From Deltaproteobacteria bacterium (GTDB taxonomy: Bacteria; Myxococcota_A; UBA796; GCA-2862545), in assembly GCA_007693595.1 (NCBI GenBank), contig REDI01000050.1, positions 62,001 to 126,000 of the forward strand: a DNA stretch of 64,000 bases, in the 5' to 3' direction. This document shows, piece after piece, positions 1-64,000 of the stretch. The notes under the pieces were generated by a model. The model was not told the origin of the DNA. It made no database searches and saw only the letters and a program-made list of their open reading frames with translations. The stretch's first letter is position 1. Each line of letters begins with the position of its first letter. The translations under genes were made by a program, and so were the position numbers.

Positions 1-1
1 C

Positions 2-1873
2 TGGGAAGTCGATGAGGTGGTTGATCTGACGCGGATCGATCCGTGGTTCCTGCACCTGCTCAGGCAAGCGATCGCGCGCCTGGGGGAGCTCGAGGGTCGC
101 ACCGTCGGCAGCCTCGACGTCGAGGAGCTGCGGGATCTCAAGCGCCTGGGCTTCGGCGACGCCCAGATCGCCTCCCGACTGGGCTGCGCGGAGGCGGCGG
201 TCGCGGCGCGGCGCGAGGCCCTTCAGATCGCGCCGGTCTACAAGCGGGTCGACACCTGCGCAGCCGAGTTCGAGAGCCACACGCCCTACCTCTACAGCAC
301 CTTCGACCAGGAGTGCGAGGCGGGGGAGTCGCCGTCGGATCGGGTGATCATCCTAGGCAACGGGCCGAATCGGATCGGGCAGGGTCTCGAGTTCGACTAC
401 TGCTGCTGCCACGCCTCCTTCGCGGTGCGGGAGCTCGGGCTGACCAGCGTCATGGTGAACTGCAACCCCGAGACGGTGAGCACCGACTACGATACCTCCG
501 ACAAGCTCTACTTCGAGCCCATCGACGTGGAGCACGTGCGAGCGGTCATCGCCCGCGAGGAACCGCGCGGTGTGATCCTCCAGTTCGGAGGGCAGACTCC
601 GCTCAAGCTCTCGCATGCGATCGGCCCGGTGCTCGGAACCTCGCCCGATGCGATCGATCTCTGTGAAGATCGCGCGCGGTTTAACGCCTTCTGCGAAGAT
701 CTCGGCGTGCGTCAGCCCCAAGGGACGACGGCCAACACCTTGGCCCAAGCCGCCACCGCCGCGGCTCAGATCGGCTACCCCTTGCTCGTTCGGCCCAGCT
801 ACGTGCTCGGTGGGCGGGCCATGCACATCTGCTACGATCCCGCCGACTTTGAGCGCGCGGCCCGCGAGGCCATGGTCGAGTCGGGGGCCAACGCCCTGCT
901 GCTGGATCGCTACCTCGAAGGGGCGGTCGAGTACGACGTGGACGTGCTCTGTGATGGCCACGAGGTCTTTATCGGCGGCATCATCGAGCACATCGAAGAG
1001 GCCGGGGTGCACTCCGGGGACTCCGCGGGGGTCTTGCCCCCGGTCCGGCTCTCCTCCACCTTGCGCCGCGAGATCGAGGCCACCACCGCCCGCATCGCCC
1101 TGGCCTTAGGGGTGGTCGGGCTGCTCAACGTCCAGTACGCCATCCACGACGGAGAACTCTACGTCATCGAGGTGAACCCGCGCGCGAGCCGCACGGTGCC
1201 CTTCGTCAGCAAGGCGATCGGGATCCCGCTCGCCCGGATCGCGACCCAGCTCTGCCTGGGAGCTACCCTCGCCGACCGCCGCGGGGCGGGTCAGCTCGAG
1301 CGCAAGGGCGAGGGCATGTATTTCATCAAGGCCCCCGTCTTTCCTTGGCGAAAGTTTCCAGGCTCCGACGTCCTCCTCGGACCTGAGATGCGCTCGACCG
1401 GCGAGGTCATGGGGGTGGGCTGGGGCTTCGGCGAGGCCTACGCCAAGGCTCTGATCGCCGCTGGCCTGACCCTGCCCACCCAGGGAGCGGTCTTCCTCTC
1501 GGTCCGCGACGCAGACAAGGCGAACGCGATCGGCATCGCGGGTAGCTTGGCCCACATGGGCTTCAAGATCTTCGCCACCACCGGCACGGCCCGCTTCCTC
1601 TCGGAGCGTGGCATCGGCTGTGATCGGGTGTTCAAGGTCGCCGAGGGTCGCCCGGACGTCGTGGATCTCATCAAGAACGGCGAGGTGCAGCTCATGCTCA
1701 ACACCCCGCGCGGCAAGAAGGCCCAGTACGACGAGCGGGCCATGCGCCTAGCGGGCCTGCGCTACGGGGTGCCCTGCATCACCAACCTCTCCGCCGCCAA
1801 GGCGGTCGTCAGCGCGATCCGCAGCCTGAGGGCGGGCGAGCTTCAGGTGATCAAGCTGCAAGAGATCCCCTAA
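2..1873 (+). CDS. carB: Carbamoyl-phosphate synthase large subunit, C-terminal part (cut at window start)
   Basis: The frame is already open at base 2, so the gene begins upstream; 623 residues are visible of a protein usually near 1,070. It makes carbamoyl phosphate from bicarbonate, ammonia and ATP for pyrimidine and arginine synthesis, working with CarA. What remains is the end of the oligomerisation region, the second ATP-grasp unit (carbamate kinase half, with EVNPRASRTVPF just after the ATP site) and the C-terminal MGS-like allosteric domain (GAVFLSVRDADK to the end). Motifs look intact. It converges on the next gene 44 bases downstream. The other pyrimidine gene in the window, pyrC, is 42 kb away. 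Confidence 0.96.
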   Translation, partial: WEVDEVVDLTRIDPWFLHLLRQAIARLGELEGRTVGSLDVEELRDLKRLGFGDAQIASRLGCAEAAVAARREALQIAPVYKRVDTCAAEFESHTPYLYSTFDQECEAGESPSDRVIILGNGPNRIGQGLEFDYCCCHASFAVRELGLTSVMVNCNPETVSTDYDTSDKLYFEPIDVEHVRAVIAREEPRGVILQFGGQTPLKLSHAIGPVLGTSPDAIDLCEDRARFNAFCEDLGVRQPQGTTANTLAQAATAAAQIGYPLLVRPSYVLGGRAMHICYDPADFERAAREAMVESGANALLLDRYLEGAVEYDVDVLCDGHEVFIGGIIEHIEEAGVHSGDSAGVLPPVRLSSTLRREIEATTARIALALGVVGLLNVQYAIHDGELYVIEVNPRASRTVPFVSKAIGIPLARIATQLCLGATLADRRGAGQLERKGEGMYFIKAPVFPWRKFPGSDVLLGPEMRSTGEVMGVGWGFGEAYAKALIAAGLTLPTQGAVFLSVRDADKANAIGIAGSLAHMGFKIFATTGTARFLSERGIGCDRVFKVAEGRPDVVDLIKNGEVQLMLNTPRGKKAQYDERAMRLAGLRYGVPCITNLSAAKAVVSAIRSLRAGELQVIKLQEIP

Positions 1874-1917
1874 GAGACACTCGGGAAGAGGGACCGGGCC
1901 CGTGGAGCCGACCGCGC

Positions 1918-3486
1918 TCAGTCGCGCCAGGAGTCGAAGCTCGTGAAGTAGAAGTAGGGCGCGATCGTGTTGTTCTTGATCTCCATGCGCCAGGCCGACT
2001 TGGTGTCGAGCTTCCAGAGGAAGACGTAGGGGAGCTCCTCGGCGAGCAGGGCGTGCAGATCGTGGTAGGCGTCGCGGGCCTGAGTGTCGGTGGTGGCGTC
2101 TTCCCACTGGGTGAGGATCTTGTCGACCTCGGGGTTGGAGTAGTTGAAGATGTTGAGCGAACCCTTGCTGCCCTCGCGGGTATGGAAGAGGGGATTGACA
2201 TCTTCGACGGTTCCAAAGGCCCACTTTCCGATGACGGCGTCGTACTCGCCGCCAGCACGACCCGAGATGATGTTGTTCTGCCATTGATCATTGCTGATCT
2301 TGAAGACCTGCTGGTCGAAGCCACCCGCGTTGAGCTGGTTGCCGAGCTGGGCGAGCAGGTCCTTGGCCTCGGCGTCGAGGGGGGCGTTCATACCCACGCG
2401 CAGGGTGATGGGGCGGTCGTTGATGATCCACTTGCCCGCAGTCTGCGTGGCGCCCGCTTCTTTCATGAGGCCCTTGGCGCGCTCGCGGTCGTGGTTCTCT
2501 TGGAGGGGGACCTGCCGGTTGTAGTAGGGCGAAGACTGGATGAAGGGACCCGAGATGAACTCGCAGGGCGGGTTCTTGTCGTTGGGGTCGACGCCGATGG
2601 TGAGCTCGCGCAGCTCGTTGCGGTCGAGGGTGAGGTGGATGGCCTTGCGAACCCGCTTGTCGCGAAGGGCGGGGGTGTCGGTGTTCAGGGCGAGGAACCA
2701 CCAGGACCGCAGGTCATAGGACTTGAGCGCGACGTCGTCGGAGGCCGCGACCTCGGGGCGCAGGGCGGGACCGACCTGGATCACGCCTTGCACGCCCGCG
2801 TTGATGATGGTGCGGATCTGCACGAAGGGGTCGCCGCCTTCGGAGAGCTTGAGCTGGGCGATCTGCGGCTTGACGTGCTCATTGGGGTTGGCGTCGAAGG
2901 TCACGACGCGACGGGTGCGGACGCCCTTCATGGGGCCGGTACCTACGGGCTGGGTCGCGAAGCTATGATCGGGGGCCAGCGCGGTGTTCCCGCCAAAGAC
3001 ATGCTCGGGGATGATCGGAAAGCTGACGCGCTCGCGGGGGAAAGGGTAGATCTTGTTGAACGAGATGATGGCGGTCTGCCTATCTTCGGTCACGCAGCTC
3101 TTGATCGCCTCGCGGAAGGGCTTGGCGAAGGTCGACGCGGTGCGGTCGTTGAGCATGGCGTTGACGGTGAAGCAGAGATCGCCTGCGGTGAGGCGCTTGT
3201 TGTCGTGCCAGCGGATGCCCTTTTTCAAGGTGACCTTGAGCATGGAGCCACCCTGAAGGACCTCGTCGGACTCGACGACCCGGCTCACCAGCTCATTGGT
3301 GATCGGCGAGCGGTGGTACAGCCGATCGAAGATCAGCTCATGGCTTCGAAAGTCTACCATGCTACGCGCGAAGATCGGGTGCATCGTCGAGGGGAGCGAC
3401 TCCTCGTAGTAGTCGACGCTGGCGGTTCCCAGGGCGATCGCTCCGATCACTCCAGCTCCGATGAGGGCATGACGCATGCGAGCCAT
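1918..3486 (-). CDS. Family 5 extracellular solute-binding protein (peptide/oligopeptide ABC importer type)
   Basis: 522 residues, the usual size for the SBP_bac_5 (DppA/OppA) family that captures peptides or similar ligands in the periplasm for an ABC importer. The ATG at 3486 is chosen because AGGAG lies 7 bases before it; the open frame extends further upstream but that part is low-complexity Arg/Pro sequence. The N-terminus (MARMRHALIGAGVIGAIALG) is a signal peptide without a lipobox Cys. The family pattern of LKKGIRWHDNKRLTAGD followed by a late PYVFLWKL-type segment is present. No permease or ATPase genes are adjacent, so it is an orphan binding protein here, transcribed divergently from the aldehyde dehydrogenase. 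Confidence 0.88.
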   Translation of the reverse strand: MARMRHALIGAGVIGAIALGTASVDYYEESLPSTMHPIFARSMVDFRSHELIFDRLYHRSPITNELVSRVVESDEVLQGGSMLKVTLKKGIRWHDNKRLTAGDLCFTVNAMLNDRTASTFAKPFREAIKSCVTEDRQTAIISFNKIYPFPRERVSFPIIPEHVFGGNTALAPDHSFATQPVGTGPMKGVRTRRVVTFDANPNEHVKPQIAQLKLSEGGDPFVQIRTIINAGVQGVIQVGPALRPEVAASDDVALKSYDLRSWWFLALNTDTPALRDKRVRKAIHLTLDRNELRELTIGVDPNDKNPPCEFISGPFIQSSPYYNRQVPLQENHDRERAKGLMKEAGATQTAGKWIINDRPITLRVGMNAPLDAEAKDLLAQLGNQLNAGGFDQQVFKISNDQWQNNIISGRAGGEYDAVIGKWAFGTVEDVNPLFHTREGSKGSLNIFNYSNPEVDKILTQWEDATTDTQARDAYHDLHALLAEELPYVFLWKLDTKSAWRMEIKNNTIAPYFYFTSFDSWRD

Positions 3487-3712
3487 GTAGCAACTCCTGA
3501 ATCTTCGGGAACACCCCTCGGGGGGAGGGGCGTGATGTAGCACGGACGGGACTCTACCAAGATCTCGGTGTCCGGTCACCCTCTCAACCCTGAACCCTTG
3601 CGCTTGTTCCACTTGGACGCGGTTAGGTCCCCATCGAAATGGCGGGCGGGTGCGCGGCCGGGGGTGCGCGCTAGGGTCCTGAGCCGTTACGATCCGCCGC
3701 CCTGGAGGTCTC

Positions 3713-5146
3713 ATGAGTCAGCCCGAACAAGCACCGTCGGCCGATCCAACCGAGTTGGTCCGTGCGCCCTATGCCCGGCTTCGTGCCGCCTGGAGCGAGA
3801 AGCCCGTGCCTACTCTGGGGCAGCGGAGCGCCAGTCTGGAGCGGCTCGCGACCTGGGTGCTCGATCACCGGGACGAGATCGCGTCGACCATCTCCGAAGA
3901 CTTCGGGGGGCGGAGTCGCTACGAGACCCTCCTCGCCGAGATCTGGGTCGTCGTCACCGGCATCCGCCACGCCCAGCGCCACCTCCGTAAGTGGATGAAG
4001 CCCGAGCGCCGCAAGACCTACTGGGTCTTGCAGCCCGCTTCGGTCCGAGTGATCCGCCAGCCCCTCGGAGTCGTCGGCATTATCGCCCCGTGGAACTATC
4101 CCTTCCAGCTTGCTTTCGCGCCGCTCACCGCCGCGATCGCGGCCGGTAACCGGGCCCTCATCAAACCCTCCGAGGTCACCCCACGCACCGCCGATCTCAT
4201 CGAGCGCCTCGTCTCCGAGGTCTTCCCCGACGACGAGGTCGCGGTGGTCAAGGGCGACGCGGCGGTCGGGGCGGCGTTCTGTGAGCTCCCCTTCGACCAC
4301 CTCTTCTTCACCGGATCGACCCAGGTGGGTCGCAAGGTCATGCAGGCTGCGGCCAAGAACCTGACCCCTGTGACCCTCGAGCTCGGGGGCAAGAGTCCGG
4401 CCTGGATCCACCCGGCCTTCGACCTCACGCGGGCCGCGTCACGCATCGCGGCGGGCAAGTGGTTCAACGCGGGCCAGACCTGCATCGCGCCCGACTACGT
4501 GCTCATCTCGGCCGCCCGCCGCGACGAGCTCGTCGAGCAGCTCCGGGCCGCCGTCCATCAGGCTTATCCTACCATCCAGGGCAACGACGACTACACCTCC
4601 ATCATCGACGAGCGGCACTTTACCCGCCTGCGCTCCTTGGTCGACGACGCTACCCAAGCTGGCGCGAAGCTCGTCTGGCTCCACTCCGAAGGCGCGCCCG
4701 CGACCGGCTCCTCCAAGCTGCCGCCCGCGGTGGTCCTCGATGCCACGCCCGACATGCGTATCCTGAAGGAAGAGATCTTCGGGCCCATCCTGCCCATCGT
4801 GACCGTCGAGGATCAGGCTGAGGCCATCCGATACATCAACGAGCGCCCCCGGCCGCTCGCCATGTATGTCTTCGACGATGACCGAGGCCGGGTCGACCAC
4901 ATCTTGCACAAGACCGTGGCGGGCGGTTGCGTCGTGAACGACACCCTCCTGCACTACGCCAACGAAGACCTGCCCTTCGGCGGCGTCGGCGAGAGCGGCA
5001 TGGGGGCCTACCACGGCGAGGAGGGCTTCTTGACCTTCAGTCACCGAAAGTCAGTCTTCTACCAGCCTAAGCTCAACGGAGCTCACCTTGTGAATGCGCC
5101 CTACGGCGCGATGGTCGACCGCCTGCTGTCGATCGTCCTTCGATGA
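3713..5146 (+). CDS. Aldehyde dehydrogenase, ALDH3 / coniferyl-aldehyde dehydrogenase type
   Basis: 477 residues. It oxidises an aldehyde to the acid with NAD(P)+ in the cytoplasm. The general-base Glu223 (LELGGKSP) and nucleophile Cys257 (FNAGQTCIAPDYV) are visible, as is the cofactor-site segment PWNYPFQL. The FNAGQTCIAPDY context and short length fit the ALDH3-like group that includes bacterial coniferyl-aldehyde dehydrogenase, but the substrate cannot be fixed from sequence. The ATG at 3713 follows GGAGG by 5 bases. It is divergent from the solute-binding protein and not obviously in an operon. The family is certain; the coniferyl label is tentative. Confidence 0.93.
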   Translation: MSQPEQAPSADPTELVRAPYARLRAAWSEKPVPTLGQRSASLERLATWVLDHRDEIASTISEDFGGRSRYETLLAEIWVVVTGIRHAQRHLRKWMKPERRKTYWVLQPASVRVIRQPLGVVGIIAPWNYPFQLAFAPLTAAIAAGNRALIKPSEVTPRTADLIERLVSEVFPDDEVAVVKGDAAVGAAFCELPFDHLFFTGSTQVGRKVMQAAAKNLTPVTLELGGKSPAWIHPAFDLTRAASRIAAGKWFNAGQTCIAPDYVLISAARRDELVEQLRAAVHQAYPTIQGNDDYTSIIDERHFTRLRSLVDDATQAGAKLVWLHSEGAPATGSSKLPPAVVLDATPDMRILKEEIFGPILPIVTVEDQAEAIRYINERPRPLAMYVFDDDRGRVDHILHKTVAGGCVVNDTLLHYANEDLPFGGVGESGMGAYHGEEGFLTFSHRKSVFYQPKLNGAHLVNAPYGAMVDRLLSIVLR

Positions 5147-5195
5147 GCTCTGCTCATGTGGCCGACGCTCCCGTCGACCGCGCGTGCGGCATCCC

Positions 5196-5224
5196 TTGTC
5201 GGGTGGGGTGGGGTGTGAGATAGT
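5196..5224 (+). promoter_or_regulatory. Candidate sigma70-like promoter
   Basis: TTGTCG and GATAGT are separated by exactly 17 bases, each matching four of six consensus positions, about 80 bases before the chosen start of the next gene. Chance matches are common, so this is tentative. Confidence 0.3.
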
Positions 5225-5304
5225 CTGCAGGGGCTGGAGAGGGGTTGAGTGGACGGGGATCGGCGCGCTGGGGTTTGTACCCACAGGAACACTTCGGAGG
5301 AGCA

Positions 5305-5889
5305 TTGCGATCGTTCATTCTTGTCGTCGTAGCCACACTCGCGCTTGGGGGATCGTCTGCTTTCGCGAGCGATACCGCGCGATCGTCGGAGTATCAGAGA
5401 CTCGCCGACCAGCTCACCAACTACGCGGAGCGCAACGCGTGGCCCGCGGTCTCGCGCACCTTCCTCGAGCTCGAAGCCCTCGACGGCGATCCGCTCACCC
5501 CTAGCGATCTCTTCATTGGGGCGCAGGGGGCGCGCGCGCTCGGAGACATGCAGACCTGCCAGCGGCGTCTCCTCCGCGCCTTCGAGAAGAACATCTCCGG
5601 CGCCGAAGATTTCGACCCTCGCGCCTCTCAATGGCTGGGTGAGATCCAGCAGCACTATGGCCAGGTCGACATCCGCCACCGGGGTCAGGATGCTCGGCTT
5701 CGGTCGGTCGACCCGCCCTTCCAGACCGATCGACGCGCTGCCATCTCCTTCGCGGCCGACGAGCTTGAGAAGAGCCGTCGCTTCGAAGGGCTCCTTCCAG
5801 CAGGTAGCTATACCCTCGGCAACCAGACCTTCGAGGTCGAGGCGGGCACCGAGTCCCAGCGGATCCGCCTGCGCGTCCGGGGCGAGTAG
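5305..5889 (+). CDS. Small exported protein of unknown function
   Basis: 194 residues from a TTG start at 5305, chosen because GGAGGAG lies directly before it and because the protein then begins with a clean signal peptide (hydrophobic FILVVVATLALGG, cleavage near SAFA). An alternative TTG at 5245 would add 20 residues that spoil the signal. The mature part is mostly helical and charged, with an N-terminal region that could be TPR-like (residues about 20-110) and a C-terminal beta-like segment ending in an Arg-rich strand. I do not recognise a named family. It is probably periplasmic, and the next gene (36 bases on) may be co-transcribed. Confidence 0.72.
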   Translation: MRSFILVVVATLALGGSSAFASDTARSSEYQRLADQLTNYAERNAWPAVSRTFLELEALDGDPLTPSDLFIGAQGARALGDMQTCQRRLLRAFEKNISGAEDFDPRASQWLGEIQQHYGQVDIRHRGQDARLRSVDPPFQTDRRAAISFAADELEKSRRFEGLLPAGSYTLGNQTFEVEAGTESQRIRLRVRGE

Positions 5890-5925
5890 TGGCGTGATAG
5901 ACACCCCCTTGGTTCGGGAGCTTCG

Positions 5926-6636
5926 GTGGCAGAGCGTACCTATGTTTGGCTTGGCATCGCGCTCGTGACCGGGGTTGGGCTCGCGGCCTTGGTCGCGATG
6001 TCCGGCGCCTTCGTCGCGCCTTCGTCCCTTGAACCTCTTGGGCCTGCGGCGGAGCCGGTCGAGTCTGCTCCGGCGCCGAAGGTCAGGCCTCCGCAGACTC
6101 CGCGACCCACTGCGCCGCCCGTCGCGCCTCCCTCGCAGGCCGAGGCGCCTCCACCGACCTCGGTGCGGTGCAAGATCATCGGCGACGACCCGAACCTCGC
6201 CATGCCGGACGCCGAGATCTACTATCAGGAGCCCGATCTCGACGATCCAGAGCATCTCCCCAGCTTCAGCGTCGAGCTGCGCGAGGGCATGCTCGTCTTC
6301 GAGCCCCCCGAGGGGGTGGTCGAGGGCGTGCTGCGTGCTGAGGGCTTCCTCGAGGTCAGGGTGCGGTGGAGCGGCTCGGGGTGTACGCCGGTTCGGCCCC
6401 GCCCAGCGGCGACGGTGGTGGGCCGGGTCGAGCCCTCTTGGGGGGAGCCGCGCGTGATCGGGTGCGGCACCAGTGGAACCGTCGCCGAAGACGGGCGCTT
6501 CGAGCTCTCGATCCCCCCAGGCTCGTGCGATATGCGGGCCATCTGGGACGATGACGGGGTGATCGTGACCTCGGAGCCGGCGCGCCTCGACGTGCAAGCG
6601 GGGCAGAGGGTCGAGGTGCTCCTGGTGCTGCCTTAG
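5926..6636 (+). CDS. Membrane-anchored protein with Pro-rich linker, unknown function
   Basis: 236 residues from GTG 5926 with GGGAG 5 bases upstream. One N-terminal membrane segment (residues about 7-28) is followed by a Pro/Ala-rich linker (about 33-75) and an extracytoplasmic domain with three Cys. The C-terminal part (GRVEPSWGEPRV to SIPPGSCDMRAIW) resembles the small beta-sandwich of carboxypeptidase-regulatory-like domains. Linker plus sandwich suggests a periplasmic protein spanning the envelope. No enzymatic motif is seen. It lies 36 bases downstream of the previous exported protein and could be in the same transcript. Confidence 0.72.
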   Translation: MAERTYVWLGIALVTGVGLAALVAMSGAFVAPSSLEPLGPAAEPVESAPAPKVRPPQTPRPTAPPVAPPSQAEAPPPTSVRCKIIGDDPNLAMPDAEIYYQEPDLDDPEHLPSFSVELREGMLVFEPPEGVVEGVLRAEGFLEVRVRWSGSGCTPVRPRPAATVVGRVEPSWGEPRVIGCGTSGTVAEDGRFELSIPPGSCDMRAIWDDDGVIVTSEPARLDVQAGQRVEVLLVLP

Positions 6637-6794
6637 CCGTCGGGAGCCCCTCCTCCCGTCGCGCCGCTCGTCCAGACCGCTCCAAGGGTTGGGGCGTCGT
6701 CCGTCCCAGCTCTCGACCCCCTCCCGCCTCGTGCTCGGCTGGAGACCTCGGAGCCGGGTTGGTGCTCGGGGGGTAGGGCCAACAGCCTCGGTCG

Positions 6795-7349
6795 TCAGCC
6801 GGGGAGGGCGCGCTGGATCTGGCTCAGGATCTCCTGGGGATCGGCGAGCCCGCCCACGCCGACCTCGCCGCAGGCCAGCCTCTTCGAGACCGGCTCAACG
6901 ATCTGATAGCGCCCGGTCTCCTGCAGCCAGCGCAGGTTCCGCTGGGTGGTCGGGTGGTCCCACATCTGGGTGTTCATCGCCGGCGCGAGCAAGATAGGGA
7001 CCTCGGGCCTCACGGCGTGTACAACCGTGAGCAGCGCGTCGTCGGCGAGTCCAACCGCCAGTCGCGCCAGGGTGGACTGGGTGAGGGGAGCGAGACAGAC
7101 CACGTCGGGCCAGCGCGCCCACGAGATGTGGCGGATGGCGCTCGCGCCCTCCGAGTCGCCTCCGGTCTCGAGGACTTGGGAGAAGACCGGGTTGCCGCTC
7201 AGGGCCTCGAAGGTGAGGGGCCCGACGAAGGCGCGGGCGCTGTCGGTCATGATCACCCGGACCTCGAAGCCCGCCTTGATCGCCAGGCTCGTGAGGTCGG
7301 CGGCCTTGTAGGCGGCGATGCCGCCGGTGACGCCGAGTAGGAGTCGCAT
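6795..7349 (-). CDS. coaC: Phosphopantothenoylcysteine decarboxylase, stand-alone flavoprotein
   Basis: 184 residues. It decarboxylates 4'-phosphopantothenoylcysteine in coenzyme A synthesis using FMN. Visible are the FMN-binding start GVTGGIAAYK, the active-site His in IRHISWA, the PAMNTQMW motif and the substrate-clamp Cys in RLACGEVGVGG. In most bacteria this domain is fused to the CoaB ligase (about 400 residues); here the frame stops straight after the decarboxylase, so CoaB must be encoded elsewhere. The ATG at 7349 has GGAG 5 bases upstream. It sits 20 bases after the lipoprotein hydrolase gene and is probably co-transcribed with it. A related HFCD flavoprotein of another pathway is possible but less likely. 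Confidence 0.85.
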   Translation of the reverse strand: MRLLLGVTGGIAAYKAADLTSLAIKAGFEVRVIMTDSARAFVGPLTFEALSGNPVFSQVLETGGDSEGASAIRHISWARWPDVVCLAPLTQSTLARLAVGLADDALLTVVHAVRPEVPILLAPAMNTQMWDHPTTQRNLRWLQETGRYQIVEPVSKRLACGEVGVGGLADPQEILSQIQRALPG

Positions 7350-7369
7350 GGTTGCTCCAATCGAGAGGG

Positions 7370-9232
7370 TCAGGGATCGATGATCGGTGCGCTGGTGCCG
7401 AAGGAGGTCCGCACGAAGCGCACCCACATGTCTGAGGCACGGTCATCGCGGAAGATGACGAAGTGATCACCGCCGGACCACTGCGAGAGTCCGCAGGTGA
7501 GCGAGCGGCCATCGTAGCCTTCGATGGTGCGACTCGCGGGCCCTTCACGGGTCGAGAGACCCCGCAGCTCGAAGCCGTCCGTGACGTTCCAGGCGGGAAG
7601 GATGGGGGGCAGGCGGGCGGCGATCGCCAGGGCCTCGGCGGTCTCGTGGTCGGTCTGCTCGTCGTGGGCGCCCGAGGTGAGCAAGGTGTGGGTGGTCCGG
7701 TGGGCGTAGCCGCGATCTTCGGCGTGCCAGGCTGGCCCATAGTTGATCGGATCGGTCTCTTCGACCAAGAGCTGCACCAGGCCGACGAGTGGGTGCAGCG
7801 GGCTGAGCTCCTCGTCGGGGCCCAGGCGCAAGACCTGCCCGATGAGCTCAGCGATGTCGAGGGGGTCCTTGCGCTTGACGATCGTGATGGCCAGCCCGCC
7901 CCCCGCGCCCGAGAGCACCGCCGAGCGCACGGAATCCGAGAGCCAGGGCAGGGCGATGGCGCCGGTGAGCCCACCGTGACTATGGCCGACGAAGCTAATC
8001 TGCTCGGGATCCAGTCGCACGACCCGGCCATCGGGTAGGGTGAGCACGGGCTCAGCGGCCTGCAGCGTCTGCACGATCCACAGGATGTCGAGCGCACCTT
8101 GTCGAAAGCCGGCCCGCGCGGACTCGGGGTTGAGGTAGTTGAAGGAGTGCAGATCGGTGTCGGTTCCAGGGACGCCGCGGGTGCCGTGAAGCGGCTGGTC
8201 GTAGCCGATGCCCACGATGCCCGCCTCCGCCAGGAGCGAGGCGGTTGTTCGTGGCTGATCTCCGCCGGCGAAGCCGCTAAAGCTCCCCCCGGTTCCGTGC
8301 CCGTAGATCACCACGGGGTAGCCGCGTTCGGGCTGATCGTCGGGGGCATTGGGGGGCATCGAGATCGCCAGGCGCAGGTCTTCCCAGTCCGCCACCGAAG
8401 GGTGGCCGTCCTCGTCGGTCCGAAACTCACCGCCGGACGTCGCGAAGGGCTTTTCGCCGTGCATCCAGAGCGGGGCGGGCAGGGTGGCCTCGAAGGTGTG
8501 GTGTCGGGTGCGGGTGTTGAGCTCGACGACCCGCTGGGAGAGGGGCGGAGTGGGCAGGGCGCGACTCGCCCGGACCCACCGATCCATCTCTTCGAGGGGA
8601 TCGCGGGTGGTGAAGACGGAGCCGACCGCGATCGCTTCGGGATCGAGGTCGAGCAGGTCGAGGGTCTCGCGGAGGTCTCTCCAGTCGGGATCGTGGATGA
8701 GGCGCTCCGCGTAGTCGGGGTGCGGGCGGGCGGCCTGGGTGGTGAGGAGGAGGGCGTGGCGGGTGTTCGGATCGAGGGGGAAGCCGAAGACCGGGGCGAT
8801 GGCGAGGACCGCGCGAGGGTTGTAGGTGCCGCTCGGGATGAGCTCCCACTGCACGGGGATCCGGGTTCCGCGATGCGGAGAGGTGGGATCGATGTTGAGG
8901 AGCTGAAGCGCGCTGTCGGCCTCGACGGACTCCAGCGGCGCGGGAAGGAGCGCCTGGTCGGGCAGGCTCCGAACCGGCAAGTAGTGGGTCGAGGAGGTGC
9001 CCCAGCCGGGCAGCTGGCTCGCCGCGCCGAGGTAGCGGTCGAGGAGGGGGATCTGCCCTTCGCCGGGGAAGCCGCTGAGGTCGAGGCCCTCCCCGTCGAA
9101 GCGGTCGTCGGTGGGCCAGGGCGCATCGAAGATCTCGCCGGAGTCGGGGTCGTAGTAGGGCTCGGCCCGTCCCGAGGGATCCGGGCTCGCGCACGCCATG
9201 AGCGAGGCGAGGAGCAGCGCGTTTCGGATCAC
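7370..9232 (-). CDS. Lipoprotein alpha/beta hydrolase (esterase/lipase-like)
   Basis: 620 residues from a GTG at 9232 with GGAGG 4 bases before it; this start gives a lipoprotein signal (IRNALLLASLMAC). The C-terminal half is an alpha/beta hydrolase: oxyanion-side GHGTGG, nucleophile elbow GHSHGG (Ser418) and a late His in SGGDHF. The N-terminal 250 residues form an extra domain common to large secreted or lipoprotein hydrolases of unknown substrate in delta-proteobacteria-like genomes. It is probably anchored in the outer membrane or periplasmic face. It is divergent from purC. The substrate is unknown. Confidence 0.85.
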   Translation of the reverse strand: MIRNALLLASLMACASPDPSGRAEPYYDPDSGEIFDAPWPTDDRFDGEGLDLSGFPGEGQIPLLDRYLGAASQLPGWGTSSTHYLPVRSLPDQALLPAPLESVEADSALQLLNIDPTSPHRGTRIPVQWELIPSGTYNPRAVLAIAPVFGFPLDPNTRHALLLTTQAARPHPDYAERLIHDPDWRDLRETLDLLDLDPEAIAVGSVFTTRDPLEEMDRWVRASRALPTPPLSQRVVELNTRTRHHTFEATLPAPLWMHGEKPFATSGGEFRTDEDGHPSVADWEDLRLAISMPPNAPDDQPERGYPVVIYGHGTGGSFSGFAGGDQPRTTASLLAEAGIVGIGYDQPLHGTRGVPGTDTDLHSFNYLNPESARAGFRQGALDILWIVQTLQAAEPVLTLPDGRVVRLDPEQISFVGHSHGGLTGAIALPWLSDSVRSAVLSGAGGGLAITIVKRKDPLDIAELIGQVLRLGPDEELSPLHPLVGLVQLLVEETDPINYGPAWHAEDRGYAHRTTHTLLTSGAHDEQTDHETAEALAIAARLPPILPAWNVTDGFELRGLSTREGPASRTIEGYDGRSLTCGLSQWSGGDHFVIFRDDRASDMWVRFVRTSFGTSAPIIDP

Positions 9233-9351
9233 AGGCCCTCCGGGGCTACGGGGAGATCGTCTTACCCTGGTCGAGCGCACCCGTCCCGAGCGCAGACCTC
9301 TTGCCCGGGGAAGGCGTGGGGGCTACCCACCACACCCCGCTTGGAGGCCAC

Positions 9352-10074
9352 ATGATCCCCGCACGAGGCGCCGCGCTGTATAAGGGCAAGGCCAAGTCCG
9401 TCTTCGCCACCGATGACCCCTCGCTCGTGATCCTGCGCTTCTCCGATGAAGCGACCGCATTCAACGGCGTCAAGCAGGCGGTCTTCCAAGATAAGGGTCG
9501 CATCAACTGCGCGATCACCGCCCACCTCTTCGACGAGCTGGCGGCTCGGGGCGTGCCCTCTCATATGGTCCGTCAGCTCGGCGAGCGGGATCTGCTCTGC
9601 CACAAGGTCGAGATCATCCCTGTCGAGGTGGTCGTTCGTAACGTCATCGCCGGGAGCCTCGCTCGCCGCTACGGCTTGACCGAGGGCGAGCCGCTCGACG
9701 AGCCGCTGGTGGAGCTCTTCCTCAAGTCCGATGAGCTCAACGATCCCCTGCTCACCGAAGAGGTCGCGGTTCGCTTCGACTTCGCGAAGCGGTGGGAGCT
9801 TCAGTGCATGCGCGAGCAGGCGCTCCAGGTCAACGACCTGCTCCGCGCCTTCTGGGGGGAGCTCGGCATCGATCTGATCGACTTCAAGCTCGAGTTCGGC
9901 CGCCTTGACGGTAAGGTCGTCCTGGCCGATGAGATCACGCCGGATGGCTCCCGACTCTGGGAGCGGGGGACCGGCCAGCGCTTCGATAAGGACGTCTTTC
10001 GACGCGATCTGGGCGATCTGAGCCAGACCTACCGTGCGCTGCACGCGCGCGTCTTCGGCGAGACCCAGGCCTGA
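9352..10074 (+). CDS. purC: SAICAR synthetase (phosphoribosylaminoimidazole-succinocarboxamide synthase)
   Basis: 240 residues, normal for PurC. It joins CAIR and aspartate with ATP in de novo purine synthesis. The start (YKGKAKSVF), the VRNVIAGSLARR block, the DFKLEFG stretch and the ADEITPDGSRLW block are all family signatures and look intact. The ATG at 9352 follows GGAGG by 5 bases; an upstream in-frame start would add 17 unrelated residues. The next gene, a PurF-like protein, starts 10 bases after the stop, so the two are almost certainly on one message. Confidence 0.97.
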   Translation: MIPARGAALYKGKAKSVFATDDPSLVILRFSDEATAFNGVKQAVFQDKGRINCAITAHLFDELAARGVPSHMVRQLGERDLLCHKVEIIPVEVVVRNVIAGSLARRYGLTEGEPLDEPLVELFLKSDELNDPLLTEEVAVRFDFAKRWELQCMREQALQVNDLLRAFWGELGIDLIDFKLEFGRLDGKVVLADEITPDGSRLWERGTGQRFDKDVFRRDLGDLSQTYRALHARVFGETQA

Positions 10075-10084
10075 GGGGGGCGAG

Positions 10085-11497
10085 ATGATCCAAGATGACG
10101 GCAACCTCTTCGCGGTCTCGGGCCACCCGCGCGCGGCATGGGTCACCTACCTTGGTCTGCTCGCCATGGGGCACCGCGCGGCGGGCGGCATCGGTCTGCT
10201 CGCCTCCGAAGGTACGGGCCTGCAGGGTTGGTGGGCGCGCCGCCAAGAGCTCGGCCCCGATGCCGCGCTCGTGCTCGACACCCTACCGGGGAGCCTGGCT
10301 CTCGGGCGTCTCTCGGCGGGTCCGACCGAGGGCTTCGAGCGCCGCCCCCTCGAGCCGGTCCGTCGCTGGTGGCATCGGGGGCAGCTGGGCTGCGCCACCG
10401 CGGGGCGGCTCACGAATGGGGTGGCCCTGCGAAAGCACCTCTTCGAAGACCAGGGCTCCCTCGCGAGCGACACCGATGCCGAGCTCATAACCTCGCTTGT
10501 GGCGCGGGGCAGGGGCAGCAACGTCGTCAGCTCGACCGTGCACGCGCTCTTCGATCTGACGGGGGCGTTCAACCTGATCGTCGCCACCCCGACCCAGCTT
10601 GTGGTCTGTCGCGATCCTTGTGGCTTTCGACCGCTCTTCTTCGGTCGGGTCGATGGCGCCCCCGCCGTAGCTAGTGAGTCGGTCGCCCTGCTCGAGGTGG
10701 GCGCGACGGAGCTGCGCGAGGTGGAGCCGGGCGAGGTGTTGGTGATCGAGGGCGCTCAAGTCGCGACGCTCCATCCCTTCTTGCGGGGCGAGCGACGCCG
10801 CATGGCCAGCTTGGTCGACCTGGTCGCCCTCGCGCGTCCCGAGAGCACGGTCGCTGGGGAGCAGGCTGCCGAGATCCGAGCCGCGCTCGGTCGGGCCTTG
10901 GCGCTTCATGCTCCATCTCCCGAGGCCGCGACCGTGGTCGGGGTCCAGGGCGGTCTGGCTGCCGCCCAGGGCTATGCGCAGGCTCTCGGGCGCCCTTTCA
11001 CCGGCATGATCGCCCCCTTCGTCGAGGGCGGCCAGTCCCCGCTCCCGCCCATCGAGCTCCACGGTCGGGGCCCTGTCTCGGGGTATCGCCTCGAAGGTCC
11101 CGCCTCGGCCGCAGTCACCCTCGTCGTGCCGGCCTTGGCTCAGGCCGCCTCGGTCCGGCCCTACATCCAGGCCCTGCGGCGGGCCGGCGCGGGCGCCATT
11201 CATCTGCGGATCGCGTCGCCACCGATCGTCGCGTCCGAGCCGTATGGCCTCGCGCTCCCACCGCCCGAAGGACTCTTCGCCCAACGATTCAGAGCCCTCG
11301 ACGAACAAGCGCGCGCGCTGTCGGTGGACTCCGTCGGGTGGCTCTCGCTCGACGCGCTCCGAGCCTCCGTCCCAAGCTTCGAACAAGGCTGGTGCGACAC
11401 GATCTGGTCGGGGGAGCTCCCGATCCCTGCCCATGCCCCCGAGGCTCAGCTCGCGCTGACCTTCTCGGGCTCCGATGCCTCGGACACCGAGTCGTGA
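10085..11497 (+). CDS. Amidophosphoribosyltransferase-like protein (PurF fold) with both active sites lost
   Basis: 470 residues that align end to end with PurF, by eye. Conserved landmarks include RLTNGVALRKHLFED, SDTDAELI, CRDPCGFRPLFFGR, VASESVALLEVG, VEPGEVLVIEG and LARPES. The catalytic positions are gone: the N-terminal nucleophile Cys is Gly6 after a five-residue leader, the AHNGN oxyanion motif reads ATAGR, HRGQ reads HRAA, and the PRPP loop DDSIVRGTT reads PALAQAAS (about residues 347-354). The frame is intact and has normal codon use, so it is a maintained pseudoenzyme rather than a decaying pseudogene. Being coupled to purC suggests a regulatory or scaffolding role in purine synthesis, but that is inference. 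It cannot be the working PurF. Confidence 0.86.
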   Translation: MIQDDGNLFAVSGHPRAAWVTYLGLLAMGHRAAGGIGLLASEGTGLQGWWARRQELGPDAALVLDTLPGSLALGRLSAGPTEGFERRPLEPVRRWWHRGQLGCATAGRLTNGVALRKHLFEDQGSLASDTDAELITSLVARGRGSNVVSSTVHALFDLTGAFNLIVATPTQLVVCRDPCGFRPLFFGRVDGAPAVASESVALLEVGATELREVEPGEVLVIEGAQVATLHPFLRGERRRMASLVDLVALARPESTVAGEQAAEIRAALGRALALHAPSPEAATVVGVQGGLAAAQGYAQALGRPFTGMIAPFVEGGQSPLPPIELHGRGPVSGYRLEGPASAAVTLVVPALAQAASVRPYIQALRRAGAGAIHLRIASPPIVASEPYGLALPPPEGLFAQRFRALDEQARALSVDSVGWLSLDALRASVPSFEQGWCDTIWSGELPIPAHAPEAQLALTFSGSDASDTES

Positions 11498-11598
11498 TCC
11501 CCTCGATTCTGCGGAGCGCGAGTCGTTTCGAGCCGGTTGACGTGGGCAGGAGCGCGCGCGGCGCAGGACTGAGTTAGGGGGCGGCGGGAGGGTTGGCT

Positions 11599-12363
11599 GT
11601 GGCGCGTCCGCCGTACTACGATAACGACGATCCGTACTCCGAGCCCCCCATGCCAGGCTTCGGCTCCCAGCGTTCCGGCGCTCCCTTCCAAGAGCCTCGT
11701 TCGGGCGAAGACATCTGGGGCCCGAGCGATCCGAGCGGCTCCTCGTCCGGCTCCTCTTCCGGCTTGGGTCAAGGCGGCGCGGGGCGCATCGTGCTCATGG
11801 GCTTCACCTTTCTCTTTCTCGTCGTGGTAGGGGCCGTCATCGGGGCGAACCTGATCCCCTGGACCGACATGGAAGAACAGGTGATCGAGCCGATCGAGGC
11901 CACGCCGGCGCGCTGGAGCCCGGGTTCCGGGCCCCTCGTTGAGGGGATAGAGATCCCTGGCGAGCGCCCTGCCCGGCTACGCTGGTCGCTCGATGGCCGG
12001 CAACTGGGGTGGTCCTCGGTGGATTCGGATCGGGGTCGGCGTGTCGCGACCGTCATCGAGGTGGGCTCCGAGTTCAGCGAGCCCGTCGAGGCCGATCCCC
12101 AGCCCGACTGGCTCACGGCCCCGCGACCCAGCGGCGACTGGACCGTGAGCATCGAGCATGGCCTGGTCGTCGTGCGCGGGCCGACCCGCCCCGAGGGCGA
12201 GGTCGTGGATCTGGGGCAGATGCAGCTCCACAGCGTGTCCTCACCCGCGCTCTACGAGCGGGGGGACCGCCTGTGGCTCGCGGTGGTCGGGCTTCGCGGC
12301 ACCACCGCCGAGGTTCCCACCCTGCACGTCATCGAGCTGACGCGGTTGGTTGCGCGTCGCTGA
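11599..12363 (+). CDS. Single-pass membrane protein with low-complexity cytoplasmic tail, unknown function
   Basis: 254 residues from GTG 11599 (GGAGG 7 bases upstream; a TTG six bases earlier sits too close to it). Residues 1-60 are disordered (Pro/Gly/Ser, with a Ser-Gly run), one membrane segment spans about 63-85, and the remaining 170 residues lie outside. That part has short strand patterns (LRWSLDGRQLGWSS, WTVSIEHGLVVVRG) reminiscent of beta-propeller blades of the TolB/PD40 kind. I cannot name the family. Its end overlaps the end of epmA, encoded on the other strand, by 35 bases. Confidence 0.7.
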   Translation: MARPPYYDNDDPYSEPPMPGFGSQRSGAPFQEPRSGEDIWGPSDPSGSSSGSSSGLGQGGAGRIVLMGFTFLFLVVVGAVIGANLIPWTDMEEQVIEPIEATPARWSPGSGPLVEGIEIPGERPARLRWSLDGRQLGWSSVDSDRGRRVATVIEVGSEFSEPVEADPQPDWLTAPRPSGDWTVSIEHGLVVVRGPTRPEGEVVDLGQMQLHSVSSPALYERGDRLWLAVVGLRGTTAEVPTLHVIELTRLVARR

Positions 12364-13171
12364 TCGTTGTCGGTACTTGCGCGGGTCCGATACCCCGCCA
12401 GCCGCAGAGGACGGCCACCAGTCGCTCGACGCCCAGCGCGATGCCCGCACACCGTGGAAGACGGTCGATCGCGTCGAGGGCGAGCTCGTCGATGGGGTGG
12501 GGGGGCTCTCCGGCGGCGCGGCGCTCCTGGTTGGCCTCGATCCATCGCTGCCGAAGCTCGCGGGCGTCGCCGAGCTCCTGGAAGGCGTTCGCGATCTCGA
12601 TCCCCCCGAGATAGGCCTCGAAGCGTTCGCATCGGGCGTAGTCTCTGTCGGTGCGCACGGTCGCCAAGGCGGCCTGGCTCGCGGGCCAGCCCTCGACGAA
12701 GCAGGGGTGGGTGAGCCGGGGCTCGATCTCTTCGAGGTAGCGGCGGAAGAAGGCGGTGTCCCAGTCCTCGGGGTCGCGGCTGCTCAGATCGGATGCGGAG
12801 CAGCTCCGCAGATCGAGGCCACACATCTGCAGGAAGAGCTCCCGCACCGGGTGCCGGCTCCAGGCGGCGGGAGCGGGTTGGGCGAGGGCTTGGGCGACCG
12901 TGCCGACGAGATCCTGAACCTCATACATCAGATCAGGGAGCGTCGCTCCGGCTCGATACCACTCCAACATCAGGAACTCCGAGGCGTGCCACGGCCCGCT
13001 CTCTCGCGCTCGAAGACAAGGACCCAGCTCGTAGACTCTGGGCAGACCGGCAGCGAGCACCCGCTTGAGCGCGAGCTCGGGCGAGGTGCGCAGAGCGCCT
13101 CCCTCGCGGACCGAATAGGCGAAGAGGGTCGGCTCCAGGGCAGGCGAGGGCACCCGCACCGGGGTAGGCAC
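12329..13171 (-). CDS. epmA: EF-P lysine ligase EpmA (lysyl-tRNA-synthetase paralogue); 5' end unresolved
   Basis: EpmA attaches (R)-beta-lysine to a lysine of elongation factor P. The class II synthetase core is clear: LRTSPELALKRVLAAG, FLMLEWYRAG (motif 2), FPASQA-equivalent WPASQAALA, ERFEAYLGGIEIANAFQEL and GIALGVERLV (motif 3). The anticodon-binding domain of LysRS is absent, as in EpmA. The first standard start is GTG 13171, but homology continues upstream in frame for about 20 residues (ALRAIRGWFDRHGYLEV, motif 1), up to a stop at 13262-13264, with no ATG, GTG or TTG there. Either a rare codon (for example ATC) is used, or the truncated form is made. The gene lies directly after efp on the same strand. 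Confidence 0.88.
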   Translation of the reverse strand: MPTPVRVPSPALEPTLFAYSVREGGALRTSPELALKRVLAAGLPRVYELGPCLRARESGPWHASEFLMLEWYRAGATLPDLMYEVQDLVGTVAQALAQPAPAAWSRHPVRELFLQMCGLDLRSCSASDLSSRDPEDWDTAFFRRYLEEIEPRLTHPCFVEGWPASQAALATVRTDRDYARCERFEAYLGGIEIANAFQELGDARELRQRWIEANQERRAAGEPPHPIDELALDAIDRLPRCAGIALGVERLVAVLCGWRGIGPAQVPTTISDAQPTASAR

Positions 13172-13257
13172 CTCGAGGTAGCCGTGGCGATCGAACCAGC
13201 CGCGGATCGCGCGGAGGGCGGTCGCGCGGGCGACGAGCCCCTGGGGGTCGATCGCGT

Positions 13258-13821
13258 CTACTTACGCACCCGCTCGACATACTCGCCGGTGCGGGTGTCG
13301 ATCTTGATGGTCTCGCCCTGCTCGACGAACAGGGGCACGTTGACGCTGGCGCCGGTGCTGAGCTCGGCGGTCTTGGTCGCGCCCGTGGCGGTATTGCCCT
13401 TCACACCGGGCTCGCAGTAGGTGATCTCGAGCTCGACAAAGTTGGGCAGCTCGATGTTGATCGGGCGGCCATTCCAGAAGAGCACCCGCACCATCATCTC
13501 GTCGATGAGCCACCGGGCGTCGTCGGCGAGCACGGAGTCCTCGATCATGACCTGCTCGAACGAGGTCGTATCCATGAAGACACGCATGTTACCTTCGGGG
13601 TAGATGTACTGCATCTCGCGCTCTTCGATGTCGGCGGGCTGAAGTTTCTCGCCGGTGCGGAAGGTGCGGTCCAGCACGTTACCCGAGGTCAGGCTCTTGA
13701 GCTTGGTGCGGGTGAAGGCCGTGCCCTTGCCCGGCTTGACGAACTGAAAGTACGTCACGACGTAGGGCTGGCCATCGAACTCGATCTTGAGGCCGTTGCG
13801 GATATCGGAGGTCTCGTACAT
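13258..13821 (-). CDS. efp: Translation elongation factor P
   Basis: 187 residues in three domains (KOW-like start, OB, C-terminal OB), standard for EF-P, which rescues ribosomes stalled at polyproline. The tip loop is FVKPGKGTAF, with Lys32 at the position that EpmA/EpmB modify in E. coli (Lys34), so the modification genes next to it fit. Its ATG (13821) overlaps the ATG of epmB on the other strand by two bases. A purine-rich GAGAA stretch precedes the start but there is no strong Shine-Dalgarno sequence. Confidence 0.97.
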   Translation of the reverse strand: MYETSDIRNGLKIEFDGQPYVVTYFQFVKPGKGTAFTRTKLKSLTSGNVLDRTFRTGEKLQPADIEEREMQYIYPEGNMRVFMDTTSFEQVMIEDSVLADDARWLIDEMMVRVLFWNGRPINIELPNFVELEITYCEPGVKGNTATGATKTAELSTGASVNVPLFVEQGETIKIDTRTGEYVERVRK

Positions 13822-13822
13822 G
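13807..13822. promoter_or_regulatory. Overlapping divergent start codons of efp and epmB, with epmB ribosome-binding site inside efp
   Basis: CATG at 13819-13822 supplies the ATG of efp on the minus strand and of epmB on the plus strand. GGAGG at 13807-13811 is placed 8 bases before the epmB ATG, inside the efp coding sequence. If both starts are right, each promoter must lie inside the other gene. Confidence 0.6.
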
Positions 13823-14854
13823 GGTGATTCTCGCGCGAAGGGTTCGACGGGCTGGCAGGCGTATCACAGCCGACCAGAACCCGCGACAACAGTCTCGGTC
13901 GTGGGTCGCCCAGCCCTGCTCGCCGCCCGCCCCGATCTGGCGGCGCACTGGGCGCAAGCCGATGCCCTCTTCCCGGTTCGGGTGACCGGCTCCTTCTGGT
14001 CGCGCGTCGATCCTTCGGATCGGCTCGACCCCCTGGCGCGTCAGGTCCTCCCCTCCGCCGAGGAGCTCGACGATCCCGAAGGGCTCGACGATCCGGTCGG
14101 CGATGCAGCGTGCAGTCCCCTGCCTTGGGTCGTCCACAAGTACCCCGACCGGGTCTTGATCCTGCTGACCAAGCGGTGCCATCTGTATTGCCGCTACTGC
14201 TTCCGACGAACCTTCGATCCGGCGGAGCGTGAAGACCCCACCGTCGAGGAGCTGGACGCGGCCATCGCCTATGCCCGGCGGAGCGGGGCCGAAGAGGTCA
14301 TCCTCTCGGGTGGCGATCCCCTCGCGGTGCGCGATGAGAGGCTGTTTGACGTGATCGATGCCCTCCGCCCCTCGGTCCCCGTCCTGCGGGTCCACTCGCG
14401 TGCGCCCATCACCAAGCCCGCTCGGGTGACGGAGCGGTTGGTCCGCGGGCTGGCGTCGCGAGCGCCAGTATGGATGGTCGTGCACTGCAATCATCCGCGC
14501 GAGCTCTCCCCCGAGGTCGACGAGGCCCTGCGTCTCCTGATCCGTGCCGGGGTGCCGGTGATGAACCAAGCGGTGCTCCTGCGAGGCGTCAACGACGATG
14601 TCGAGGTGCTGGTCGAGCTCTGCCGGGCGCTCGTTCGGCGGGGGGTCAAGCCCTACTACCTTCACCACCCCGATCGGGTGCGCGGGGCGGGTCATTTCGC
14701 CCTTTCACCCCAAGAGGGGCTATCCTTATACCATGCACTACGCCGTCGACTGAGCGGCTTGGCGACCCCTCGCTACGTCATCGATCCCCCCGACGGTCGT
14801 GGAAAGATCGACGTGGAGCGCCACCTCGGCTCGTTGGACCTTTCGTTGGCGTAG
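13820..14854 (+). CDS. epmB: EF-P-specific lysine 2,3-aminomutase EpmB (radical SAM)
   Basis: 344 residues, close to the 342 of E. coli EpmB. It converts (S)-alpha-lysine to (R)-beta-lysine for EpmA to attach to EF-P. The radical SAM motif is KRCHLYCRYCFRR (Cys120, 124, 127), followed by the SAM-binding ILSGGDPL block; later come RVHSRAPITKPARVTERLV and KPYYLHHPDRVRGAGHF, typical of the aminomutase family. The start 13820 is supported by GGAGG and by length; GTG 13901 is an alternative that would leave room for divergent promoters. Short length without the extra C-terminal domain points to EpmB rather than the catabolic KamA. Confidence 0.88.
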   Translation: MGDSRAKGSTGWQAYHSRPEPATTVSVVGRPALLAARPDLAAHWAQADALFPVRVTGSFWSRVDPSDRLDPLARQVLPSAEELDDPEGLDDPVGDAACSPLPWVVHKYPDRVLILLTKRCHLYCRYCFRRTFDPAEREDPTVEELDAAIAYARRSGAEEVILSGGDPLAVRDERLFDVIDALRPSVPVLRVHSRAPITKPARVTERLVRGLASRAPVWMVVHCNHPRELSPEVDEALRLLIRAGVPVMNQAVLLRGVNDDVEVLVELCRALVRRGVKPYYLHHPDRVRGAGHFALSPQEGLSLYHALRRRLSGLATPRYVIDPPDGRGKIDVERHLGSLDLSLA

Positions 14855-14901
14855 CGAGGGTCGACTCATCCCTTTGCCGTAGCTGACCCGTTCTAGCTCG
14901 C

Positions 14902-14916
14902 TTCTTCGGGGAAGAA
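14902..14916. other. Short inverted repeat between epmB and a lipoprotein gene
   Basis: TTCTTC GGG GAAGAA, a perfect 6-base-pair stem with a 3-base loop, 48 bases after the epmB stop and 87 before the next start. No T tract follows. It could be a weak terminator or an operator. Confidence 0.3.
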
Positions 14917-15002
14917 ATACGGGGTGGAAGTCAAGGGGGGCTTTCCGGATCGCGAGCGTGATGCTACGGTGGGTCCGCGCCGAGTGCGCGTGGAGGATCA
15001 GG

Positions 15003-15809
15003 ATGCGCTCCGTCGTCTTTGTGGCTAGCCTCTCGCTTGTCTTTGCCCTCTCGGGTTGCAAGAAAGGCGCGCCCGAAAAGGTCGCTGATTCCGACGCGTC
15101 CACGTCTGACGCCGACGCGCCGGCCTTCGTGGACCTCTCCTTGATGGACGACGACGAAGACCTCGACGACCTCATGGGGTCCGAGCTCAACGTGCCCGTC
15201 GAAGAGGAGTGCGGGCAGCTCCGCAGACTCGAGCCCAAGGCCATGATGGGCAAGCTAACCGATGGCGAAATCCGCTGCTTAGATCGCACGCTTCGCGAGA
15301 GCGACCGCCAGACCTACAAGAATAAGGTCAGCCGGGTCCTCATGGCCGATGCCTTCGCCAAGAAGAACGATGATCGCTGGGAAGCCGTCGTGCGTCGCCA
15401 CCTCAACGACATCGATCGCTCCGATCCCGATCTCTGCTACAAGTTCGCGGCCTTTATGGCGAAGCGGGTCACGAACAAGGGCCCCGACGCCGCCGACGAG
15501 GTCATGAAGTGGGCCGACGTCGCCCTCGAAAACAAGCAGGTCTGGAGCGGCGACGCCTACGTCAAGCGGGTGCACAACCTGTACAAGATCAAGGCGGTTG
15601 CGGCCTATCAGAAGTGGGAGTGGCTCGAGGCCAAGTTCAAGAAGGACCCGACGGCCGAGGTCTCGAAGGCTCGCGAGGAGTCCAGGAATGAGGCAAAGAA
15701 TCTGGCGCGTGAGTGGCTCGCCTACGCCAAGGATGCGGGCCTCGACCAAGCCGACGCCTACAACCGCTGCGTCTCAGCGGCTGGAACCTCGGAGTTCTGC
15801 CAGATTTGA
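15003..15809 (+). CDS. Acidic lipoprotein of unknown function
   Basis: 268 residues from ATG 15003 with GGAGG 6 bases upstream. The N-terminus ends in a lipobox (FALSGC), followed by KKGAPEK, so it is a lipoprotein without an Asp at +2. Residues about 30-65 are strongly acidic (Asp/Glu runs such as DDDEDLDDLMG), and the rest is helical and rich in Lys, Trp and Tyr, with a few Cys (LCYKF, NRCVSAAG, EFCQI) that may pair. No known domain is recognised. It converges with the RlmN-type gene. Confidence 0.75.
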   Translation: MRSVVFVASLSLVFALSGCKKGAPEKVADSDASTSDADAPAFVDLSLMDDDEDLDDLMGSELNVPVEEECGQLRRLEPKAMMGKLTDGEIRCLDRTLRESDRQTYKNKVSRVLMADAFAKKNDDRWEAVVRRHLNDIDRSDPDLCYKFAAFMAKRVTNKGPDAADEVMKWADVALENKQVWSGDAYVKRVHNLYKIKAVAAYQKWEWLEAKFKKDPTAEVSKAREESRNEAKNLAREWLAYAKDAGLDQADAYNRCVSAAGTSEFCQI

Positions 15810-15856
15810 GCCACTCCGCCTGGGGTTGACGGCAGTGTTCGGAAGGCCGCGGGGGC

Positions 15857-16888
15857 TCAGCCGGAGTGGAGCATGAGTTGGCCGCAGGCGCCGTGCACCG
15901 CGCGTCCCCTGGGCCAGCGGACCTTGGTGAGCACCCCTCGATCGAGTAGACCGTCGCGCATGCTGAGGGTCTCGTCGGGGGTGGGAGTACGAAAGGGGGC
16001 CCCGGGGAAGGGGTTGAAGGGGATGAGGTTCACGACGGCCCGTAGGTCTTGCATGAAGGCGGCGATGCCGTCGAGGTTGGCGCGGTCGTCGTTGATGCCT
16101 GGCAGGACCACTACCTCGACCATCAGGGCACGACTGCCGGGCAAGGGCCAGGCGAGCAGGGCCTCGCGGAGATCGGCGATCGTGTAGCGGCGTGAGATGG
16201 GTACGATCGCCGCGCGGGTCTCGTCGGTGCCGGCGTGTAGGCTCAGGGCGAGCTGGATGCGCCCGCCGGTGTCGAGGGCGAGCTGTCGGATGCGAGGCAC
16301 GAGGCCCACCGTGCTCACCGTGATGTGCTTGGCTGCCATGCATGGGCCGTGGGGGTCGAGGAGGATCGACACGGCATCTCGGACGGCGTCGTAGGCGGCG
16401 AGCGGCTCGCCCATGCCCATGAAGACCACCCGGGTCAGCCGGCGCGCATCTCGGTGCATCTGCTCTGCGGCGAGGTGGACCTGGGCGAGGATCTCGCCTG
16501 CCGTCAGGCTTCGGCGGAGGCCGAGAGTGCCGGTCGCGCAGAAGGTGCAGGCCATCGCGCAACCCACCTGGGAGGAGACACAGAGGGTGGCTCGATCGTG
16601 CCGCATCGGAACGATCACCGACTCCACCCGCGCCCCATCGCCCAACTCAAGGAGCAGCTTCTGGGTTTCGTCGGGGTTGTCGTGGACGGCGATCACCTTC
16701 GCCTGGGTCCGCCGGCCGTACTTCTCGAGCGTCTTGGCGTGCCGCCCGAGGCCCTCGATCTGGGGAATTGCGCAGCGTGTGCGGTGCAGGCCGCGGAAGA
16801 CCCGAGGCGCGTGGTGTTCTCCGACGCCGATCGTCCGAAGGTGTCGGGCGAGGGCGGGCAGGGGCAGGCTGTCGAGCTCGGGATGCAT
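15857..16888 (-). CDS. rlmN: RlmN/Cfr-family radical SAM rRNA methyltransferase
   Basis: 343 residues from ATG 16888, just under the usual RlmN length. RlmN methylates C2 of A2503 in 23S rRNA and A37 of some tRNAs. The cluster motif CAMACTFCATG, the SAM-binding GMGEPL, the STVGLVPRI block and the C-terminal Cys needed for the methyl-carrier thioether (HGACGQLML) are present. The frame extends upstream 97 residues but that part is compositionally a shadow; no good ribosome-binding site marks the ATG. It is divergent from the RNHCP gene. A paralogue of RlmN with another RNA target cannot be excluded, since some genomes carry several. Confidence 0.87.
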   Translation of the reverse strand: MHPELDSLPLPALARHLRTIGVGEHHAPRVFRGLHRTRCAIPQIEGLGRHAKTLEKYGRRTQAKVIAVHDNPDETQKLLLELGDGARVESVIVPMRHDRATLCVSSQVGCAMACTFCATGTLGLRRSLTAGEILAQVHLAAEQMHRDARRLTRVVFMGMGEPLAAYDAVRDAVSILLDPHGPCMAAKHITVSTVGLVPRIRQLALDTGGRIQLALSLHAGTDETRAAIVPISRRYTIADLREALLAWPLPGSRALMVEVVVLPGINDDRANLDGIAAFMQDLRAVVNLIPFNPFPGAPFRTPTPDETLSMRDGLLDRGVLTKVRWPRGRAVHGACGQLMLHSG

Positions 16889-16943
16889 GCGGACGGCTAA
16901 CACCGCGGGATGAGGTCGGGTTAGGCGATGTTGTGGAGGCAGG

Positions 16944-17489
16944 ATGGACCCCGAGCTTCGGCGACAAGCGGTAGACCTTCTCGATCGGCCGATGAGTCGG
17001 GGACAGGTGAAGCGCGCTGGGGAGGAGCTCGACGGACGTCCCGAGCTGAGGCGAGCGGTGGTCGACGTCGCCAGAGAGCGGGGGATCGAGCTGAGAGGCA
17101 GCCAGAGCCTCGCCGGCAAGAAGCTCCTCCGACATGCCCGCGATCGCGCCCTGTCCGCCCAGGTGCGCACCAACCCCATCGCCCGCGACGAGGCCTTTGT
17201 CTGTGCGCACTGCGGGCATCAGGTCGAGGCGCATGGTCGAACGGCCCGCGACCACTGCCCGAGGTGCCTGCGCAGCGTGCATGTCGACATCGTGCCGGGT
17301 GACCGCGCCGCAGGGTGTGGGGGCGTGCTCGACCCAGTCTGCGTCGAGACCCGCGGGTCCCGGCTCACGATCCACTATCGGTGTCGTCGGTGTGCGGCCG
17401 CGAGGGTGAACCGGGCGATCCTCGACGGAGACGATCCCGATGACTGGGACCTTCTCAGCGCGCTGTCGGCAGGCGAGGTGCTCTCATGA
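16944..17489 (+). CDS. RNHCP-domain zinc-ribbon protein
   Basis: 181 residues from ATG 16944 (GGAGG 4 bases before). Residues 85-155 hold the RNHCP domain, named after its core, here ARDHCPRCLRSVHVDI, with a preceding CAHCGHQV pair and a following CRRCAAARVNR pair: six or more Cys likely to bind zinc. The N-terminal 70 residues are basic and helical. The domain's function is not established to my knowledge; basic charge and zinc ribbon suggest RNA binding. It overlaps tilS by ATGA, so it is translationally coupled to a tRNA-modification enzyme, which supports an RNA-related role by inference. Confidence 0.82.
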   Translation: MDPELRRQAVDLLDRPMSRGQVKRAGEELDGRPELRRAVVDVARERGIELRGSQSLAGKKLLRHARDRALSAQVRTNPIARDEAFVCAHCGHQVEAHGRTARDHCPRCLRSVHVDIVPGDRAAGCGGVLDPVCVETRGSRLTIHYRCRRCAAARVNRAILDGDDPDDWDLLSALSAGEVLS

Positions 17490-18415
17490 CCGCCATCAGC
17501 CGCTTGCGGGACCGGGTGGGGCAGGCCATCGCAGAGCACGGGCTGTGGGAGCCAGGTCAGCGGGTGGCGGTCGCGGTGAGCGGAGGACTCGACTCGATCG
17601 CTCTGCTCGATCTCCTCTTGCGAACTCGGGGCCTGCATCGCGGCGTGCTCTCGGTGGTCACGGTCGACCACGGGCAACATGCCGAGAGCTCAGAGCACGC
17701 CCGGTTCGTCTTGGACGTGGCGCAGAGTTGGGGGGTCGAGGCGCGGCTCGTGTCGTTGGACCTGCCGTCGGGCTCTTCGGAGCGGGTGTGCCGAGAGGCC
17801 CGCTATGAGGCCTTCGGGGCGCTCGGGGTCGACCGGGTGGCGCTGGCACACCACCGCGACGATCAGAGTGAGACGGTGTTGCTCGCCTTGATCCGAGGCA
17901 GCGGAGCGGCAGGGCGCGCGGGCATGGCGTTTCGGCGGGGCCGCTACGTCCGGCCGCTCCTCGACGTCCCTCGCGCCGATCTACAGGCTTGGGTCTCGTG
18001 GCGGAGCCTCGAGTACGTCACAGATCCGACCAACGCCGATCCCCGCTTTCTTCGAAACCGTCTCCGCCTCGAGGTGCTCCCTGCCCTCGAGGCCGCCCGC
18101 CCCGGGTCCCGTCGGGCACTCGCCCGCGCGGCCTCCCATGCCCGCGATGATGAGGTTTTCCTTCAGAGGTGCCTCGACACCTGTAAAGCGGCAGCGCTCG
18201 ACGAGGGCGGCCTCTCGGCCGCGTGGGTGTCGTCCGGTCCCCCCGCGCTGGTGCGTAGAGCGTTGCAGCGCTTGGGTCCAGAGCTGGGCAGCGCGCACAT
18301 CGACGCCATCATTCGCCTCGCCCGCAGCGGCGGTGGGCGCCTCGACCTTCCCGGTGGCGGGCAGGTGCGTATACAGGACCAGAAGCTTCACTTGGTGTGG
18401 AGCTGCACCGACTGA
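17486..18415 (+). CDS. tilS: tRNA(Ile)-lysidine synthetase
   Basis: 309 residues. It attaches lysine to C34 of the CAU-anticodon isoleucine tRNA so that AUA is read as Ile. The PP-loop ATPase motif SGGLDS (about residues 33-38), VTVDHGQH and AHHRDDQSETVLL are intact, as is the DPTNADPRFLRNRLR block. It is short compared with the E. coli enzyme (432) and seems to lack most of the C-terminal domain. It starts inside the RNHCP gene (ATGA overlap), and ftsH follows after 64 bases. Confidence 0.93.
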   Translation: MTAISRLRDRVGQAIAEHGLWEPGQRVAVAVSGGLDSIALLDLLLRTRGLHRGVLSVVTVDHGQHAESSEHARFVLDVAQSWGVEARLVSLDLPSGSSERVCREARYEAFGALGVDRVALAHHRDDQSETVLLALIRGSGAAGRAGMAFRRGRYVRPLLDVPRADLQAWVSWRSLEYVTDPTNADPRFLRNRLRLEVLPALEAARPGSRRALARAASHARDDEVFLQRCLDTCKAAALDEGGLSAAWVSSGPPALVRRALQRLGPELGSAHIDAIIRLARSGGGRLDLPGGGQVRIQDQKLHLVWSCTD

Positions 18416-18479
18416 CGCGTGGTCCCGATGGGCCCTCGACGTTAGGAGCCCCCCTCCGATCGCCCGGGTCGCTCAACTC

Positions 18480-20324
18480 ATGAAGAACCTCTCTCGCAAC
18501 AACATCTTCTGGCTGATCGCCATCGCGCTCCTCCTAGGGGTCTTTTGGACCTCTCAGGTGGGGCTCGGCTCCTCCTCGGCGCTCGAATACTCCGAGTTCC
18601 AAGAGTCGGTGGCCGGCAACAACGTCAAAGACGTGGTCATTCAAGGCCAGAAGATCACGGGCAAGTTTCTCAACGAAGATCCCTTCTCGACCACCGGCCC
18701 CGTCGATCACACCGTCGTCGGCAAGCTCCTCGATGAGCACCAGGTGCGCTACACCTACGAGCCCGAGCCCGACAACACCCTGTGGACCATCGGCCTGACG
18801 GCCCTGCTCCCCCTCGGGGTCATGGTGCTCCTCTTCTTCTGGCTCATGCGCAACCTCCAGGGCACCAGTGGTCGCGCCATGAACTTCGGAAAGTCCAAGG
18901 CTCGACTGCACTCCGACTCGACCAAGCGGGTCACCTTCGACGACGTAGCGGGCATCGACGAGTCCAAGGAAGAGCTCGAAGAGATCGTCGAGTTTCTCAA
19001 GGATCCGCGCAGGTTCACTCGCCTCGGCGGTCGTATCCCCAAGGGGGTACTGCTCATGGGGCCGCCCGGAACGGGCAAAACCCTGCTGGCTCGCGCGGTC
19101 GCGGGAGAAGCGGGCGTGCCCTTCTTCTCGATCTCTGGTTCTGATTTCGTCGAGATGTTCGTCGGCGTGGGCGCGAGCCGGGTCCGCGACCTCTTCGAAC
19201 AGGGACGAAAGCACGCCCCCTGCATCATCTTCATCGACGAGATCGACGCGGTGGGCCGTCACCGCGGCACCGGGCTCGGGGGCGGGCACGACGAGCGCGA
19301 GCAGACCCTCAACCAGCTCCTCGTCGAGATGGATGGCTTCGAGGGCACCGAGGGCGTGATCCTCGTCGCGGCCACCAACCGCCCCGATGTGCTGGATCCC
19401 GCGCTCCTGCGCCCCGGTCGCTTCGATCGGCGCATCGCTGTCCCCGCCCCCGACGTCCGAGGTCGCGAGCAGATCCTCCAGATCCACAGCCGGCGCATCC
19501 CCCTCGCCGACGCGGTCGATCTCACGATCGTCGCCCGGCGCACCCCTGGTTTCTCGGGCGCAGACCTGGAGAACCTCTGCAACGAAGCCGCGCTCCTCGC
19601 CGCCCGCAAAGACAAGCGGCAGGTCGATCCCGAAGACTTCGACGCCGCGGTCGAGAAGATCTACATGGGCCCCGAGCAGCGCAGCCGGGTCATGCCCGAG
19701 CCCGAGAAACGAACGACGGCCTACCACGAAGCGGGCCATGCCATCGTGAGCCACTTCCTGCCTGGGCATGAGCCGGTCCACAAGATCACGATCATCCCGC
19801 GGGGCCGGGCGCTCGGCGTCACCATGTACCTGCAGGCCGAAGACCGCCTCTCGCACAGCCGCTCGGACATGCTCAAGCGCATCACCTCGGCCATGGGGGG
19901 GCGCGCCGCAGAGCAGGTGAAGTTCAGTCACTACACCTCCGGCGCTCAGAACGACCTTAAGCAGGCCACCCGCATCGCTCGCATGATGATCATGGATCTG
20001 GGTATGAGCGAAGACCTCGGCCCCGTCTCGTGGGGAGACGGTGATGACGAGCCCTTCCTCGGGCGGTCCATGGCGCAGCCCAAGTCCTTCTCCGAAGAGA
20101 CCTCGCGACGGATCGACTCCGAGGTCCGCGCGATCTGTCAGCGCGCCTACGACACCGCGCTGTCGATCCTCACCCAGAACCAGCGGGCCCTGGAGCGGGT
20201 CGCCGAAGCCCTGCTCGAGCACGAGAGCCTAACGGCCGAGCAGTTCACGTCCCTGGTCGAAGAGTCCGATCCGGTCCCGCCCGAGGGGATCCAGTGGATG
20301 CTGACCCCGGCGGCAGCCAAGTAA
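18480..20324 (+). CDS. ftsH: ATP-dependent zinc metalloprotease FtsH
   Basis: 614 residues, membrane-anchored quality-control protease. Two N-terminal membrane segments (about 10-28 and 102-122) flank a small periplasmic domain. The AAA module has Walker A GPPGTGKT (194-201), Walker [12 protein letters not shown] and the second-region-of-homology Arg pair in LRPGRFDRR. The zinc site is HEAGH (His416), with the distal Asp in a later helix. ATG 18480 is the only standard start that gives a normal FtsH N-terminus, although no clear Shine-Dalgarno sequence precedes it. The run tilS-ftsH-folP-cdaA-ybbR-glmM is a common bacterial arrangement. Confidence 0.98.
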
Positions 20325-20348
20325 AGAGCCGCGCGATAGGCGCTCCCT

Positions 20349-21161
20349 ATGGTCAAGCTCTCGCCGCAGATCATGGGCATCGTCAACCTGACCCCGGACT
20401 CCTTCTCGGATGGGGGCCGCTTCGTCGATCCGCGCGCCGCGATCGATCATGCGCACGCGCTGATCGAGCAGGGCGCGGACCTGCTGGATCTGGGCGCCGA
20501 GTCCACCCGGCCGGGAGCCGACCCGGTGAGCCCTTCTGAAGAGATCGACCGGCTGATCCCGGTGATCGAGGCGCTCCGAAGCGAGGGCACGGTCGTCCCC
20601 ATCAGCGTGGACACGACCAAGGCCGCGGTGGCGCGGATCGCCCTCGAAGCTGGCGCGAGCTGGATCAACGACGTGTCGGCGCTCCACGATCCCGACATGG
20701 CGTCGGTCTGTGCGGCCGCAGGGTGTACCCTGGTGCTCATGCACCGGCGCGGAACCCCCAAGACCATGCAGCGCGATACCTGCTACCACGACCTGATCGG
20801 CGAGGTGAGCGACTTTTTGGCGGATCGTGTCGTCCGGGCGGCTCAGGCAGGGATCGAACCCGAGCGGGTGGTGCTCGATCCGGGGGTTGGCTTCGGCAAG
20901 GCGTTAGGCGATAACCCGACCCTGATCGCCATGACCCCGCGCCTGCGCGCCACGGGCCATCGGGTGCTGATCGGGGCGAGCCGAAAGCGCTTCATCGGCG
21001 AGCTCACCGGCGTGCAAGAGCCCTCCGAGCGGGTGGCAGGCTCGATCGGTGCTGCGTTGGCGGCCGCCCAGCTCGGCGCCGACGTAGTGCGGGTGCACGA
21101 TGTGGGACCCACCGTTCAAGCTCTGCGGGTCTACCGGGCCATCTTGGAGGCCCAGTCGTGA
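20349..21161 (+). CDS. folP: Dihydropteroate synthase
   Basis: 270 residues. It condenses p-aminobenzoate with the pterin pyrophosphate in folate synthesis and is the sulfonamide target. The pterin and phosphate sites are visible: IMGIVNLTPDSFSDGG at the start, LDLGAESTRPGA, WINDVSAL, ILDPG-equivalent VLDPGVGFGK and the SRKRFIG loop, ending with RVHDVGPTVQALRV. It begins 24 bases after ftsH, and its stop overlaps the GTG of cdaA. Confidence 0.97.
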   Translation: MVKLSPQIMGIVNLTPDSFSDGGRFVDPRAAIDHAHALIEQGADLLDLGAESTRPGADPVSPSEEIDRLIPVIEALRSEGTVVPISVDTTKAAVARIALEAGASWINDVSALHDPDMASVCAAAGCTLVLMHRRGTPKTMQRDTCYHDLIGEVSDFLADRVVRAAQAGIEPERVVLDPGVGFGKALGDNPTLIAMTPRLRATGHRVLIGASRKRFIGELTGVQEPSERVAGSIGAALAAAQLGADVVRVHDVGPTVQALRVYRAILEAQS

Positions 21162-21982
21162 GTTGGCTGCTGTACCAGATCGAGCAGTCCCCGCTCGCGA
21201 CAGCGAGTATCATCGACTGGGTCGACATCGCGATCCTGGCCTGGCTGGCGTACCGGGGACTGCTTTTCTTGCGGGGCACGCGGGCCATGCAGAGCTTGAT
21301 CGGGCTCGGAGTGCTCGGGCTCGTCTACGTGCTCTCCGACGACATTGGCCTGCACACCCTGCACTGGGTGCTAGACAACCTCTTCGTCTGGCTGGTGCTC
21401 GCCATCGTGATCCTCTTTCAAGACGACATCCGGCGGGCCTTGGCCCGAGCGGGGGGCACGGTCTTTGGTCGGACCCAGCGTCGCGCCGACGCCCCGGTGC
21501 TCGAGGAGGTGATCCGCGCTTGCTTTTTACTGGCGAAGCGCAAGATTGGAGCCCTCATCGCGATCGAGCGCACCGCCGATCTCGCGAGCTACGCCGAGGG
21601 GGCCCACGTGCTCGACGCCTCGGCGAGCACCGAGCTCATCCAGTCGGTCTTTCACCCCACCAGCCCGCTGCACGATGGGGCGGTGCTCGTCTCGGGCTCC
21701 AGGGTCTTTGCAGCGGGTGCCTTCTTGCCCATCTCTCTCTCCAAAGAGGTCAGCCGTGCCTACGGCACGCGCCACCGGGCTGCCATCGGTCTGACCGAAG
21801 AGACCGACGCCATCTGCTTGGTGGTCAGCGAGGAGCGGGGCACGGTCAGCCTGGTTCAGTCGGGCAAGGTTGTCCCGGTCGCCGACGCGAACGATCTGCG
21901 GCAGCGGCTCCGCGAGGGCATGGAGCGCGGGCGCAAACACGAAGCGGGCACCCCCACCAGAGATGAGGCGAGCGATGCGTAA
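21158..21982 (+). CDS. cdaA: Diadenylate cyclase CdaA (cyclic di-AMP synthase)
   Basis: 274 residues. It makes cyclic di-AMP from two ATP. Three N-terminal membrane helices (about 19-35, 48-66, 73-88) precede the DAC domain, whose catalytic motifs LHDGAVLV and GTRHRAAIG are intact. The GTG at 21158 overlaps the folP stop. The next gene is YbbR (CdaR), its membrane partner, then GlmM, which in Firmicutes binds and inhibits CdaA. The same trio here predicts a cyclic di-AMP system tied to peptidoglycan precursor supply in what looks like a Gram-negative organism. Confidence 0.96.
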   Translation: MSWLLYQIEQSPLATASIIDWVDIAILAWLAYRGLLFLRGTRAMQSLIGLGVLGLVYVLSDDIGLHTLHWVLDNLFVWLVLAIVILFQDDIRRALARAGGTVFGRTQRRADAPVLEEVIRACFLLAKRKIGALIAIERTADLASYAEGAHVLDASASTELIQSVFHPTSPLHDGAVLVSGSRVFAAGAFLPISLSKEVSRAYGTRHRAAIGLTEETDAICLVVSEERGTVSLVQSGKVVPVADANDLRQRLREGMERGRKHEAGTPTRDEASDA

Positions 21983-22931
21983 GCTCCTGCGCCGTATGGG
22001 TCGCGCCATTCTACGGAACTGGCACTATAAGGTGCTCGCAGTCCTCGTGGCCTTGGTCGCGTGGTGGTACGTCCAGGCGAGCGACATCGACAACGCGACC
22101 CTCCGAGTCGAGGTCGAGTGGCTGATGCCCCAAGGCATGGTCACGACCGAGCCTCTGCCTTCCACGGTGCTCGTGACGGTGAGCGGTCCCCGCAACGCGC
22201 TGCGCCGGCTGCGCGAGGAAGAGCTGCGGATGCCTGTCGATGTAGGGGGCGATGGCAGCACGGAGGGCGAACACACCATCGAGCTCGAGGCGTCGGACCT
22301 GCGCGGCTTGCCCACCACGGTCACCGGCCTCGATGTCCGTCCCCCGACCCTCCGCTTCACCCTCGATGAGGTCGATACTCGAAAGGTCACGGTGATCCCA
22401 ACGGTGATCGGGGAGCCCCTCGAGGGCTGGGCCGTCGAAGAGGTGCGCGTCGATCCTGGGGTTGTCGATGTACGGGGCCCCCGCGTCCGGATCGAGACCA
22501 TGATCTCGGTCGAGACCGAGCCCATCGACGTCAGCGGCCTACGGCACGACCGGCGCTTTCAGGTTCGCCTGCAGCTCCCTCGCGGCGTCGAGGTCCTCGG
22601 GCCTTCCCAGGTCGAGGCTCGGGTAGACCTCGAGCCCCAGGTCGAGGCTCGGGTCTTCTCCGAGGTGCCCGTCTACGTCCGAGGCGCCACGGGCTGGGAG
22701 GTCGAGCCCGGGGTCGTTCGGGTTCACGCTGAGGGGCCTGCGGCCTCTCTCCGACAGATCCGAGACCGCGACGTCGTCTCGCAGGTCTTTCTTCCCGACG
22801 TGGCCTCTCGGGGGAGCTATGTCGTGAGCTTCGACGAGTCCGAGGGCGTGCGCGCCGAGGTCGTCCTGAGGGGTGAAGGGGTGAGGGTAGTCAAGGTAGA
22901 ACCTTCTGAGGTCAGAGTGGTGCGTCCATGA
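21975..22931 (+). CDS. ybbR: YbbR/CdaR-type regulator of diadenylate cyclase
   Basis: 318 residues. One N-terminal membrane helix (HYKVLAVLVALVAWWYVQ) is followed by about four tandem YbbR beta-domains outside the membrane. CdaR proteins bind CdaA in the membrane and modulate its activity. ATG 21975 is preferred over ATG 21963 because GAGGCGAG lies just before it; it overlaps cdaA by 8 bases, and the stop overlaps the glmM start by 4. A 19-base segment is repeated at 22606-22624 and 22636-22654, giving a repeated QVEAR pair in the third domain. Confidence 0.88.
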   Translation: MRKLLRRMGRAILRNWHYKVLAVLVALVAWWYVQASDIDNATLRVEVEWLMPQGMVTTEPLPSTVLVTVSGPRNALRRLREEELRMPVDVGGDGSTEGEHTIELEASDLRGLPTTVTGLDVRPPTLRFTLDEVDTRKVTVIPTVIGEPLEGWAVEEVRVDPGVVDVRGPRVRIETMISVETEPIDVSGLRHDRRFQVRLQLPRGVEVLGPSQVEARVDLEPQVEARVFSEVPVYVRGATGWEVEPGVVRVHAEGPAASLRQIRDRDVVSQVFLPDVASRGSYVVSFDESEGVRAEVVLRGEGVRVVKVEPSEVRVVRP

Positions 22932-24226
22932 TTCAGTTCGGTACAGATGGGATCCGCGGAGAGGCCGGGCGCCCTCCGCTAACCGCCGAGGTCGCGCTCC
23001 AGATCGGACGCGCCGCGGTCAAGCTGGCTCGAGAAGGCGGAGGAGAGCGGGTGATGATCGCGCGCGACACGCGCCCTAGTGGCCTCATGTTGGCCTACGG
23101 GGTGGCGGCAGGCGTCGCGGCGGAAGGCGGCGAGGCCGTGCTCATCGACGTCCTACCGACCTCCGCGCTGATGGCGAACCTGGCGGCCGGGGCTGCCGAG
23201 GTCGGGGTCATGGTCACAGCCAGCCACAATCCTGCCCCCGATAACGGGTTCAAGTTGATGTATCGGGGGGGGCGGAAGCTGTCCGAAGGGGCGGCCGAGC
23301 GCTTCGAGCGCTGGCTGACCGAGTCGCCCGGTCCGTCGGTTCCAGGGCAGATCCGAAGCGACGCCCTCGGAGCCCGCCAGGCTTACCAGCGCGCCCTTGA
23401 CGAGGTCGCTCCGCCCTCGGCCACGCTTCAGGGGGTACGGATTGGGGTCGACCTCTCCTTCGGTGCTGCGCAGGGCACCGCGCGGTGGCTCAAGGAGCGC
23501 TACCCCGGCGTGGAGTGGGTGCTGCGTGGGCGAGGGGAGGGCGTGATCAACGAGGGGGTCGGCAGCGAGCATCCCGCCGGGCTGGCCGAGGTCGTGCGCG
23601 CCGAGGGCTGCGACTTCGGCTTCGCCGTCGATGGCGACGCGGATCGCTGCGTCCTCATCGACGACCTCGGAGCGGTTGTGCCTGGCGATGTGCTGACGTG
23701 GTGGTTGGCGAGTCGCCTGCAGGTTCGGTCGCTGGCTACGACCGTGATGAGCACCAACGCCCTCGAGGCTGCGCTTACCGAGGTTCGGATCGAGCGCACC
23801 CCGGTGGGGGACCGACACTTGATGCACGCGATGCGCCAGCAGGGGATCCCGCTAGGCTGCGAAGAGAGCGGTCATGTGATCTTCCTCGATGGCTTGCCCG
23901 GTGGCGACGGGATCCTCACGGGACTCAAGGCCCTCTCCCTCGCGGAGCCCGACGTCCCCCTCTCCTCGCAGCTCCGTGCCTTCACCCCTTTTCCACGAAA
24001 GATCGGCGTGGTGCGGACCAGGGTGCGCCCCCCGCTCGAGACGCTCGACGCGCTTCAGCGGAGCATCGAGCGAGCCCCGCGGCGTCTGGGGCCAGGCGGT
24101 AGGGTCTTGGTGCGCTACTCTGGGACCGAGCCGGTCCTACGCTTGCTGGTCGAGGGGCCCGATGCTTCGGCCGTCCAACAGATCTTCGACGAACTCACTG
24201 AGCAGGCAAGGGAGTCCCTCCAATGA
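22928..24226 (+). CDS. glmM: Phosphoglucosamine mutase
   Basis: 432 residues. It interconverts glucosamine 6-phosphate and 1-phosphate on the way to UDP-GlcNAc. The phosphoserine loop is TASHNPAPDNGFK (Ser near 99), the Mg site DGDADR, the sugar loop CEESGH and the phosphate-binding end VRYSGTEPVLRLLVEG. The N-terminus MIQFGTDGIRG is typical. ATGA overlaps couple it to ybbR before it and nnr after it. It is a few residues shorter than E. coli GlmM, with no missing motif. Confidence 0.96.
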   Translation: MIQFGTDGIRGEAGRPPLTAEVALQIGRAAVKLAREGGGERVMIARDTRPSGLMLAYGVAAGVAAEGGEAVLIDVLPTSALMANLAAGAAEVGVMVTASHNPAPDNGFKLMYRGGRKLSEGAAERFERWLTESPGPSVPGQIRSDALGARQAYQRALDEVAPPSATLQGVRIGVDLSFGAAQGTARWLKERYPGVEWVLRGRGEGVINEGVGSEHPAGLAEVVRAEGCDFGFAVDGDADRCVLIDDLGAVVPGDVLTWWLASRLQVRSLATTVMSTNALEAALTEVRIERTPVGDRHLMHAMRQQGIPLGCEESGHVIFLDGLPGGDGILTGLKALSLAEPDVPLSSQLRAFTPFPRKIGVVRTRVRPPLETLDALQRSIERAPRRLGPGGRVLVRYSGTEPVLRLLVEGPDASAVQQIFDELTEQARESLQ

Positions 24227-25692
24227 AGCCCGTGACCTCTGCAGCGCAAGCTCGTGCCCTGGACCTCGCCTTCGTAGAGCGGACAGGGCTGCCCTCGCTC
24301 GTGCTCATGGAGTCCGCGAGTCGCGCGCTGGCCGAGCATGTTCGCACCCACTACCCGACCCAGGCTCGACGCGGGATCGTGGTGGTGTGTGGAGCCGGCA
24401 ACAACGGCGGCGACGGGTACGGGGCCGCACGGTGGCTGGCGAGCTGGGGCTATCCCGTTCGGATCTGGTCCCTCGCGGGACAGTCTTCCGGCGACGCCGC
24501 GGCGATGCGCAAAGCCTGCGTGCAGCTTGGTCTGCCGCGGTCTTCGGGGATCGAACAAGCGGGTGTGGTGATCGACGCGATCTTCGGCACGGGCCTCGAC
24601 CGCCCGATCACGGGTATCTTTGCCGAGGTCGTCCAGACGATCAACGACGCGGGCTCCGTGGTGGTCTCAGCGGATCTGCCCAGCGGGCTGTGCGCACAGA
24701 CCGGCACGATCCTGGGGGTCGCCGTCCGGGCTAGCTCGACGGTGAGCTTCGGGACGCTGAAGCCCGGCGTGCTCGCCGAGCCAGGCTCGGACCTCTGCGG
24801 AGCGGTCGAGGTCGCAGACCTCGGCTTCGGTGAGGTCGCAGATCGGGTCGCCGGAGTGGTCGAGCCCACCGATCTGATGGGCCGATGGCCCTCCAGGAGC
24901 GAGGGCGATCACAAGAACCGAAGCGGGCATCTCTTGGTCGTGGCGGGCTCGACCCACCTCTCGGGTGCTGCCTCGCTGACCTGCGCTGCGGCGCTGGCGG
25001 CTGGGGCTGGGCTCGTCACGCTGGCGACCTCGGCCGGCGCGGTGCGTACCCTGCGCGGCCTGCCTGCCGAGGTCATGCTCTTGGTGGTCGGCGAGGGCGA
25101 CGTCGTCGAGCCGCTTCCCAAGGCGGCCCTCTCGCGCCGCACCGCGCTGGCCGCGGGGCCTGGGCTGGGTAACGGGGTCGCGGATCTCTCGGGCGGCCTC
25201 GGCCGCTGGCTTCAGCGTCTTTGGATCGAGAGCCCGATGCCCATGGTCTTCGACGCCGACGCGCTCCCCCTGTCGCGCAGCGAGATCGGAGGTCCTCGCG
25301 TGGTGACCCCCCACCCGGGGGAGGCGGGTCGACTGCTGGGATGCGCGGCCTCCGAGGTCCAGGCGGACCGCTTCGGAGCCGCGCGTCGGCTGGGCGAACA
25401 CTACACGGCTGTCCTCAAGGGGCGACACACCCTCATCGCGACCCCAGACCGCCCCCTGATCGTCAACCCGACCGGCAACGCCGTGCTCGCCTCTGGGGGC
25501 ACGGGCGATGTCTTGACCGGGGTGATCGGGGCCCTGCTCGCGCGCGGGGTGAGCGCTCCAGACGCCGCCATGCTCGGGGTCTGGGTGCATGGTCGTGCCG
25601 CCGACCTCCTCGCGCAGAAGCGGGCCCATGGCTGGCGGGCGACCGATGTCATCCGAGCTCTCCCCGACGCGATCTCGGAGCTCTCCGCATGA
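24223..25692 (+). CDS. nnr: Bifunctional NAD(P)H-hydrate epimerase and ADP-dependent dehydratase
   Basis: 489 residues with two domains, repairing hydrated NAD(P)H. The N-terminal YjeF epimerase (about 1-215) has VCGAGNNGGDGYGAARWL and ADLPSGL. The C-terminal dehydratase (about 225-489), a ribokinase-like fold, has VTPHPGEAGRLLG and the GNAVLASGGTGDVLTG anion hole. Both look complete. It overlaps glmM and tsaE by 4 bases each, an arrangement with tsaE also seen in many proteobacteria. Confidence 0.95.
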   Translation: MKPVTSAAQARALDLAFVERTGLPSLVLMESASRALAEHVRTHYPTQARRGIVVVCGAGNNGGDGYGAARWLASWGYPVRIWSLAGQSSGDAAAMRKACVQLGLPRSSGIEQAGVVIDAIFGTGLDRPITGIFAEVVQTINDAGSVVVSADLPSGLCAQTGTILGVAVRASSTVSFGTLKPGVLAEPGSDLCGAVEVADLGFGEVADRVAGVVEPTDLMGRWPSRSEGDHKNRSGHLLVVAGSTHLSGAASLTCAAALAAGAGLVTLATSAGAVRTLRGLPAEVMLLVVGEGDVVEPLPKAALSRRTALAAGPGLGNGVADLSGGLGRWLQRLWIESPMPMVFDADALPLSRSEIGGPRVVTPHPGEAGRLLGCAASEVQADRFGAARRLGEHYTAVLKGRHTLIATPDRPLIVNPTGNAVLASGGTGDVLTGVIGALLARGVSAPDAAMLGVWVHGRAADLLAQKRAHGWRATDVIRALPDAISELSA

Positions 25693-26150
25693 GGGAGCGG
25701 CTGGTGTGCGCGACGGAGGCGCAGACCCTCGCGCTGGGGGTGGCGCTGGGAAGTGACGCCTTCGCGGGTATGGTGGTCTGCCTGAACGGGCCGCTCGGTG
25801 CGGGCAAGACCGTCCTCACTCGCGGTCTGGCGCGCGGCCTGGGCCTTTCGGGTACGATCTCCTCGCCGACCTACCAGCTCGTCGCGATCTACGAAGGAGG
25901 CCGCCTGCCGCTGTGGCACGCCGATCTCTACCGGCTCCCCGAGGGCGCGGATCTCCAAGATCTGGCGCTGGACCACGCGATGGAGGGGGTGCTCGTGGTC
26001 GAGTGGGCCGAGCGTTCCCCCGAGGAGCTGCCCTCGGAGCACCTCTGGGTCGACCTCGAGATCCTCAGCCACGGCCGCGCCCTGACCTTCCAGGCGCGTG
26101 GGCGGCACTACCACGCCACCGTGGAGCGTCTCGGTGACCTCCGACGATGA
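25689..26150 (+). CDS. tsaE: tRNA threonylcarbamoyladenosine biosynthesis ATPase TsaE
   Basis: 153 residues. This P-loop ATPase drives the TsaB-TsaD complex that makes t6A37 in tRNA. Walker A is GPLGAGKT (about 34-41), followed by SSPTYQLVAIYEG and HADLYRL, which are the TsaE signatures, and VVEWAER. It starts within the end of nnr (ATGA). The YciO/TsaC-like gene 36 kb away belongs to the family of enzymes acting earlier in this pathway. Confidence 0.95.
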   Translation: MRERLVCATEAQTLALGVALGSDAFAGMVVCLNGPLGAGKTVLTRGLARGLGLSGTISSPTYQLVAIYEGGRLPLWHADLYRLPEGADLQDLALDHAMEGVLVVEWAERSPEELPSEHLWVDLEILSHGRALTFQARGRHYHATVERLGDLRR

Positions 26151-26949
26151 AAGGCTGAGCTTCCGTCGGTCGCGCTCCGATCCGCGCCGAATGGCCCCGG
26201 TCTTCGTGCTGGTCGGCCTGATCCTGGTGGTTCTGATCGGTCGAGTGGTGTGGCCCACCTCGACGCCCCAGGGGGTCCTGATCGAGGTCGTAGGTGAGGT
26301 CCCGGCGCCCGGCTGGCACCGGATCGACCCTCCGACGCTCAAGCAGGCTCTCCGGGCGGCGGGCTCGTCTCACCAAGGTAGCGCCGCCACCCTGCACGAG
26401 GGAGATCGCGTGGTGGTGGAGCCCGACGGGGTACGGCTCCACCCCAGTGGCGATCCGCTGCTGGTCGCGATCCCGGTAGATCTGAACCTGGCCGATGCCG
26501 AGACCCTTCGTGCGGTCCCTGGGCTCGGGGACGAGTCCGCGAGGGCGATCCTAGAAGATCGGCTCCGGCGAGGCCCCTTCTATGCGGTCGATGACCTCAC
26601 CAGGGTGTCGGGCATCGGGGCGGAGACGGTGGCGTCGATCCGGGCGATGGTGACCGTCGGTGAGATTGGACCTAGACCAAAGCCTGGGCGTCTCGACCTC
26701 AACCGGGCCTCGGCCAGCCAGCTCGAGCGCCTACCGGGGATCGGTCCGGTGACCGCCGCGCGGATCGTGGTGGATCGCGACGAGAACGGCCCCTACGACC
26801 AAGTGGAAGACGTTATGAGGGTTCGCGGCGTTGGAAGAAAGATCCTCGCGAAGATCAGGCCTCATGTTCTGGTCTCGTCGTCCCCGAGCGGTCAACCTTT
26901 GTCCGCAAGCCCTCCAGAGGGCGTGGACGCCGCCCGAGCCCCCAGGTAA
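26134..26949 (+). CDS. ComEA-like membrane protein with SLBB-type and two helix-hairpin-helix regions
   Basis: 271 residues from GTG 26134 (GGAG 7 bases before), overlapping tsaE by 17 bases. Order: short basic cytoplasmic tail, one membrane helix (about 22-38), a SLBB-like beta region (IEVVGEVPAPGWHRI), then two helix-hairpin-helix units: VDLNLADAETLRAVPGLG and LDLNRASASQLERLPGIG. ComEA binds incoming DNA in the periplasm during transformation. The duplicated HhH is an elaboration, and the SLBB-HhH order matches ComEA. No comEC or pilin genes are nearby, so competence is only a possibility. Confidence 0.8.
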   Translation: MTSDDERLSFRRSRSDPRRMAPVFVLVGLILVVLIGRVVWPTSTPQGVLIEVVGEVPAPGWHRIDPPTLKQALRAAGSSHQGSAATLHEGDRVVVEPDGVRLHPSGDPLLVAIPVDLNLADAETLRAVPGLGDESARAILEDRLRRGPFYAVDDLTRVSGIGAETVASIRAMVTVGEIGPRPKPGRLDLNRASASQLERLPGIGPVTAARIVVDRDENGPYDQVEDVMRVRGVGRKILAKIRPHVLVSSSPSGQPLSASPPEGVDAARAPR

Positions 26950-26959
26950 GAGGCGAGGG

Positions 26960-27826
26960 ATGGCCTTGCTCGACGCTAGCTTTCTCGCCAAGCTGGACCG
27001 CCTGCTGCTCTCAAGCCGGCGGCGTCGCGCAGGCGTGCGGGTGGGGGAGCGCCGCAGCGCGCGGCGCGGGATCTCGCAAGAGTTCGCGGATCACAGGCCC
27101 TACGTGCCCGGCGATGACCTGCGCTTCCTCGACTGGCACCTGGTGGCACGCCTCGACACGTTGTGGGTCAAGCTCTTCGAAGAAGAGTCGGATCGGACCG
27201 TTCAGATCCTCATCGACTGCTCCGCGTCCATGGCGGGCGAGAAGCTCTCGTATGCCCGCTCGGTCGCTGCAGCCCTGAGCTGGGTCGCGCTGGGTGGCAG
27301 TGATCGGGTGGCGGTCGCGGGCCTCAACGATGGCCTCGCGAGCTACGCGCCACCGCGGCGTGGTCGTCGCAACGCTCACGGGGTCTTTCAGTCCCTCGAG
27401 GCCATCCACCCTGGCGGTGGGAGCGATCCCGACCGCGCGCTCGCCGCCATGCCCAGGCACCGTGGGGGCGCGATCACTCTGCTGTTCACCGACTTTCTCT
27501 ACCCCGATGGCGAGCATGAGCGCCCGCTACGTCGCCTGTGTGCCGACAGCGCCGAGCTCCACGTCTTTCATATCCTCGCCCCCGCCGAAGCCCGTCCTCC
27601 GCTCCAAGGTGATCTGGAGCTCATCGACGCCGAGACAGGAGAGTCCGTCCCCCTCACCGTCACCCCGCAGCTCCTCCAGCGCTACATGGACCGGCTCATG
27701 ACCTGGTCCGACGACATCGCCCAGTCCTGCAGCCGGCTGGGGGCGACCTATAGCCGCTTGCTCACCGATGCCCCGGTCGAGGACCTGATCCTCTTCGATC
27801 TAAGGCGACGCGGGGTGATCCAGTGA
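26960..27826 (+). CDS. DUF58 protein (VWA-like partner of MoxR-type systems)
   Basis: 288 residues from ATG 26960, with GAGGCGAGGG just before it. The DUF58 core YVPGDDLRFLDWHLVARLDTLWVK is followed by EEESDRTVQILIDCSASM, a DxSxS metal site (MIDAS) of the von Willebrand A fold. DUF58 proteins usually sit beside a MoxR AAA ATPase and BatA/B proteins and are thought to help assemble or activate complexes; no MoxR gene is in the window. It starts 10 bases after the ComEA-like stop, and its stop overlaps the next start by GTGA, opening a seven-gene coupled cluster. Confidence 0.9.
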   Translation: MALLDASFLAKLDRLLLSSRRRRAGVRVGERRSARRGISQEFADHRPYVPGDDLRFLDWHLVARLDTLWVKLFEEESDRTVQILIDCSASMAGEKLSYARSVAAALSWVALGGSDRVAVAGLNDGLASYAPPRRGRRNAHGVFQSLEAIHPGGGSDPDRALAAMPRHRGGAITLLFTDFLYPDGEHERPLRRLCADSAELHVFHILAPAEARPPLQGDLELIDAETGESVPLTVTPQLLQRYMDRLMTWSDDIAQSCSRLGATYSRLLTDAPVEDLILFDLRRRGVIQ

Positions 27827-29667
27827 GCTTCCTCGCTCCCCTCGGCCTGCTCGCCGGCTTGCTCGCGGTGCCGTTGATCGCGTTGTATATTCTAAAGATT
27901 CGTCGAAAGAAGGTGGTTGTGCCTTCGATCCTTCTCTGGCAGGAGCTCGCCCAGAGAGATCGCCTCGCGACACCCTTCGAGCGCTTTCGTCGCAACCTGC
28001 TGCTCTGGATCCAGCTCCTGCTGCTCGCCTTGATCGTGCTGGCCCTGGCGCGCCCGGTGCTGCCGCTCGGCCCGGGCACGGGTGAGGCGGCGGTGATTCT
28101 CGTGGATGTGACCGCCTCGATGGCGGCGACCGATGTGCGGCCCAACCGGCTGGGTCAGGCGGTCTCGCAAGCCGAGCGTATGCTCGACTCGATGTCCTCT
28201 GGCACCGAGGCCGCGCTGGTGGTCGCCGGTCCGCGCACCGAGGTCATCGTCCCCTACACCCAAGAGCTCGGGCGGATCCGGCGCGCCCTTCGGTCCCTTT
28301 CGGCCGTCGAGGCCGAAGGCTCGCTGCGCGAGGGGCTGCAGCTTGGCGTCTCGCTGGCCCGTGCGCGCGACAACGCGGTCGTTCATGTCTTCTCCGACGG
28401 CGGCGGCGCCAGCTTGTCGGACCTCACCTTTGGCTCCACGCCGGTCCGCTACCACCGGATCGGCCAGGCTACGGGGAACGCGGGCATCGTCGCCCTCGAT
28501 CTTCGCTCCTCTCCCTCTCAAGCGGCGGGGCGGCAGCTCTTCGTGACCGCCCAGCGCTTCGGTGGACCTGTCGAAGCCACGGTGAGCGTCTTTCTCGACG
28601 AAGAGCTGCTCGGACTGCGCAACGCGACCTTGGCCGACGACCCGGTCTCGCTGGTTTTCGATCTGCCGAGCGGCGCCTCCGGGGTGGTTCGCGCCGAGCT
28701 GAGCGCCGACGATGATCACCTCCCTATCGACAACGTCGCCTGGGCTTTGGTCGAGCCTGAGCGACGGCGGCGGGTGCTGGCGGTGGGCACCGATCCCTTC
28801 ACCACCCACGCTCTGTCGGTCGATCGGCGGGTCGCGCTCACCGTCCGCGAGCCAGGCGAGGTCACCGACGCGCTCCTTCGGATGTCCGACGCGGTCTTTC
28901 TGGGCACGCCCATCGACCTCGATCTCGATGGCGTCAACGTCGCCTTCCTCGGTCCACAGACCGGCGGCCCCGTTCACTTCGCCGATCCTCTCCCGCGTCC
29001 CGAGGTCATCTCGTGGCGTCGGACCCACCCCGTCCTTCGTCTGCTCTCCCTCGAGATGGTCCAGATCTCCGAGCTCCACCCCACCCTCGACGCCATGGGG
29101 CTCGAGCCGCTGGTCAGCACGTCGGCGGGCCCCCTGCTGCTGGGGGGGGAACGCACGGGCGCACGAATCCTCCAGCTCTCGGTGCGGCCGGTCCGCAGCG
29201 ATCTTCCGCTCCGGGTCGCGTGGCCGGTCCTGCTCTTCAACGCGGTAGGCTGGCTCACCGAGAACGCCGCAGGGGCGGCCCACGGCCATGTCATCACCAC
29301 GGGCAAGCCCTGGTCCATACGTACCGATGTGGAGCCATCTGCCCTCGAAGTTCTCGGCCCCGATGGCGAGCCGCGTCCCTTCCACCTGAGCGAGCGGCTG
29401 CTTCGGGTGCAAGATACCCTCGATCAGGGGATCTACCGCGTTCGGCTGGGGGGCCGCCGCCTCGCCTTCGCCGCCAACCTGCTCTCTCCCGTCGAGTCCG
29501 ACATCGCCCCCCGACGGTCGCTGGAGCTAGGCGCGTCCGCTACCCCCGAAGGTGAGCGACAAGCCTCTATCTCGGGCGGTCAAGAGGTCTGGCGTTGGCT
29601 CCTCATGGGTGCGCTGCTGATCCTGGTGGCGGAGTGGGTCGTCTGGGCTCAGCGAGGTAGGCTTTGA
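27823..29667 (+). CDS. BatA-like membrane protein with VWA domain
   Basis: 614 residues. The N-terminus (FLAPLGLLAGLLAVPLIALY, then an LKIRRKK stretch and a second helix at 60-78) is the aerotolerance-type BatA N-terminal domain. A VWA domain follows, with the metal site VDVTASMA (residues about 92-99), in a DxTxS form. Then comes a long extracytoplasmic region and a C-terminal membrane helix (about 588-607). The topology is three helices with the VWA in between. Function is unknown beyond the family; it is coupled to the genes on both sides (overlaps of 4 and 1 bases). Confidence 0.88.
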   Translation: MSFLAPLGLLAGLLAVPLIALYILKIRRKKVVVPSILLWQELAQRDRLATPFERFRRNLLLWIQLLLLALIVLALARPVLPLGPGTGEAAVILVDVTASMAATDVRPNRLGQAVSQAERMLDSMSSGTEAALVVAGPRTEVIVPYTQELGRIRRALRSLSAVEAEGSLREGLQLGVSLARARDNAVVHVFSDGGGASLSDLTFGSTPVRYHRIGQATGNAGIVALDLRSSPSQAAGRQLFVTAQRFGGPVEATVSVFLDEELLGLRNATLADDPVSLVFDLPSGASGVVRAELSADDDHLPIDNVAWALVEPERRRRVLAVGTDPFTTHALSVDRRVALTVREPGEVTDALLRMSDAVFLGTPIDLDLDGVNVAFLGPQTGGPVHFADPLPRPEVISWRRTHPVLRLLSLEMVQISELHPTLDAMGLEPLVSTSAGPLLLGGERTGARILQLSVRPVRSDLPLRVAWPVLLFNAVGWLTENAAGAAHGHVITTGKPWSIRTDVEPSALEVLGPDGEPRPFHLSERLLRVQDTLDQGIYRVRLGGRRLAFAANLLSPVESDIAPRRSLELGASATPEGERQASISGGQEVWRWLLMGALLILVAEWVVWAQRGRL

Positions 29668-32480
29668 TGGGACTCACGCTGGATCAGCCTCTCTGGCTGC
29701 TGGGGCTGCTGCTGTTGATCCCCATGGGGCTGCTCTTGCTTCGGGCGCGGATCAGCCCTGTGCGCCGGCTGGCGGCCTTCAGCCTTCGCGGACTGCTGCT
29801 CGCGGCCATGCTGCTCGCGCTCGCAGGACTGAACTGGGAGCGCACCGTCCAAGCGCTGGGCGTGATCTTTGTCCTCGACGCCTCGGACTCTGTCGGAACG
29901 GATGGGCGGGAGCGCGGCCTGTCCTTCATCGCCGAGGCCCTGCGTCATCAAGGCCCCGACGATCAGGCGGGGGTGGTGGTCTTCGGCGCGACCGCCATGG
30001 TCGAGGCCAGCCCTCAGCTCGATCTTCGGGTGCCGCGCATCGAGTCTCGCCCTTCGCCTCACCAGACCGACATCGCGGCGGGGATCCGCCTGGGCAACGC
30101 GATCCTGCCAGCGGATCGCTCCCGTCGGATGGTGGTGATCTCCGATGGCGAGCAGACTCGCGGCGATGCCCTCGCCCAGGCCATGCTCACGGCAGGCGAC
30201 GATCTGGAGCTGGGTGTCGTCACCCTGGAGCGTGAGCGGGGCCCCGAGGTCCTGGTCGAGGAGGTCCTCGCACCCTCCAGAGTCGATGAGCGGGCTCCCT
30301 ACGATCTGCGCGTGGTGAGCCGAGCCAATCACCCGACCCCAGCGACCCTGCGTCTCTACCGCAACGAGGAGCTCGTCGAAGAGCACACGATCCAGGTCCC
30401 CGGCGATCGGGCCTCGATCACTCGGCTGCCTCAGCTGGGCGGCTTCCCTGGGCTCCACCGCTACCGCGCGGTCGTCGAGCCCCTCGACCCCTCCCACGAC
30501 ACCGTCCCTCAGAACAACGAGGCTTTCGCGACGGTTCAGGTACGGGGTCAGCCGCGCGTCCTGATCGTCGATCGCGAGCCCAAGGCCGCTCAGCAGCTCG
30601 CGACCGCCATGCGCGGCCGACACCTAGGGGTCGACGTCATCGCCCCCTCCCAGCTCCCACCCTCCCTCACGGGAATGCGCGAGTGGTCCGCGATCATCCT
30701 CTCGAATGTGCCCGCGTATGACCTGAGCGATCCCCAGCTCGAAGCCCTCGAAGCTTATGTGCGCGACCTGGGGCGGGGCCTCGCGATGCTCGGGGGCGAT
30801 CGCAGCTTCGGCGTCGGGGGCTACTTCGGTACGCCCGTCGAGCGAGCACTGCCTGTCGACATGGACATCCAGGACAAGACCATGATCCCCACGCTGGGCA
30901 TGGTGCTCGCGATCGACAAGTCCTGCTCGATGGGTGGTGGGGCCGGCAGCAAGCTCGGCATGGCCATCGAGGCCTCGGTGCTCACCATCGACCTGCTCAA
31001 CCCTCGCGACCAGTTCGGACTGGTCGCCTTCGATCATGCGTCGAGCTGGCTCGTTCCCCTCGATACGGTCGGCGACGGCCAAGAGCAGCGCCGCTTGGTG
31101 CAGACGCTTCGGACCGGCGGGGGAACCGACATCTACCCCGCCTTGCAGATGGCGATCAACGCCCTCGATGACTCGAATGTCGCGCTGAAGCACGTCGTGC
31201 TGCTCTCCGACGGCATCACCTCATCCGCCGGCTTCAAAGAGCTTCTCGAGGGGGGGGTTCAGCGCAACATCACCACGACCTCGCTCGCCTTTGGCTCGGA
31301 CGCCGATCGCGCCACCATGCAAGACCTCGCCACCTGGGGTGGGGGTGACTACTACCTGGTGACCGATCCGCAGGCGATCCCCGCGATCTTCACCCGCGAG
31401 ACCCTCCTCGCTTCCGGGGGATTCCTCCAGGAAGAGCCCTTTCAACCGAAGATGGTGGCCCGCTCCGACGTGCTCGTAGGCCTCGAACAACAGGACTTTC
31501 CCACCCTCTTTGGCTACGTCCGGACCCAGCCCAAGCGTCGGGTGGTGATGCCTCTGGTCGTCCCTCCGTCGTCCGACGATGCCTCGCCCTCCCCCTTGCT
31601 GGTCCATGGGCGCTACGGCTTGGGTCGCTCCCTCGCTTTTACGTCCGACGCGACGACTCGCTGGTCAAGGAGCTGGGTCGGCACCCCGAGCTACACGCGC
31701 TTGTGGAGTCAGGTCGGGCGATGGTTGTCCGCCGATGCCGAGGGCGAGTCGCTCACCGCGGCGGCCGAGATCCGTGAGGGTGAGATCACGGTCACGGTCG
31801 ACGCCTTCGATGAGGCGGGCCAGTTCCTTAACTTCCTCGAGGGTGAGGCTCGGGTCATCGCCCCCGACATGTCCCGCGCCGTGCTGGAGCTCAGCCAGGT
31901 GGGGCCCGGTCGCTATCGTGCGAGCGCTGTCGCGGACCAAGACGGGGGCTGGCTGGTCAGCGTCGAGCTTCGTCAGGGCGAGCGTCGTGTCGGCTACACG
32001 GTCACCGAGGCGGTCCAGCCTTGGTCACCCGAGTACCGGATCGGACAGTCCGGCCAGACCCTCATGGCGGATCTTGCGCAGATCGGCGGTGCGGGCGAGA
32101 TAACGGACCCGGCCTCCGTCTTCTCTCCGAGCCACGAGCCCAGGCGGGTGCCGGTACCCCTCTGGCCCTTCCTCGTCGCCCTCGCGGCGGTCTTGCTCCT
32201 CGCCGATGTAGCGAGCCGCCGGCTGGCCTTCCGGTGGGCTCGCGAAGGTCAGGGTCAGATGCTCGTCTCAGACGCGGCCGTGCCGCTTCATCGCACCGGG
32301 GTCCGCACCGCCACCGCGCGGGTCGAGCCCGCCCCAACCCGTGCTCAGCCCGTGTCTGCGCCCGAGGTCGTCACCCCACCCAAGCCCAAGCCCAAGCCCC
32401 CGGCGGGCTCCTACGCCAGCCGGCTCCTCGCGGCCCGCCAGCGCGCGGGCCTGCGCGACGACAAGCAGGACGATCCATGA
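29667..32480 (+). CDS. Large membrane protein with two VWA domains and a GATase1-like region
   Basis: 937 residues from ATG 29667 (GAGGTAGG upstream), overlapping the preceding stop by one base. Order: two membrane helices (about 7-26, 32-52), VWA-1 with metal site LDASDSVG (about 70), an Ig-like stretch, a class I glutamine-amidotransferase-like fold (about 297-400: RVLIVDREP to AMLGGDRSFGVGG) lacking a recognisable catalytic Cys triad, VWA-2 with IDKSCSMGGG (about 412), and a C-terminal helix (about 830-850) with a Pro-Lys tail. Proteins of this architecture lie in DUF58/BatA clusters, notably in Planctomycetes and Myxococcota-like genomes. No role is established. Confidence 0.86.
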   Translation: MGLTLDQPLWLLGLLLLIPMGLLLLRARISPVRRLAAFSLRGLLLAAMLLALAGLNWERTVQALGVIFVLDASDSVGTDGRERGLSFIAEALRHQGPDDQAGVVVFGATAMVEASPQLDLRVPRIESRPSPHQTDIAAGIRLGNAILPADRSRRMVVISDGEQTRGDALAQAMLTAGDDLELGVVTLERERGPEVLVEEVLAPSRVDERAPYDLRVVSRANHPTPATLRLYRNEELVEEHTIQVPGDRASITRLPQLGGFPGLHRYRAVVEPLDPSHDTVPQNNEAFATVQVRGQPRVLIVDREPKAAQQLATAMRGRHLGVDVIAPSQLPPSLTGMREWSAIILSNVPAYDLSDPQLEALEAYVRDLGRGLAMLGGDRSFGVGGYFGTPVERALPVDMDIQDKTMIPTLGMVLAIDKSCSMGGGAGSKLGMAIEASVLTIDLLNPRDQFGLVAFDHASSWLVPLDTVGDGQEQRRLVQTLRTGGGTDIYPALQMAINALDDSNVALKHVVLLSDGITSSAGFKELLEGGVQRNITTTSLAFGSDADRATMQDLATWGGGDYYLVTDPQAIPAIFTRETLLASGGFLQEEPFQPKMVARSDVLVGLEQQDFPTLFGYVRTQPKRRVVMPLVVPPSSDDASPSPLLVHGRYGLGRSLAFTSDATTRWSRSWVGTPSYTRLWSQVGRWLSADAEGESLTAAAEIREGEITVTVDAFDEAGQFLNFLEGEARVIAPDMSRAVLELSQVGPGRYRASAVADQDGGWLVSVELRQGERRVGYTVTEAVQPWSPEYRIGQSGQTLMADLAQIGGAGEITDPASVFSPSHEPRRVPVPLWPFLVALAAVLLLADVASRRLAFRWAREGQGQMLVSDAAVPLHRTGVRTATARVEPAPTRAQPVSAPEVVTPPKPKPKPPAGSYASRLLAARQRAGLRDDKQDDP

Positions 32481-34309
32481 TCTCCCAAGCGCGAAATACT
32501 GCTGTGGTTTGGCGCGAGACGACGCGGTCGGCGCGCCGCTGGCAGACCTACGCCGCGCGATCGGGCTTCTCGGCCCTCTTGCTCGGCGTGCTGGTCTTCG
32601 GGATCTGGTCCATGACCTTCGTGGCCTCCCAAGACCTGCTCGACAACGACAACGCGCCCCTGATGGGAAGGGCGCTCTTCATTACCTTCACCGTCATCCA
32701 GATGCTCATCGGCCTCCTAATGGCGCCGGTCGTCACCGCGAAAGCCGTCATCGAGGAGCGGATCGAAGGCACCTTGGATCTTATGGTTCTGACGCCGCTG
32801 TCCGGACGGCAGCTCCTCACGGGCAAGGTGGCGGCTCGGCTGCTTTGGCTGGGCACCATCGTGCTCGGCTCGCTGCCCTTGCTCGCGCTCGCAGTCACCC
32901 TCGGAGGCGTCGCGGTCACCGAGGTCGTCCTGGCCACCCTTGGCAACGCGGTCAGCCTGGTGGTCATGGGTGCGCTCGGCGCCTTCTTCGGGCTATTTAC
33001 CCGCAGCCCCATGCTCGCGCTGCTCGCGTCGGCAGGGTGGGCTTTCCTGGCTTTTCTTCTTCTTCCTGCCGGATTCGCCCTGCTCGTCGGCGACACCTCC
33101 GCCATGGCCCACATCTCTCCGTTCTTCGCCTCGGCGGGCACCTGGTCGGGACTGCTCCTCTCGGTGACCTGGATCCCCACGGTCGTGCTGATCTGGGTCC
33201 TCGCGGGTCGCCTCTTCGAGCTCTCGGCTGCTCGAGCGTCGCTCCACCGCTACTTTGAAGGGAAGGTGTGGTTCGCGGGGCCGGCGGCGGTCGCGGGAGC
33301 CCTCTTCGTGGTCTCCTGCTTTGCTCTCTTGCCTTTTGGGGTCGCCGTGTCCTGGATCAGTGTGGTCTCGACCGGGCTGCGCTGGAGTCTGGTGTGGTGG
33401 CTCGGTTGGGCTGTCTGCTTCGGTTGGACCCAGCTCTTGGTGCTCTTGTGCACCTGGGCCTACCTGCGGCTGGGCATGGACCTGGTCGACGCCGTCGAAG
33501 GCATGCTGACGGGCCTGGGCCGGAGCAGGGGAGCCTGGCGTAAGCAACGAGGCACAAAGATCTGGAGCAACCCCGTCGCCTGGCGCGAGAGCCAGATCAG
33601 CGGGTGGGGTCGGGGCGCTCTGCCCCTGCTCGTGATCTGGACCGTCGTCGCGTTCACCATCCTTCAGACCGGCCTGTGGATCATTCCGGGCGGTGTGCTC
33701 GGGATCGGGCTGGTCAATACCGTCCTGGCGCTCTTGCTGACCCTCTGGTCTTCGGTCGGATCCATCGAACAGGAGCGAAAGGGGCGCAGCCTCGACATGC
33801 TGAGGGTCTCGACCCTCAGCGATAGGCGGATCATCGTAGGCAAGCTCATGGGGATCGGCGCACCGACCCTGCCCTTGATCGCGATCTCCTGCCTGCTGCT
33901 GATCATCGGCCTTCCCCACGCGGGGCTCTTGTCGATCGCCGATCGACCCACGTTGATCCTCGAGCTCGTCGCGCGAGGGGTGTTGTCGTCGATCTGGCTC
34001 GTTGTGTTTTGGGGGGTCGTCGCCTTGGGGGGCATGGCGCTGGCGCTGCGGTTGCGCAACCCGTCCACCGCCTACATGGTGTGGGGGGGCACCCTCTTCG
34101 CCTACCTCATGATTCCGACCTTTCTCGCCTGGACGCTGAGCGCCTTGTCGTTCTGGCTGACCCTCCCGTTTCGGATCCTGGTCCCCCCTCTGGTCTCGGG
34201 GAGTCCGATGGTAGAGCACCTCGTCGGAACCGCGCTCTTGCTCAGCCTCGCGATCGGGCTCTACCTTCACCTTGTCCGCAACCTGCGCGCGTCCAAGGAG
34301 CATCCATGA
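32477..34309 (+). CDS. ABC-2 type permease, first of two
   Basis: 610 residues with about twelve hydrophobic segments in two halves. The motif EERIEGTLDLMVLTPLSGRQLLTGK after the second helix is the coupling signature of ABC-2 exporters, and EQERKGRSLDMLRVSTLSDRRIIVGK repeats it in the second half, so the protein is an internal duplication of a six-helix permease. It starts inside the previous gene (ATGA). The ATPase of the system is two genes downstream. The transported substrate is unknown. Confidence 0.88.
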   Translation: MISQARNTAVVWRETTRSARRWQTYAARSGFSALLLGVLVFGIWSMTFVASQDLLDNDNAPLMGRALFITFTVIQMLIGLLMAPVVTAKAVIEERIEGTLDLMVLTPLSGRQLLTGKVAARLLWLGTIVLGSLPLLALAVTLGGVAVTEVVLATLGNAVSLVVMGALGAFFGLFTRSPMLALLASAGWAFLAFLLLPAGFALLVGDTSAMAHISPFFASAGTWSGLLLSVTWIPTVVLIWVLAGRLFELSAARASLHRYFEGKVWFAGPAAVAGALFVVSCFALLPFGVAVSWISVVSTGLRWSLVWWLGWAVCFGWTQLLVLLCTWAYLRLGMDLVDAVEGMLTGLGRSRGAWRKQRGTKIWSNPVAWRESQISGWGRGALPLLVIWTVVAFTILQTGLWIIPGGVLGIGLVNTVLALLLTLWSSVGSIEQERKGRSLDMLRVSTLSDRRIIVGKLMGIGAPTLPLIAISCLLLIIGLPHAGLLSIADRPTLILELVARGVLSSIWLVVFWGVVALGGMALALRLRNPSTAYMVWGGTLFAYLMIPTFLAWTLSALSFWLTLPFRILVPPLVSGSPMVEHLVGTALLLSLAIGLYLHLVRNLRASKEHP

Positions 34310-36396
34310 AGTCTCTGCTGCTGGCACTCTTCATGGCGCTGCTCGTGGGCGTCGGCTGGGCTCAAGACGCCGAGCCCGAGCCCGAACAGCCTCCTGCTGT
34401 CAGCGGAGGGCCCAGCTCCGTCTTCGGCACGCTGACCGATCCCCTTGTGCGCATGTCCGTGCGACCCCTGGCGGGGGGGCACTTTCGACCCGGGGAGTGG
34501 ACAGGCCTCATCGTGCGGCTCGAGAACCTTGGCGATGATCTTCAAGGCGAGATCGCGACCGAGATCTCGGGCCAGGACTTCCACAGTATCGGGGTTAGAC
34601 GAACGGTGGAGCTTCCGGCCGGCTCTCGTCGTGAGTTGGTCCTTCCGATCAAGGGCCCGACCCGAGTCGACAGGCTCCGCGTGGACTTTCGCGCGGGTCG
34701 ACGCAGCACCTACGCCGAGGCTCGCATGCGGCCCATCGGCACCTCGGACCTCCTCATCGGGGTCATCGGCGAGGATCTGGCGGGCGTGAACGGGCTCCAC
34801 GAGGTCGATCGGATGGCCTCTCGTCTGCCTCCCGGTCGTGGAAACATCTACGATGCAAGTCGCGATCGCGGTGTTCGAAGTGGGCTCCTTCCCGTCTCGT
34901 CGCTGCCCGAGCACCCCCAGCTCTTCGAGCCTTTCAACTGGTTGGTCTGGCTCGATGCCGACCCTTCCTCGCTCACCCCCGCCCAGGCCGAGGCCTTGCA
35001 CAGCTACATCGCCTCGGGGGGCCACCTTGTGCTCACCGTGACGGAGCGCTGGCGTCAGGTGGGTCAAGGGCCGCTTCAAGATCTGCTCCCCGTCGATCTC
35101 ACCGGCGTGCGGTCTAGCGAGGCCTCAAGCGAGCTGGCTGACGCGTTGCGGTTCGCGTCTCCCATCGACTCTCCTCAGCCCCAAGCGATCGCTCGGCTCC
35201 GGTCTCAGCCCGGGCGCGAGGCGGAGTCTCTGCTCGAGGTGAGCGGCGATCCGGTCTGGGCGGCGGGCACCTATGGGCGTGGCACTGTCCACGTGCTCAC
35301 CGTCGATCCTCGGCCCATGATCCGCGTCAGCGACACGGTCGCGGAGTCCTTCTGGCGCCAGATCCTCTACCTCCCAGCGCCCGGCTCAGGGACCCTGGCT
35401 CATCCTCTGGACCGCGAAAGCGCACTTCTGGTCCCCTTGGTCGGCAGCCTAGGCGACGAGTCCACCGAGTTCGGGGAGCAGCTCTCACCCGACGACACCG
35501 AGGTCATGAACGAGGTGCTGCGTAACATCCCGGGGGTCCAGCCGATCCCCCTGTCGTGGCTTGTGGCCTTCGCTGCGGTCTACCTGCTGCTCATCGGGCC
35601 GGTCGACTTCCTGGTCCTGCGATGGCTCCGGCGCGAGGTCCTCACCTGGATCACCTTCCCGGTCACCATCCTGGTTTTTAGCGCGTTGGCCCTGGCGGGC
35701 ACCACCTACGTCAAGGGGACCCAGACCGTGCTCACCCGCTACGAGCTGGTCGAGATCATCCCGGGCACGCCCTACTGGCACGGCTCCTCGATGTATGGTT
35801 TTTGGGCCACGCAGCGGGTGCGGCTGAGCCTCGAGAGCGGCGTGGACTCGGGGCTGGCGGAGCCCCTCGAGGGTCATGGGCTCAGCGCTCAGCTCGATCT
35901 CGTCTACAGCGCCTCGTCGAGCGCGGCCCAACTCACCGCCCAGACCTGGGCGCTGGCCTTCGCCCGAACCTCCTTCGCCGCCAAGCGACCTGGCGACCTG
36001 AGCGTCTCGCGCGACGCCGACGGGTCCTATGTGGTGCGCAACACGCTCCCTTACGATCTGGAGCGGGTCATGTTCTGCGGTTCTGGCATGAGCACTCTCG
36101 ACATCGGCGGGCTCAAGTCGGGTGCCGAGATTCGGTTTCGACCCGAGCGTGCCACCGAGCGGACATTCGATCCCAAGTCCGAGACTGCGTCCTGGGTGCT
36201 GAGCATGGGCTGCCACCATCGGCCGGCCCGGTGGCGTCCTCTGACCCACCTCGTCGTCGGTTCGGTGGTGGCTGAGCTCCCCGCGCCGGCCGAGCCCAGT
36301 GTGCTTCACGGCATGGACCCGCAGAGGCGATCCTTCTCGGTCCTGCGTCGTCCCGTCTACGACCACGAACTCTCTGCCCCAGGGGCTACGCCATGA
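34306..36396 (+). CDS. Exported, membrane-anchored protein of the VWA/ABC cluster
   Basis: 696 residues. It has a signal peptide (MKSLLLALFMALLVGVGWAQ), a beta-sandwich stretch (about 40-145), a Rossmann-like region (LIGVIGED, then YIASGGHLVLTV, about 148-250) that resembles a glutamine-amidotransferase-like fold, two membrane helices (about 413-465) and a C-terminal extracytoplasmic domain. ATG 34306 has AAGGAG 5 bases before and overlaps the permease stop. The plan recalls GldG-type partners of ABC exporters, but I see no clear signature of that family. It probably couples the exporter to the VWA proteins on the outer face. Confidence 0.8.
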   Translation: MKSLLLALFMALLVGVGWAQDAEPEPEQPPAVSGGPSSVFGTLTDPLVRMSVRPLAGGHFRPGEWTGLIVRLENLGDDLQGEIATEISGQDFHSIGVRRTVELPAGSRRELVLPIKGPTRVDRLRVDFRAGRRSTYAEARMRPIGTSDLLIGVIGEDLAGVNGLHEVDRMASRLPPGRGNIYDASRDRGVRSGLLPVSSLPEHPQLFEPFNWLVWLDADPSSLTPAQAEALHSYIASGGHLVLTVTERWRQVGQGPLQDLLPVDLTGVRSSEASSELADALRFASPIDSPQPQAIARLRSQPGREAESLLEVSGDPVWAAGTYGRGTVHVLTVDPRPMIRVSDTVAESFWRQILYLPAPGSGTLAHPLDRESALLVPLVGSLGDESTEFGEQLSPDDTEVMNEVLRNIPGVQPIPLSWLVAFAAVYLLLIGPVDFLVLRWLRREVLTWITFPVTILVFSALALAGTTYVKGTQTVLTRYELVEIIPGTPYWHGSSMYGFWATQRVRLSLESGVDSGLAEPLEGHGLSAQLDLVYSASSSAAQLTAQTWALAFARTSFAAKRPGDLSVSRDADGSYVVRNTLPYDLERVMFCGSGMSTLDIGGLKSGAEIRFRPERATERTFDPKSETASWVLSMGCHHRPARWRPLTHLVVGSVVAELPAPAEPSVLHGMDPQRRSFSVLRRPVYDHELSAPGATP

Positions 36397-37319
36397 TCCG
36401 AACCCAGGGCCTGACCAAGCGCTTCGGCGAGCACCACGCGCTCAAGGGCATCGATCTACACGTCGAGGAGGGCGACCTCTTCGGCTTCATCGGGCCCAAC
36501 GGCGCTGGCAAGACCACCACGATCCGCATCCTCACCACCCTGCTCGAGCCGACCTCGGGCGATGCGACGATCGGGGGCTTCTCGGTCTGGAAGTCCAAGC
36601 TCGAGATCCGCTCTATGCTCGGGTACATGCCCGATGACTTCGGGGTTTACCGCGACATGACCGTCTCGGAGTACCTCCACTTCTTCGCGGCCGCCTATGG
36701 GATCCCCCCCAAGGAACGGATCGGGCTGGTCGGTGGCTTGCTAGAGCTGGTGGACCTCACCGTCAAGGAACACGCCTTGGTCGACACGCTCTCCCGAGGC
36801 ATGCAGCAGCGCCTCGGGCTGGCTCGGACCCTCGTGCACGACCCCAAAGTTCTCGTGCTCGACGAGCCGGCGAGCGGGCTCGACCCTCGAGCGCGCATCG
36901 AGATCCGCGAGATCCTCAAGGAGCTGCGCTCCATGGGCAAGACGATCCTGCTGTCCAGCCACATCCTCTCGGAGCTCGCCGAGGTCTGCAACCGGGTCGC
37001 CGTGCTGGAGCAGGGTCAGCTCGTCGCCCAGGGCCAGCTCGCCGATATCCTCGATCAAGCGCGCGATGGGACCCAGATCGATCTTCGCACCACCGATGAC
37101 GCCCGCGCCTGCGTGGTGCTCCGAGAGTTGCCGATGGTCGAGCGCGCTGAGATCGACGAGCCCGCTCGAAAGATCCGGGTCCAGCTTGCGCGGCCCATGG
37201 ATCTCGCCGAGATGGCGGCCCACTTGCACGCTCGCGATCTACACCTGCGGATGCTCGCCGAGCGAGAGCCTACCTTGGAACAGGTCTTCATGAAGCTGAC
37301 CCAAGGCCTCGTCCAGTGA
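36393..37319 (+). CDS. ABC-2 exporter ATP-binding protein
   Basis: 308 residues. Walker A is GPNGAGKTTT (about 36), the Q-loop is MPDDFGVYRDMT, the ABC signature is LSRGMQQRLGLA, Walker B is VLVLDEPASGLDP and the H-loop His is in LLSSHILSEL. The ABC domain is complete, and a C-terminal DUF4162-like extension (about 220-308) follows. It is the only ATPase in the seven-gene cluster and should power both permeases. ATGA overlap before it, GTGA overlap after it. Confidence 0.95.
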   Translation: MIRTQGLTKRFGEHHALKGIDLHVEEGDLFGFIGPNGAGKTTTIRILTTLLEPTSGDATIGGFSVWKSKLEIRSMLGYMPDDFGVYRDMTVSEYLHFFAAAYGIPPKERIGLVGGLLELVDLTVKEHALVDTLSRGMQQRLGLARTLVHDPKVLVLDEPASGLDPRARIEIREILKELRSMGKTILLSSHILSELAEVCNRVAVLEQGQLVAQGQLADILDQARDGTQIDLRTTDDARACVVLRELPMVERAEIDEPARKIRVQLARPMDLAEMAAHLHARDLHLRMLAEREPTLEQVFMKLTQGLVQ

Positions 37320-39184
37320 AGTTCGGGCGCCCCGCGCCCGTCGTCATGCGTGATCTCCGGCGAAAGGGGCGCACGCGTGCCCTGCGATGGATCCGGGCCG
37401 CGGTGGTGCTGGGCATGCTCCTCGTGCTCATCGGGGTGCTCGGGTTCTTCTCCTCCTCCACGTCGGAGCCGCGGCTCGACCGCCTCGGGAGGGCGGTCTG
37501 GGGGAGCTCGGCCACCCTCTGCCTCCTGATGGCTACGCTGCTCGTTCCGCTGGAGGTCGGCTACGCCGTCGTCTCGGAGCGCGAGGAAGGGACCCTGGAT
37601 TTGCTGACTATGGTGGGCCTGCCTCCGGGGCGGGTCCTCTTCGGGGTCTTGTTCACCCGCGTCCTGCACCTGCTGCTGCTCTTGCTGAGCCTCGTTCCGC
37701 TCTTCTACATCGGCCTCAGCCTTGGTGGCGTCTCTCCTCTTCAGATCCTTGCCTTCGTCTTTCTCTTGCTGAGCTACGCCTTCGCCCTCTTCGGGGTGGC
37801 TAGCCTGGTGGCGACCGCGACCCGAGGCATGGTGCTGCCGATGTTGCTCACCGGGGCGTGGGCCCTGATCTTTCTCGTCTTCGTGCCCGTGCGTTTCCTC
37901 TCGCTGCATGCGTCGACGTCCTTCGCCGTGAACCGAGCCGGATGGGAGGAGGTCGTCTTTCCTTTTATCGCCATCTATGAACAGCCGACGTCGTGGGAGG
38001 CGGTGGGGGTCGGGGCGGGGCTGTGGATCTACGCGGGCGCGGTGGCGCTCTGGGCGGCACGGTGGCGCTTCATCCGGGTCGTCGCACAGGGTTGGTCCTG
38101 GAGAGCCAAGGCCTGGCCTGGCCTCCGCGCGGGGTGGCTTCTTTCGGTTGCTATCATAGGGTTTTCCTGGGCCATCGCGGAGCTTGGCGAGGAGGCGGTC
38201 TCGTCATGGATGGAGGGGCAGGGGCTCTTCAGCGTGCACCTGACGCCGTGGGTTCTGGCGCTCTATCTGGTCGTCTGGCCTCTCTTTCACGGCATGTTCT
38301 TGCGAACCGTCGCGTGGCTCCTACCCCGGCTCGACCGCTCGGTCGAGCGACGCCTCCCCCTGGGTCCTGTGTGGATCCGCTTGGTTGGTCCTTTGTTGTG
38401 GCGGGAGCTCTTCACCTCGGCCCAAGGGGGGCTGTCCCGCGTCATCTGGGCGTTGACTCTCGGTTGGGCGCTGGTCACCGTGCTCTTTGGGATCCTCTAC
38501 TGGCCTTCGGTCGAGGGGGTCTATCTCATGGCGATGGTTGGAACGGTGGGGAGCTGGGTGCTCTCGAGCGTGTTGATCTCTTCCTCGATCGTCGATGAAC
38601 GGCTCCGGAGAGGCTTGCCGCTGCTGACCCTGACGCGTGTGACGGGCCTGCGAGTGGTGGCGGCCAAGACCTTGGGTGCCTGGGTGAGGGTGGGACCGCT
38701 CTTTCTGCTGTCGGGCCTCACGATCGCCCTATCGCCCTACCTTCAGCCAACGGAGCGGGCCATGGGTTCTATGTCGCGGATCTTCGGGCTCACGATCGGG
38801 CACCAGCTTGCGATCACCTTGGCGTGGGGGTTTAGTCTGTTGGCTCTTACGAGCGCTGTCTCGGTTGGGGTCGCCTTCTTCTTCTCGCGGGGAGGGGCCG
38901 CCCGGATCCTTCCGCCTCTCTTCGCGATCGTTGTCTTGCCGACCACGGTCTTCCTCGCGATGCTCCTCGAGAGCGTCTCCCCCGCCCGCGACGAGCTGCT
39001 CCTGCTCTTGCTGCCCATCATGCCCTTCGTCGGGACAGCCCTCTTCGTGCGAGAGGCGGGTCTCATCGCCTGGGCGAGCCTGGCCATCCTCGGCTTTGTC
39101 ATCGCGGTCTGGATCGTCAGGCGATCGATGGGCGAGGTCGGATCGGGGCGCGCGGAGGCGCCGAACGATCCGCCGGGGGTGTGA
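37316..39184 (+). CDS. ABC-2 type permease, second of two
   Basis: 622 residues with about twelve membrane segments, from a GTG overlapping the ATPase stop. As in the first permease, both halves carry the coupling motif: SEREEGTLDLLTMVGLPPGRVLFG near residues 80-103 and DERLRRGLPLLTLTRVTGLRVVAAK near 425-449. The two permeases are distant paralogues of each other. It is the last gene of the cluster and is followed by a perfect 13-base-pair hairpin. Confidence 0.88.
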   Translation: MKFGRPAPVVMRDLRRKGRTRALRWIRAAVVLGMLLVLIGVLGFFSSSTSEPRLDRLGRAVWGSSATLCLLMATLLVPLEVGYAVVSEREEGTLDLLTMVGLPPGRVLFGVLFTRVLHLLLLLLSLVPLFYIGLSLGGVSPLQILAFVFLLLSYAFALFGVASLVATATRGMVLPMLLTGAWALIFLVFVPVRFLSLHASTSFAVNRAGWEEVVFPFIAIYEQPTSWEAVGVGAGLWIYAGAVALWAARWRFIRVVAQGWSWRAKAWPGLRAGWLLSVAIIGFSWAIAELGEEAVSSWMEGQGLFSVHLTPWVLALYLVVWPLFHGMFLRTVAWLLPRLDRSVERRLPLGPVWIRLVGPLLWRELFTSAQGGLSRVIWALTLGWALVTVLFGILYWPSVEGVYLMAMVGTVGSWVLSSVLISSSIVDERLRRGLPLLTLTRVTGLRVVAAKTLGAWVRVGPLFLLSGLTIALSPYLQPTERAMGSMSRIFGLTIGHQLAITLAWGFSLLALTSAVSVGVAFFFSRGGAARILPPLFAIVVLPTTVFLAMLLESVSPARDELLLLLLPIMPFVGTALFVREAGLIAWASLAILGFVIAVWIVRRSMGEVGSGRAEAPNDPPGV

Positions 39185-39231
39185 TCGAAGGAGCCGGTCC
39201 GCGGCGGGGCTGGGACGAGGGCGCCCGACCG

Positions 39232-39263
39232 GCTGCCCCGCCTCGACGTGGAGGCGGGGCAGC
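39232..39263. terminator. Perfect 13-bp hairpin between convergent genes
   Basis: GCTGCCCCGCCTC pairs without mismatch with GAGGCGGGGCAGC across a 6-base loop (GACGTG). It ends the VWA/ABC cluster and faces the convergent repeat-protein gene. No T tract follows on either strand, so it is a strong stem but not a classical intrinsic terminator. Confidence 0.6.
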
Positions 39264-39269
39264 GGGGGG

Positions 39270-39863
39270 TCAGCGACGGCGCCATTGCCCGGTGACCCAG
39301 GTGCGGCCGCTGTAGTAGCCGCCCACCCAGACGTAACCGCGGCGGTGCTCTGGCCTCCAGTAGCCGTCAACCCAGACGGTTCCTTGCCAGTAGCCGGGCA
39401 CCCAGACATGACCGCGGCGGGAGTGGGCCGGCACCCAGCCGCCCGGGACGAAGGCGCCGTGGCTCGCGTAGTACCCGTCGACCCAGACGAAGCCGCTGCG
39501 CATGGTGTTGGGGCGGTAGTGGCGGCTCCAGGGGTCGATGTAGCGGACCGAGGGCCGAGCCGCGCCAGGGCGGACGGCGCTCGAGCGCGGCGCGGGGCGG
39601 GCATGGCTGGCCCGTGGAGCGGGGCGGGCTTGGTTCGCGCGGGCGGGGGGCGCGCCGCGTGGGGCGGACCGCGCGCCTTGGTTGGCCCGGGGAGCCGCTC
39701 TTGCCGGTGCCGTCGCTCGGGGCGAGCTCGCGTTGGCTCGGGCGGCCGTGGGGCCTGCGCGCTGAGCCGAGGCGGAGTGGGCGCGATGCGCGGCGTCGGC
39801 GCCCCGGTCCGCGAAGGCGGGGCCGAAGGTGAGGAGTGCGGCAAGGACGAGGAAGGTACGCAT
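39270..39863 (-). CDS. Exported protein with W-V-x-G-Y tandem repeats
   Basis: 197 residues from ATG 39863 with GGAGG 6 bases upstream. A signal peptide (RTFLVLAALLTFGPAFA) is followed by an Ala/Arg/Pro-rich low-complexity stretch (about 20-105) and then six short repeats of the form G-x-V-W-V-x-G-Y-W/Y (about 115-195), such as GFVWVDGYY, HVWVPGYW, TVWVDGYW and YVWVGGYY. This matches the YXWGXW repeat proteins of delta-proteobacteria and others, of unknown function. The positively charged linker and aromatic repeats suggest a cell-surface role, by inference. Confidence 0.8.
   Translation of the reverse strand: MRTFLVLAALLTFGPAFADRGADAAHRAHSASAQRAGPTAARANASSPRATAPARAAPRANQGARSAPRGAPPARANQARPAPRASHARPAPRSSAVRPGAARPSVRYIDPWSRHYRPNTMRSGFVWVDGYYASHGAFVPGGWVPAHSRRGHVWVPGYWQGTVWVDGYWRPEHRRGYVWVGGYYSGRTWVTGQWRRR
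39275..39505 (-). repeat. Six imperfect short repeats coding W-V-x-G-Y units
   Basis: The DNA of the C-terminal third of the preceding gene consists of degenerate units of roughly 36-60 bases, each containing a version of GTCTGGGTCGACGGCTAC. The units differ at synonymous sites and in spacers, so they are old repeats. Confidence 0.6.
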
Positions 39864-40020
39864 CGAAGGCCTCCTGGTTGAAGTCGCCTGATAGACGCCC
39901 AAGCGAGACGATCCATTCGAGCCGAAGCGTTCGCGTGATGGGGGGTGCAGCGACCCGCGCCCTCGCCGGCCTGAAGGTCCGTGGTTAGCTACCCCTCTTC
40001 CCTTGGCCCCGAGGTGCACC

Positions 40021-40599
40021 GTGAGGATCCTGTCTTGCCTTCTGCTGTGGTCGGCCTGCACCACAACCCCCGGGTCTCCCGCGCCGGCTGAGCCCAACGC
40101 CCAAGGCACGAACGAGGCCTCGGCCCTACGGATCGACGGAGCCTGGGCCCGCGCCGTCCCCCCGGGCACCCCGAACAGCGCGATCTTCTTCACCGCGCAC
40201 AACGAAGGATCGAGCCAGATCGCGCTCACCGCCGGGGCCTCTCCGGTCGCCAAGAGCGTTGAGCTGCACACGCACGTCGACGACGAGGGGGTCATGCGTA
40301 TGCGCAAGGTCGAGCGCTTCGCGGTCGATGGACACGATCATCACCACCTCAAGCCGGGGGGGGATCACATCATGCTGATCGGCCTGTCGCAGCCGCTCGT
40401 CGAGGGGGCGTCCGTCCCCCTGTCTTTGTCCCTGGCCGACGGCAGCGAGACCACGCTCGACGTGCCGGTACGCACCCGCCCTCCTGAGGGCGGGCACCAC
40501 CACGGAAGCGGCGCGGACCCCAGCCACGGCGCGGACCCCAGCCACGAGGGAGGTCACGACCCCAAGGGCGAAGACCACGGCGAGGCTGCCCTTGAGTGA
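40021..40599 (+). CDS. PCu(A)C copper chaperone, lipoprotein with His-rich tail
   Basis: 192 residues from GTG 40021 (GAGGTGCACC before it). A lipobox (LLWSAC) is followed by the PCu(A)C fold, with the copper motif H-x(n)-M-x(n)-H-x-M seen as VELHTHVDDEGVMRMRKVERF and HHHLKPGGDHIMLIG. It delivers Cu(I) to the CuA site of cytochrome oxidase, usually with SCO1. An added tail of about 30 residues (GGHHHGSGADPSHGADPSHEGGHD) is His-rich and contains a duplicated GADPSH unit. Its stop overlaps the start of the SCO1 gene, so the two are coupled. Confidence 0.9.
   Translation: MRILSCLLLWSACTTTPGSPAPAEPNAQGTNEASALRIDGAWARAVPPGTPNSAIFFTAHNEGSSQIALTAGASPVAKSVELHTHVDDEGVMRMRKVERFAVDGHDHHHLKPGGDHIMLIGLSQPLVEGASVPLSLSLADGSETTLDVPVRTRPPEGGHHHGSGADPSHGADPSHEGGHDPKGEDHGEAALE
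40510..40545 (+). repeat. Perfect tandem 18-bp repeat (two copies)
   Basis: GGCGCGGACCCCAGCCAC occurs at 40510-40527 and again at 40528-40545 with no mismatch, coding GADPSH twice in the His-rich tail of the copper chaperone. Identity at every base suggests a recent duplication. Confidence 0.95.
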
Positions 40600-41551
40600 A
40601 GGCCCTGGACGCCGGGCCCAGATCTTCGCGGCGGGGGCGCTGATCGCGGTGGCGGTCGTCGGCGGAGCGCTCTGGCTCGTGCCCGATCTGGCGTCCAGGG
40701 TCCGCCAGCTAGGTTCCTACGCGAGCTCCGATCCCGAGTGCCTCACCCGGGGCACCCCCTGTGTCGCACGATTTCCCGACGGCGGCACCGTCACCCTCAC
40801 CATCGAGCCCGAAGGCCTGCCCACCGAGACCCCGCTCACCTTCCGGGTACACGTCGATCCTCCGGAGCTCTCGCCCCGCGCCGTCGAGCTGCAGGGCGTG
40901 GACATGAATATGGGTCTGCTACGCTTCCCCCTCGATGCGCAGGGCGTCGCCACGGGCACCATCCCGATCTGTACCACCACCACGATGCGCTGGAAGGCCG
41001 ACGTGATCCTCGACGACCGCACCGCCGGCTTCGGTTTCACCGTCACCCGCGCTCACAACCCCGTCGTCGAGCCGACCTACCCCCCCTTCACCCTTACCTC
41101 CAGCGAGGGCCCGCTCGGCCTCGCCGACTTCGAGGGCCAGGTCGTCGCCGTCTACTTCGGCTACACCACGTGCCCAGACTTCTGCCCGATGACCCTTCAG
41201 ACCCTCGCCCGCGCTCGAGCCTTGCTCCCCCCCGACCAGCAAGAGCGCGTTGTGGCCCTCATGGTCAGCCTCGACCCCGAGCGCGACTCGCCCGAGCACC
41301 TCGCCAGCTACACCTCTTGGTTCGACGAGAGCTTCCGTGGGGTGACTGGAGATCCCGTCGAGATCGCCACCCTCGCCCAGGCCTGGGGTGTGAGCTGGCG
41401 CAAGGTCGATCAAGACGACTCCGAGCTGGGCTACACCCTCGATCACGACACCCGCACCTTCCTCGTGGCGCCCGACGGCCACATGGTCGGCTTCATCCGG
41501 CATGGGACGGAGCCCGAGTCGATCGCGCGCCAAATGGCGTCACTGCTCTGA
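40592..41551 (+). CDS. SCO1/SenC-type copper thiol protein with N-terminal YtkA-like domain
   Basis: 319 residues from TTG 40592 overlapping the PCu(A)C stop (GCGAGG upstream). It has one N-terminal membrane anchor (about 10-32), then an extra domain (about 45-150) with strand pattern and ECLTRGTPC and PICTTTTMRWKADV segments, resembling YtkA/FixH-like periplasmic domains. A full SCO thioredoxin fold follows: CPDFCPM (Cys194, 198) and the late His in TLDHDTRTFLV. SCO proteins metallate or reduce CuA of cytochrome c oxidase. The usual SCO is about 200 residues, so the front domain is a fusion. Confidence 0.9.
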   Translation: MSEGPGRRAQIFAAGALIAVAVVGGALWLVPDLASRVRQLGSYASSDPECLTRGTPCVARFPDGGTVTLTIEPEGLPTETPLTFRVHVDPPELSPRAVELQGVDMNMGLLRFPLDAQGVATGTIPICTTTTMRWKADVILDDRTAGFGFTVTRAHNPVVEPTYPPFTLTSSEGPLGLADFEGQVVAVYFGYTTCPDFCPMTLQTLARARALLPPDQQERVVALMVSLDPERDSPEHLASYTSWFDESFRGVTGDPVEIATLAQAWGVSWRKVDQDDSELGYTLDHDTRTFLVAPDGHMVGFIRHGTEPESIARQMASLL

Positions 41552-41558
41552 GCGCTCA
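41549..41558. other. Palindrome carrying the stop codons of two convergent genes
   Basis: TGAGCGCTCA is a perfect 10-base palindrome; its first three bases are the TGA of the SCO1 gene and its last three, read on the other strand, the TGA of the Lon-like gene. Only 4 bases separate the two genes. It is too short to terminate transcription alone. Confidence 0.7.
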
Positions 41559-43928
41559 GGACTGCCCTTGTTGCCAGAGCCGTCGCGCGCCAGCCATCGC
41601 ACGAAAGAGCACGGTACCGGGGGCATAGGCGCCTCGCTCGCTCAGGGTTCCCGGGTCGAGGCCGGTGAGTAGCGCCAGGGCCTGGTGGAGCGAGTCGACG
41701 GGCCACACGGCGAAGGCGCCCTCGCGGCAGGCCTGGACGACGTCAGGCCGCAGCACGAGCTCGCTAGCGTTGGTGGCGGGTAGAACGCAGCCCTGGGTGC
41801 CGGTGAGGCCGCGGGCGGCGCAGGCGTCGAAGAAGCCCTCGATTTTTTCGTTGACAGCTCCGACGGGGAGGATCTGACCCCGCTGATCGAGGGCGCCCGT
41901 GATCGCGATCCCTTGATCGAGCGGCACGCCGGAGAGGGCCGAGATCAACGCGAGGGCCTGGCCGGCGGAGGCGCTGTCGCCGTCGATCCCGCCGTAGCTC
42001 TGCTCGAAGGCGACGCTCGCGTCGAAGCTGAGCGGGTGCTGGGTGGGTAAGAGGCTTCGGAGCGCGCCTCGGAGGATGTGGAAGGCCTTGTTGTGGATGG
42101 GGCCTGACATCTTTGCTTCGCCCTGAATGTTGACGGTGCCCTGGCTGCCGGGCCCGATGCTGGCGGTGATCCGGGAGGGAAAGCCATAGGTGAGCTGGCC
42201 GGCTTGCGTGACGGCGAGGCCGTTGATCTGACCGATCCGATGCCCACTGGTCTCGATCCGCAGGCTGCCTCGCCGGAGCCGCTCGCGGAACTGGCGGCCC
42301 GGCAGGCCAGCCCGCTCCTTGGTGCGACGGATGGCCTCGAGCACGTGGTCGGCGTCGATCAGGTCCTGCCCGGCCTGACGCGCGACCCAAAGGGCCTCAC
42401 GGGCGATGTCGACGATGCGCCCGAAGCGGGACGTCAGGGCGTCGGGGCGGGAGGCGATCCGGGCGCCGTGCTCGGCGATGGCGGCGACGGCGGCGGCGGT
42501 CAGAGGGGGGAGTCGCTCGTCTTGGAAGATCCGGGCGAGAACCCCAGCGTACATGGCGACTCCAGCGTCGTCGCGCGGGAGCACATCGTCGAAGTCGACC
42601 AGGACCTTGAAGAGGTGAGGGAAGTCGGGATCGGCGCTGTCGAGGGCCTCGTAGACGTCGTACTCGCCCAGGAGCACGACCTTGACGTCGACCGGGATCG
42701 GATCGGGCTTGAGCGAAGGGGTGCGTCCGCCGGTGCTCTCGCCGTCGCCGGGGCGCAGCTCGACGCAGCCGCTCCGCAGCGTGCGGGTGAGGGCCTGCCA
42801 GGCGCCGGGGGTGGTGGCGAGATCGCGAGCGTCGAGGACGAGGGTGCCGCCGTCGGCGCGGACCAGGGCGCCGCCGTGTACCCCCATGTGGGGCGCGTGG
42901 GTGCGCCCGTCGGGGAGGACGACGGGATCGAGGGTGCCCAGCAGGCTGCTGACCGAGGGCGCGTGGTCGAGGATCACCGGGCGTCGCACTCCGTCGCCCT
43001 GGGCGACCAGGAGGTTGGCGTCGTATAGCAGGGTGAAGTCTGGCTCTTCGAGGTCGTCGAGGCGGCGGGTGACCACGTCTTCGACCAGGGCGTCGAGGTG
43101 GGAAGCGGCTTCGGGGAAGCTCGCCTTGACTCCTGGCACGATCTCTTTCAGGGCCTTTCGAGCCAGCTCCTGCATGGCCTCACGCATGCGCTCCCGATGT
43201 CGGGTGCCGACGGCGAGGGCCTGGGCGTTGAACTGCTCGACCTCGTCGTTCAGCTCGTCGGCCGCCGCCTGCAGCCGCTCCAGATCCGCCTCGGTCAGCC
43301 GCTCGTCGAGGAGGGCCTGCTTGACCTCTTCGGGTCCCAAGGCCTCGTCGTCCAGCATGGGTACGACGATCGCGCGGGGAGGGGACTCGTCGTCGGTCTG
43401 GTGCAGGGCGAGGGCGAGGCCCTGCTCTGCCAGCCGCGCCTCGAGAGGATCGGAGAACTCGCTCAGCTCCTGCTCCGCCCGCTCTTGCAGGGCGGCCTCG
43501 ATCCTTCGGCCCGCCTCGCCGTGGACCCTGCTGGGGAGCTCCTTTTCGATAAAGCGCACCAAGCGCTGCATCTCTTCGCTGAAGGCCGAGGCGCGACCGC
43601 GTGGAAGCGTGATCAGCCGCGGCCGGTCCGGCGCCTGAAAGTTGTGTACGAAGACGCGGTCGGGGGCATCGGGGCCGCGGTCTTCCATGGATCGCAGGAA
43701 GTCGCGCACCAGGGTCAGCCGCCCGGTGCCGATCAGCCCTCGCACGAAGACGTTGTGCCCTGGCGCATCGGTCTCGAGGCCGAAGCGCAGCGCCTCGACC
43801 GCCATGGGCTGGCCGACCACACCCCGGAGTGGCTCGACGTCGCTCGTGGTGGCGAAGCCGAGGTTCTCGGGGTTGCACGTCCACCGAAGGAGCTCGGCGG
43901 GCAGGGGGGAGGGGGCGGTTTCGGACAT
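41556..43928 (-). CDS. Lon-like ATP-dependent serine protease (LonB-type, AAA_32 family)
   Basis: 790 residues from ATG 43928 with AGGAG 5 bases before. It combines an N-terminal ATPase, with P-loop GLIGTGRLTLV (about 64-74, Arg in place of Lys, as is common in this group), a long coiled insertion (about 130-290), a second part with Walker B-like GGTLVLDARDL, and a C-terminal Lon protease domain with the Ser of GDSASAGQAL and Lys of NEKIEGFFD forming the Ser-Lys dyad. It differs from classic Lon in lacking the N-terminal substrate domain. It is probably cytosolic. No operon partner; it converges on the SCO1 gene. Confidence 0.92.
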   Translation of the reverse strand: MSETAPSPLPAELLRWTCNPENLGFATTSDVEPLRGVVGQPMAVEALRFGLETDAPGHNVFVRGLIGTGRLTLVRDFLRSMEDRGPDAPDRVFVHNFQAPDRPRLITLPRGRASAFSEEMQRLVRFIEKELPSRVHGEAGRRIEAALQERAEQELSEFSDPLEARLAEQGLALALHQTDDESPPRAIVVPMLDDEALGPEEVKQALLDERLTEADLERLQAAADELNDEVEQFNAQALAVGTRHRERMREAMQELARKALKEIVPGVKASFPEAASHLDALVEDVVTRRLDDLEEPDFTLLYDANLLVAQGDGVRRPVILDHAPSVSSLLGTLDPVVLPDGRTHAPHMGVHGGALVRADGGTLVLDARDLATTPGAWQALTRTLRSGCVELRPGDGESTGGRTPSLKPDPIPVDVKVVLLGEYDVYEALDSADPDFPHLFKVLVDFDDVLPRDDAGVAMYAGVLARIFQDERLPPLTAAAVAAIAEHGARIASRPDALTSRFGRIVDIAREALWVARQAGQDLIDADHVLEAIRRTKERAGLPGRQFRERLRRGSLRIETSGHRIGQINGLAVTQAGQLTYGFPSRITASIGPGSQGTVNIQGEAKMSGPIHNKAFHILRGALRSLLPTQHPLSFDASVAFEQSYGGIDGDSASAGQALALISALSGVPLDQGIAITGALDQRGQILPVGAVNEKIEGFFDACAARGLTGTQGCVLPATNASELVLRPDVVQACREGAFAVWPVDSLHQALALLTGLDPGTLSERGAYAPGTVLFRAMAGARRLWQQGQS

Positions 43929-44037
43929 GGTCGCTCCTGAACTTACAGGGATTGGAACCCGAAGAGGCCGGCCTGTCGACCCCTGGCGGGCAGGTGCCCC
44001 CGATCAGGATATCGACTCCCGAGTTCACGGAGGGTCC

Positions 44038-45075
44038 ATGCAGCGCCTCACTCTACGCCGCCCTGACGACTGGCACCTACACCTGCGCGATGGTCCGATC
44101 CTTCGCGCGGTGCTCCCCTACACCGCGCGGGTCTTCCGGCGCGCGATCTGCATGCCGAACCTCACGCCGCCTGTCCGAACGGTCGATCAAGCCCTCGCTT
44201 ATCGCGAGCGCATCCTCACCGCGCTGCCCGAGGGCCTGGACTTCGAGCCCCTCATGGTGCTCTACCTCACGGACACCACCCCCCCCCAAGAGGTCGTGCG
44301 CGGCAAGGCCACGGGCCTGATCCACGGGGTCAAGCTCTACCCCGCGGGCGCCACCACCAACTCCGACGCGGGTGTAACCGACATCGCTCGGGTCGATCGG
44401 GTGCTCGCCGAGCTGGCCGAGGTCGGCCTTCCCCTGCTTGTGCACGGCGAGGTCACGGCCTCCCACGTCGATCTCTTCGATCGCGAGGCCGTCTTTATCG
44501 ATCAAGTCCTCCGCCCCCTCATCGCTCGTCACTCCGGGCTGCGGGTGGTCTTCGAGCACCTCACCACCGCCGAGGGCGTCGCCTTCGTGCAGGAGCGCGA
44601 CGACGACCGCGTCGCCGCCACCCTCACCGCCCACCATCTGCTCCTGGACCGCAACGCCTTGTTCGAGGGAGGCCTCCGTCCACACCGCTACTGCCTGCCC
44701 GTGCTTAAACGCGCCCGACACCGCGAGGCCCTCCTCGCCGCAGCGACCAGCGGCGATCCCCGCTTCTTCCTGGGCACCGACTCCGCCCCGCACCCCATCG
44801 GCGCCAAAGAGAGCGCCTGCGGCTGTGCTGGCATGTTCACCGCCCCCGACGCCTTGGGCCTCTACGCCGAGGCCTTCGAGTCGGCCGGCGCTCTCGACAA
44901 GCTCGAGGCCTTCGCGAGCGAGCACGGTCCCCGGTGGTATGGGATGCCGCTCAACGAGGGCAGGGTCACGTTGGAGCGCAGCCCCCGGCGCGTCGAACCC
45001 GTCCTGCCGATGGGTGAAGAGCAGGTCGTACCGATGCGGGCTGGGGGAGCGGTGCAGTGGCAGGTGGTGGCGTAG
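44038..45075 (+). CDS. pyrC: Dihydroorotase, class II
   Basis: 345 residues, close to E. coli PyrC (348). It cyclises carbamoyl aspartate to dihydroorotate in pyrimidine synthesis. The zinc ligands are visible in DDWHLHLRDG, the carboxylated Lys in HGVKLYPAGATTNS, then PLLVHGEVT, VVFEHLTT and GTDSAPHP. ATG 44038 is preceded by GGAGGG. It is divergent from the Lon-like gene, with 109 bases between their starts. Confidence 0.96.
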   Translation: MQRLTLRRPDDWHLHLRDGPILRAVLPYTARVFRRAICMPNLTPPVRTVDQALAYRERILTALPEGLDFEPLMVLYLTDTTPPQEVVRGKATGLIHGVKLYPAGATTNSDAGVTDIARVDRVLAELAEVGLPLLVHGEVTASHVDLFDREAVFIDQVLRPLIARHSGLRVVFEHLTTAEGVAFVQERDDDRVAATLTAHHLLLDRNALFEGGLRPHRYCLPVLKRARHREALLAAATSGDPRFFLGTDSAPHPIGAKESACGCAGMFTAPDALGLYAEAFESAGALDKLEAFASEHGPRWYGMPLNEGRVTLERSPRRVEPVLPMGEEQVVPMRAGGAVQWQVVA

Positions 45076-45227
45076 ACTCGGCAGGAGCCGGGCGGTACCT
45101 TCCGTTCAGCCATGCGCTCAGCCGCTCCGGGGCGCCCTAAGGCATCGGAGGTGCCGCGCCGCGCCACCTCGATGGGATGCTCCGCCGGCAGCTTACGGGC
45201 CGTCGAGGACGAGGAGCCGTCGGCCGC

Positions 45228-45728
45228 TCAAGGTTTGAACCACCACCGAATGTGCCCGCCGAGCCCGAGCGGATAGAAACCGTGGGTGCGCCCGTCGGGG
45301 CGAGGCCCGACGAGCTCGAGGCTGGGGCGCCACTCGAGGGTGAACTCGAGAGGAACGGGCTGGATATGGAGCTGGAGCCCGAGCACGCCGCTCGCTCCGA
45401 ACCAGAAGTTGTCGCCCACCGCCATGTAGGGCCCGACGCCTGCTGCCCAAGCGAGCTCGATGTGTTTGTCGTTGTGAAGGGGGGGCATCTCGAAGATGGC
45501 GTCGACGCTCACCGCGAGCGTTCCGCCGTGGTTGCGATAGCGGCCGAAGTCGGACCCCGCGACGCCCTGAACGCTGAAGGCTTTGTCGACGGTGTACTTG
45601 GCGGAGATACCTGAGGTCCTCGTGCCGCCGCCGATGCCCAGGCCGAGGGCGCCGGGTTCTCGAGGGACGGTCTCGAAGGCGAGCGCCGGGGTGGTGGTCA
45701 GGAGGAGCAGGCCGATTAACGCACGCAT
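45228..45728 (-). CDS. Small exported beta-barrel-like protein
   Basis: 166 residues. A signal peptide (RALIGLLLLTTTPALA) is followed by alternating hydrophobic and polar residues with many Gly and aromatic residues (GLGIGGG, AWAAGVGPYMAVG, LQLHIQPVPLEFTLEW), and the protein ends GHIRWWFKP, with aromatic residues near the C-terminus as in outer-membrane barrels. It could be an eight-strand barrel or a surface lipocalin-like protein. Unknown function. The Shine-Dalgarno sequence before ATG 45728 is weak. It is divergent from the next gene. Confidence 0.7.
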   Translation of the reverse strand: MRALIGLLLLTTTPALAFETVPREPGALGLGIGGGTRTSGISAKYTVDKAFSVQGVAGSDFGRYRNHGGTLAVSVDAIFEMPPLHNDKHIELAWAAGVGPYMAVGDNFWFGASGVLGLQLHIQPVPLEFTLEWRPSLELVGPRPDGRTHGFYPLGLGGHIRWWFKP

Positions 45729-45841
45729 TGGGAGTCCCGGGGCACAGGGTGAACGAAGGGTGTAATCGAACGCGGCCCGACGTGTCGAGCGGGTTCGTTC
45801 TCCCTTGCCGCGCCAGGTCGGGGGACTACCGAGGGGGCATG

Positions 45842-46354
45842 ATGTCCCTCACGCTCCGATCGGGTCGCGACGGCCGCTTCCTCGCACGAGTGATCGACCA
45901 GGGCGGCCGCCCCTTCGTCCTCGACTTCGGGGACCCGCAGGTCATCGCAGACATCGTGCAGCGGATCACCCGAGGTTTCTCGGTGATCCGCCAAGGCCGA
46001 GTGCTGCACGTGCACGCGGGCGATCCGGACCTCCTTGCGCAGCTCGGGGCGTTCTACGCCAGCGAGGGGGCGCTCGTCTTCCTCGAAGAGCCGACCTGGC
46101 ACGGACGCCGCTCACCCATCCGGCAGAGCCTCCCCCGTCAGCCCTCAGCGGCCCCCGGCCCCGAGCTCTCGGACGAGGATGATCCCACCGAGACCGTCGG
46201 GTTGTCCGACCTCCCCGACGTCGACGAGGCCCTCACCACCCTCCTGCCCGAGGTCGATGCGGACCCTGGGTGTGTGCACCAGCCTGCTCCCGATCTCCCC
46301 GCCGAGGAGGAGCCCGAGAGCCTCCTGCCTCGCGTGCCGCGATTTGAGGACTAG
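45842..46354 (+). CDS. Cytoplasmic protein with acidic tail, unknown function
   Basis: 170 residues from ATG 45842, AGGGGG 4 bases before (another ATG is immediately upstream at 45839). No signal or membrane segment. The first 85 residues are compact and have the pattern of a small alpha/beta domain (FLARVIDQGGRPFVLDFGD, VIRQGRVLHVHAGD). The remainder is Pro- and acidic-rich (SDEDDPTETVGLSDLPDVDEALTTLLPEVDADP), probably disordered. I do not recognise it. The stop shares a CTAG with the proC stop on the other strand. Confidence 0.66.
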   Translation: MSLTLRSGRDGRFLARVIDQGGRPFVLDFGDPQVIADIVQRITRGFSVIRQGRVLHVHAGDPDLLAQLGAFYASEGALVFLEEPTWHGRRSPIRQSLPRQPSAAPGPELSDEDDPTETVGLSDLPDVDEALTTLLPEVDADPGCVHQPAPDLPAEEEPESLLPRVPRFED

Positions 46355-47184
46355 GGTTCGTCGCTGGGTCCGCCCAGGCTCGAGGCCACCTGGGCCGCTT
46401 CTTGGATCGTTCGGGCCAGGGTGCTGCGGATCCGGCCGTCCTCCATGGTCAGGAGGCCTGCGATGGTGCAGCCTGCGGGGGTGGTGACGCTGTCCTTGAG
46501 GGCTGAAGGGTGGGTGCCGGTCTGGAGCACGAGCCGGCCCGCGCCCTGGACGGTCTGGGCTGCGAGCTCGATCGCGACGTCGCGAGGCAGGCCCATCATG
46601 ACGCCGCCGTCGGCCAGGGCTTCGATGACCACGCAGGCGAAGGCGGGGCCGCTGCCCGAGAGGGCGGTGACGACGTCGAGGTGCCGCTCCTCCAGGACGC
46701 GCACCCGGCCGACGGCTTCGAAGAGGCGTCGGACGAGCAGGAGGTGCTCCGGGGTGCTGCCTGAGCCGGGTGAGAGCACGGTCATGCCCTCGCCGATGGT
46801 GCAGGGAGTGTTCGGCATGGCGCGGATCAGTTGGGCCCCTGGCGACCAACGGGCGAGCTGTTCCAGGCGCGTTCCGGCGGCGATGCTCACCAGGAGCCGC
46901 CCATCGAGGCTGCCCTGAAGATCGGGGTCGAGGAGGACCTCGCGTGCGATCTGGGGCTTGACCGCCAGGAGCGAGACGGGCGCACGAGCGGCGGCGATCG
47001 CGTTGTGGGAGGAGGTGTAGACGCCGTGGCGCTCTGACAGCTCGGTCAGCCGCTCCGGCCTGCGCGCGGTGACAATGACTCGCCGAGGGTCGAGCACGTT
47101 TGCGCGGATCGCCCCGGCGAGGATCGCCTCGCCCATCGTGCCGCAGCCGAGAATGGCCAGATCGCAGTCCACGCCTGAGGACAT
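46351..47184 (-). CDS. proC: Pyrroline-5-carboxylate reductase
   Basis: 277 residues. It reduces pyrroline-5-carboxylate to proline with NADPH in proline synthesis. The Rossmann motif LAILGCGTMGEAI, the VKPQ loop, RAMPNTPCTIGEG, ALSGSGPAF and the C-terminal TTPAGCTIAGL signature are all present. It ends at the stop of the preceding plus-strand gene and begins 6 bases after the ADP-ribosylglycohydrolase gene, so it is likely in the same transcript as that gene. Confidence 0.95.
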   Translation of the reverse strand: MSSGVDCDLAILGCGTMGEAILAGAIRANVLDPRRVIVTARRPERLTELSERHGVYTSSHNAIAAARAPVSLLAVKPQIAREVLLDPDLQGSLDGRLLVSIAAGTRLEQLARWSPGAQLIRAMPNTPCTIGEGMTVLSPGSGSTPEHLLLVRRLFEAVGRVRVLEERHLDVVTALSGSGPAFACVVIEALADGGVMMGLPRDVAIELAAQTVQGAGRLVLQTGTHPSALKDSVTTPAGCTIAGLLTMEDGRIRSTLARTIQEAAQVASSLGGPSDEP

Positions 47185-47190
47185 GGTCGC

Positions 47191-48291
47191 CTACCTGGCC
47201 TGCGCGCCGAAGCGCTCGCGGGCCTGCACCAGCATGGCTTGGACAGCGCCGTCGTCGTCGCCGGTGAGGCGGCCGGCGAGCTGGTCGATCCAGCGCTTGG
47301 GCCAGGCAGAGGTGCCGTAGAGCGCGCCCATGGCCGCGCCGACGATGGCGCCGATGGTGTCGTTGTCCTTGGTGTCGTTGATGGCACGCACCAAGGCTTC
47401 TTCGGGGTCGTCGGCGTAGCGGGCTAACAAGAGCAGCACGCAGGGAACGGTCTCGAGGAGGTAGGCGCCCGAGTGCCAGCGGTTCATCGCCGCGAGGGTG
47501 GGCAGCCCGCTGTCGAGGGCGCGGCGCACATCGACCTGAGCGGCGCGCCAGGTGGGGGCTTGCACGGCGGCTGCGCCGCGAGGAGCGTAGGCGATCTCGG
47601 GCTCGAACGGGCGGATGACCTTGGACCAGCGGTCGAGGACCCAGGTCGGCTCGGGGGGGCCGTCGAGGCGGAGCAGGGTGTTTAGCAGATCGATGAACGC
47701 CACCGAGCAGCCGATCGCCAGCGGATCATTGTGGGTCACGGCGGTCGAGATGACCGCGTCGCGCCACAGGGCGTCGGAGCCGCCGGAGAGGTGGGGGAGG
47801 AGGACTGGAGCGACGCGCATGAGGGCCCCGTTGCCCGCGCTGGGCCGCCCTGCCTCGGGCCAGGCGGCCCCTTCGCGTGCTTGCTGCAAGGCGCTGCGCA
47901 CCGTGCCTCCGATGCCGGTAATCGGGATCTGCGCGAAGTGGTTGAGCAGCCCTGTGGCGTCGAGCCCCTGGCCTTGGAGGAGCACTTGGAGGATCCCGAA
48001 GGCGAGCTGGGTGTCGTCGGAGGGGACGCCCACGGCTCGGCCTTCGGCGCGACGGTTGGGCAGGTAGTCGCGGATCTCACCGTACTCTGAGCGGCGCACG
48101 TGGGGTAGTCTGCCTTCGGTGGTGTTGCCGAGGGCGTCGCCTATGGCCAGCCCGAGCAGCATGCCCTCGACTCGGTCCCAGGAGGGTGGCTCAGCCGAGG
48201 GGGGAGGCTGGAGAGTGCGCAGCGCCTTGGCCGAGGTGCGAAGTCGTCCCACTTCGGCCAGTGAGATCAGATCCTTGAGGGTCTTGTCCAT
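47191..48291 (-). CDS. ADP-ribosylglycohydrolase (DraG/ARH family)
   Basis: 366 residues from ATG 48291, with AGGAG 8 bases before it. It removes ADP-ribose or related groups. The di-metal site is recognisable: LGLAIGDALGNTTEG, VPSDDTQLA, and NDTKDNDTIGAIVGAAMGALYG at the C-terminal side. Substrate (protein, RNA, DNA or free O-acetyl-ADP-ribose) is not readable. The first 35 residues are an added helical tail (MDKTLKDLISLAEVGRLR). It is downstream of the kinase-like gene and upstream of proC, with no ADP-ribosyltransferase visible nearby. Confidence 0.9.
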   Translation of the reverse strand: MDKTLKDLISLAEVGRLRTSAKALRTLQPPPSAEPPSWDRVEGMLLGLAIGDALGNTTEGRLPHVRRSEYGEIRDYLPNRRAEGRAVGVPSDDTQLAFGILQVLLQGQGLDATGLLNHFAQIPITGIGGTVRSALQQAREGAAWPEAGRPSAGNGALMRVAPVLLPHLSGGSDALWRDAVISTAVTHNDPLAIGCSVAFIDLLNTLLRLDGPPEPTWVLDRWSKVIRPFEPEIAYAPRGAAAVQAPTWRAAQVDVRRALDSGLPTLAAMNRWHSGAYLLETVPCVLLLLARYADDPEEALVRAINDTKDNDTIGAIVGAAMGALYGTSAWPKRWIDQLAGRLTGDDDGAVQAMLVQARERFGAQAR

Positions 48292-48388
48292 GGGCGAGGC
48301 TCCTGCCGGTGTCCGGGCTTTTGGTCTAGAGGAGCCGTAGCACGTTGAACGTGGCGGGTGCAGCCGTGTGCCGCGCTTCCCTCAGCGC

Positions 48389-48994
48389 TCACGTCTGGGG
48401 GCGCGTCCAGACCTCCGGCAACTCCCAGCCGAGGGCCTCGATCACCCTGCCGGCCGCGGACGGAGGGCGGAGCTCGCCCACATCGATCACCTGGGCGTGG
48501 GCCAGCAAGGGGGGCTCGAGACGGTCGACGAGCGCCTGCACGGCCTGGGGGCTGATCGGCTGGTCGAGGAAGTAGCGCGCGTAGGTGGTGCGCCGCTTGG
48601 TGCTCAGGCGATCGAGCTCGGCGACCAGGGACGGCACAGGACGACGCAGGTACATCAGGCGCGACTTCGCCCGAAGGAGACCACAGAGTTCTTGATCGAG
48701 CAGCGTCGTCTCGCCCAGGGCGATGATGTGAGGTGTCTTGTGCGCTAGCACCTTGGGGATCTCCTTGCGCTCCAAGGCGTGCCGCGCGGCTTCTCCTTGC
48801 TGGATCACCAGACCATCGATCGAGGTTCCGGCCCGATGTTCGACCGAGCGATCGAGCCAAGCCAAGGGAAGGCCGGTCAGGATCGAGATCAATCGCGCCG
48901 TCTTGCCGGCTTGCCCCCCCGGCATCGAGGCCAAGCAGATCGGCTGCTCCGGCGTGATCAGGGGGCGGTAGCTGTAGTAGTCGAGTTCATCCAT
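48389..48994 (-). CDS. Shikimate-kinase-like P-loop protein with degenerate active site
   Basis: 201 residues from ATG 48994, AAGGAAGG just before it. It aligns by eye with shikimate kinase: the LASMPGGQAGKTARLISILTG P-loop start, LAWLDRSVEHRAGTSI for the LD/E substrate region, and the LID-like region RRPVPSLVAELDRLS. The Walker A first Gly is Pro (P-GGQA-GKT, residues 25-32), although Lys31 and Thr32 remain, and the GGG shikimate-binding loop reads LGETTLL. The usual substrate site is therefore lost or altered. It could be a nucleotide-binding regulator or a kinase for another substrate. The next gene on this strand is the ADP-ribosylglycohydrolase, 97 bases on. Confidence 0.7.
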   Translation of the reverse strand: MDELDYYSYRPLITPEQPICLASMPGGQAGKTARLISILTGLPLAWLDRSVEHRAGTSIDGLVIQQGEAARHALERKEIPKVLAHKTPHIIALGETTLLDQELCGLLRAKSRLMYLRRPVPSLVAELDRLSTKRRTTYARYFLDQPISPQAVQALVDRLEPPLLAHAQVIDVGELRPPSAAGRVIEALGWELPEVWTRPQT

Positions 48995-49176
48995 GCCTTC
49001 CTTCTAAGCTCCCTCGAGCCCTCCTGCACAGCCCGCCGCGGGGGGGGAGGGGTTCGAAGGTGGTGTGACTCACCGACGCGAGGCTGCGGGCTGCCGCGTG
49101 GCCTCTTTGGGTGCAGCGCACTGTTGCCGGACGGGCTCTTGGTGCCTAAGCACTCTCTCGGCTTCATCCGGCCCCG

Positions 49177-49197
49177 CCTGCGGCCGACGGCCGCGGG
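49177..49197. other. GC-rich hairpin in the sodB upstream region
   Basis: CCTGCGGCC and GGCCGCGGG pair over 9 base pairs (one G-T) with a 3-base loop (GAC), about 78 bases before the sodB ATG. In this 280-base divergent gap I see no convincing promoter or Fur-like site; this stem could be a leader structure or chance in GC-rich DNA. Confidence 0.35.
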
Positions 49198-49274
49198 CGA
49201 TCCCTGCGACCCCTTGTTGAGCCGGGAATGTCCCTTCCCAAAACCATTTTCCCCATCACCCCGAGGCACCTTCC

Positions 49275-49856
49275 ATGGCCATCGAACTTCCAGAACTCCC
49301 GTACTCCAACGACGCCCTTCAGCCTCACATCTCGGCTGAAACCCTCTCTTTTCACTACGGCAAGCACCACGCCGGCTACGTCAAGAAGCTCAACGCCGCC
49401 ATCGAGGCCGACGCCTCCCTGCAAGGCAAGTCCCTCGAAGAGCTGGTCACCTCCACCTCGGGTGGCGTGTTCAACAACGCGGCGCAGGTCTGGAACCATA
49501 CGTTTTACTGGAACAGCATGAGCCCCAGTGGCGGCGGCGCCCCCACCGGCCCCATCGCCGCGGCGATCAACGCCAAGTGGGGCTCCTTCGAGGCCTTCAA
49601 GACCGCCTTCAGCGCTGCGGCCGGCGGTCAGTTCGGTTCTGGCTGGGCCTGGGTCGTCAAGAACAGCGCCGGTGAGCTTCAGATCACCACCTCCGGCAAC
49701 GCCGAGACCCCGCTCACCGAGGGCCTCACCCCGATCCTCACCTGCGACGTCTGGGAACACGCCTACTACATCGACTACCGCAACGACCGCGGTGGCTATG
49801 TGCAGGCGTGGTGGAACCTGGTCAACTGGGATTTCGCCAACAAGAACCTGGGTTGA
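49275..49856 (+). CDS. sodB: Superoxide dismutase, iron type
   Basis: 193 residues, typical FeSOD length. It dismutates superoxide in the cytoplasm. Metal ligands are His27 (FHYGKHH), His75 (WNHTFYW) and the Asp and His of TCDVWEHAYYIDY. The NNAAQVWNHTFYW context and the Gln just before it point to iron rather than manganese. ATG 49275 is preceded by CCGAGGCACC. A hairpin follows the gene. Confidence 0.95.
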   Translation: MAIELPELPYSNDALQPHISAETLSFHYGKHHAGYVKKLNAAIEADASLQGKSLEELVTSTSGGVFNNAAQVWNHTFYWNSMSPSGGGAPTGPIAAAINAKWGSFEAFKTAFSAAAGGQFGSGWAWVVKNSAGELQITTSGNAETPLTEGLTPILTCDVWEHAYYIDYRNDRGGYVQAWWNLVNWDFANKNLG

Positions 49857-49895
49857 TCGAGCCCGCCGGGCGACAGGGCGACCCTCGATGGATCG

Positions 49896-49919
49896 CGTAG
49901 CGCCCTCGTCGGCGCTGCG
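49896..49919. terminator. Hairpin after sodB
   Basis: CGTAGCGCC pairs with GGCGCTGCG over 9 base pairs (one wobble), with a 6-base loop, 40 bases after the sodB stop and 44 bases before the convergent gene ends. No T tract. Probable shared terminator. Confidence 0.45.
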
Positions 49920-49962
49920 GGGGTGGTCCTGAGCCAGGCTGATCGGGCACCGAGCCGCGCGC

Positions 49963-51567
49963 TCAGCCCACCAGGGCCGCGCGTACCGGCGAGGCATCGC
50001 CGCCCTCGATCTTCAGTGGCAGGGCGATCAGGGTGTATCGGCCCTGGGGCACCGCATCGAGCACCACGCCCTCAAGGACCGCCATGTCGCGCGAGGCGAC
50101 GGCGTGGTGTGACTCGAGGGCCTTGCTCTGCATGGGATCGATGGAGGGCGTGTCGATGCCGACCAGGTGCACCCCGCGCTCGTGGAGCCAGCCGACGAGA
50201 TCGGGCGAGAGGCTCGCGAAGCCCTCGGTCCAGGACTCGGGATCGGGGAAGGTGCCGGTGCGGAACAAGACCCGCGGCGCGATGATCGGGGTCCCGACGT
50301 GCTCGGGCAGGATGCGCTCGCCGGGGCCTACATGCACGTGAATGACTTGGCAGGGACCCAGGTAGCGGTCGAGGTCGCGCGAGGCGATGTCTTGGCCGCC
50401 CAGGGTGTAGTGGCTCGGGGCGTCGGCGTGGGCGCCCACATGCAGGGTCGTGGTGAGGCTCGACAGGTCGATCGTGTCGCCCTCGGCCAGCGAGGCGGTC
50501 TGGGCCCGCGCATAGGCGACGTCGCCGGGCCAGACGGCGATCCGCTCCGAGAGGGTCGGAGAGATATCGAAGATGCGGTCGCCCTGTTGCAGGGGTCGGT
50601 CCGCAGGTTGTGCCGACGAAGGAGCGGTCGCCTTGGAGGCCTGATCGGAGGGCGCGGCCCCCTGGCGCTCCAGCACGTTCCGATCGCCGCGGTATTCCTC
50701 GACGTCGTCCTCGTCGAACTCAAGGCCGGGGGCGGCGCGCTCGGCACGCCGCAGCCAGGTGACGGTACAGCCCGCGCCGTGGACGGGAGCATACGCGAGC
50801 ACCTCACCGCGGTAGGCGTTGGTCTGACCCATTGCGGCCGCGAGCCACCAGATGGCTTTGAGCCGGCTGTCCCCATGAGCTTGCCGCGAGAACTCACGGG
50901 CGAGCTGGCTGACATCCTCAAGCCGGCCTGCTTGTAGGAACTCGAGGATCTTGCGGTTCCACTCGTCGTGCGTGGGGCTGAAGATCCGCTCCTCGGAGGG
51001 ATCGATGGGGTGGGGAAACATTCGGTGCGAGAGGTTGGTGACCGCCACCGCTACCGCGCGGCGCCCGGACTGCGCCACCGCATCGGCGGCCGCTTTGCCA
51101 AGGATCAGCGTCTCGGCGCGGTCGGCGTACATGTTGCAGCTCGTGATAGTGGCGGGCAGGGTGCCGTCGGGATCGAGCAGCTTGAGGGCGACGACGCTGC
51201 CGGTGTCGATGGGGAAGCCCTGGTAGGCGACGGTGCGGCAGGTGAGCCGCCGGGCCTGAGCGGCGTCGCGGTAGCGCTCGGCGAAGGCGGCGTCGATATT
51301 CAGGGTGTAGGGGATGGAGCCCAGGGCGTGGAAGTCTTCGTCGACGTGGGTCCAGGTCGGGGAGGGCTCGGCCTGGATCTGATGACCGATGACGCTGGGC
51401 CACCGGGTCGAGTAGAGGACGAGGAGATCGGCCTTTAGGGCATCGATGCGTTCGCGCGCGGCGGTGTAGGCCTCGCGAAGCGCGGCGTAGCCGGGGTGGG
51501 CTTGCGGGCAGAGCAGCGGATGAGGGAGGCTCGGGACGATCAGCCCCCCGGCGAAGTGGAGGCTCAT
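49963..51567 (-). CDS. Fusion: 2-aminophenol-dioxygenase-like alpha subunit plus kynurenine formamidase (KynB) domain
   Basis: 534 residues from ATG 51567, which overlaps the stop of the upstream gene (ATGA). Residues 1-290 match class III extradiol dioxygenase (LigB-fold) alpha subunits of the AmnA type, in which the second iron His is missing: the YSTRW segment replaces HSPHW. A linker rich in Ala, Ser and Gln (about 295-326) leads to a cyclase-family domain (about 328-534) with IFDISPTLSERIAVWPGD, the zinc motif HVGAHADAPSHY and the GIDTPSID loop, characteristic of KynB. The usual pathways keep these two enzymes apart, so this fusion links a formamidase or amidohydrolase step to an aminophenol ring-cleavage complex. 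Confidence 0.86.
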   Translation of the reverse strand: MSLHFAGGLIVPSLPHPLLCPQAHPGYAALREAYTAARERIDALKADLLVLYSTRWPSVIGHQIQAEPSPTWTHVDEDFHALGSIPYTLNIDAAFAERYRDAAQARRLTCRTVAYQGFPIDTGSVVALKLLDPDGTLPATITSCNMYADRAETLILGKAAADAVAQSGRRAVAVAVTNLSHRMFPHPIDPSEERIFSPTHDEWNRKILEFLQAGRLEDVSQLAREFSRQAHGDSRLKAIWWLAAAMGQTNAYRGEVLAYAPVHGAGCTVTWLRRAERAAPGLEFDEDDVEEYRGDRNVLERQGAAPSDQASKATAPSSAQPADRPLQQGDRIFDISPTLSERIAVWPGDVAYARAQTASLAEGDTIDLSSLTTTLHVGAHADAPSHYTLGGQDIASRDLDRYLGPCQVIHVHVGPGERILPEHVGTPIIAPRVLFRTGTFPDPESWTEGFASLSPDLVGWLHERGVHLVGIDTPSIDPMQSKALESHHAVASRDMAVLEGVVLDAVPQGRYTLIALPLKIEGGDASPVRAALVG

Positions 51568-52460
51568 GCGCTCACCCCCCGAGCGGGATGCCAACCTATA
51601 ACGGCGTTTCCTGTACCGATCACCGAGCCGTAGCCATAGACTTCGGCCGGATAGTCCGGCACCTCCAGCGCCCCGAGCAGCCACTGCAGGCTGCCCTCCT
51701 TGCACTCGCTGGTTGCCTGCTCGATGAAATCGGGCATCTCGTCGAGCAGCTGCTTGCACCGCCCGGTCTTCATGAGCTCGATCACGTGCATGTCCCAGAG
51801 ATACTGGCCGTGGTGGTAGATGTGCTCGCGGCTCATGTCTTCGACGACCTCGGGCTCCTTGACGAAGTGCCGATGGGAGAGGCTGTTGCTCGCGAGCAGA
51901 AGCGCTCGCTTGCCCGAGGCTTCGATGGCCCGGCGGGTGGCGCGCCCGAGCGCCAACATCTCGTGGGTGCCGGCGTCGTTGCCGAAGTCGTAGAAGGTAC
52001 GCGCCGATGAGATGGCCACGATCGGGATGTCGAAGGCCGGCCGTACCAGATGACAGGAGATGATCGTGCCGTAGTCGACCCGAAAGTCGGGGTTTTCCAT
52101 GAGGCTCATGACCACGCCCTCGGCCGCGCCTTCGCGGACGATGGCCTGGGCGAGCTCGACATCGACGGTGAGTTCATAGTGATAGCGGAAGAGGTTTGGG
52201 AAGATCGGATCGACCGAGAGCCCGGAGAACTCGGGGCAACCGAGCACATGGGTCCCCGTCACGGTCTTCCAGTGTGGGGAGTGGACCACGATGACGTCGA
52301 TGGCGTGATCCTTGAGGTCGCGCCGGAGTCGCTCGTAGCCCCACCGGAGCACGTCCCACCCGCCCTGGGAGCGCGGCTCGTTCTGAGGCGGGTTCTCGGC
52401 GTAGATCAGGTGTGGCGGATGCGGAGCGAGGACGCCCGCGACGATTTGACCTTGGCTCAT
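51564..52460 (-). CDS. 2-aminophenol 1,6-dioxygenase-like beta subunit (class III extradiol dioxygenase)
   Basis: 298 residues. The N-terminus QIVAGVLAPHPPHLIYAENPPQNEPRS strongly resembles AmnB. Putative iron ligands are His14, His63 and Glu252, with catalytic His196; each is one position later than in the aminophenol dioxygenase as I remember it (13, 62, 251, 195), so the active site looks complete. It would act with the alpha part of the next gene to open an aminophenol ring, perhaps 3-hydroxyanthranilate or a related compound, but the substrate is not shown. It is divergent from the carbonic anhydrase, with 250 bases between the starts. Confidence 0.88.
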   Translation of the reverse strand: MSQGQIVAGVLAPHPPHLIYAENPPQNEPRSQGGWDVLRWGYERLRRDLKDHAIDVIVVHSPHWKTVTGTHVLGCPEFSGLSVDPIFPNLFRYHYELTVDVELAQAIVREGAAEGVVMSLMENPDFRVDYGTIISCHLVRPAFDIPIVAISSARTFYDFGNDAGTHEMLALGRATRRAIEASGKRALLLASNSLSHRHFVKEPEVVEDMSREHIYHHGQYLWDMHVIELMKTGRCKQLLDEMPDFIEQATSECKEGSLQWLLGALEVPDYPAEVYGYGSVIGTGNAVIGWHPARGVSA

Positions 52461-52710
52461 GGAGACCTCCCGGCGTCGGTGGCATAACGGGTTGGGGCGG
52501 TGGGTTGCTGCGGGGGCGGAGGACGGCCCAGGCGTCGCGGACTAGACTGTAGGGCTGACTATTCGGTGGATTCGGTACATTGGTCCGACGCAGCCCCGTT
52601 CGCCAACGCCTTGAGCCGGCGTGCCGGTCTTCCCGAGTGCGATGTCATCCGTTCGACGGTGATGTGGCCGGCGCCCCGCCAGGCAGACTCTCCCCTGGGC
52701 TCGCTTCGGT

Positions 52711-53397
52711 GTGTGGAGGCCGTGGTCCGAGGGCAGCGCGACCGGCCGAGATGGGGTAGGGCGGGCTCTGCCGCACGGCCGGCAGCGTCTACAGGATCCT
52801 CTCATCGAACCCGTCACCACCCTGACTTGCGATCAGGCCCTCGAGAAGCTCCTCGGGGGCAACCGGCGTTACGTCGCCTTGCGACAGCTCCATCCAAGGC
52901 AGTCGGTCAACCATCGGCAGCGGCTTGTCGAGGGGCAGCGACCCTTTGCGGCGGTGCTGAGCTGCTCAGACTCGCGCGTGCCCTCCGAGATCATCTTCGA
53001 TCAGGGTCTGGGCGACCTCTTCATGGTCCGCACGGCAGGGCATGCCGTGAACGGGCTCGTGCTCGCGAGCGTCGAGTATGCGGTGTACGCGCTGGGCGTG
53101 CCGCTGGTGATCGTCGTCGGGCATGCACAGTGTGGGGCGGTGCGTTCGGTCATGGAGGGGCAGGCGCTCCCCGGTCACCTCCCGGAGCTGGTCGAGACCC
53201 TCCGGCCTGCGATCGCTGGGATCGCGCTTGAGGCACCCGAAGCCCTCGACCTCGCCATCCGGTCCAGCGCGCGGCTCACCGCCGCCCGACTGCAGGCCGA
53301 GAGCCCGATCCTCCAGGAAGCGGTCGCGAGTGGGCGACTTCGGATCGTTGCGGCGCATTATGATCTGCGCACCTTCCAGGTCGAGCTGCTGGACTGA
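52711..53397 (+). CDS. Beta-carbonic anhydrase
   Basis: 228 residues from GTG 52711, the only standard start for the domain; no clear ribosome-binding site is visible, and the first 35 residues look unlike the family, so the true start may be unusual or further in. It interconverts CO2 and bicarbonate. The zinc motifs CSDSRVPSE and GHAQCGAVRS are present, with ASVEYAVYALGV between them. It ends 46 bases before ppc, which uses bicarbonate, so the two are probably co-transcribed. Confidence 0.9.
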   Translation: MWRPWSEGSATGRDGVGRALPHGRQRLQDPLIEPVTTLTCDQALEKLLGGNRRYVALRQLHPRQSVNHRQRLVEGQRPFAAVLSCSDSRVPSEIIFDQGLGDLFMVRTAGHAVNGLVLASVEYAVYALGVPLVIVVGHAQCGAVRSVMEGQALPGHLPELVETLRPAIAGIALEAPEALDLAIRSSARLTAARLQAESPILQEAVASGRLRIVAAHYDLRTFQVELLD

Positions 53398-53443
53398 TCT
53401 CGCCGTCCGGCGGGCCCGACCCCCATCCACCTCAGGGCAACCG

Positions 53444-56158
53444 ATGCAGCTCTCGAGCTCCTTGACCTGCGACCCCGATAAGGTCCGCCACGACATCACC
53501 TTCGTCATGCAGTGCTTCCGTGAGGTGCTCGAAGAGAACGGCGAAGAGGGGCTCGCTGCCTCGTTGCCCTGGCTCGACGAGGCCCCCGCCCCGAGCACCG
53601 AGGTCGATCCCGTCAAGCTGAACCAGGCTTACTCCATCGCCTTTCAGCTCCTCACCCTGGTCGAAGAGAACGCGACCGTGCAGTACCGCCGCGAGCTGGA
53701 GCGGCAGGACGCGACCCGCTTCCTTTCTGGGGTCTGGAGCCAGGACCTCCTCGCCCTGAAGCGGGCGGGTCACTCAGGCGTTGCGGTGGCCACCAGGCTC
53801 GGTGGTGTGCGGATCGAGCCGGTGTTCACGGCCCACCCGACCGAGGCCAAGCGCTACACGGTCCTCGAGCAGCACCGGCATCTCTACAAGCTCCTCGTCC
53901 AGCTCGAGAACACGATGTGGACGCCGCACGAGACCTTCGCCCTTCGCGAGTCGCTCAAGACGGCGCTGGAGCGGCTGTGGCGAACGGGCGAGATCCAACT
54001 GGAGAAGCCCGAGGTCACCGACGAGGTCCAGCAGGTCCTCTACTACCTCCGCCACGTCTTCCCCAACGTGCTCCCGATCGTGGATCGCCGACTCGCCGAG
54101 GCGTGGATCGAGGCGGGCTATCCACCGGACCTGCTCCAGCGGATCGAGCACCTTCCCCGCTACACCTTCGGTACTTGGGTCGGAGGGGATCGCGACGGAC
54201 ACCCCCTCGTGACGGCAGAGATCACGGGCAGGACCCTCGCTCAGCTCCGGGCCCACGCCCTCGATCTGATCGAGGAAGCGCTCACGGCGCTCGCGCGAGG
54301 GTTGAGCCTCTCGGGGCTGACCCAGCCGGCCCCCGCCGCTCTCCGCGACCGGATCGCAACCCTCGCCCGCGATCTGGGGGATGCGGGTCGGGCGGCACAG
54401 AGCCGGAACCCCAAGGAGCCGCTTCGTCAGATCGTGAACCTGCTCTTGGCTCGTCTGCCCGATCGAGCCCCGCCTGACCAAGGCTTCCACGAGGCATCCG
54501 AGCTCCTCGCCGAGCTGCAGCTCATCTACGACAGCCTGGTCGAGATCGGCGCGCGACGCCTTGCCCAGGCCGATGTGTTTCCGGTTCAGCGCTTGGTGCG
54601 GACCTTCGGCTTTCATCTCGCGGTGCTCGACATTCGTCAGAACAGCGCCTTTCACGATCGGGCGATCGAGCAGCTCCTCCAGGCCAGCGGGGCAGCCAAG
54701 ACCGAGTTCTCGGCCTGGGATGAAGCGGAGCGCTGCGCCTTCCTCGACCGCGAGCTCCTCTCCGCGCGCCCCTTCGCACTGCCCGAACAGCCCCAGGGCC
54801 CCGAAGCGAGCGCGGTCGTGTCCTGCTTGCGGGTCGTTGCCCACGAGATCCGAGCCCACGGGACCGAGGGGCTTGGGGCCTTGATCGTCAGCATGACCCG
54901 GAGTCCCTCCGATCTTCTCGCGGTCTACTTGCTGGCGCGCGAGGCGGGCTTGCTCCAGCGGACCGACCGAGGCTTTGTCTGTCCCTTGCCGGTCGTGCCT
55001 CTCTTCGAGACCATCGAAGATCTGCAACGCAGCCCGCAGATCCTCGACGCCTTCCTCGCCCACCCCATCACCCAGCGCAGCCTACAGGCTCAGCGTCATC
55101 GCCACCCCGGTGAAGCGAGGGTGCAGCAGGTGATGATCGGCTACAGCGACAGCAACAAAGACGGCGGCGGCCTCGCCAGCTTGTGGCACCTGCATCGCGC
55201 GCAGCGGGCGCTCACGGCCGTCGGCGAGGCGCACGGGGTTCGGATCCGCTTCTTCCACGGTCGGGGCGGATCGATCAGCCGGGGCGGGGGGCCGACCCAT
55301 CGCTTCCTTCGAGCCTTGCCCAAGGGGACGCTCGGTGGCGACCTCCGGCTCACGGAGCAAGGCGAGGTCATCGCTCGCAAGTACGCCAACCGCCTCACCG
55401 CTGCCCACAGCCTCGAGCTGCTCGCCTCGGGTACCCTGCGGGCCAGCGTGCTCGAGGAACCTCCACCTGCCCCGGATCTCGAGGCTGTCCTCACCGCCCT
55501 CACCCAGCGCAGCCGCAGCGCCTATCAGAGCCTGCTCCAAGCCGAAGGTTTCGTGACCTTCTATCGGCAGATCACCCCCATCGATGCCATCGAGGCCAGC
55601 CGGATCGGCTCCCGTCCCGCGCGACGGACCGGCCAGCAAAGCCTGGCCGATCTTCGTGCGATTCCCTGGGTCTTCAGCTGGAGCCAGGCCCGCGTATTCC
55701 TCTCGGGCTGGTACGGTCTCGGCGCCGCGCTGCACGATCTGAGGTCCAACGACCCTACGTCCTTCTCCCGCCTCAAAGCCCATGCCTTCGACTGGCCCAT
55801 CCTCCACACCGCCTTGAGCAGCGCGGCGAGCGACGTCATGCTCGCGTGCCCAGCCATGATGCACCGCTATGCCTCCTTGGTCGAGGATCGAGCGCTCCGG
55901 GCTCCCTTCATGGGTCGGATCGCTGAAGAGCTCGATCGGACGAGGGATGTGCTCGAAGACATCTACGGAGGAACGCTCGAGACCCGCCGACCTCATGTGG
56001 CTGGGGCCCTGGCGGCTCGCCAACCCGCGCTGGAGCCCCTGCACGCCCAGCAGATCGAGCTCCTCCGTCGGTGGCGGCGGTCCGGCGACGAGGAGCTGGT
56101 CCCCCGCCTGCTGCTCACCGTCAACGCCATCGCCCACGGGATCGGCACGACGGGCTGA
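53444..56158 (+). CDS. ppc: Phosphoenolpyruvate carboxylase
   Basis: 904 residues, slightly longer than E. coli PPC (883). It adds bicarbonate to PEP to give oxaloacetate. The catalytic blocks are intact: FTAHPTEAKR (His131), the GYSDSNKDGG loop and FHGRGGSISRGGGP. ATG 53444 is the natural start, with AGGG 6 bases upstream. At the C-terminus the usual RNTG reads GTTG (Thr902 for the inhibitor-binding Asn881 of E. coli), and the Lys773 equivalent is Cys802; both bind the feedback inhibitor aspartate in E. coli, while the Arg832 equivalent remains. Sensitivity to aspartate is probably altered. Confidence 0.95.
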   Translation: MQLSSSLTCDPDKVRHDITFVMQCFREVLEENGEEGLAASLPWLDEAPAPSTEVDPVKLNQAYSIAFQLLTLVEENATVQYRRELERQDATRFLSGVWSQDLLALKRAGHSGVAVATRLGGVRIEPVFTAHPTEAKRYTVLEQHRHLYKLLVQLENTMWTPHETFALRESLKTALERLWRTGEIQLEKPEVTDEVQQVLYYLRHVFPNVLPIVDRRLAEAWIEAGYPPDLLQRIEHLPRYTFGTWVGGDRDGHPLVTAEITGRTLAQLRAHALDLIEEALTALARGLSLSGLTQPAPAALRDRIATLARDLGDAGRAAQSRNPKEPLRQIVNLLLARLPDRAPPDQGFHEASELLAELQLIYDSLVEIGARRLAQADVFPVQRLVRTFGFHLAVLDIRQNSAFHDRAIEQLLQASGAAKTEFSAWDEAERCAFLDRELLSARPFALPEQPQGPEASAVVSCLRVVAHEIRAHGTEGLGALIVSMTRSPSDLLAVYLLAREAGLLQRTDRGFVCPLPVVPLFETIEDLQRSPQILDAFLAHPITQRSLQAQRHRHPGEARVQQVMIGYSDSNKDGGGLASLWHLHRAQRALTAVGEAHGVRIRFFHGRGGSISRGGGPTHRFLRALPKGTLGGDLRLTEQGEVIARKYANRLTAAHSLELLASGTLRASVLEEPPPAPDLEAVLTALTQRSRSAYQSLLQAEGFVTFYRQITPIDAIEASRIGSRPARRTGQQSLADLRAIPWVFSWSQARVFLSGWYGLGAALHDLRSNDPTSFSRLKAHAFDWPILHTALSSAASDVMLACPAMMHRYASLVEDRALRAPFMGRIAEELDRTRDVLEDIYGGTLETRRPHVAGALAARQPALEPLHAQQIELLRRWRRSGDEELVPRLLLTVNAIAHGIGTTG

Positions 56159-56177
56159 GGCGGGGCTCCGTCTCTCC

Positions 56178-56203
56178 GGTCCCGCGCCCCTCGACGCGGG
56201 ACC
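56178..56203. terminator. Perfect 9-bp hairpin after ppc
   Basis: GGTCCCGCG pairs with CGCGGGACC with an 8-base loop, 20 bases after the ppc stop and 130 bases before the end of the convergent ankyrin gene. The stem is strong; no T tract follows. Confidence 0.55.
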
Positions 56204-56333
56204 CTCTCGTCCCGACTCCACGGTCGATGGCTGCGAGCCGGCGAAATGGTGACGGATCATGGTCGTGTACCAGGCTCGCTTGGATGGTGGCCTACGGACC
56301 CGTCGAACCAGGAACGTCGAAGGATCTCTTGCT

Positions 56334-57650
56334 CTAGTCAGGAAACTTAGAGCGAAGGTAGGTGATGGTCGCGCTGGAGGCGCCTTGCTTCTGTGCGACG
56401 GCGACGGGTCCTCCCTGATGGCTGAAGGTCGCTCCTCCTTCCACGAGGAGGAGGATCGTCGCGAGATCATCGCGGCGGATGGCGCCTTCGAGGACGTGCG
56501 ATCCGCTCCGATCGACGGCGTTGACATTGGCTCCGAGCTCCATCAAGACCTCGATCGACTCGGTCCGCCCCAGGAAGGCGGCGGTGTGTAGGGCGGTCTT
56601 ACCGAATCGGTCTTGATGATCGGGATCTGCCCCCCGCGAGGCCAGGAGCCGCAGGGCCTCGGTGTGCTCGGCCATGGCGGCTTCCCAGAGGGCGCTCTGC
56701 TGGCGGCTGTCGACCCCATCGATCGCAGCGCCCCGGTCGAGCAGGAGCTCGATCATCTGAGGATCCCCGTTTTTGGCTGCGAGGTGGAGGATGGGGGTGC
56801 GATGGCGGGTCTGGGCGTTGGCGCTCAGGCCTGCGTCGAGGAGTAAGCGGAGAGCCTCGGCGTCCTTCACGACTCGGTCGAGCTCTAGGTCGTCGAGGGG
56901 GGGGCTGTAGCGGAGCAGGCGCTCCAGGGCGTTGTGGTCCTGCGCGCGGAGCGCGGGTCCGAGGTTGATCGTACTCGGGTCGGCTCCGTTATCGAGGAGT
57001 AGGAGGATGACCTGGAGGTCTTGGCCCTGGCCGAGATCAGCGAGGCTGGCGTCGGCTCCTCGCTCGAGCAGCGCGCGCGCCGCCGCGGGCTGGCCAAGGC
57101 GCAGGGCGACGTCCAGCGGCACCTTGTCTTGGGCGTCCGGGCCGTTGGGGGCGTCGGGGTGAGCGCCTCGATCGATCAGCCCTCGGAGGAGCCTCACATC
57201 ACCGCGTCGAACGGCGGTGCTCAGCGGCGTCTCGCGCCAGGTCCTGGTGCGGTAGGGGTGGTTGACGAAGTCTCGCACGATCGGGATCTGGGCCCGGAGC
57301 TTCTTGGTGGTGACCGAGACCTCGCAGGGGCAGTTGATGTCGATCTTCTCGGCGTGAGCGGCGAGCACGGAGGTGCTCGCTCCGCTGTCGTGAAAGGTGG
57401 TGCAGAAGGCAGTGGTCGCCTCGGATCGGCAGTCTTTGGCGCCGGGAAAGGGACCGGCGGGGGTCGCCTCGATGGGGGGGGTCGAGGGCTCGGGCCGGGG
57501 AGGGCGATCCTGCTGAGTCTGGGACGCGGCCGAAGGGACAGGAGCCTGGGTGGCGGAGGGTGGCGGAGGGCTGGGTAGCCCTGCACATCCGAGCCAGAGG
57601 GCGAGTCCAAGAGCCCAGAGACCTGGCGCGTAGGAGGGGGCGTTCTGCAC
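56334..57650 (-). CDS. Ankyrin-repeat lipoprotein
   Basis: 438 residues from GTG 57650 (GGAG 8 bases upstream), giving a signal with lipobox ALWLGC. A Pro-rich stretch (about 24-65) is followed by a Cys-bearing segment (AFCTTFHDSG, INCPCEVSV) and then about seven ankyrin repeats (about 135-425), with clear units such as ETPLSTAVRRGDVRLLRGLI, HLAAKNGDPQMIELLLDRG and KTALHTAAFLGRTESIEVL. It is likely a periplasmic or surface-anchored binding protein. The open frame continues upstream of 57650, but that part overlaps the preceding gene's end and is not signal-like. Confidence 0.84.
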   Translation of the reverse strand: MQNAPSYAPGLWALGLALWLGCAGLPSPPPPSATQAPVPSAASQTQQDRPPRPEPSTPPIEATPAGPFPGAKDCRSEATTAFCTTFHDSGASTSVLAAHAEKIDINCPCEVSVTTKKLRAQIPIVRDFVNHPYRTRTWRETPLSTAVRRGDVRLLRGLIDRGAHPDAPNGPDAQDKVPLDVALRLGQPAAARALLERGADASLADLGQGQDLQVILLLLDNGADPSTINLGPALRAQDHNALERLLRYSPPLDDLELDRVVKDAEALRLLLDAGLSANAQTRHRTPILHLAAKNGDPQMIELLLDRGAAIDGVDSRQQSALWEAAMAEHTEALRLLASRGADPDHQDRFGKTALHTAAFLGRTESIEVLMELGANVNAVDRSGSHVLEGAIRRDDLATILLLVEGGATFSHQGGPVAVAQKQGASSATITYLRSKFPD

Positions 57651-57699
57651 GAGGGACGCTCCATGGTTGATCCATCGTACCGCAGGTGAGTCGGACGCT

Positions 57700-59085
57700 C
57701 TAGGTGGAGGTGGCCTCTCCCTCGGCAAGGGCCAGGCTTCGTCTCTCGCTCCATCGCTGGATGCCATGCAGGGCCAACACCACGATCGCTGGCAGGAGCA
57801 GGTTCATGTGCCGAGGTTGATACTGAAAGAGGCCAATCAGGAGCACTTGAGCAACGAGGAGAACTGCGCTCCACCGAGCGAAGGCAAAGGCGCGGCCACG
57901 CAGGGCTGACCACGCGCCGAACCAGGCGAGCAGCAGCAGGGGCGTTCCCAGGACCAGGCGCCCGATCACCTCGTAGGCGAGCCCGGTCACCTGCCAGGGG
58001 TGCGTGCGAAGGACCGTCGGGTCGCGGTCGGCGATGCTGCGCTTGAGCGATGCGCGCCCCTCGCGGTGCGCATCTTGGGAGATCCAGACGGGGTTCGCCG
58101 TACCCACGTAGAGCCCGCCTACAGCGGCCGAGGCAGCGTTGAAGATCACCTTCGCGACGAAGGCCGGGGGATGATCGAGGATCCTCTCGGAGGTCGCTCT
58201 CCACAGGGCAGCGTTACCCGTCGGACTGTAAGGGGGCTGGCCCGTGCGGGCCTGAGCCTCGTACCGAGCGGTCTCGTCGTTGGCGACCAGTGACCAAGGA
58301 TTGTTCGGGAGCTGGCCCAGCGACAGGTAGGCTACCATGCCGCCGTTGCTCGGCGAGGCGTGCCAGGTGCCGGTGCCGACGCGCATCGTGAGGTGCCAGG
58401 GCAGGATCAACAGGATCGCGACCCCACCGGCCAGGAGCAGTCCGGCGCCGCGACGTCGCAGCGAGGCCAGAGGCCAGGCCCCTGCGATCAAGGCGACCAA
58501 CAGCAGCACCAGGCTCTCGGTCCGAAGGTGGGCCGCGATGGCGAAGAGCGCGCCGGCTCCCCCCCACCACCACAGCCGACGCCAGCCCCCCCGATGGGGG
58601 GGGCTCCTGGACACCGCGCGATCCAGGCTGAGCAGGGCGGCCAAGATCGCCAAGGCCGTCCAGAACGCGGGCTGGGCCGTCACGGCGAGGGCGATCCAGG
58701 GCACCGCCCCAAGACCGAAGACCGCGCGAACGATCCCCTCAGGCAGCGTGAACCGCGGAGCGGTCCAACGATGCAGCCCCCACCAGCTCAGCGCGGCTGC
58801 GACCACTTGCCCGATCACCAAGACCGCAGGATGGTCTTGCACCAAGGTCAGTAGGAGCGCGTACCCCCATGGAGGATACGTGAGGATCTCACGGGGCTCC
58901 CCCCAGAGCATCCACCGCGCGAGCGGGCGGTGGTGGATCTCGAGGATGGTCGCCTCGACCAAGTTCCCCCCGTCGATCAGCCAGAGCGCGAGACCCAGCG
59001 CGGCGTAGCCGAGCAGGGTCGGCACGCCGGGGCGCCTCGGAGCGGGGTCGGGTGCCCGCGAAGTCTGGGGGGGCACCGCGCTCAT
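57700..59085 (-). CDS. Polytopic membrane protein, possible glycosyltransferase of the PMT/ArnT-like type
   Basis: 461 residues with about ten membrane helices (from PTLLGYAALGLALWLI to AIVVLALHGIQRW). The layout of helices, a long loop near the first third (EIHHRPLARWMLWGEPREI) and the Arg-rich cytoplasmic loops resembles GT-C family glycosyltransferases, but the EHPP/DE signatures of that class are not evident, so the assignment is weak. ATG 59085 overlaps the stop of the short gene before it (ATGA). Confidence 0.68.
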   Translation of the reverse strand: MSAVPPQTSRAPDPAPRRPGVPTLLGYAALGLALWLIDGGNLVEATILEIHHRPLARWMLWGEPREILTYPPWGYALLLTLVQDHPAVLVIGQVVAAALSWWGLHRWTAPRFTLPEGIVRAVFGLGAVPWIALAVTAQPAFWTALAILAALLSLDRAVSRSPPHRGGWRRLWWWGGAGALFAIAAHLRTESLVLLLVALIAGAWPLASLRRRGAGLLLAGGVAILLILPWHLTMRVGTGTWHASPSNGGMVAYLSLGQLPNNPWSLVANDETARYEAQARTGQPPYSPTGNAALWRATSERILDHPPAFVAKVIFNAASAAVGGLYVGTANPVWISQDAHREGRASLKRSIADRDPTVLRTHPWQVTGLAYEVIGRLVLGTPLLLLAWFGAWSALRGRAFAFARWSAVLLVAQVLLIGLFQYQPRHMNLLLPAIVVLALHGIQRWSERRSLALAEGEATST

Positions 59086-59426
59086 CGCCACCAGCTACTC
59101 GTCAGGAAGTCCGTGCTGGCGGCGGCCCCGAAGTGTAGGAGCACCGTCGGCCCGATCGACCGCCCGGAGCGCGCGAGCTTACCGATCACGATCCCCGCGA
59201 GGTGGGAGTAGCCGAAGGCGGCGAGCCTCTGATTGGACGGCGCGATGCTCTTGGAGATCGCGGGGAAGGGAGTGGCGAGGTGCTGGGGGCGCCCGTGGTA
59301 GAGGTAGAGGATCCTCGCCACGCAGGCGGTGAAGACCACCCCCACGGTGTCGTCGTCGAAGTCTGGAAAGAGCCTTCGATACCACCCGAGCGGGTTCAGC
59401 AAGTGGTATGGGGTGGTCTCGACCAC
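59082..59426 (-). CDS. Short conserved-looking gene of unknown function coupled to the membrane protein
   Basis: 114 residues from GTG 59426, with GGAGGGG 6 bases upstream. No signal. Two weakly hydrophobic stretches (about 28-42 and 74-80) and a basic middle. The ATGA overlap with the next gene and a good ribosome-binding site argue that it is real, though nothing in it is recognisable. It is divergent from the DUF1990 gene. Confidence 0.55.
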   Translation of the reverse strand: MVETTPYHLLNPLGWYRRLFPDFDDDTVGVVFTACVARILYLYHGRPQHLATPFPAISKSIAPSNQRLAAFGYSHLAGIVIGKLARSGRSIGPTVLLHFGAAASTDFLTSSWWR

Positions 59427-59531
59427 GCAACCCCTCCGTGCACCGGAGCGCCCAGGTAACCCCTCGCACGCTTTGACGCCTCGAAGCCATCGCGAGCTGC
59501 GCTAAGGTAAGAGCATGGATAAGGGCCAGTC

Positions 59532-60164
59532 ATGAAGGAACCGCTCGCTCCGCCGACCGCTCCGGTCCTCAGGCTGACCCGCCCCACCTCCGCGCACGTC
59601 GCAGGGCTGGTGGGCGCGAGCCACAACCTCCCCTTCAGCTACCCTCACCCTGGTGGCACCAAGGGCCCCCCCCCGCCGGGCTTCCTATCCGACCGCCAAG
59701 AGCAGGTGGTCGGGCGTGGCCGCGCCGACTTCAAGGCGCTGGTCGAGGCGATCTGTCGCTGGGAGATGTTCGATCTGTCCTGGGTGCACCTCCACGACCC
59801 CGAGGCCCCGCTCGTCGAGGGGCAGGTCGTCGCCTTCTCGTCCTGGCAGCTCGGGCTCTGGGTGATCAACCTCTGCCGCATCGTCTACCTCGTCGATGAA
59901 CAAGACGCGCACGGGGCTCGATTCGGCTTCGCCTATGGCACCCTGCCCGGTCACGCCGTCTCGGGCGAAGAGCTCTTCGAGGCTTCGTTCCATGCAGGAT
60001 CCGGCGAGGTCCGCTTCGCCGTGGCCAAGTTCTCGCGCCCGATCCATCCCCTGGTGCGTCTCGCGGGCCCCGTGGGCAGGGCGGTCCAGGATCGCTTCTC
60101 GCGCCAAGCCATCGCCCGGGTCGCGGCCTCGGTCGAGCGCGCCCGCTGCCAGGAGATCCCATGA
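59532..60164 (+). CDS. DUF1990 family protein
   Basis: 210 residues. Family features are visible: the G-rich start of the body (PGGTKGPPPPGFLSD), a block of Trp and hydrophobic residues around WEMFDLSWVHLH, then FGFAYGTLPGHAVSGEELFEASF and the FSRPIHPLVRLAGPVGRAVQDRFSRQ end. Function is not established; the shape suggests a START-like or lipid-binding fold. ATG 59532 is preceded by AAGGG. It overlaps the SDR gene by ATGA, a pairing worth noting. Confidence 0.85.
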   Translation: MKEPLAPPTAPVLRLTRPTSAHVAGLVGASHNLPFSYPHPGGTKGPPPPGFLSDRQEQVVGRGRADFKALVEAICRWEMFDLSWVHLHDPEAPLVEGQVVAFSSWQLGLWVINLCRIVYLVDEQDAHGARFGFAYGTLPGHAVSGEELFEASFHAGSGEVRFAVAKFSRPIHPLVRLAGPVGRAVQDRFSRQAIARVAASVERARCQEIP

Positions 60165-61126
60165 GCCAGAGTCCGATCGTCATCGCTGGGGCCTCGGGCT
60201 TCGTGGGGCAGCACCTCGTCCAGGCGCTCCGTGAACAGGGCCGTGGGGTCCGCTGCGGCACGCGCGACCCCGATCGCGCCGCACGCCGCGAGCCCGACCA
60301 GGACTGGGTGCGCCTCGATCTCGAGGATCCCGGTTCCCTGAACGGGGCCTTGCGGGGCGCCGAGGTCCTCGTCTACCTGGTCCACAGCCTTGGGGCTGGT
60401 CACAGCGATGATCTCCTCGAACACGAAGCCGCCTTGGCGGAGCGGGTCCGAGGCGCCGCCGCCCAGGCCGGGCTTCGCCGAATCGTCTACTTGGGGGGGC
60501 CCGCCCCAGATGGACCGCTCTCGCCCCATCTCCAAGCCCGACGCAAGACCGGCGAGATCCTTCGTCGGGGCCCCACCTCCACCCTCGAGCTCCGGGCGAG
60601 CATGATCATCGGCTACGGCAGCGAGAGCTGGCGGATCTGTCGCGACCTCGCCTTTCGGCTGCCGATCATGGTCGCCCCCAAGTGGCTCAAGAGCCGCACC
60701 CAGCCCATCGGCATCGATGATGTCGTCACCGCCCTCCTCGGCGCGATCGACGATCCCATGACCCAGAGCGCCGCCTTCGATCTCCCCGGTCCCGAGACCC
60801 TCGACGCCGCTCAGATCCTTCGCAGGATCGCTTCCCATGCTGGCTTTCGTCCCGTCATGTTCCCGGTTCCGCTGCTCACACCGCGCCTCTCCAGCTTGTG
60901 GCTTCAGTTCGTCACCGAGGCGGACTACGCCCTCGCGCGGCAGCTGGTCGATGGTTTCGTCGGGGATCTGCTCTGCGAGGAGCCTGGCTACTGGGCTCGG
61001 CTACCCCAGGCGGAGCGCGTGCCCTTCGACGAGGCCGTGCGTCGCGCGTTGGTCCAGGAGCCGCCCGCCCAGGGGGTCATGGGAATGGTCGAGGGGCTCG
61101 CTCGTCGGATCGGACGCGGGGCCTGA
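60161..61126 (+). CDS. Atypical short-chain dehydrogenase (NAD(P)-binding, NmrA/SDR type)
   Basis: 321 residues. The Rossmann motif IVIAGASGFVGQHL is at the start, with RDPDRA-type Arg after strand 2 and LDLEDPGSL later. The Tyr-x3-Lys dyad of classical SDRs is not obvious; the protein fits the atypical SDR groups that bind NAD(P) with unknown substrate. A C-terminal helical part (about 235-320) is typical. ATGA overlap with the DUF1990 gene predicts a common pathway. Confidence 0.84.
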   Translation: MSQSPIVIAGASGFVGQHLVQALREQGRGVRCGTRDPDRAARREPDQDWVRLDLEDPGSLNGALRGAEVLVYLVHSLGAGHSDDLLEHEAALAERVRGAAAQAGLRRIVYLGGPAPDGPLSPHLQARRKTGEILRRGPTSTLELRASMIIGYGSESWRICRDLAFRLPIMVAPKWLKSRTQPIGIDDVVTALLGAIDDPMTQSAAFDLPGPETLDAAQILRRIASHAGFRPVMFPVPLLTPRLSSLWLQFVTEADYALARQLVDGFVGDLLCEEPGYWARLPQAERVPFDEAVRRALVQEPPAQGVMGMVEGLARRIGRGA

Positions 61127-61186
61127 GTGGGCGAGCGAGGCCTGGGTCGACCCGCGCGGGCCGAGGCACCCCGATGGGCGGAGGAC

Positions 61187-61810
61187 CTAGAGATCGGGGA
61201 GGGGGCCGACGCCGTGGCGGACCACTTGAGGCGCGTCGCCGGTCAGGTCGAGCACGGTCGTCTCGGTGCCGGGCACCGGCTCTCCCAGATCGAGCACGAG
61301 ATCGAGGGCGTGCCCGAAGATCTCGACGATCTCGTAGCCCATGGTCGGGAGCTGATCGTCGGGACCTCGGGGTACGGTCGTCACCACAATCGGGCCACCG
61401 AAGCGGTCGACGACCAGGGTCGCGAGGGCGGTATCGGGCACGCGAACGCCGACGACCTTGCGCTTGGTCTTGAGGACCCGCGGCAGCTCGGGGCCCGCCG
61501 GGAGCAGCACGGTGTACGGACCTGGCCACAGCCGATTGAGCAGGCGATAGGCCCCCCCGTCGATCGAGGCCATGCCCGAGGCCATCGAGATGCTGCTGCA
61601 GAGCAAGGCATAGGGGCGGTCTGCGTCGCGATGGGGCTTGAGGCGACTGAGCCGCTGGTTCGCCCTCTTGGAGGAGGGATCGACAGCGAAAGCCCAGCTA
61701 GTTCCTGTAGATAGCGCGATCACTCCGTCTCGTCGCAGCAGGTCGACGGTCTGGTCGAGGTGGCGCTCGTTGGGAGGGTCTTGCCAGGTGTAGAGATGCT
61801 CAGCGTTCAT
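61187..61810 (-). CDS. yciO: YciO/TsaC (Sua5) family protein
   Basis: 207 residues from ATG 61810, nearly the length of E. coli YciO (206). The YrdC fold is seen in LRRDGVIALSTGTSWAFAVD, the RPYALLCSS region, RLWPGPYTVLLPA, VGVRVPD and DAPQVVRHGVG. YciO is a paralogue of TsaC, which makes the threonylcarbamoyl-AMP used for t6A. TsaE is also in this window, so this may be the TsaC here or a YciO with poor activity; the short form favours YciO. A GTG at 61849 is a possible longer start. Confidence 0.85.
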   Translation of the reverse strand: MNAEHLYTWQDPPNERHLDQTVDLLRRDGVIALSTGTSWAFAVDPSSKRANQRLSRLKPHRDADRPYALLCSSISMASGMASIDGGAYRLLNRLWPGPYTVLLPAGPELPRVLKTKRKVVGVRVPDTALATLVVDRFGGPIVVTTVPRGPDDQLPTMGYEIVEIFGHALDLVLDLGEPVPGTETTVLDLTGDAPQVVRHGVGPLPDL

Positions 61811-61906
61811 CAGCACGGGTCCGGTAGGAGGTGCAGGCCGTCTTACCACAGGGCGTGGGCATGAGGTACAGGCTCGCGCGTTCGTGTGTGCTTCAGCCTG
61901 CGAGCG

Positions 61907-62710
61907 CTACGGCGGGGTGCCGAACAGCGCGGTGTAGTTCTCGGCCAGCCGCTCTCTTACGAGGGGCAAGGGCTCCCGCCAGGTCTGCGCGATGAACGCG
62001 GCCGTACCGGCGACGTTGGCCGGCTCGTTCAGCTCCCCGCGCTCAGGGCCCAGGTAGGGGCAGTCGGTCTCAAGCAGGATCTTGTCGCGGGGCAGGGTCT
62101 CTACCATGCGCTGGAAGCTCTGAGAGCGGGCGACATTGGCGGGGATCGAGAGCCAGTGACCGGCCTCGGCGATCTGCCGGGCCAGCTTCACCTTGCCGCC
62201 GAAACAGTGCCAGTCGACCCTCTTGGCGCCTTCTTCGAGCAGGATCTCGAGCGCGCGCCGCTCTCGCTTTCGGGTGTGAAGGATCATGGCCTTGTCGGCC
62301 TCGATCGCCAGTCGGACCAGAGCCCGGAAGTGGCGCTCCTGCTTACCCCAGAGCTCCTCGGGGACCCAGTAGCCATCGAGGCCGATCTCGCCGATGGCGA
62401 AGGCCTGATCGACGTGTCTGACCACCCACTCGACCGCCTCCTCGCCAGGGAGGAGCTCGGCCTCGTCGCGGGGGTAGTCGATGCCCAGGGCGACCATCTC
62501 GGGGAGGATGGCATCGACGGGGTACAGGCCCAGGGCGGGTCGGACTTGGGGGGCGCGCCGCGCCAGCTCCAGGACCGCCAGGTTGTCGGCCGGGTTCAGG
62601 CCATTACTGACGATCGAGGTGACCCCAGCGGCGCCGGCGCGCGCGAGCAGCTCGGCCTCGCGCGCGCGCAGCTCGGGGTGGGTGAGGTGGGCGTGGACAT
62701 CGAAGAGCAT
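61907..62710 (-). CDS. tatD: TatD family metal-dependent hydrolase (DNase)
   Basis: 267 residues. TatD is a 3'-5' exonuclease acting on DNA and RNA. Metal ligands are in FDVHAHLTH, IGEIGLDGYW, MILHTRKRERRALEIL, VDWHCFGG and LETDCPYLGP. It is slightly longer than average in the middle (a YPRDEAELLPGEEAVEWVV insertion). The gene is downstream of the divergent VC0807-like gene. No good Shine-Dalgarno sequence precedes the ATG. Confidence 0.93.
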   Translation of the reverse strand: MLFDVHAHLTHPELRAREAELLARAGAAGVTSIVSNGLNPADNLAVLELARRAPQVRPALGLYPVDAILPEMVALGIDYPRDEAELLPGEEAVEWVVRHVDQAFAIGEIGLDGYWVPEELWGKQERHFRALVRLAIEADKAMILHTRKRERRALEILLEEGAKRVDWHCFGGKVKLARQIAEAGHWLSIPANVARSQSFQRMVETLPRDKILLETDCPYLGPERGELNEPANVAGTAAFIAQTWREPLPLVRERLAENYTALFGTPP

Positions 62711-62781
62711 GGGTGCCGGTAGCGTGATCGCGGACCGGCGGCACCCCGGCCGCGTTACCCCTCCCTGCCGTGGAGCGTGGC

Positions 62782-63459
62782 GTGATCCTCAACCTGGGCC
62801 TGAACCTGATCTTGCCGACGATCCTGCTCTTGTGGGGCGGTGCTCTGTTCGGGCTGGAGCCCTGGGTCATCCTGGTGCTCGCCCTGCTCGGCCCGCTGGG
62901 GTTCGGGGGCTACGAGCTTTGGGTGAGGCGAAAGGTGAACCACGTCTCGGTCCTCGGGGTGATCAGCGTGGTCCTCACTGGCGGGATCGGCCTCCTCCAG
63001 CTCGACTCGGGCTGGATCGCTATCAAGGAGGGTCTCATTCCGCTCCTCTTCGGAGCGATCCTGCTCGTGAGCGCCTTTACTCCATGGCCGGTGCTCCAGA
63101 CCCTGCTCCTCGACGCCGAGGTGCTCGACGTCTCTCGGATCGATCAGGCCCTCGACGCCCGCCAGGCCCGCCCAGCCTTCACCGGCGCCATCCGCTGGGC
63201 CACCTTCGGGATGGCGGCCTCCTTCGTCTTCTCGGCGATCGGCGGCTACCTGCTCGCCGTGTGGCTGGTCCGGAGCCCTTCGGGGACCGAAGCCTTCAAC
63301 CACGAGATTGGCCAGCTCACGGCCTGGAGCTTCCCCGTCCTCGGGCTTCCGAGCATGGGGCTCACAGGGTTGGTGCTCTGGTGGCTCCTCCGCCGTCTCC
63401 GAGATCTGACCGGGCTCACCCTCGACGAGCTCCTGGGCGCCACCGACGAGACCTCGTAG
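62782..63459 (+). CDS. VC0807-family integral membrane protein
   Basis: 225 residues from GTG 62782 with GGAG 6 bases before it (GTG 62770 has none). Six membrane helices are visible, and the segments NLGLNLILPT, RRKVNHVSVLGVISVVLTGGIGLLQLDSGWIAIKEG and LDAEVLDVSRID are the signature of VC0807 proteins, which resemble IspZ/YciB septation proteins. Function is unproven. It is divergent from tatD with 71 bases between starts. Confidence 0.86.
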   Translation: MILNLGLNLILPTILLLWGGALFGLEPWVILVLALLGPLGFGGYELWVRRKVNHVSVLGVISVVLTGGIGLLQLDSGWIAIKEGLIPLLFGAILLVSAFTPWPVLQTLLLDAEVLDVSRIDQALDARQARPAFTGAIRWATFGMAASFVFSAIGGYLLAVWLVRSPSGTEAFNHEIGQLTAWSFPVLGLPSMGLTGLVLWWLLRRLRDLTGLTLDELLGATDETS

Positions 63460-63518
63460 CCTCGAGGTGCCTGTCTAACTGTGGGGCGATAGGCTCCGAG
63501 GCTTCACAGGAGGAGCCC

Positions 63519-64000
63519 TTGACACGAGTGGTGTTGGTGACGGGTGCGACGGCTGGCTTCGGAGAGGCCATCGCCCGCAGGTTTCACGCGGAGGGCGATC
63601 GGGTGATCCTCACGGGACGTCGCCAGGAGCGTCTCGACCGCCTCCAAGGCGAGCTCGGGGAGCGGAGCTGCGCGGTGCGCCTCGACGTGCGCGATCAGGC
63701 CGCTGTCGCCGCGATGGTCCAGGACCTCCCGGAGCGCTTCGCCGAGATCGACGTGCTGGTCAACAACGCGGGGCTGGCCTTGGGGCTGGAGCCTGCCTGG
63801 AAGGCCGAGCTGCAAGACTGGCTCACCATGGTCCAGACCAACTGCGTCGGCGCGATGACCCTCATCCGTCAGGTCTTGCCTGGCATGGTGGCGCGTGGGC
63901 GGGGACACATCGTCAACATGAGCAGCATCGCCGCGACCCACGCCTATCCGGGCGGTAACGTCTATGGCGCGACCAAAGCCTTCCTCACCCAGCTCTCGGC
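63519..64000 (+). CDS. Short-chain dehydrogenase, YdfG-like (3' end cut by window edge)
   Basis: The frame opens at TTG 63519, 3 bases after AGGAGGAG, and runs off the right end; 160 residues are visible. The SDR features are complete to that point: VTGATAGFGEAIA, RLDVRD, VNNAGLA, NMSSIAATHA with the catalytic Ser, and VYGATKAFLTQL with the Tyr-x3-Lys pair. The pattern matches YdfG-type NADP-dependent 3-hydroxy-acid dehydrogenases. The TTG start explains why it is easily missed. Confidence 0.88.
   Translation, partial: MTRVVLVTGATAGFGEAIARRFHAEGDRVILTGRRQERLDRLQGELGERSCAVRLDVRDQAAVAAMVQDLPERFAEIDVLVNNAGLALGLEPAWKAELQDWLTMVQTNCVGAMTLIRQVLPGMVARGRGHIVNMSSIAATHAYPGGNVYGATKAFLTQLS

Follow-up and report, generated by a model that had tools for sequence, protein, structure and literature searches.

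Why should a bacterium keep a full-length PurF from which both active sites have disappeared, in an open frame directly behind purC? This question is raised by one gene in the 64,000-nucleotide stretch of DNA analyzed here (the window). A first-pass annotation made from the letters alone had described its product as a PurF paralogue retained without catalysis and had suggested a regulatory partner of PurF or PurC, or a metabolite sensor. Our analysis places the protein in a group, here called dead PurF2, whose carriers belong to an uncultured myxobacterial order, and suggests that it is probably a non-catalytic protein with a regulatory or structural role.

Family membership and fold of the window protein

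The protein is colinear with PurF, its residues 9–445 corresponding to positions 4–431 of the 432 positions of the TIGR01134 profile. The score of 153.2 bits (E = 1e-44) lies below the curated equivalog cut-off of 350 bits. A phmmer comparison with B. subtilis PurF (1gph) gave an E-value of 1.8e-46, and these E-values together with the conservation in relatives rule out chance as the source of the likeness. The AlphaFold model (mean pLDDT 84, pTM 0.85) superimposes on the PurFs of B. subtilis and Arabidopsis (1ao0, 1gph and 6lbp) with Z about 44, at 2.2–2.5 Å over about 430 residues, and predicts that the two-domain fold of Ntn glutaminase and type I PRTase is present at full length. In the structural alignment window residues 6–458 correspond to residues 1–458 of 1ao0, so that residue 6 falls on Cys1 of the mature enzymes. 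The full-length colinearity claimed in the first-pass annotation was therefore borne out by profile, phmmer search and superposition alike. The landmarks it had named, CRDPCGFRPL and VASESVALLE, were both found, and the frame is indeed intact and begins 10 bases after purC (Table 1). The Pfam PRT domain is not recognized in the window protein, and among dead relatives in 1 of 23 only.

Table 1. Features of the purC–purF2 locus in window coordinates
Feature	Position	Strand	Basis or remark
purC, co-oriented, upstream of psi-purF2	9301..10074	+	TIGR00081, 221.8 bits
Gap between purC and psi-purF2, 10 nt, ggggggcgag; G-rich, putatively ribosome-binding-like	10075..10084	+	sequence
Dead PurF paralogue (psi-PurF2), 470 aa, intact frame	10085..11497	+	ATG at 10085, TGA ends at 11497
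Gly6 at the position of the nucleophile Cys1	10100..10102	+	sequence alignment; structural alignment to 1ao0
Ser77 at the position of Arg73 (glutamine-binding)	10313..10315	+	alignment
TAGR (residues 105–108) replacing oxyanion HNGN, Gly kept	10397..10408	+	alignment
Ser242, lost [4Fe-4S] ligand 1 (the other dead genera have Cys wherever readable)	10808..10810	+	alignment
Degenerate PRPP loop VPALAQAAS (348–356) replacing DDSIVRGTT	11126..11152	+	alignment
Glu385, lost [4Fe-4S] ligand 2	11237..11239	+	alignment
Cys437, sole [4Fe-4S] ligand left	11393..11395	+	alignment
Ile440, lost [4Fe-4S] ligand 4	11402..11404	+	alignment
C-terminal tail motif QLALTF	11447..11464	+	alignment; low-pLDDT tail in the AlphaFold model
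EpmA-like gene, conserved downstream block	12329..13171	-	TIGR00462, 228 bits (below the cut-off of 287); synteny
Elongation factor P gene, conserved downstream block	13258..13821	-	TIGR00038, 258 bits; synteny
EpmB/KamA-type radical SAM gene, conserved downstream block	13787..14854	+	profile match; synteny

Loss of both active sites

By alignment, both catalytic sites of the window protein are lost. The replacement of the nucleophile Cys, of HNGN and of the PRPP loop had been read correctly in the first-pass annotation (Table 1). In addition, the Arg73 region GHVRYST reads GRLSAGP and the PPi loop VPDS reads VQGG. The HRG motif, also listed there as replaced, reads HRA: the following Gly-Gln is indeed gone, but His-Arg remain.

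The same losses run through the relatives. Ranked over the 130 columns that are invariant in catalytically intact (live) PurF2, residues are retained by the dead group on average in half of the cases, and the least retained are Cys1 (14%), His100 (0%) and Asn101 (7%). In the PRPP loop Asp347 and Arg352 are kept in 0%, Asp348 in 10% and Thr354 in 7% of the dead copies; the loop is destroyed in all 28 readable copies, none of which keeps both Asp. An ammonia-dependent phosphoribosylamine synthase, the role suggested for another PurF homolog without nucleophile Cys, the crenarchaeal PurF' (PMC3261824), is thus barely credible for the dead group, the more so as single mutations of PRPP-loop Asp residues cut the activity of Arabidopsis GPRAT2 (PMC7056826); for the window protein, with its loop gone, the proposal cannot apply. 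Nothing was found to support the suggested metabolite sensing either, and the protein no longer has its PRPP/nucleotide loop.

If the former Ntn or PRT pocket had come to bind a new ligand or catalyze a new reaction, this would suit the long retention and the rapid sequence change of the dead copies, in which the glutaminase-pocket residue Gly102 and often Asp126 are kept and Arg stands at position 103 in 63%. The dead copies were searched for conserved polar residues that would set them apart as a group, but no such constellation emerged: only the Arg at position 103 and an Asp preceding the tail motif reach 60% dead-specific conservation, the pocket residues differ between genera, and no polar set is common to the group besides the Fe-S cysteines and structural positions. 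This argues for a non-catalytic role, and we give little credence to a new pocket function.

Canonical PurF and distribution of dead purF2

A second, catalytic PurF, for which the first-pass annotation had proposed a genome search, is encoded in the same genome outside the window on contig C95. This purF1 scores 439 bits against TIGR01134 and shows every catalytic residue as well as all four Fe-S cysteines, which rules out the window protein as the organism's only PurF.

All 63 genomes sampled from the order were searched for PurF. A dead purF2 is present in 30, its frame open and cut by contig ends only: in the window's own family (f1) in 20 of 21 genomes, in f2 in six (genera g20 and g200), in f3 and f4 in one each and in f5 in two. 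Another 27 genomes of the order carry a live purF2 instead, and the two forms never occur together in one of its genomes. A further PurF match exists in 27 of the 30 dead-copy genomes, and the 22 that were checked residue by residue are canonical over the part that their contigs cover, some being partial. No other purF was seen in G005, G015 and G024, which are 85–94% complete, so that assembly gaps may be responsible. Outside the order, live purF2 was found in five genomes from other families of the class, and the 72 further genomes sampled from the phylum carry canonical PurF, accompanied in some by proteins of another, GATase-dead group, with the proviso that very divergent dead copies could escape the threshold. 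A scan of genome contigs with the query P0001 matched no relative.

Since independent genomes show the same losses in open frames, recent local decay, a sequencing error or a MAG chimera can be ruled out. Retention without catalysis, as the first-pass annotation had it, is supported by the separate catalytic purF, by the family orthologues without both sites and by purifying selection in relatives (see below).

Two side observations concern the survey. A third canonical PurF type (PurF3; L037, L038, L059 and L093 in G002, G003, G006 and G033) adjoins a divergent purC homolog (26–29% identity) in G002, G003 and G033. Furthermore, the records of L126 and L136, titled Klebsiella pneumoniae and Bifidobacterium breve, are MAG contigs that encode a dead PurF of myxobacterial type and a PurF like that of Actinobacteria, and their titles are probably mislabelled.

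Gene order and the relation to PurC

Dead and live copies share one locus. Immediately 5' of the dead gene lies purC in the window and in G001, G004, G014, G016 and G019, and likewise 5' of the live purF2 in G027, G032, G037, G046 and G048. On the 3' side the epmA-efp-epmB block accompanies the dead gene of the window and those of G001, G002, G003, G006, G012, G013, G015 and G019; it is found in part behind the live copies in G027, G028 and G048. The window gene thus has purC upstream and epmA-efp-epmB downstream, and this common order indicates that the dead gene and a working purF2 are positional orthologues. Further 5' of purC a lipase-like protein of 636 residues (VolA/Pla-1 family, weak; window 7370–9280, minus strand) and a CoaC-like flavoprotein (6795–7427, minus strand) are encoded, both of which are kept there in several genomes of the family.

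The operon might suggest that dead PurF serves PurC or another purine enzyme as scaffold or regulator, with the operon fixing a stoichiometric complex into which it docks the neighbouring enzymes. This would agree with the adjacency to purC in the window, in its congener (L036), where the two genes overlap by 4 nt, and at L040, L048, L050 and L053, and a conserved motif in a tail that is probably disordered would suit docking. The order purC-purF2 is however ancestral and found equally with live purF2 (L085, L092, L101, L110 and L111), so that it need not reflect the role of the dead protein; moreover, purC is absent from the fetched flanks of the dead copies L039, L042, L045, L049 and L054 and lies about 3 kb away from L044 and L047. 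We therefore consider a PurC partner unlikely, if worth keeping in mind.

Origin and selection

In sister families the gene at this position, likewise associated with purC, encodes an intact PurF. Gene order and sequence comparison therefore indicate that an ancestral live purF2 of the purC operon lost catalysis in place. The possibility raised in the first-pass annotation, that orthologues keep the catalytic residues and the copy is a local decay, holds in its first half for the sister families only, whereas within the window's family the gene is dead in 20 of 21 genomes and local decay does not apply. A purF2 of G044 (L100; C320, reverse, about 1476–2861) with Cys1, Arg73 and Asp127 kept, HNGQ for HNGN and the PRPP loop DASLVRGET is, by its residues, a half-dead intermediate in this loss.

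In the protein tree all 29 dead rows tested lie on one side of a branch with support 92/98, the window copy with G001 as its sister (100/99). The branches of the dead copies are much longer than those of the live ones and may attract each other, so that their joining is not decisive for a single loss. In AU tests a grouping of the g20 dead copies with the live copies of their own family was not rejected (p = 0.086), and a grouping of G023 with its half-dead congener G044 was marginally rejected (p = 0.026). Families f2, f4 and f5 each contain dead as well as live genera, so that catalysis may have been lost, or the gene transferred, several times.

The dN/dS ratios (NG86, congeneric pairs), which are rough because a number of the synonymous distances approach or exceed 1, were 0.08 (G003/G015), 0.19–0.26 (g20), 0.25–0.26 (g18) and 0.22 (g11) for dead pairs and 0.03–0.27 for live copies. 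These ratios speak for purifying selection on the dead copies of relatives. In the window's own genus the sole pair gave 0.59, at a saturated dS of 1.0 and 42% identity; constraint there is by this measure weaker than elsewhere or unmeasurable.

The alternative that the gene is the remnant of a redundant enzyme, in slow decay and without present function, has to be weighed against these figures. Catalysis was lost where a second purF exists, the dead branches are long, and the window's genus has also lost three Fe-S ligands. In contrast, the frame is open in all 30 sampled lineages, the ratios of 0.08–0.26 in close pairs indicate constraint, and the Fe-S cysteines and the tail are selectively conserved. 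Slow decay is accordingly left with a slender chance.

The [4Fe-4S] ligands and the C-terminal tail

Outside the window's genus (g1) the four Fe-S cysteines are retained in 100, 96, 96 and 96% of the dead copies. The shortfall is due to one truncated sequence, and every dead copy that is long enough shows all four. Also among the residues best retained there are Gly102, Asp172, Gly175 and Gly211 and, in the tail, Gln, Leu and Phe. By this ranking the cluster site is the best-kept functional feature of dead PurF2 in most genera, though the cysteines could also have a merely structural role. In the window copy and its congener, three of the four ligands are lost, so that the window protein falls outside the four-Cys [4Fe-4S] class; for this reason the first-pass annotation could not see the ligand set.

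The tail motif Q[LVM]x[LM]F is shared by the live purF2 copies of the class and almost all dead ones but is absent from purF1. The tail that carries it has low confidence in the model and is probably disordered. The motif resembles the sliding-clamp binding motif, and DnaE of the window's own genome has QGSLF in the region matching that motif. PurFs of other Myxococcota have QLxLVGV-like tails, and two (G058 and G080) end in QLSLF. A clamp-binding reading is not claimed, since the QLxLVGV-like tails elsewhere in the phylum allow another or an intramolecular role.

Possible function of dead PurF2

We favor the reading that dead PurF2 assembles with canonical PurF and modulates how active or stable it is, the Fe-S cluster serving as a switch in most genera, and assign it a probability of about 0.4. 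An ancestral competent [4Fe-4S] PurF2 of the purC operon would have lost both half-reactions in the window's family, leaving phosphoribosylamine to be made by purF1 on another contig, and the dead protein would have been retained for its folding and contacts. Since PurFs are homotetramers (PMC7056826), a mixed oligomer with PurF1 is the most likely contact, and it may alter the activity or stability of PurF1, in a direction that could be either. Precedent for such control exists in human PPAT, which is governed by a non-catalytic partner, NUDT5 (PMC13421311). We infer that the gene is expressed and that the cluster is present in most genera, where it could act as a redox- or iron-dependent structural switch; haem-copper oxidases encoded in the window's own genome make exposure to oxygen plausible. 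In the window's genus, with the ligands gone, the protein-contact role alone would remain.

Four points count against this reading: the dead gene adjoins purC and not purF1; no other purF was seen in three dead-copy genomes; the lost ligands together with the dN/dS of 0.59 point to weaker constraint in g1; and the cysteines kept elsewhere could be purely structural. The 'regulatory partner' of PurF put forward in the first-pass annotation is nevertheless a reasonable reading of the sequence data.

A bolder proposal is that dead PurF2 is a PurF reduced to a [4Fe-4S] sensor of oxygen, redox state or iron that acts in trans on catalytic PurF and controls its activity or half-life. Q[LV]xLF would dock a further partner, and the window's genus would have a cluster-free form. 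We consider this quite unlikely; if true, the clamp-like peptide would tie purine supply to replication.

Relation to known systems

Canonical PurF of the B. subtilis class (TIGR01134; 1gph, 1ao0 and the plant enzyme 6lbp) shares with the window protein its colinearity, its fold and the landmarks RDPxGFRPL and REVEPGE, but the window protein has both active sites destroyed and reaches 153 of the 350 bits of the cut-off. Most dead relatives have the four cluster ligands of canonical [4Fe-4S] PurF, whereas the window copy has one. The PurF of E. coli has no Fe-S cluster, unlike B. subtilis-type PurF, in which the role of the cluster has long been unclear. With a family that lacks both PurF active sites yet has the four ligands, a non-catalytic role of the cluster can be addressed directly.

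A literature search, from whose reach most subscription papers were excluded, found no bacterial dead PurF, so that a PurF dead at both sites is, as far as searchable, undescribed in bacteria. The suggestion in the first-pass annotation that proteins of this kind are undescribed was too strong, as the crenarchaeal PurF' without Cys, the nearest described case, was reported in 2011 (Brown et al., PMC3261824). Like the window protein, this second PurF of purine gene clusters lacks the nucleophile and is retained beside a true PurF; it was proposed to be ammonia-dependent. PurF' was reported for the loss of the glutaminase Cys alone and stems from another domain of life, whereas the window protein also lacks the PRPP loop. 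Synteny and the tree, which comprised bacterial PurFs and no archaeal PurF', point to a local origin of dead purF2.

A second PurF-like group was observed in Myxococcota (L172 in G083, L173 in G137, L174 in G225, L175 in G185 and L077 in G022). Like dead PurF2 it lacks Cys1 and HNGN, in whose place it has TVGR or MTGF; it has four Fe-S cysteines, and the genomes of L172–L175 also carry a canonical PurF. Unlike dead PurF2 it has an intact PRPP loop, EDSIVRGTQL, evolves slowly, lacks the QLxLF tail and forms a separate group. It is possibly an ammonia-dependent or other PRTase.

Proteins kept without catalysis are also known from other enzymes. The ORF75 protein of KSHV is related to PurL/FGARAT and not to PurF. 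Like dead PurF, this pseudo-amidotransferase is kept without catalysis, in a viral and different setting (PMC11981178). The AdoMetDC prozyme of trypanosomes is a dead paralogue that regulates its live partner (PMC5201418). Although the enzyme is unrelated, and partner and effect are proven there and proposed here, the prozyme provides a model of how dead PurF2 may work.
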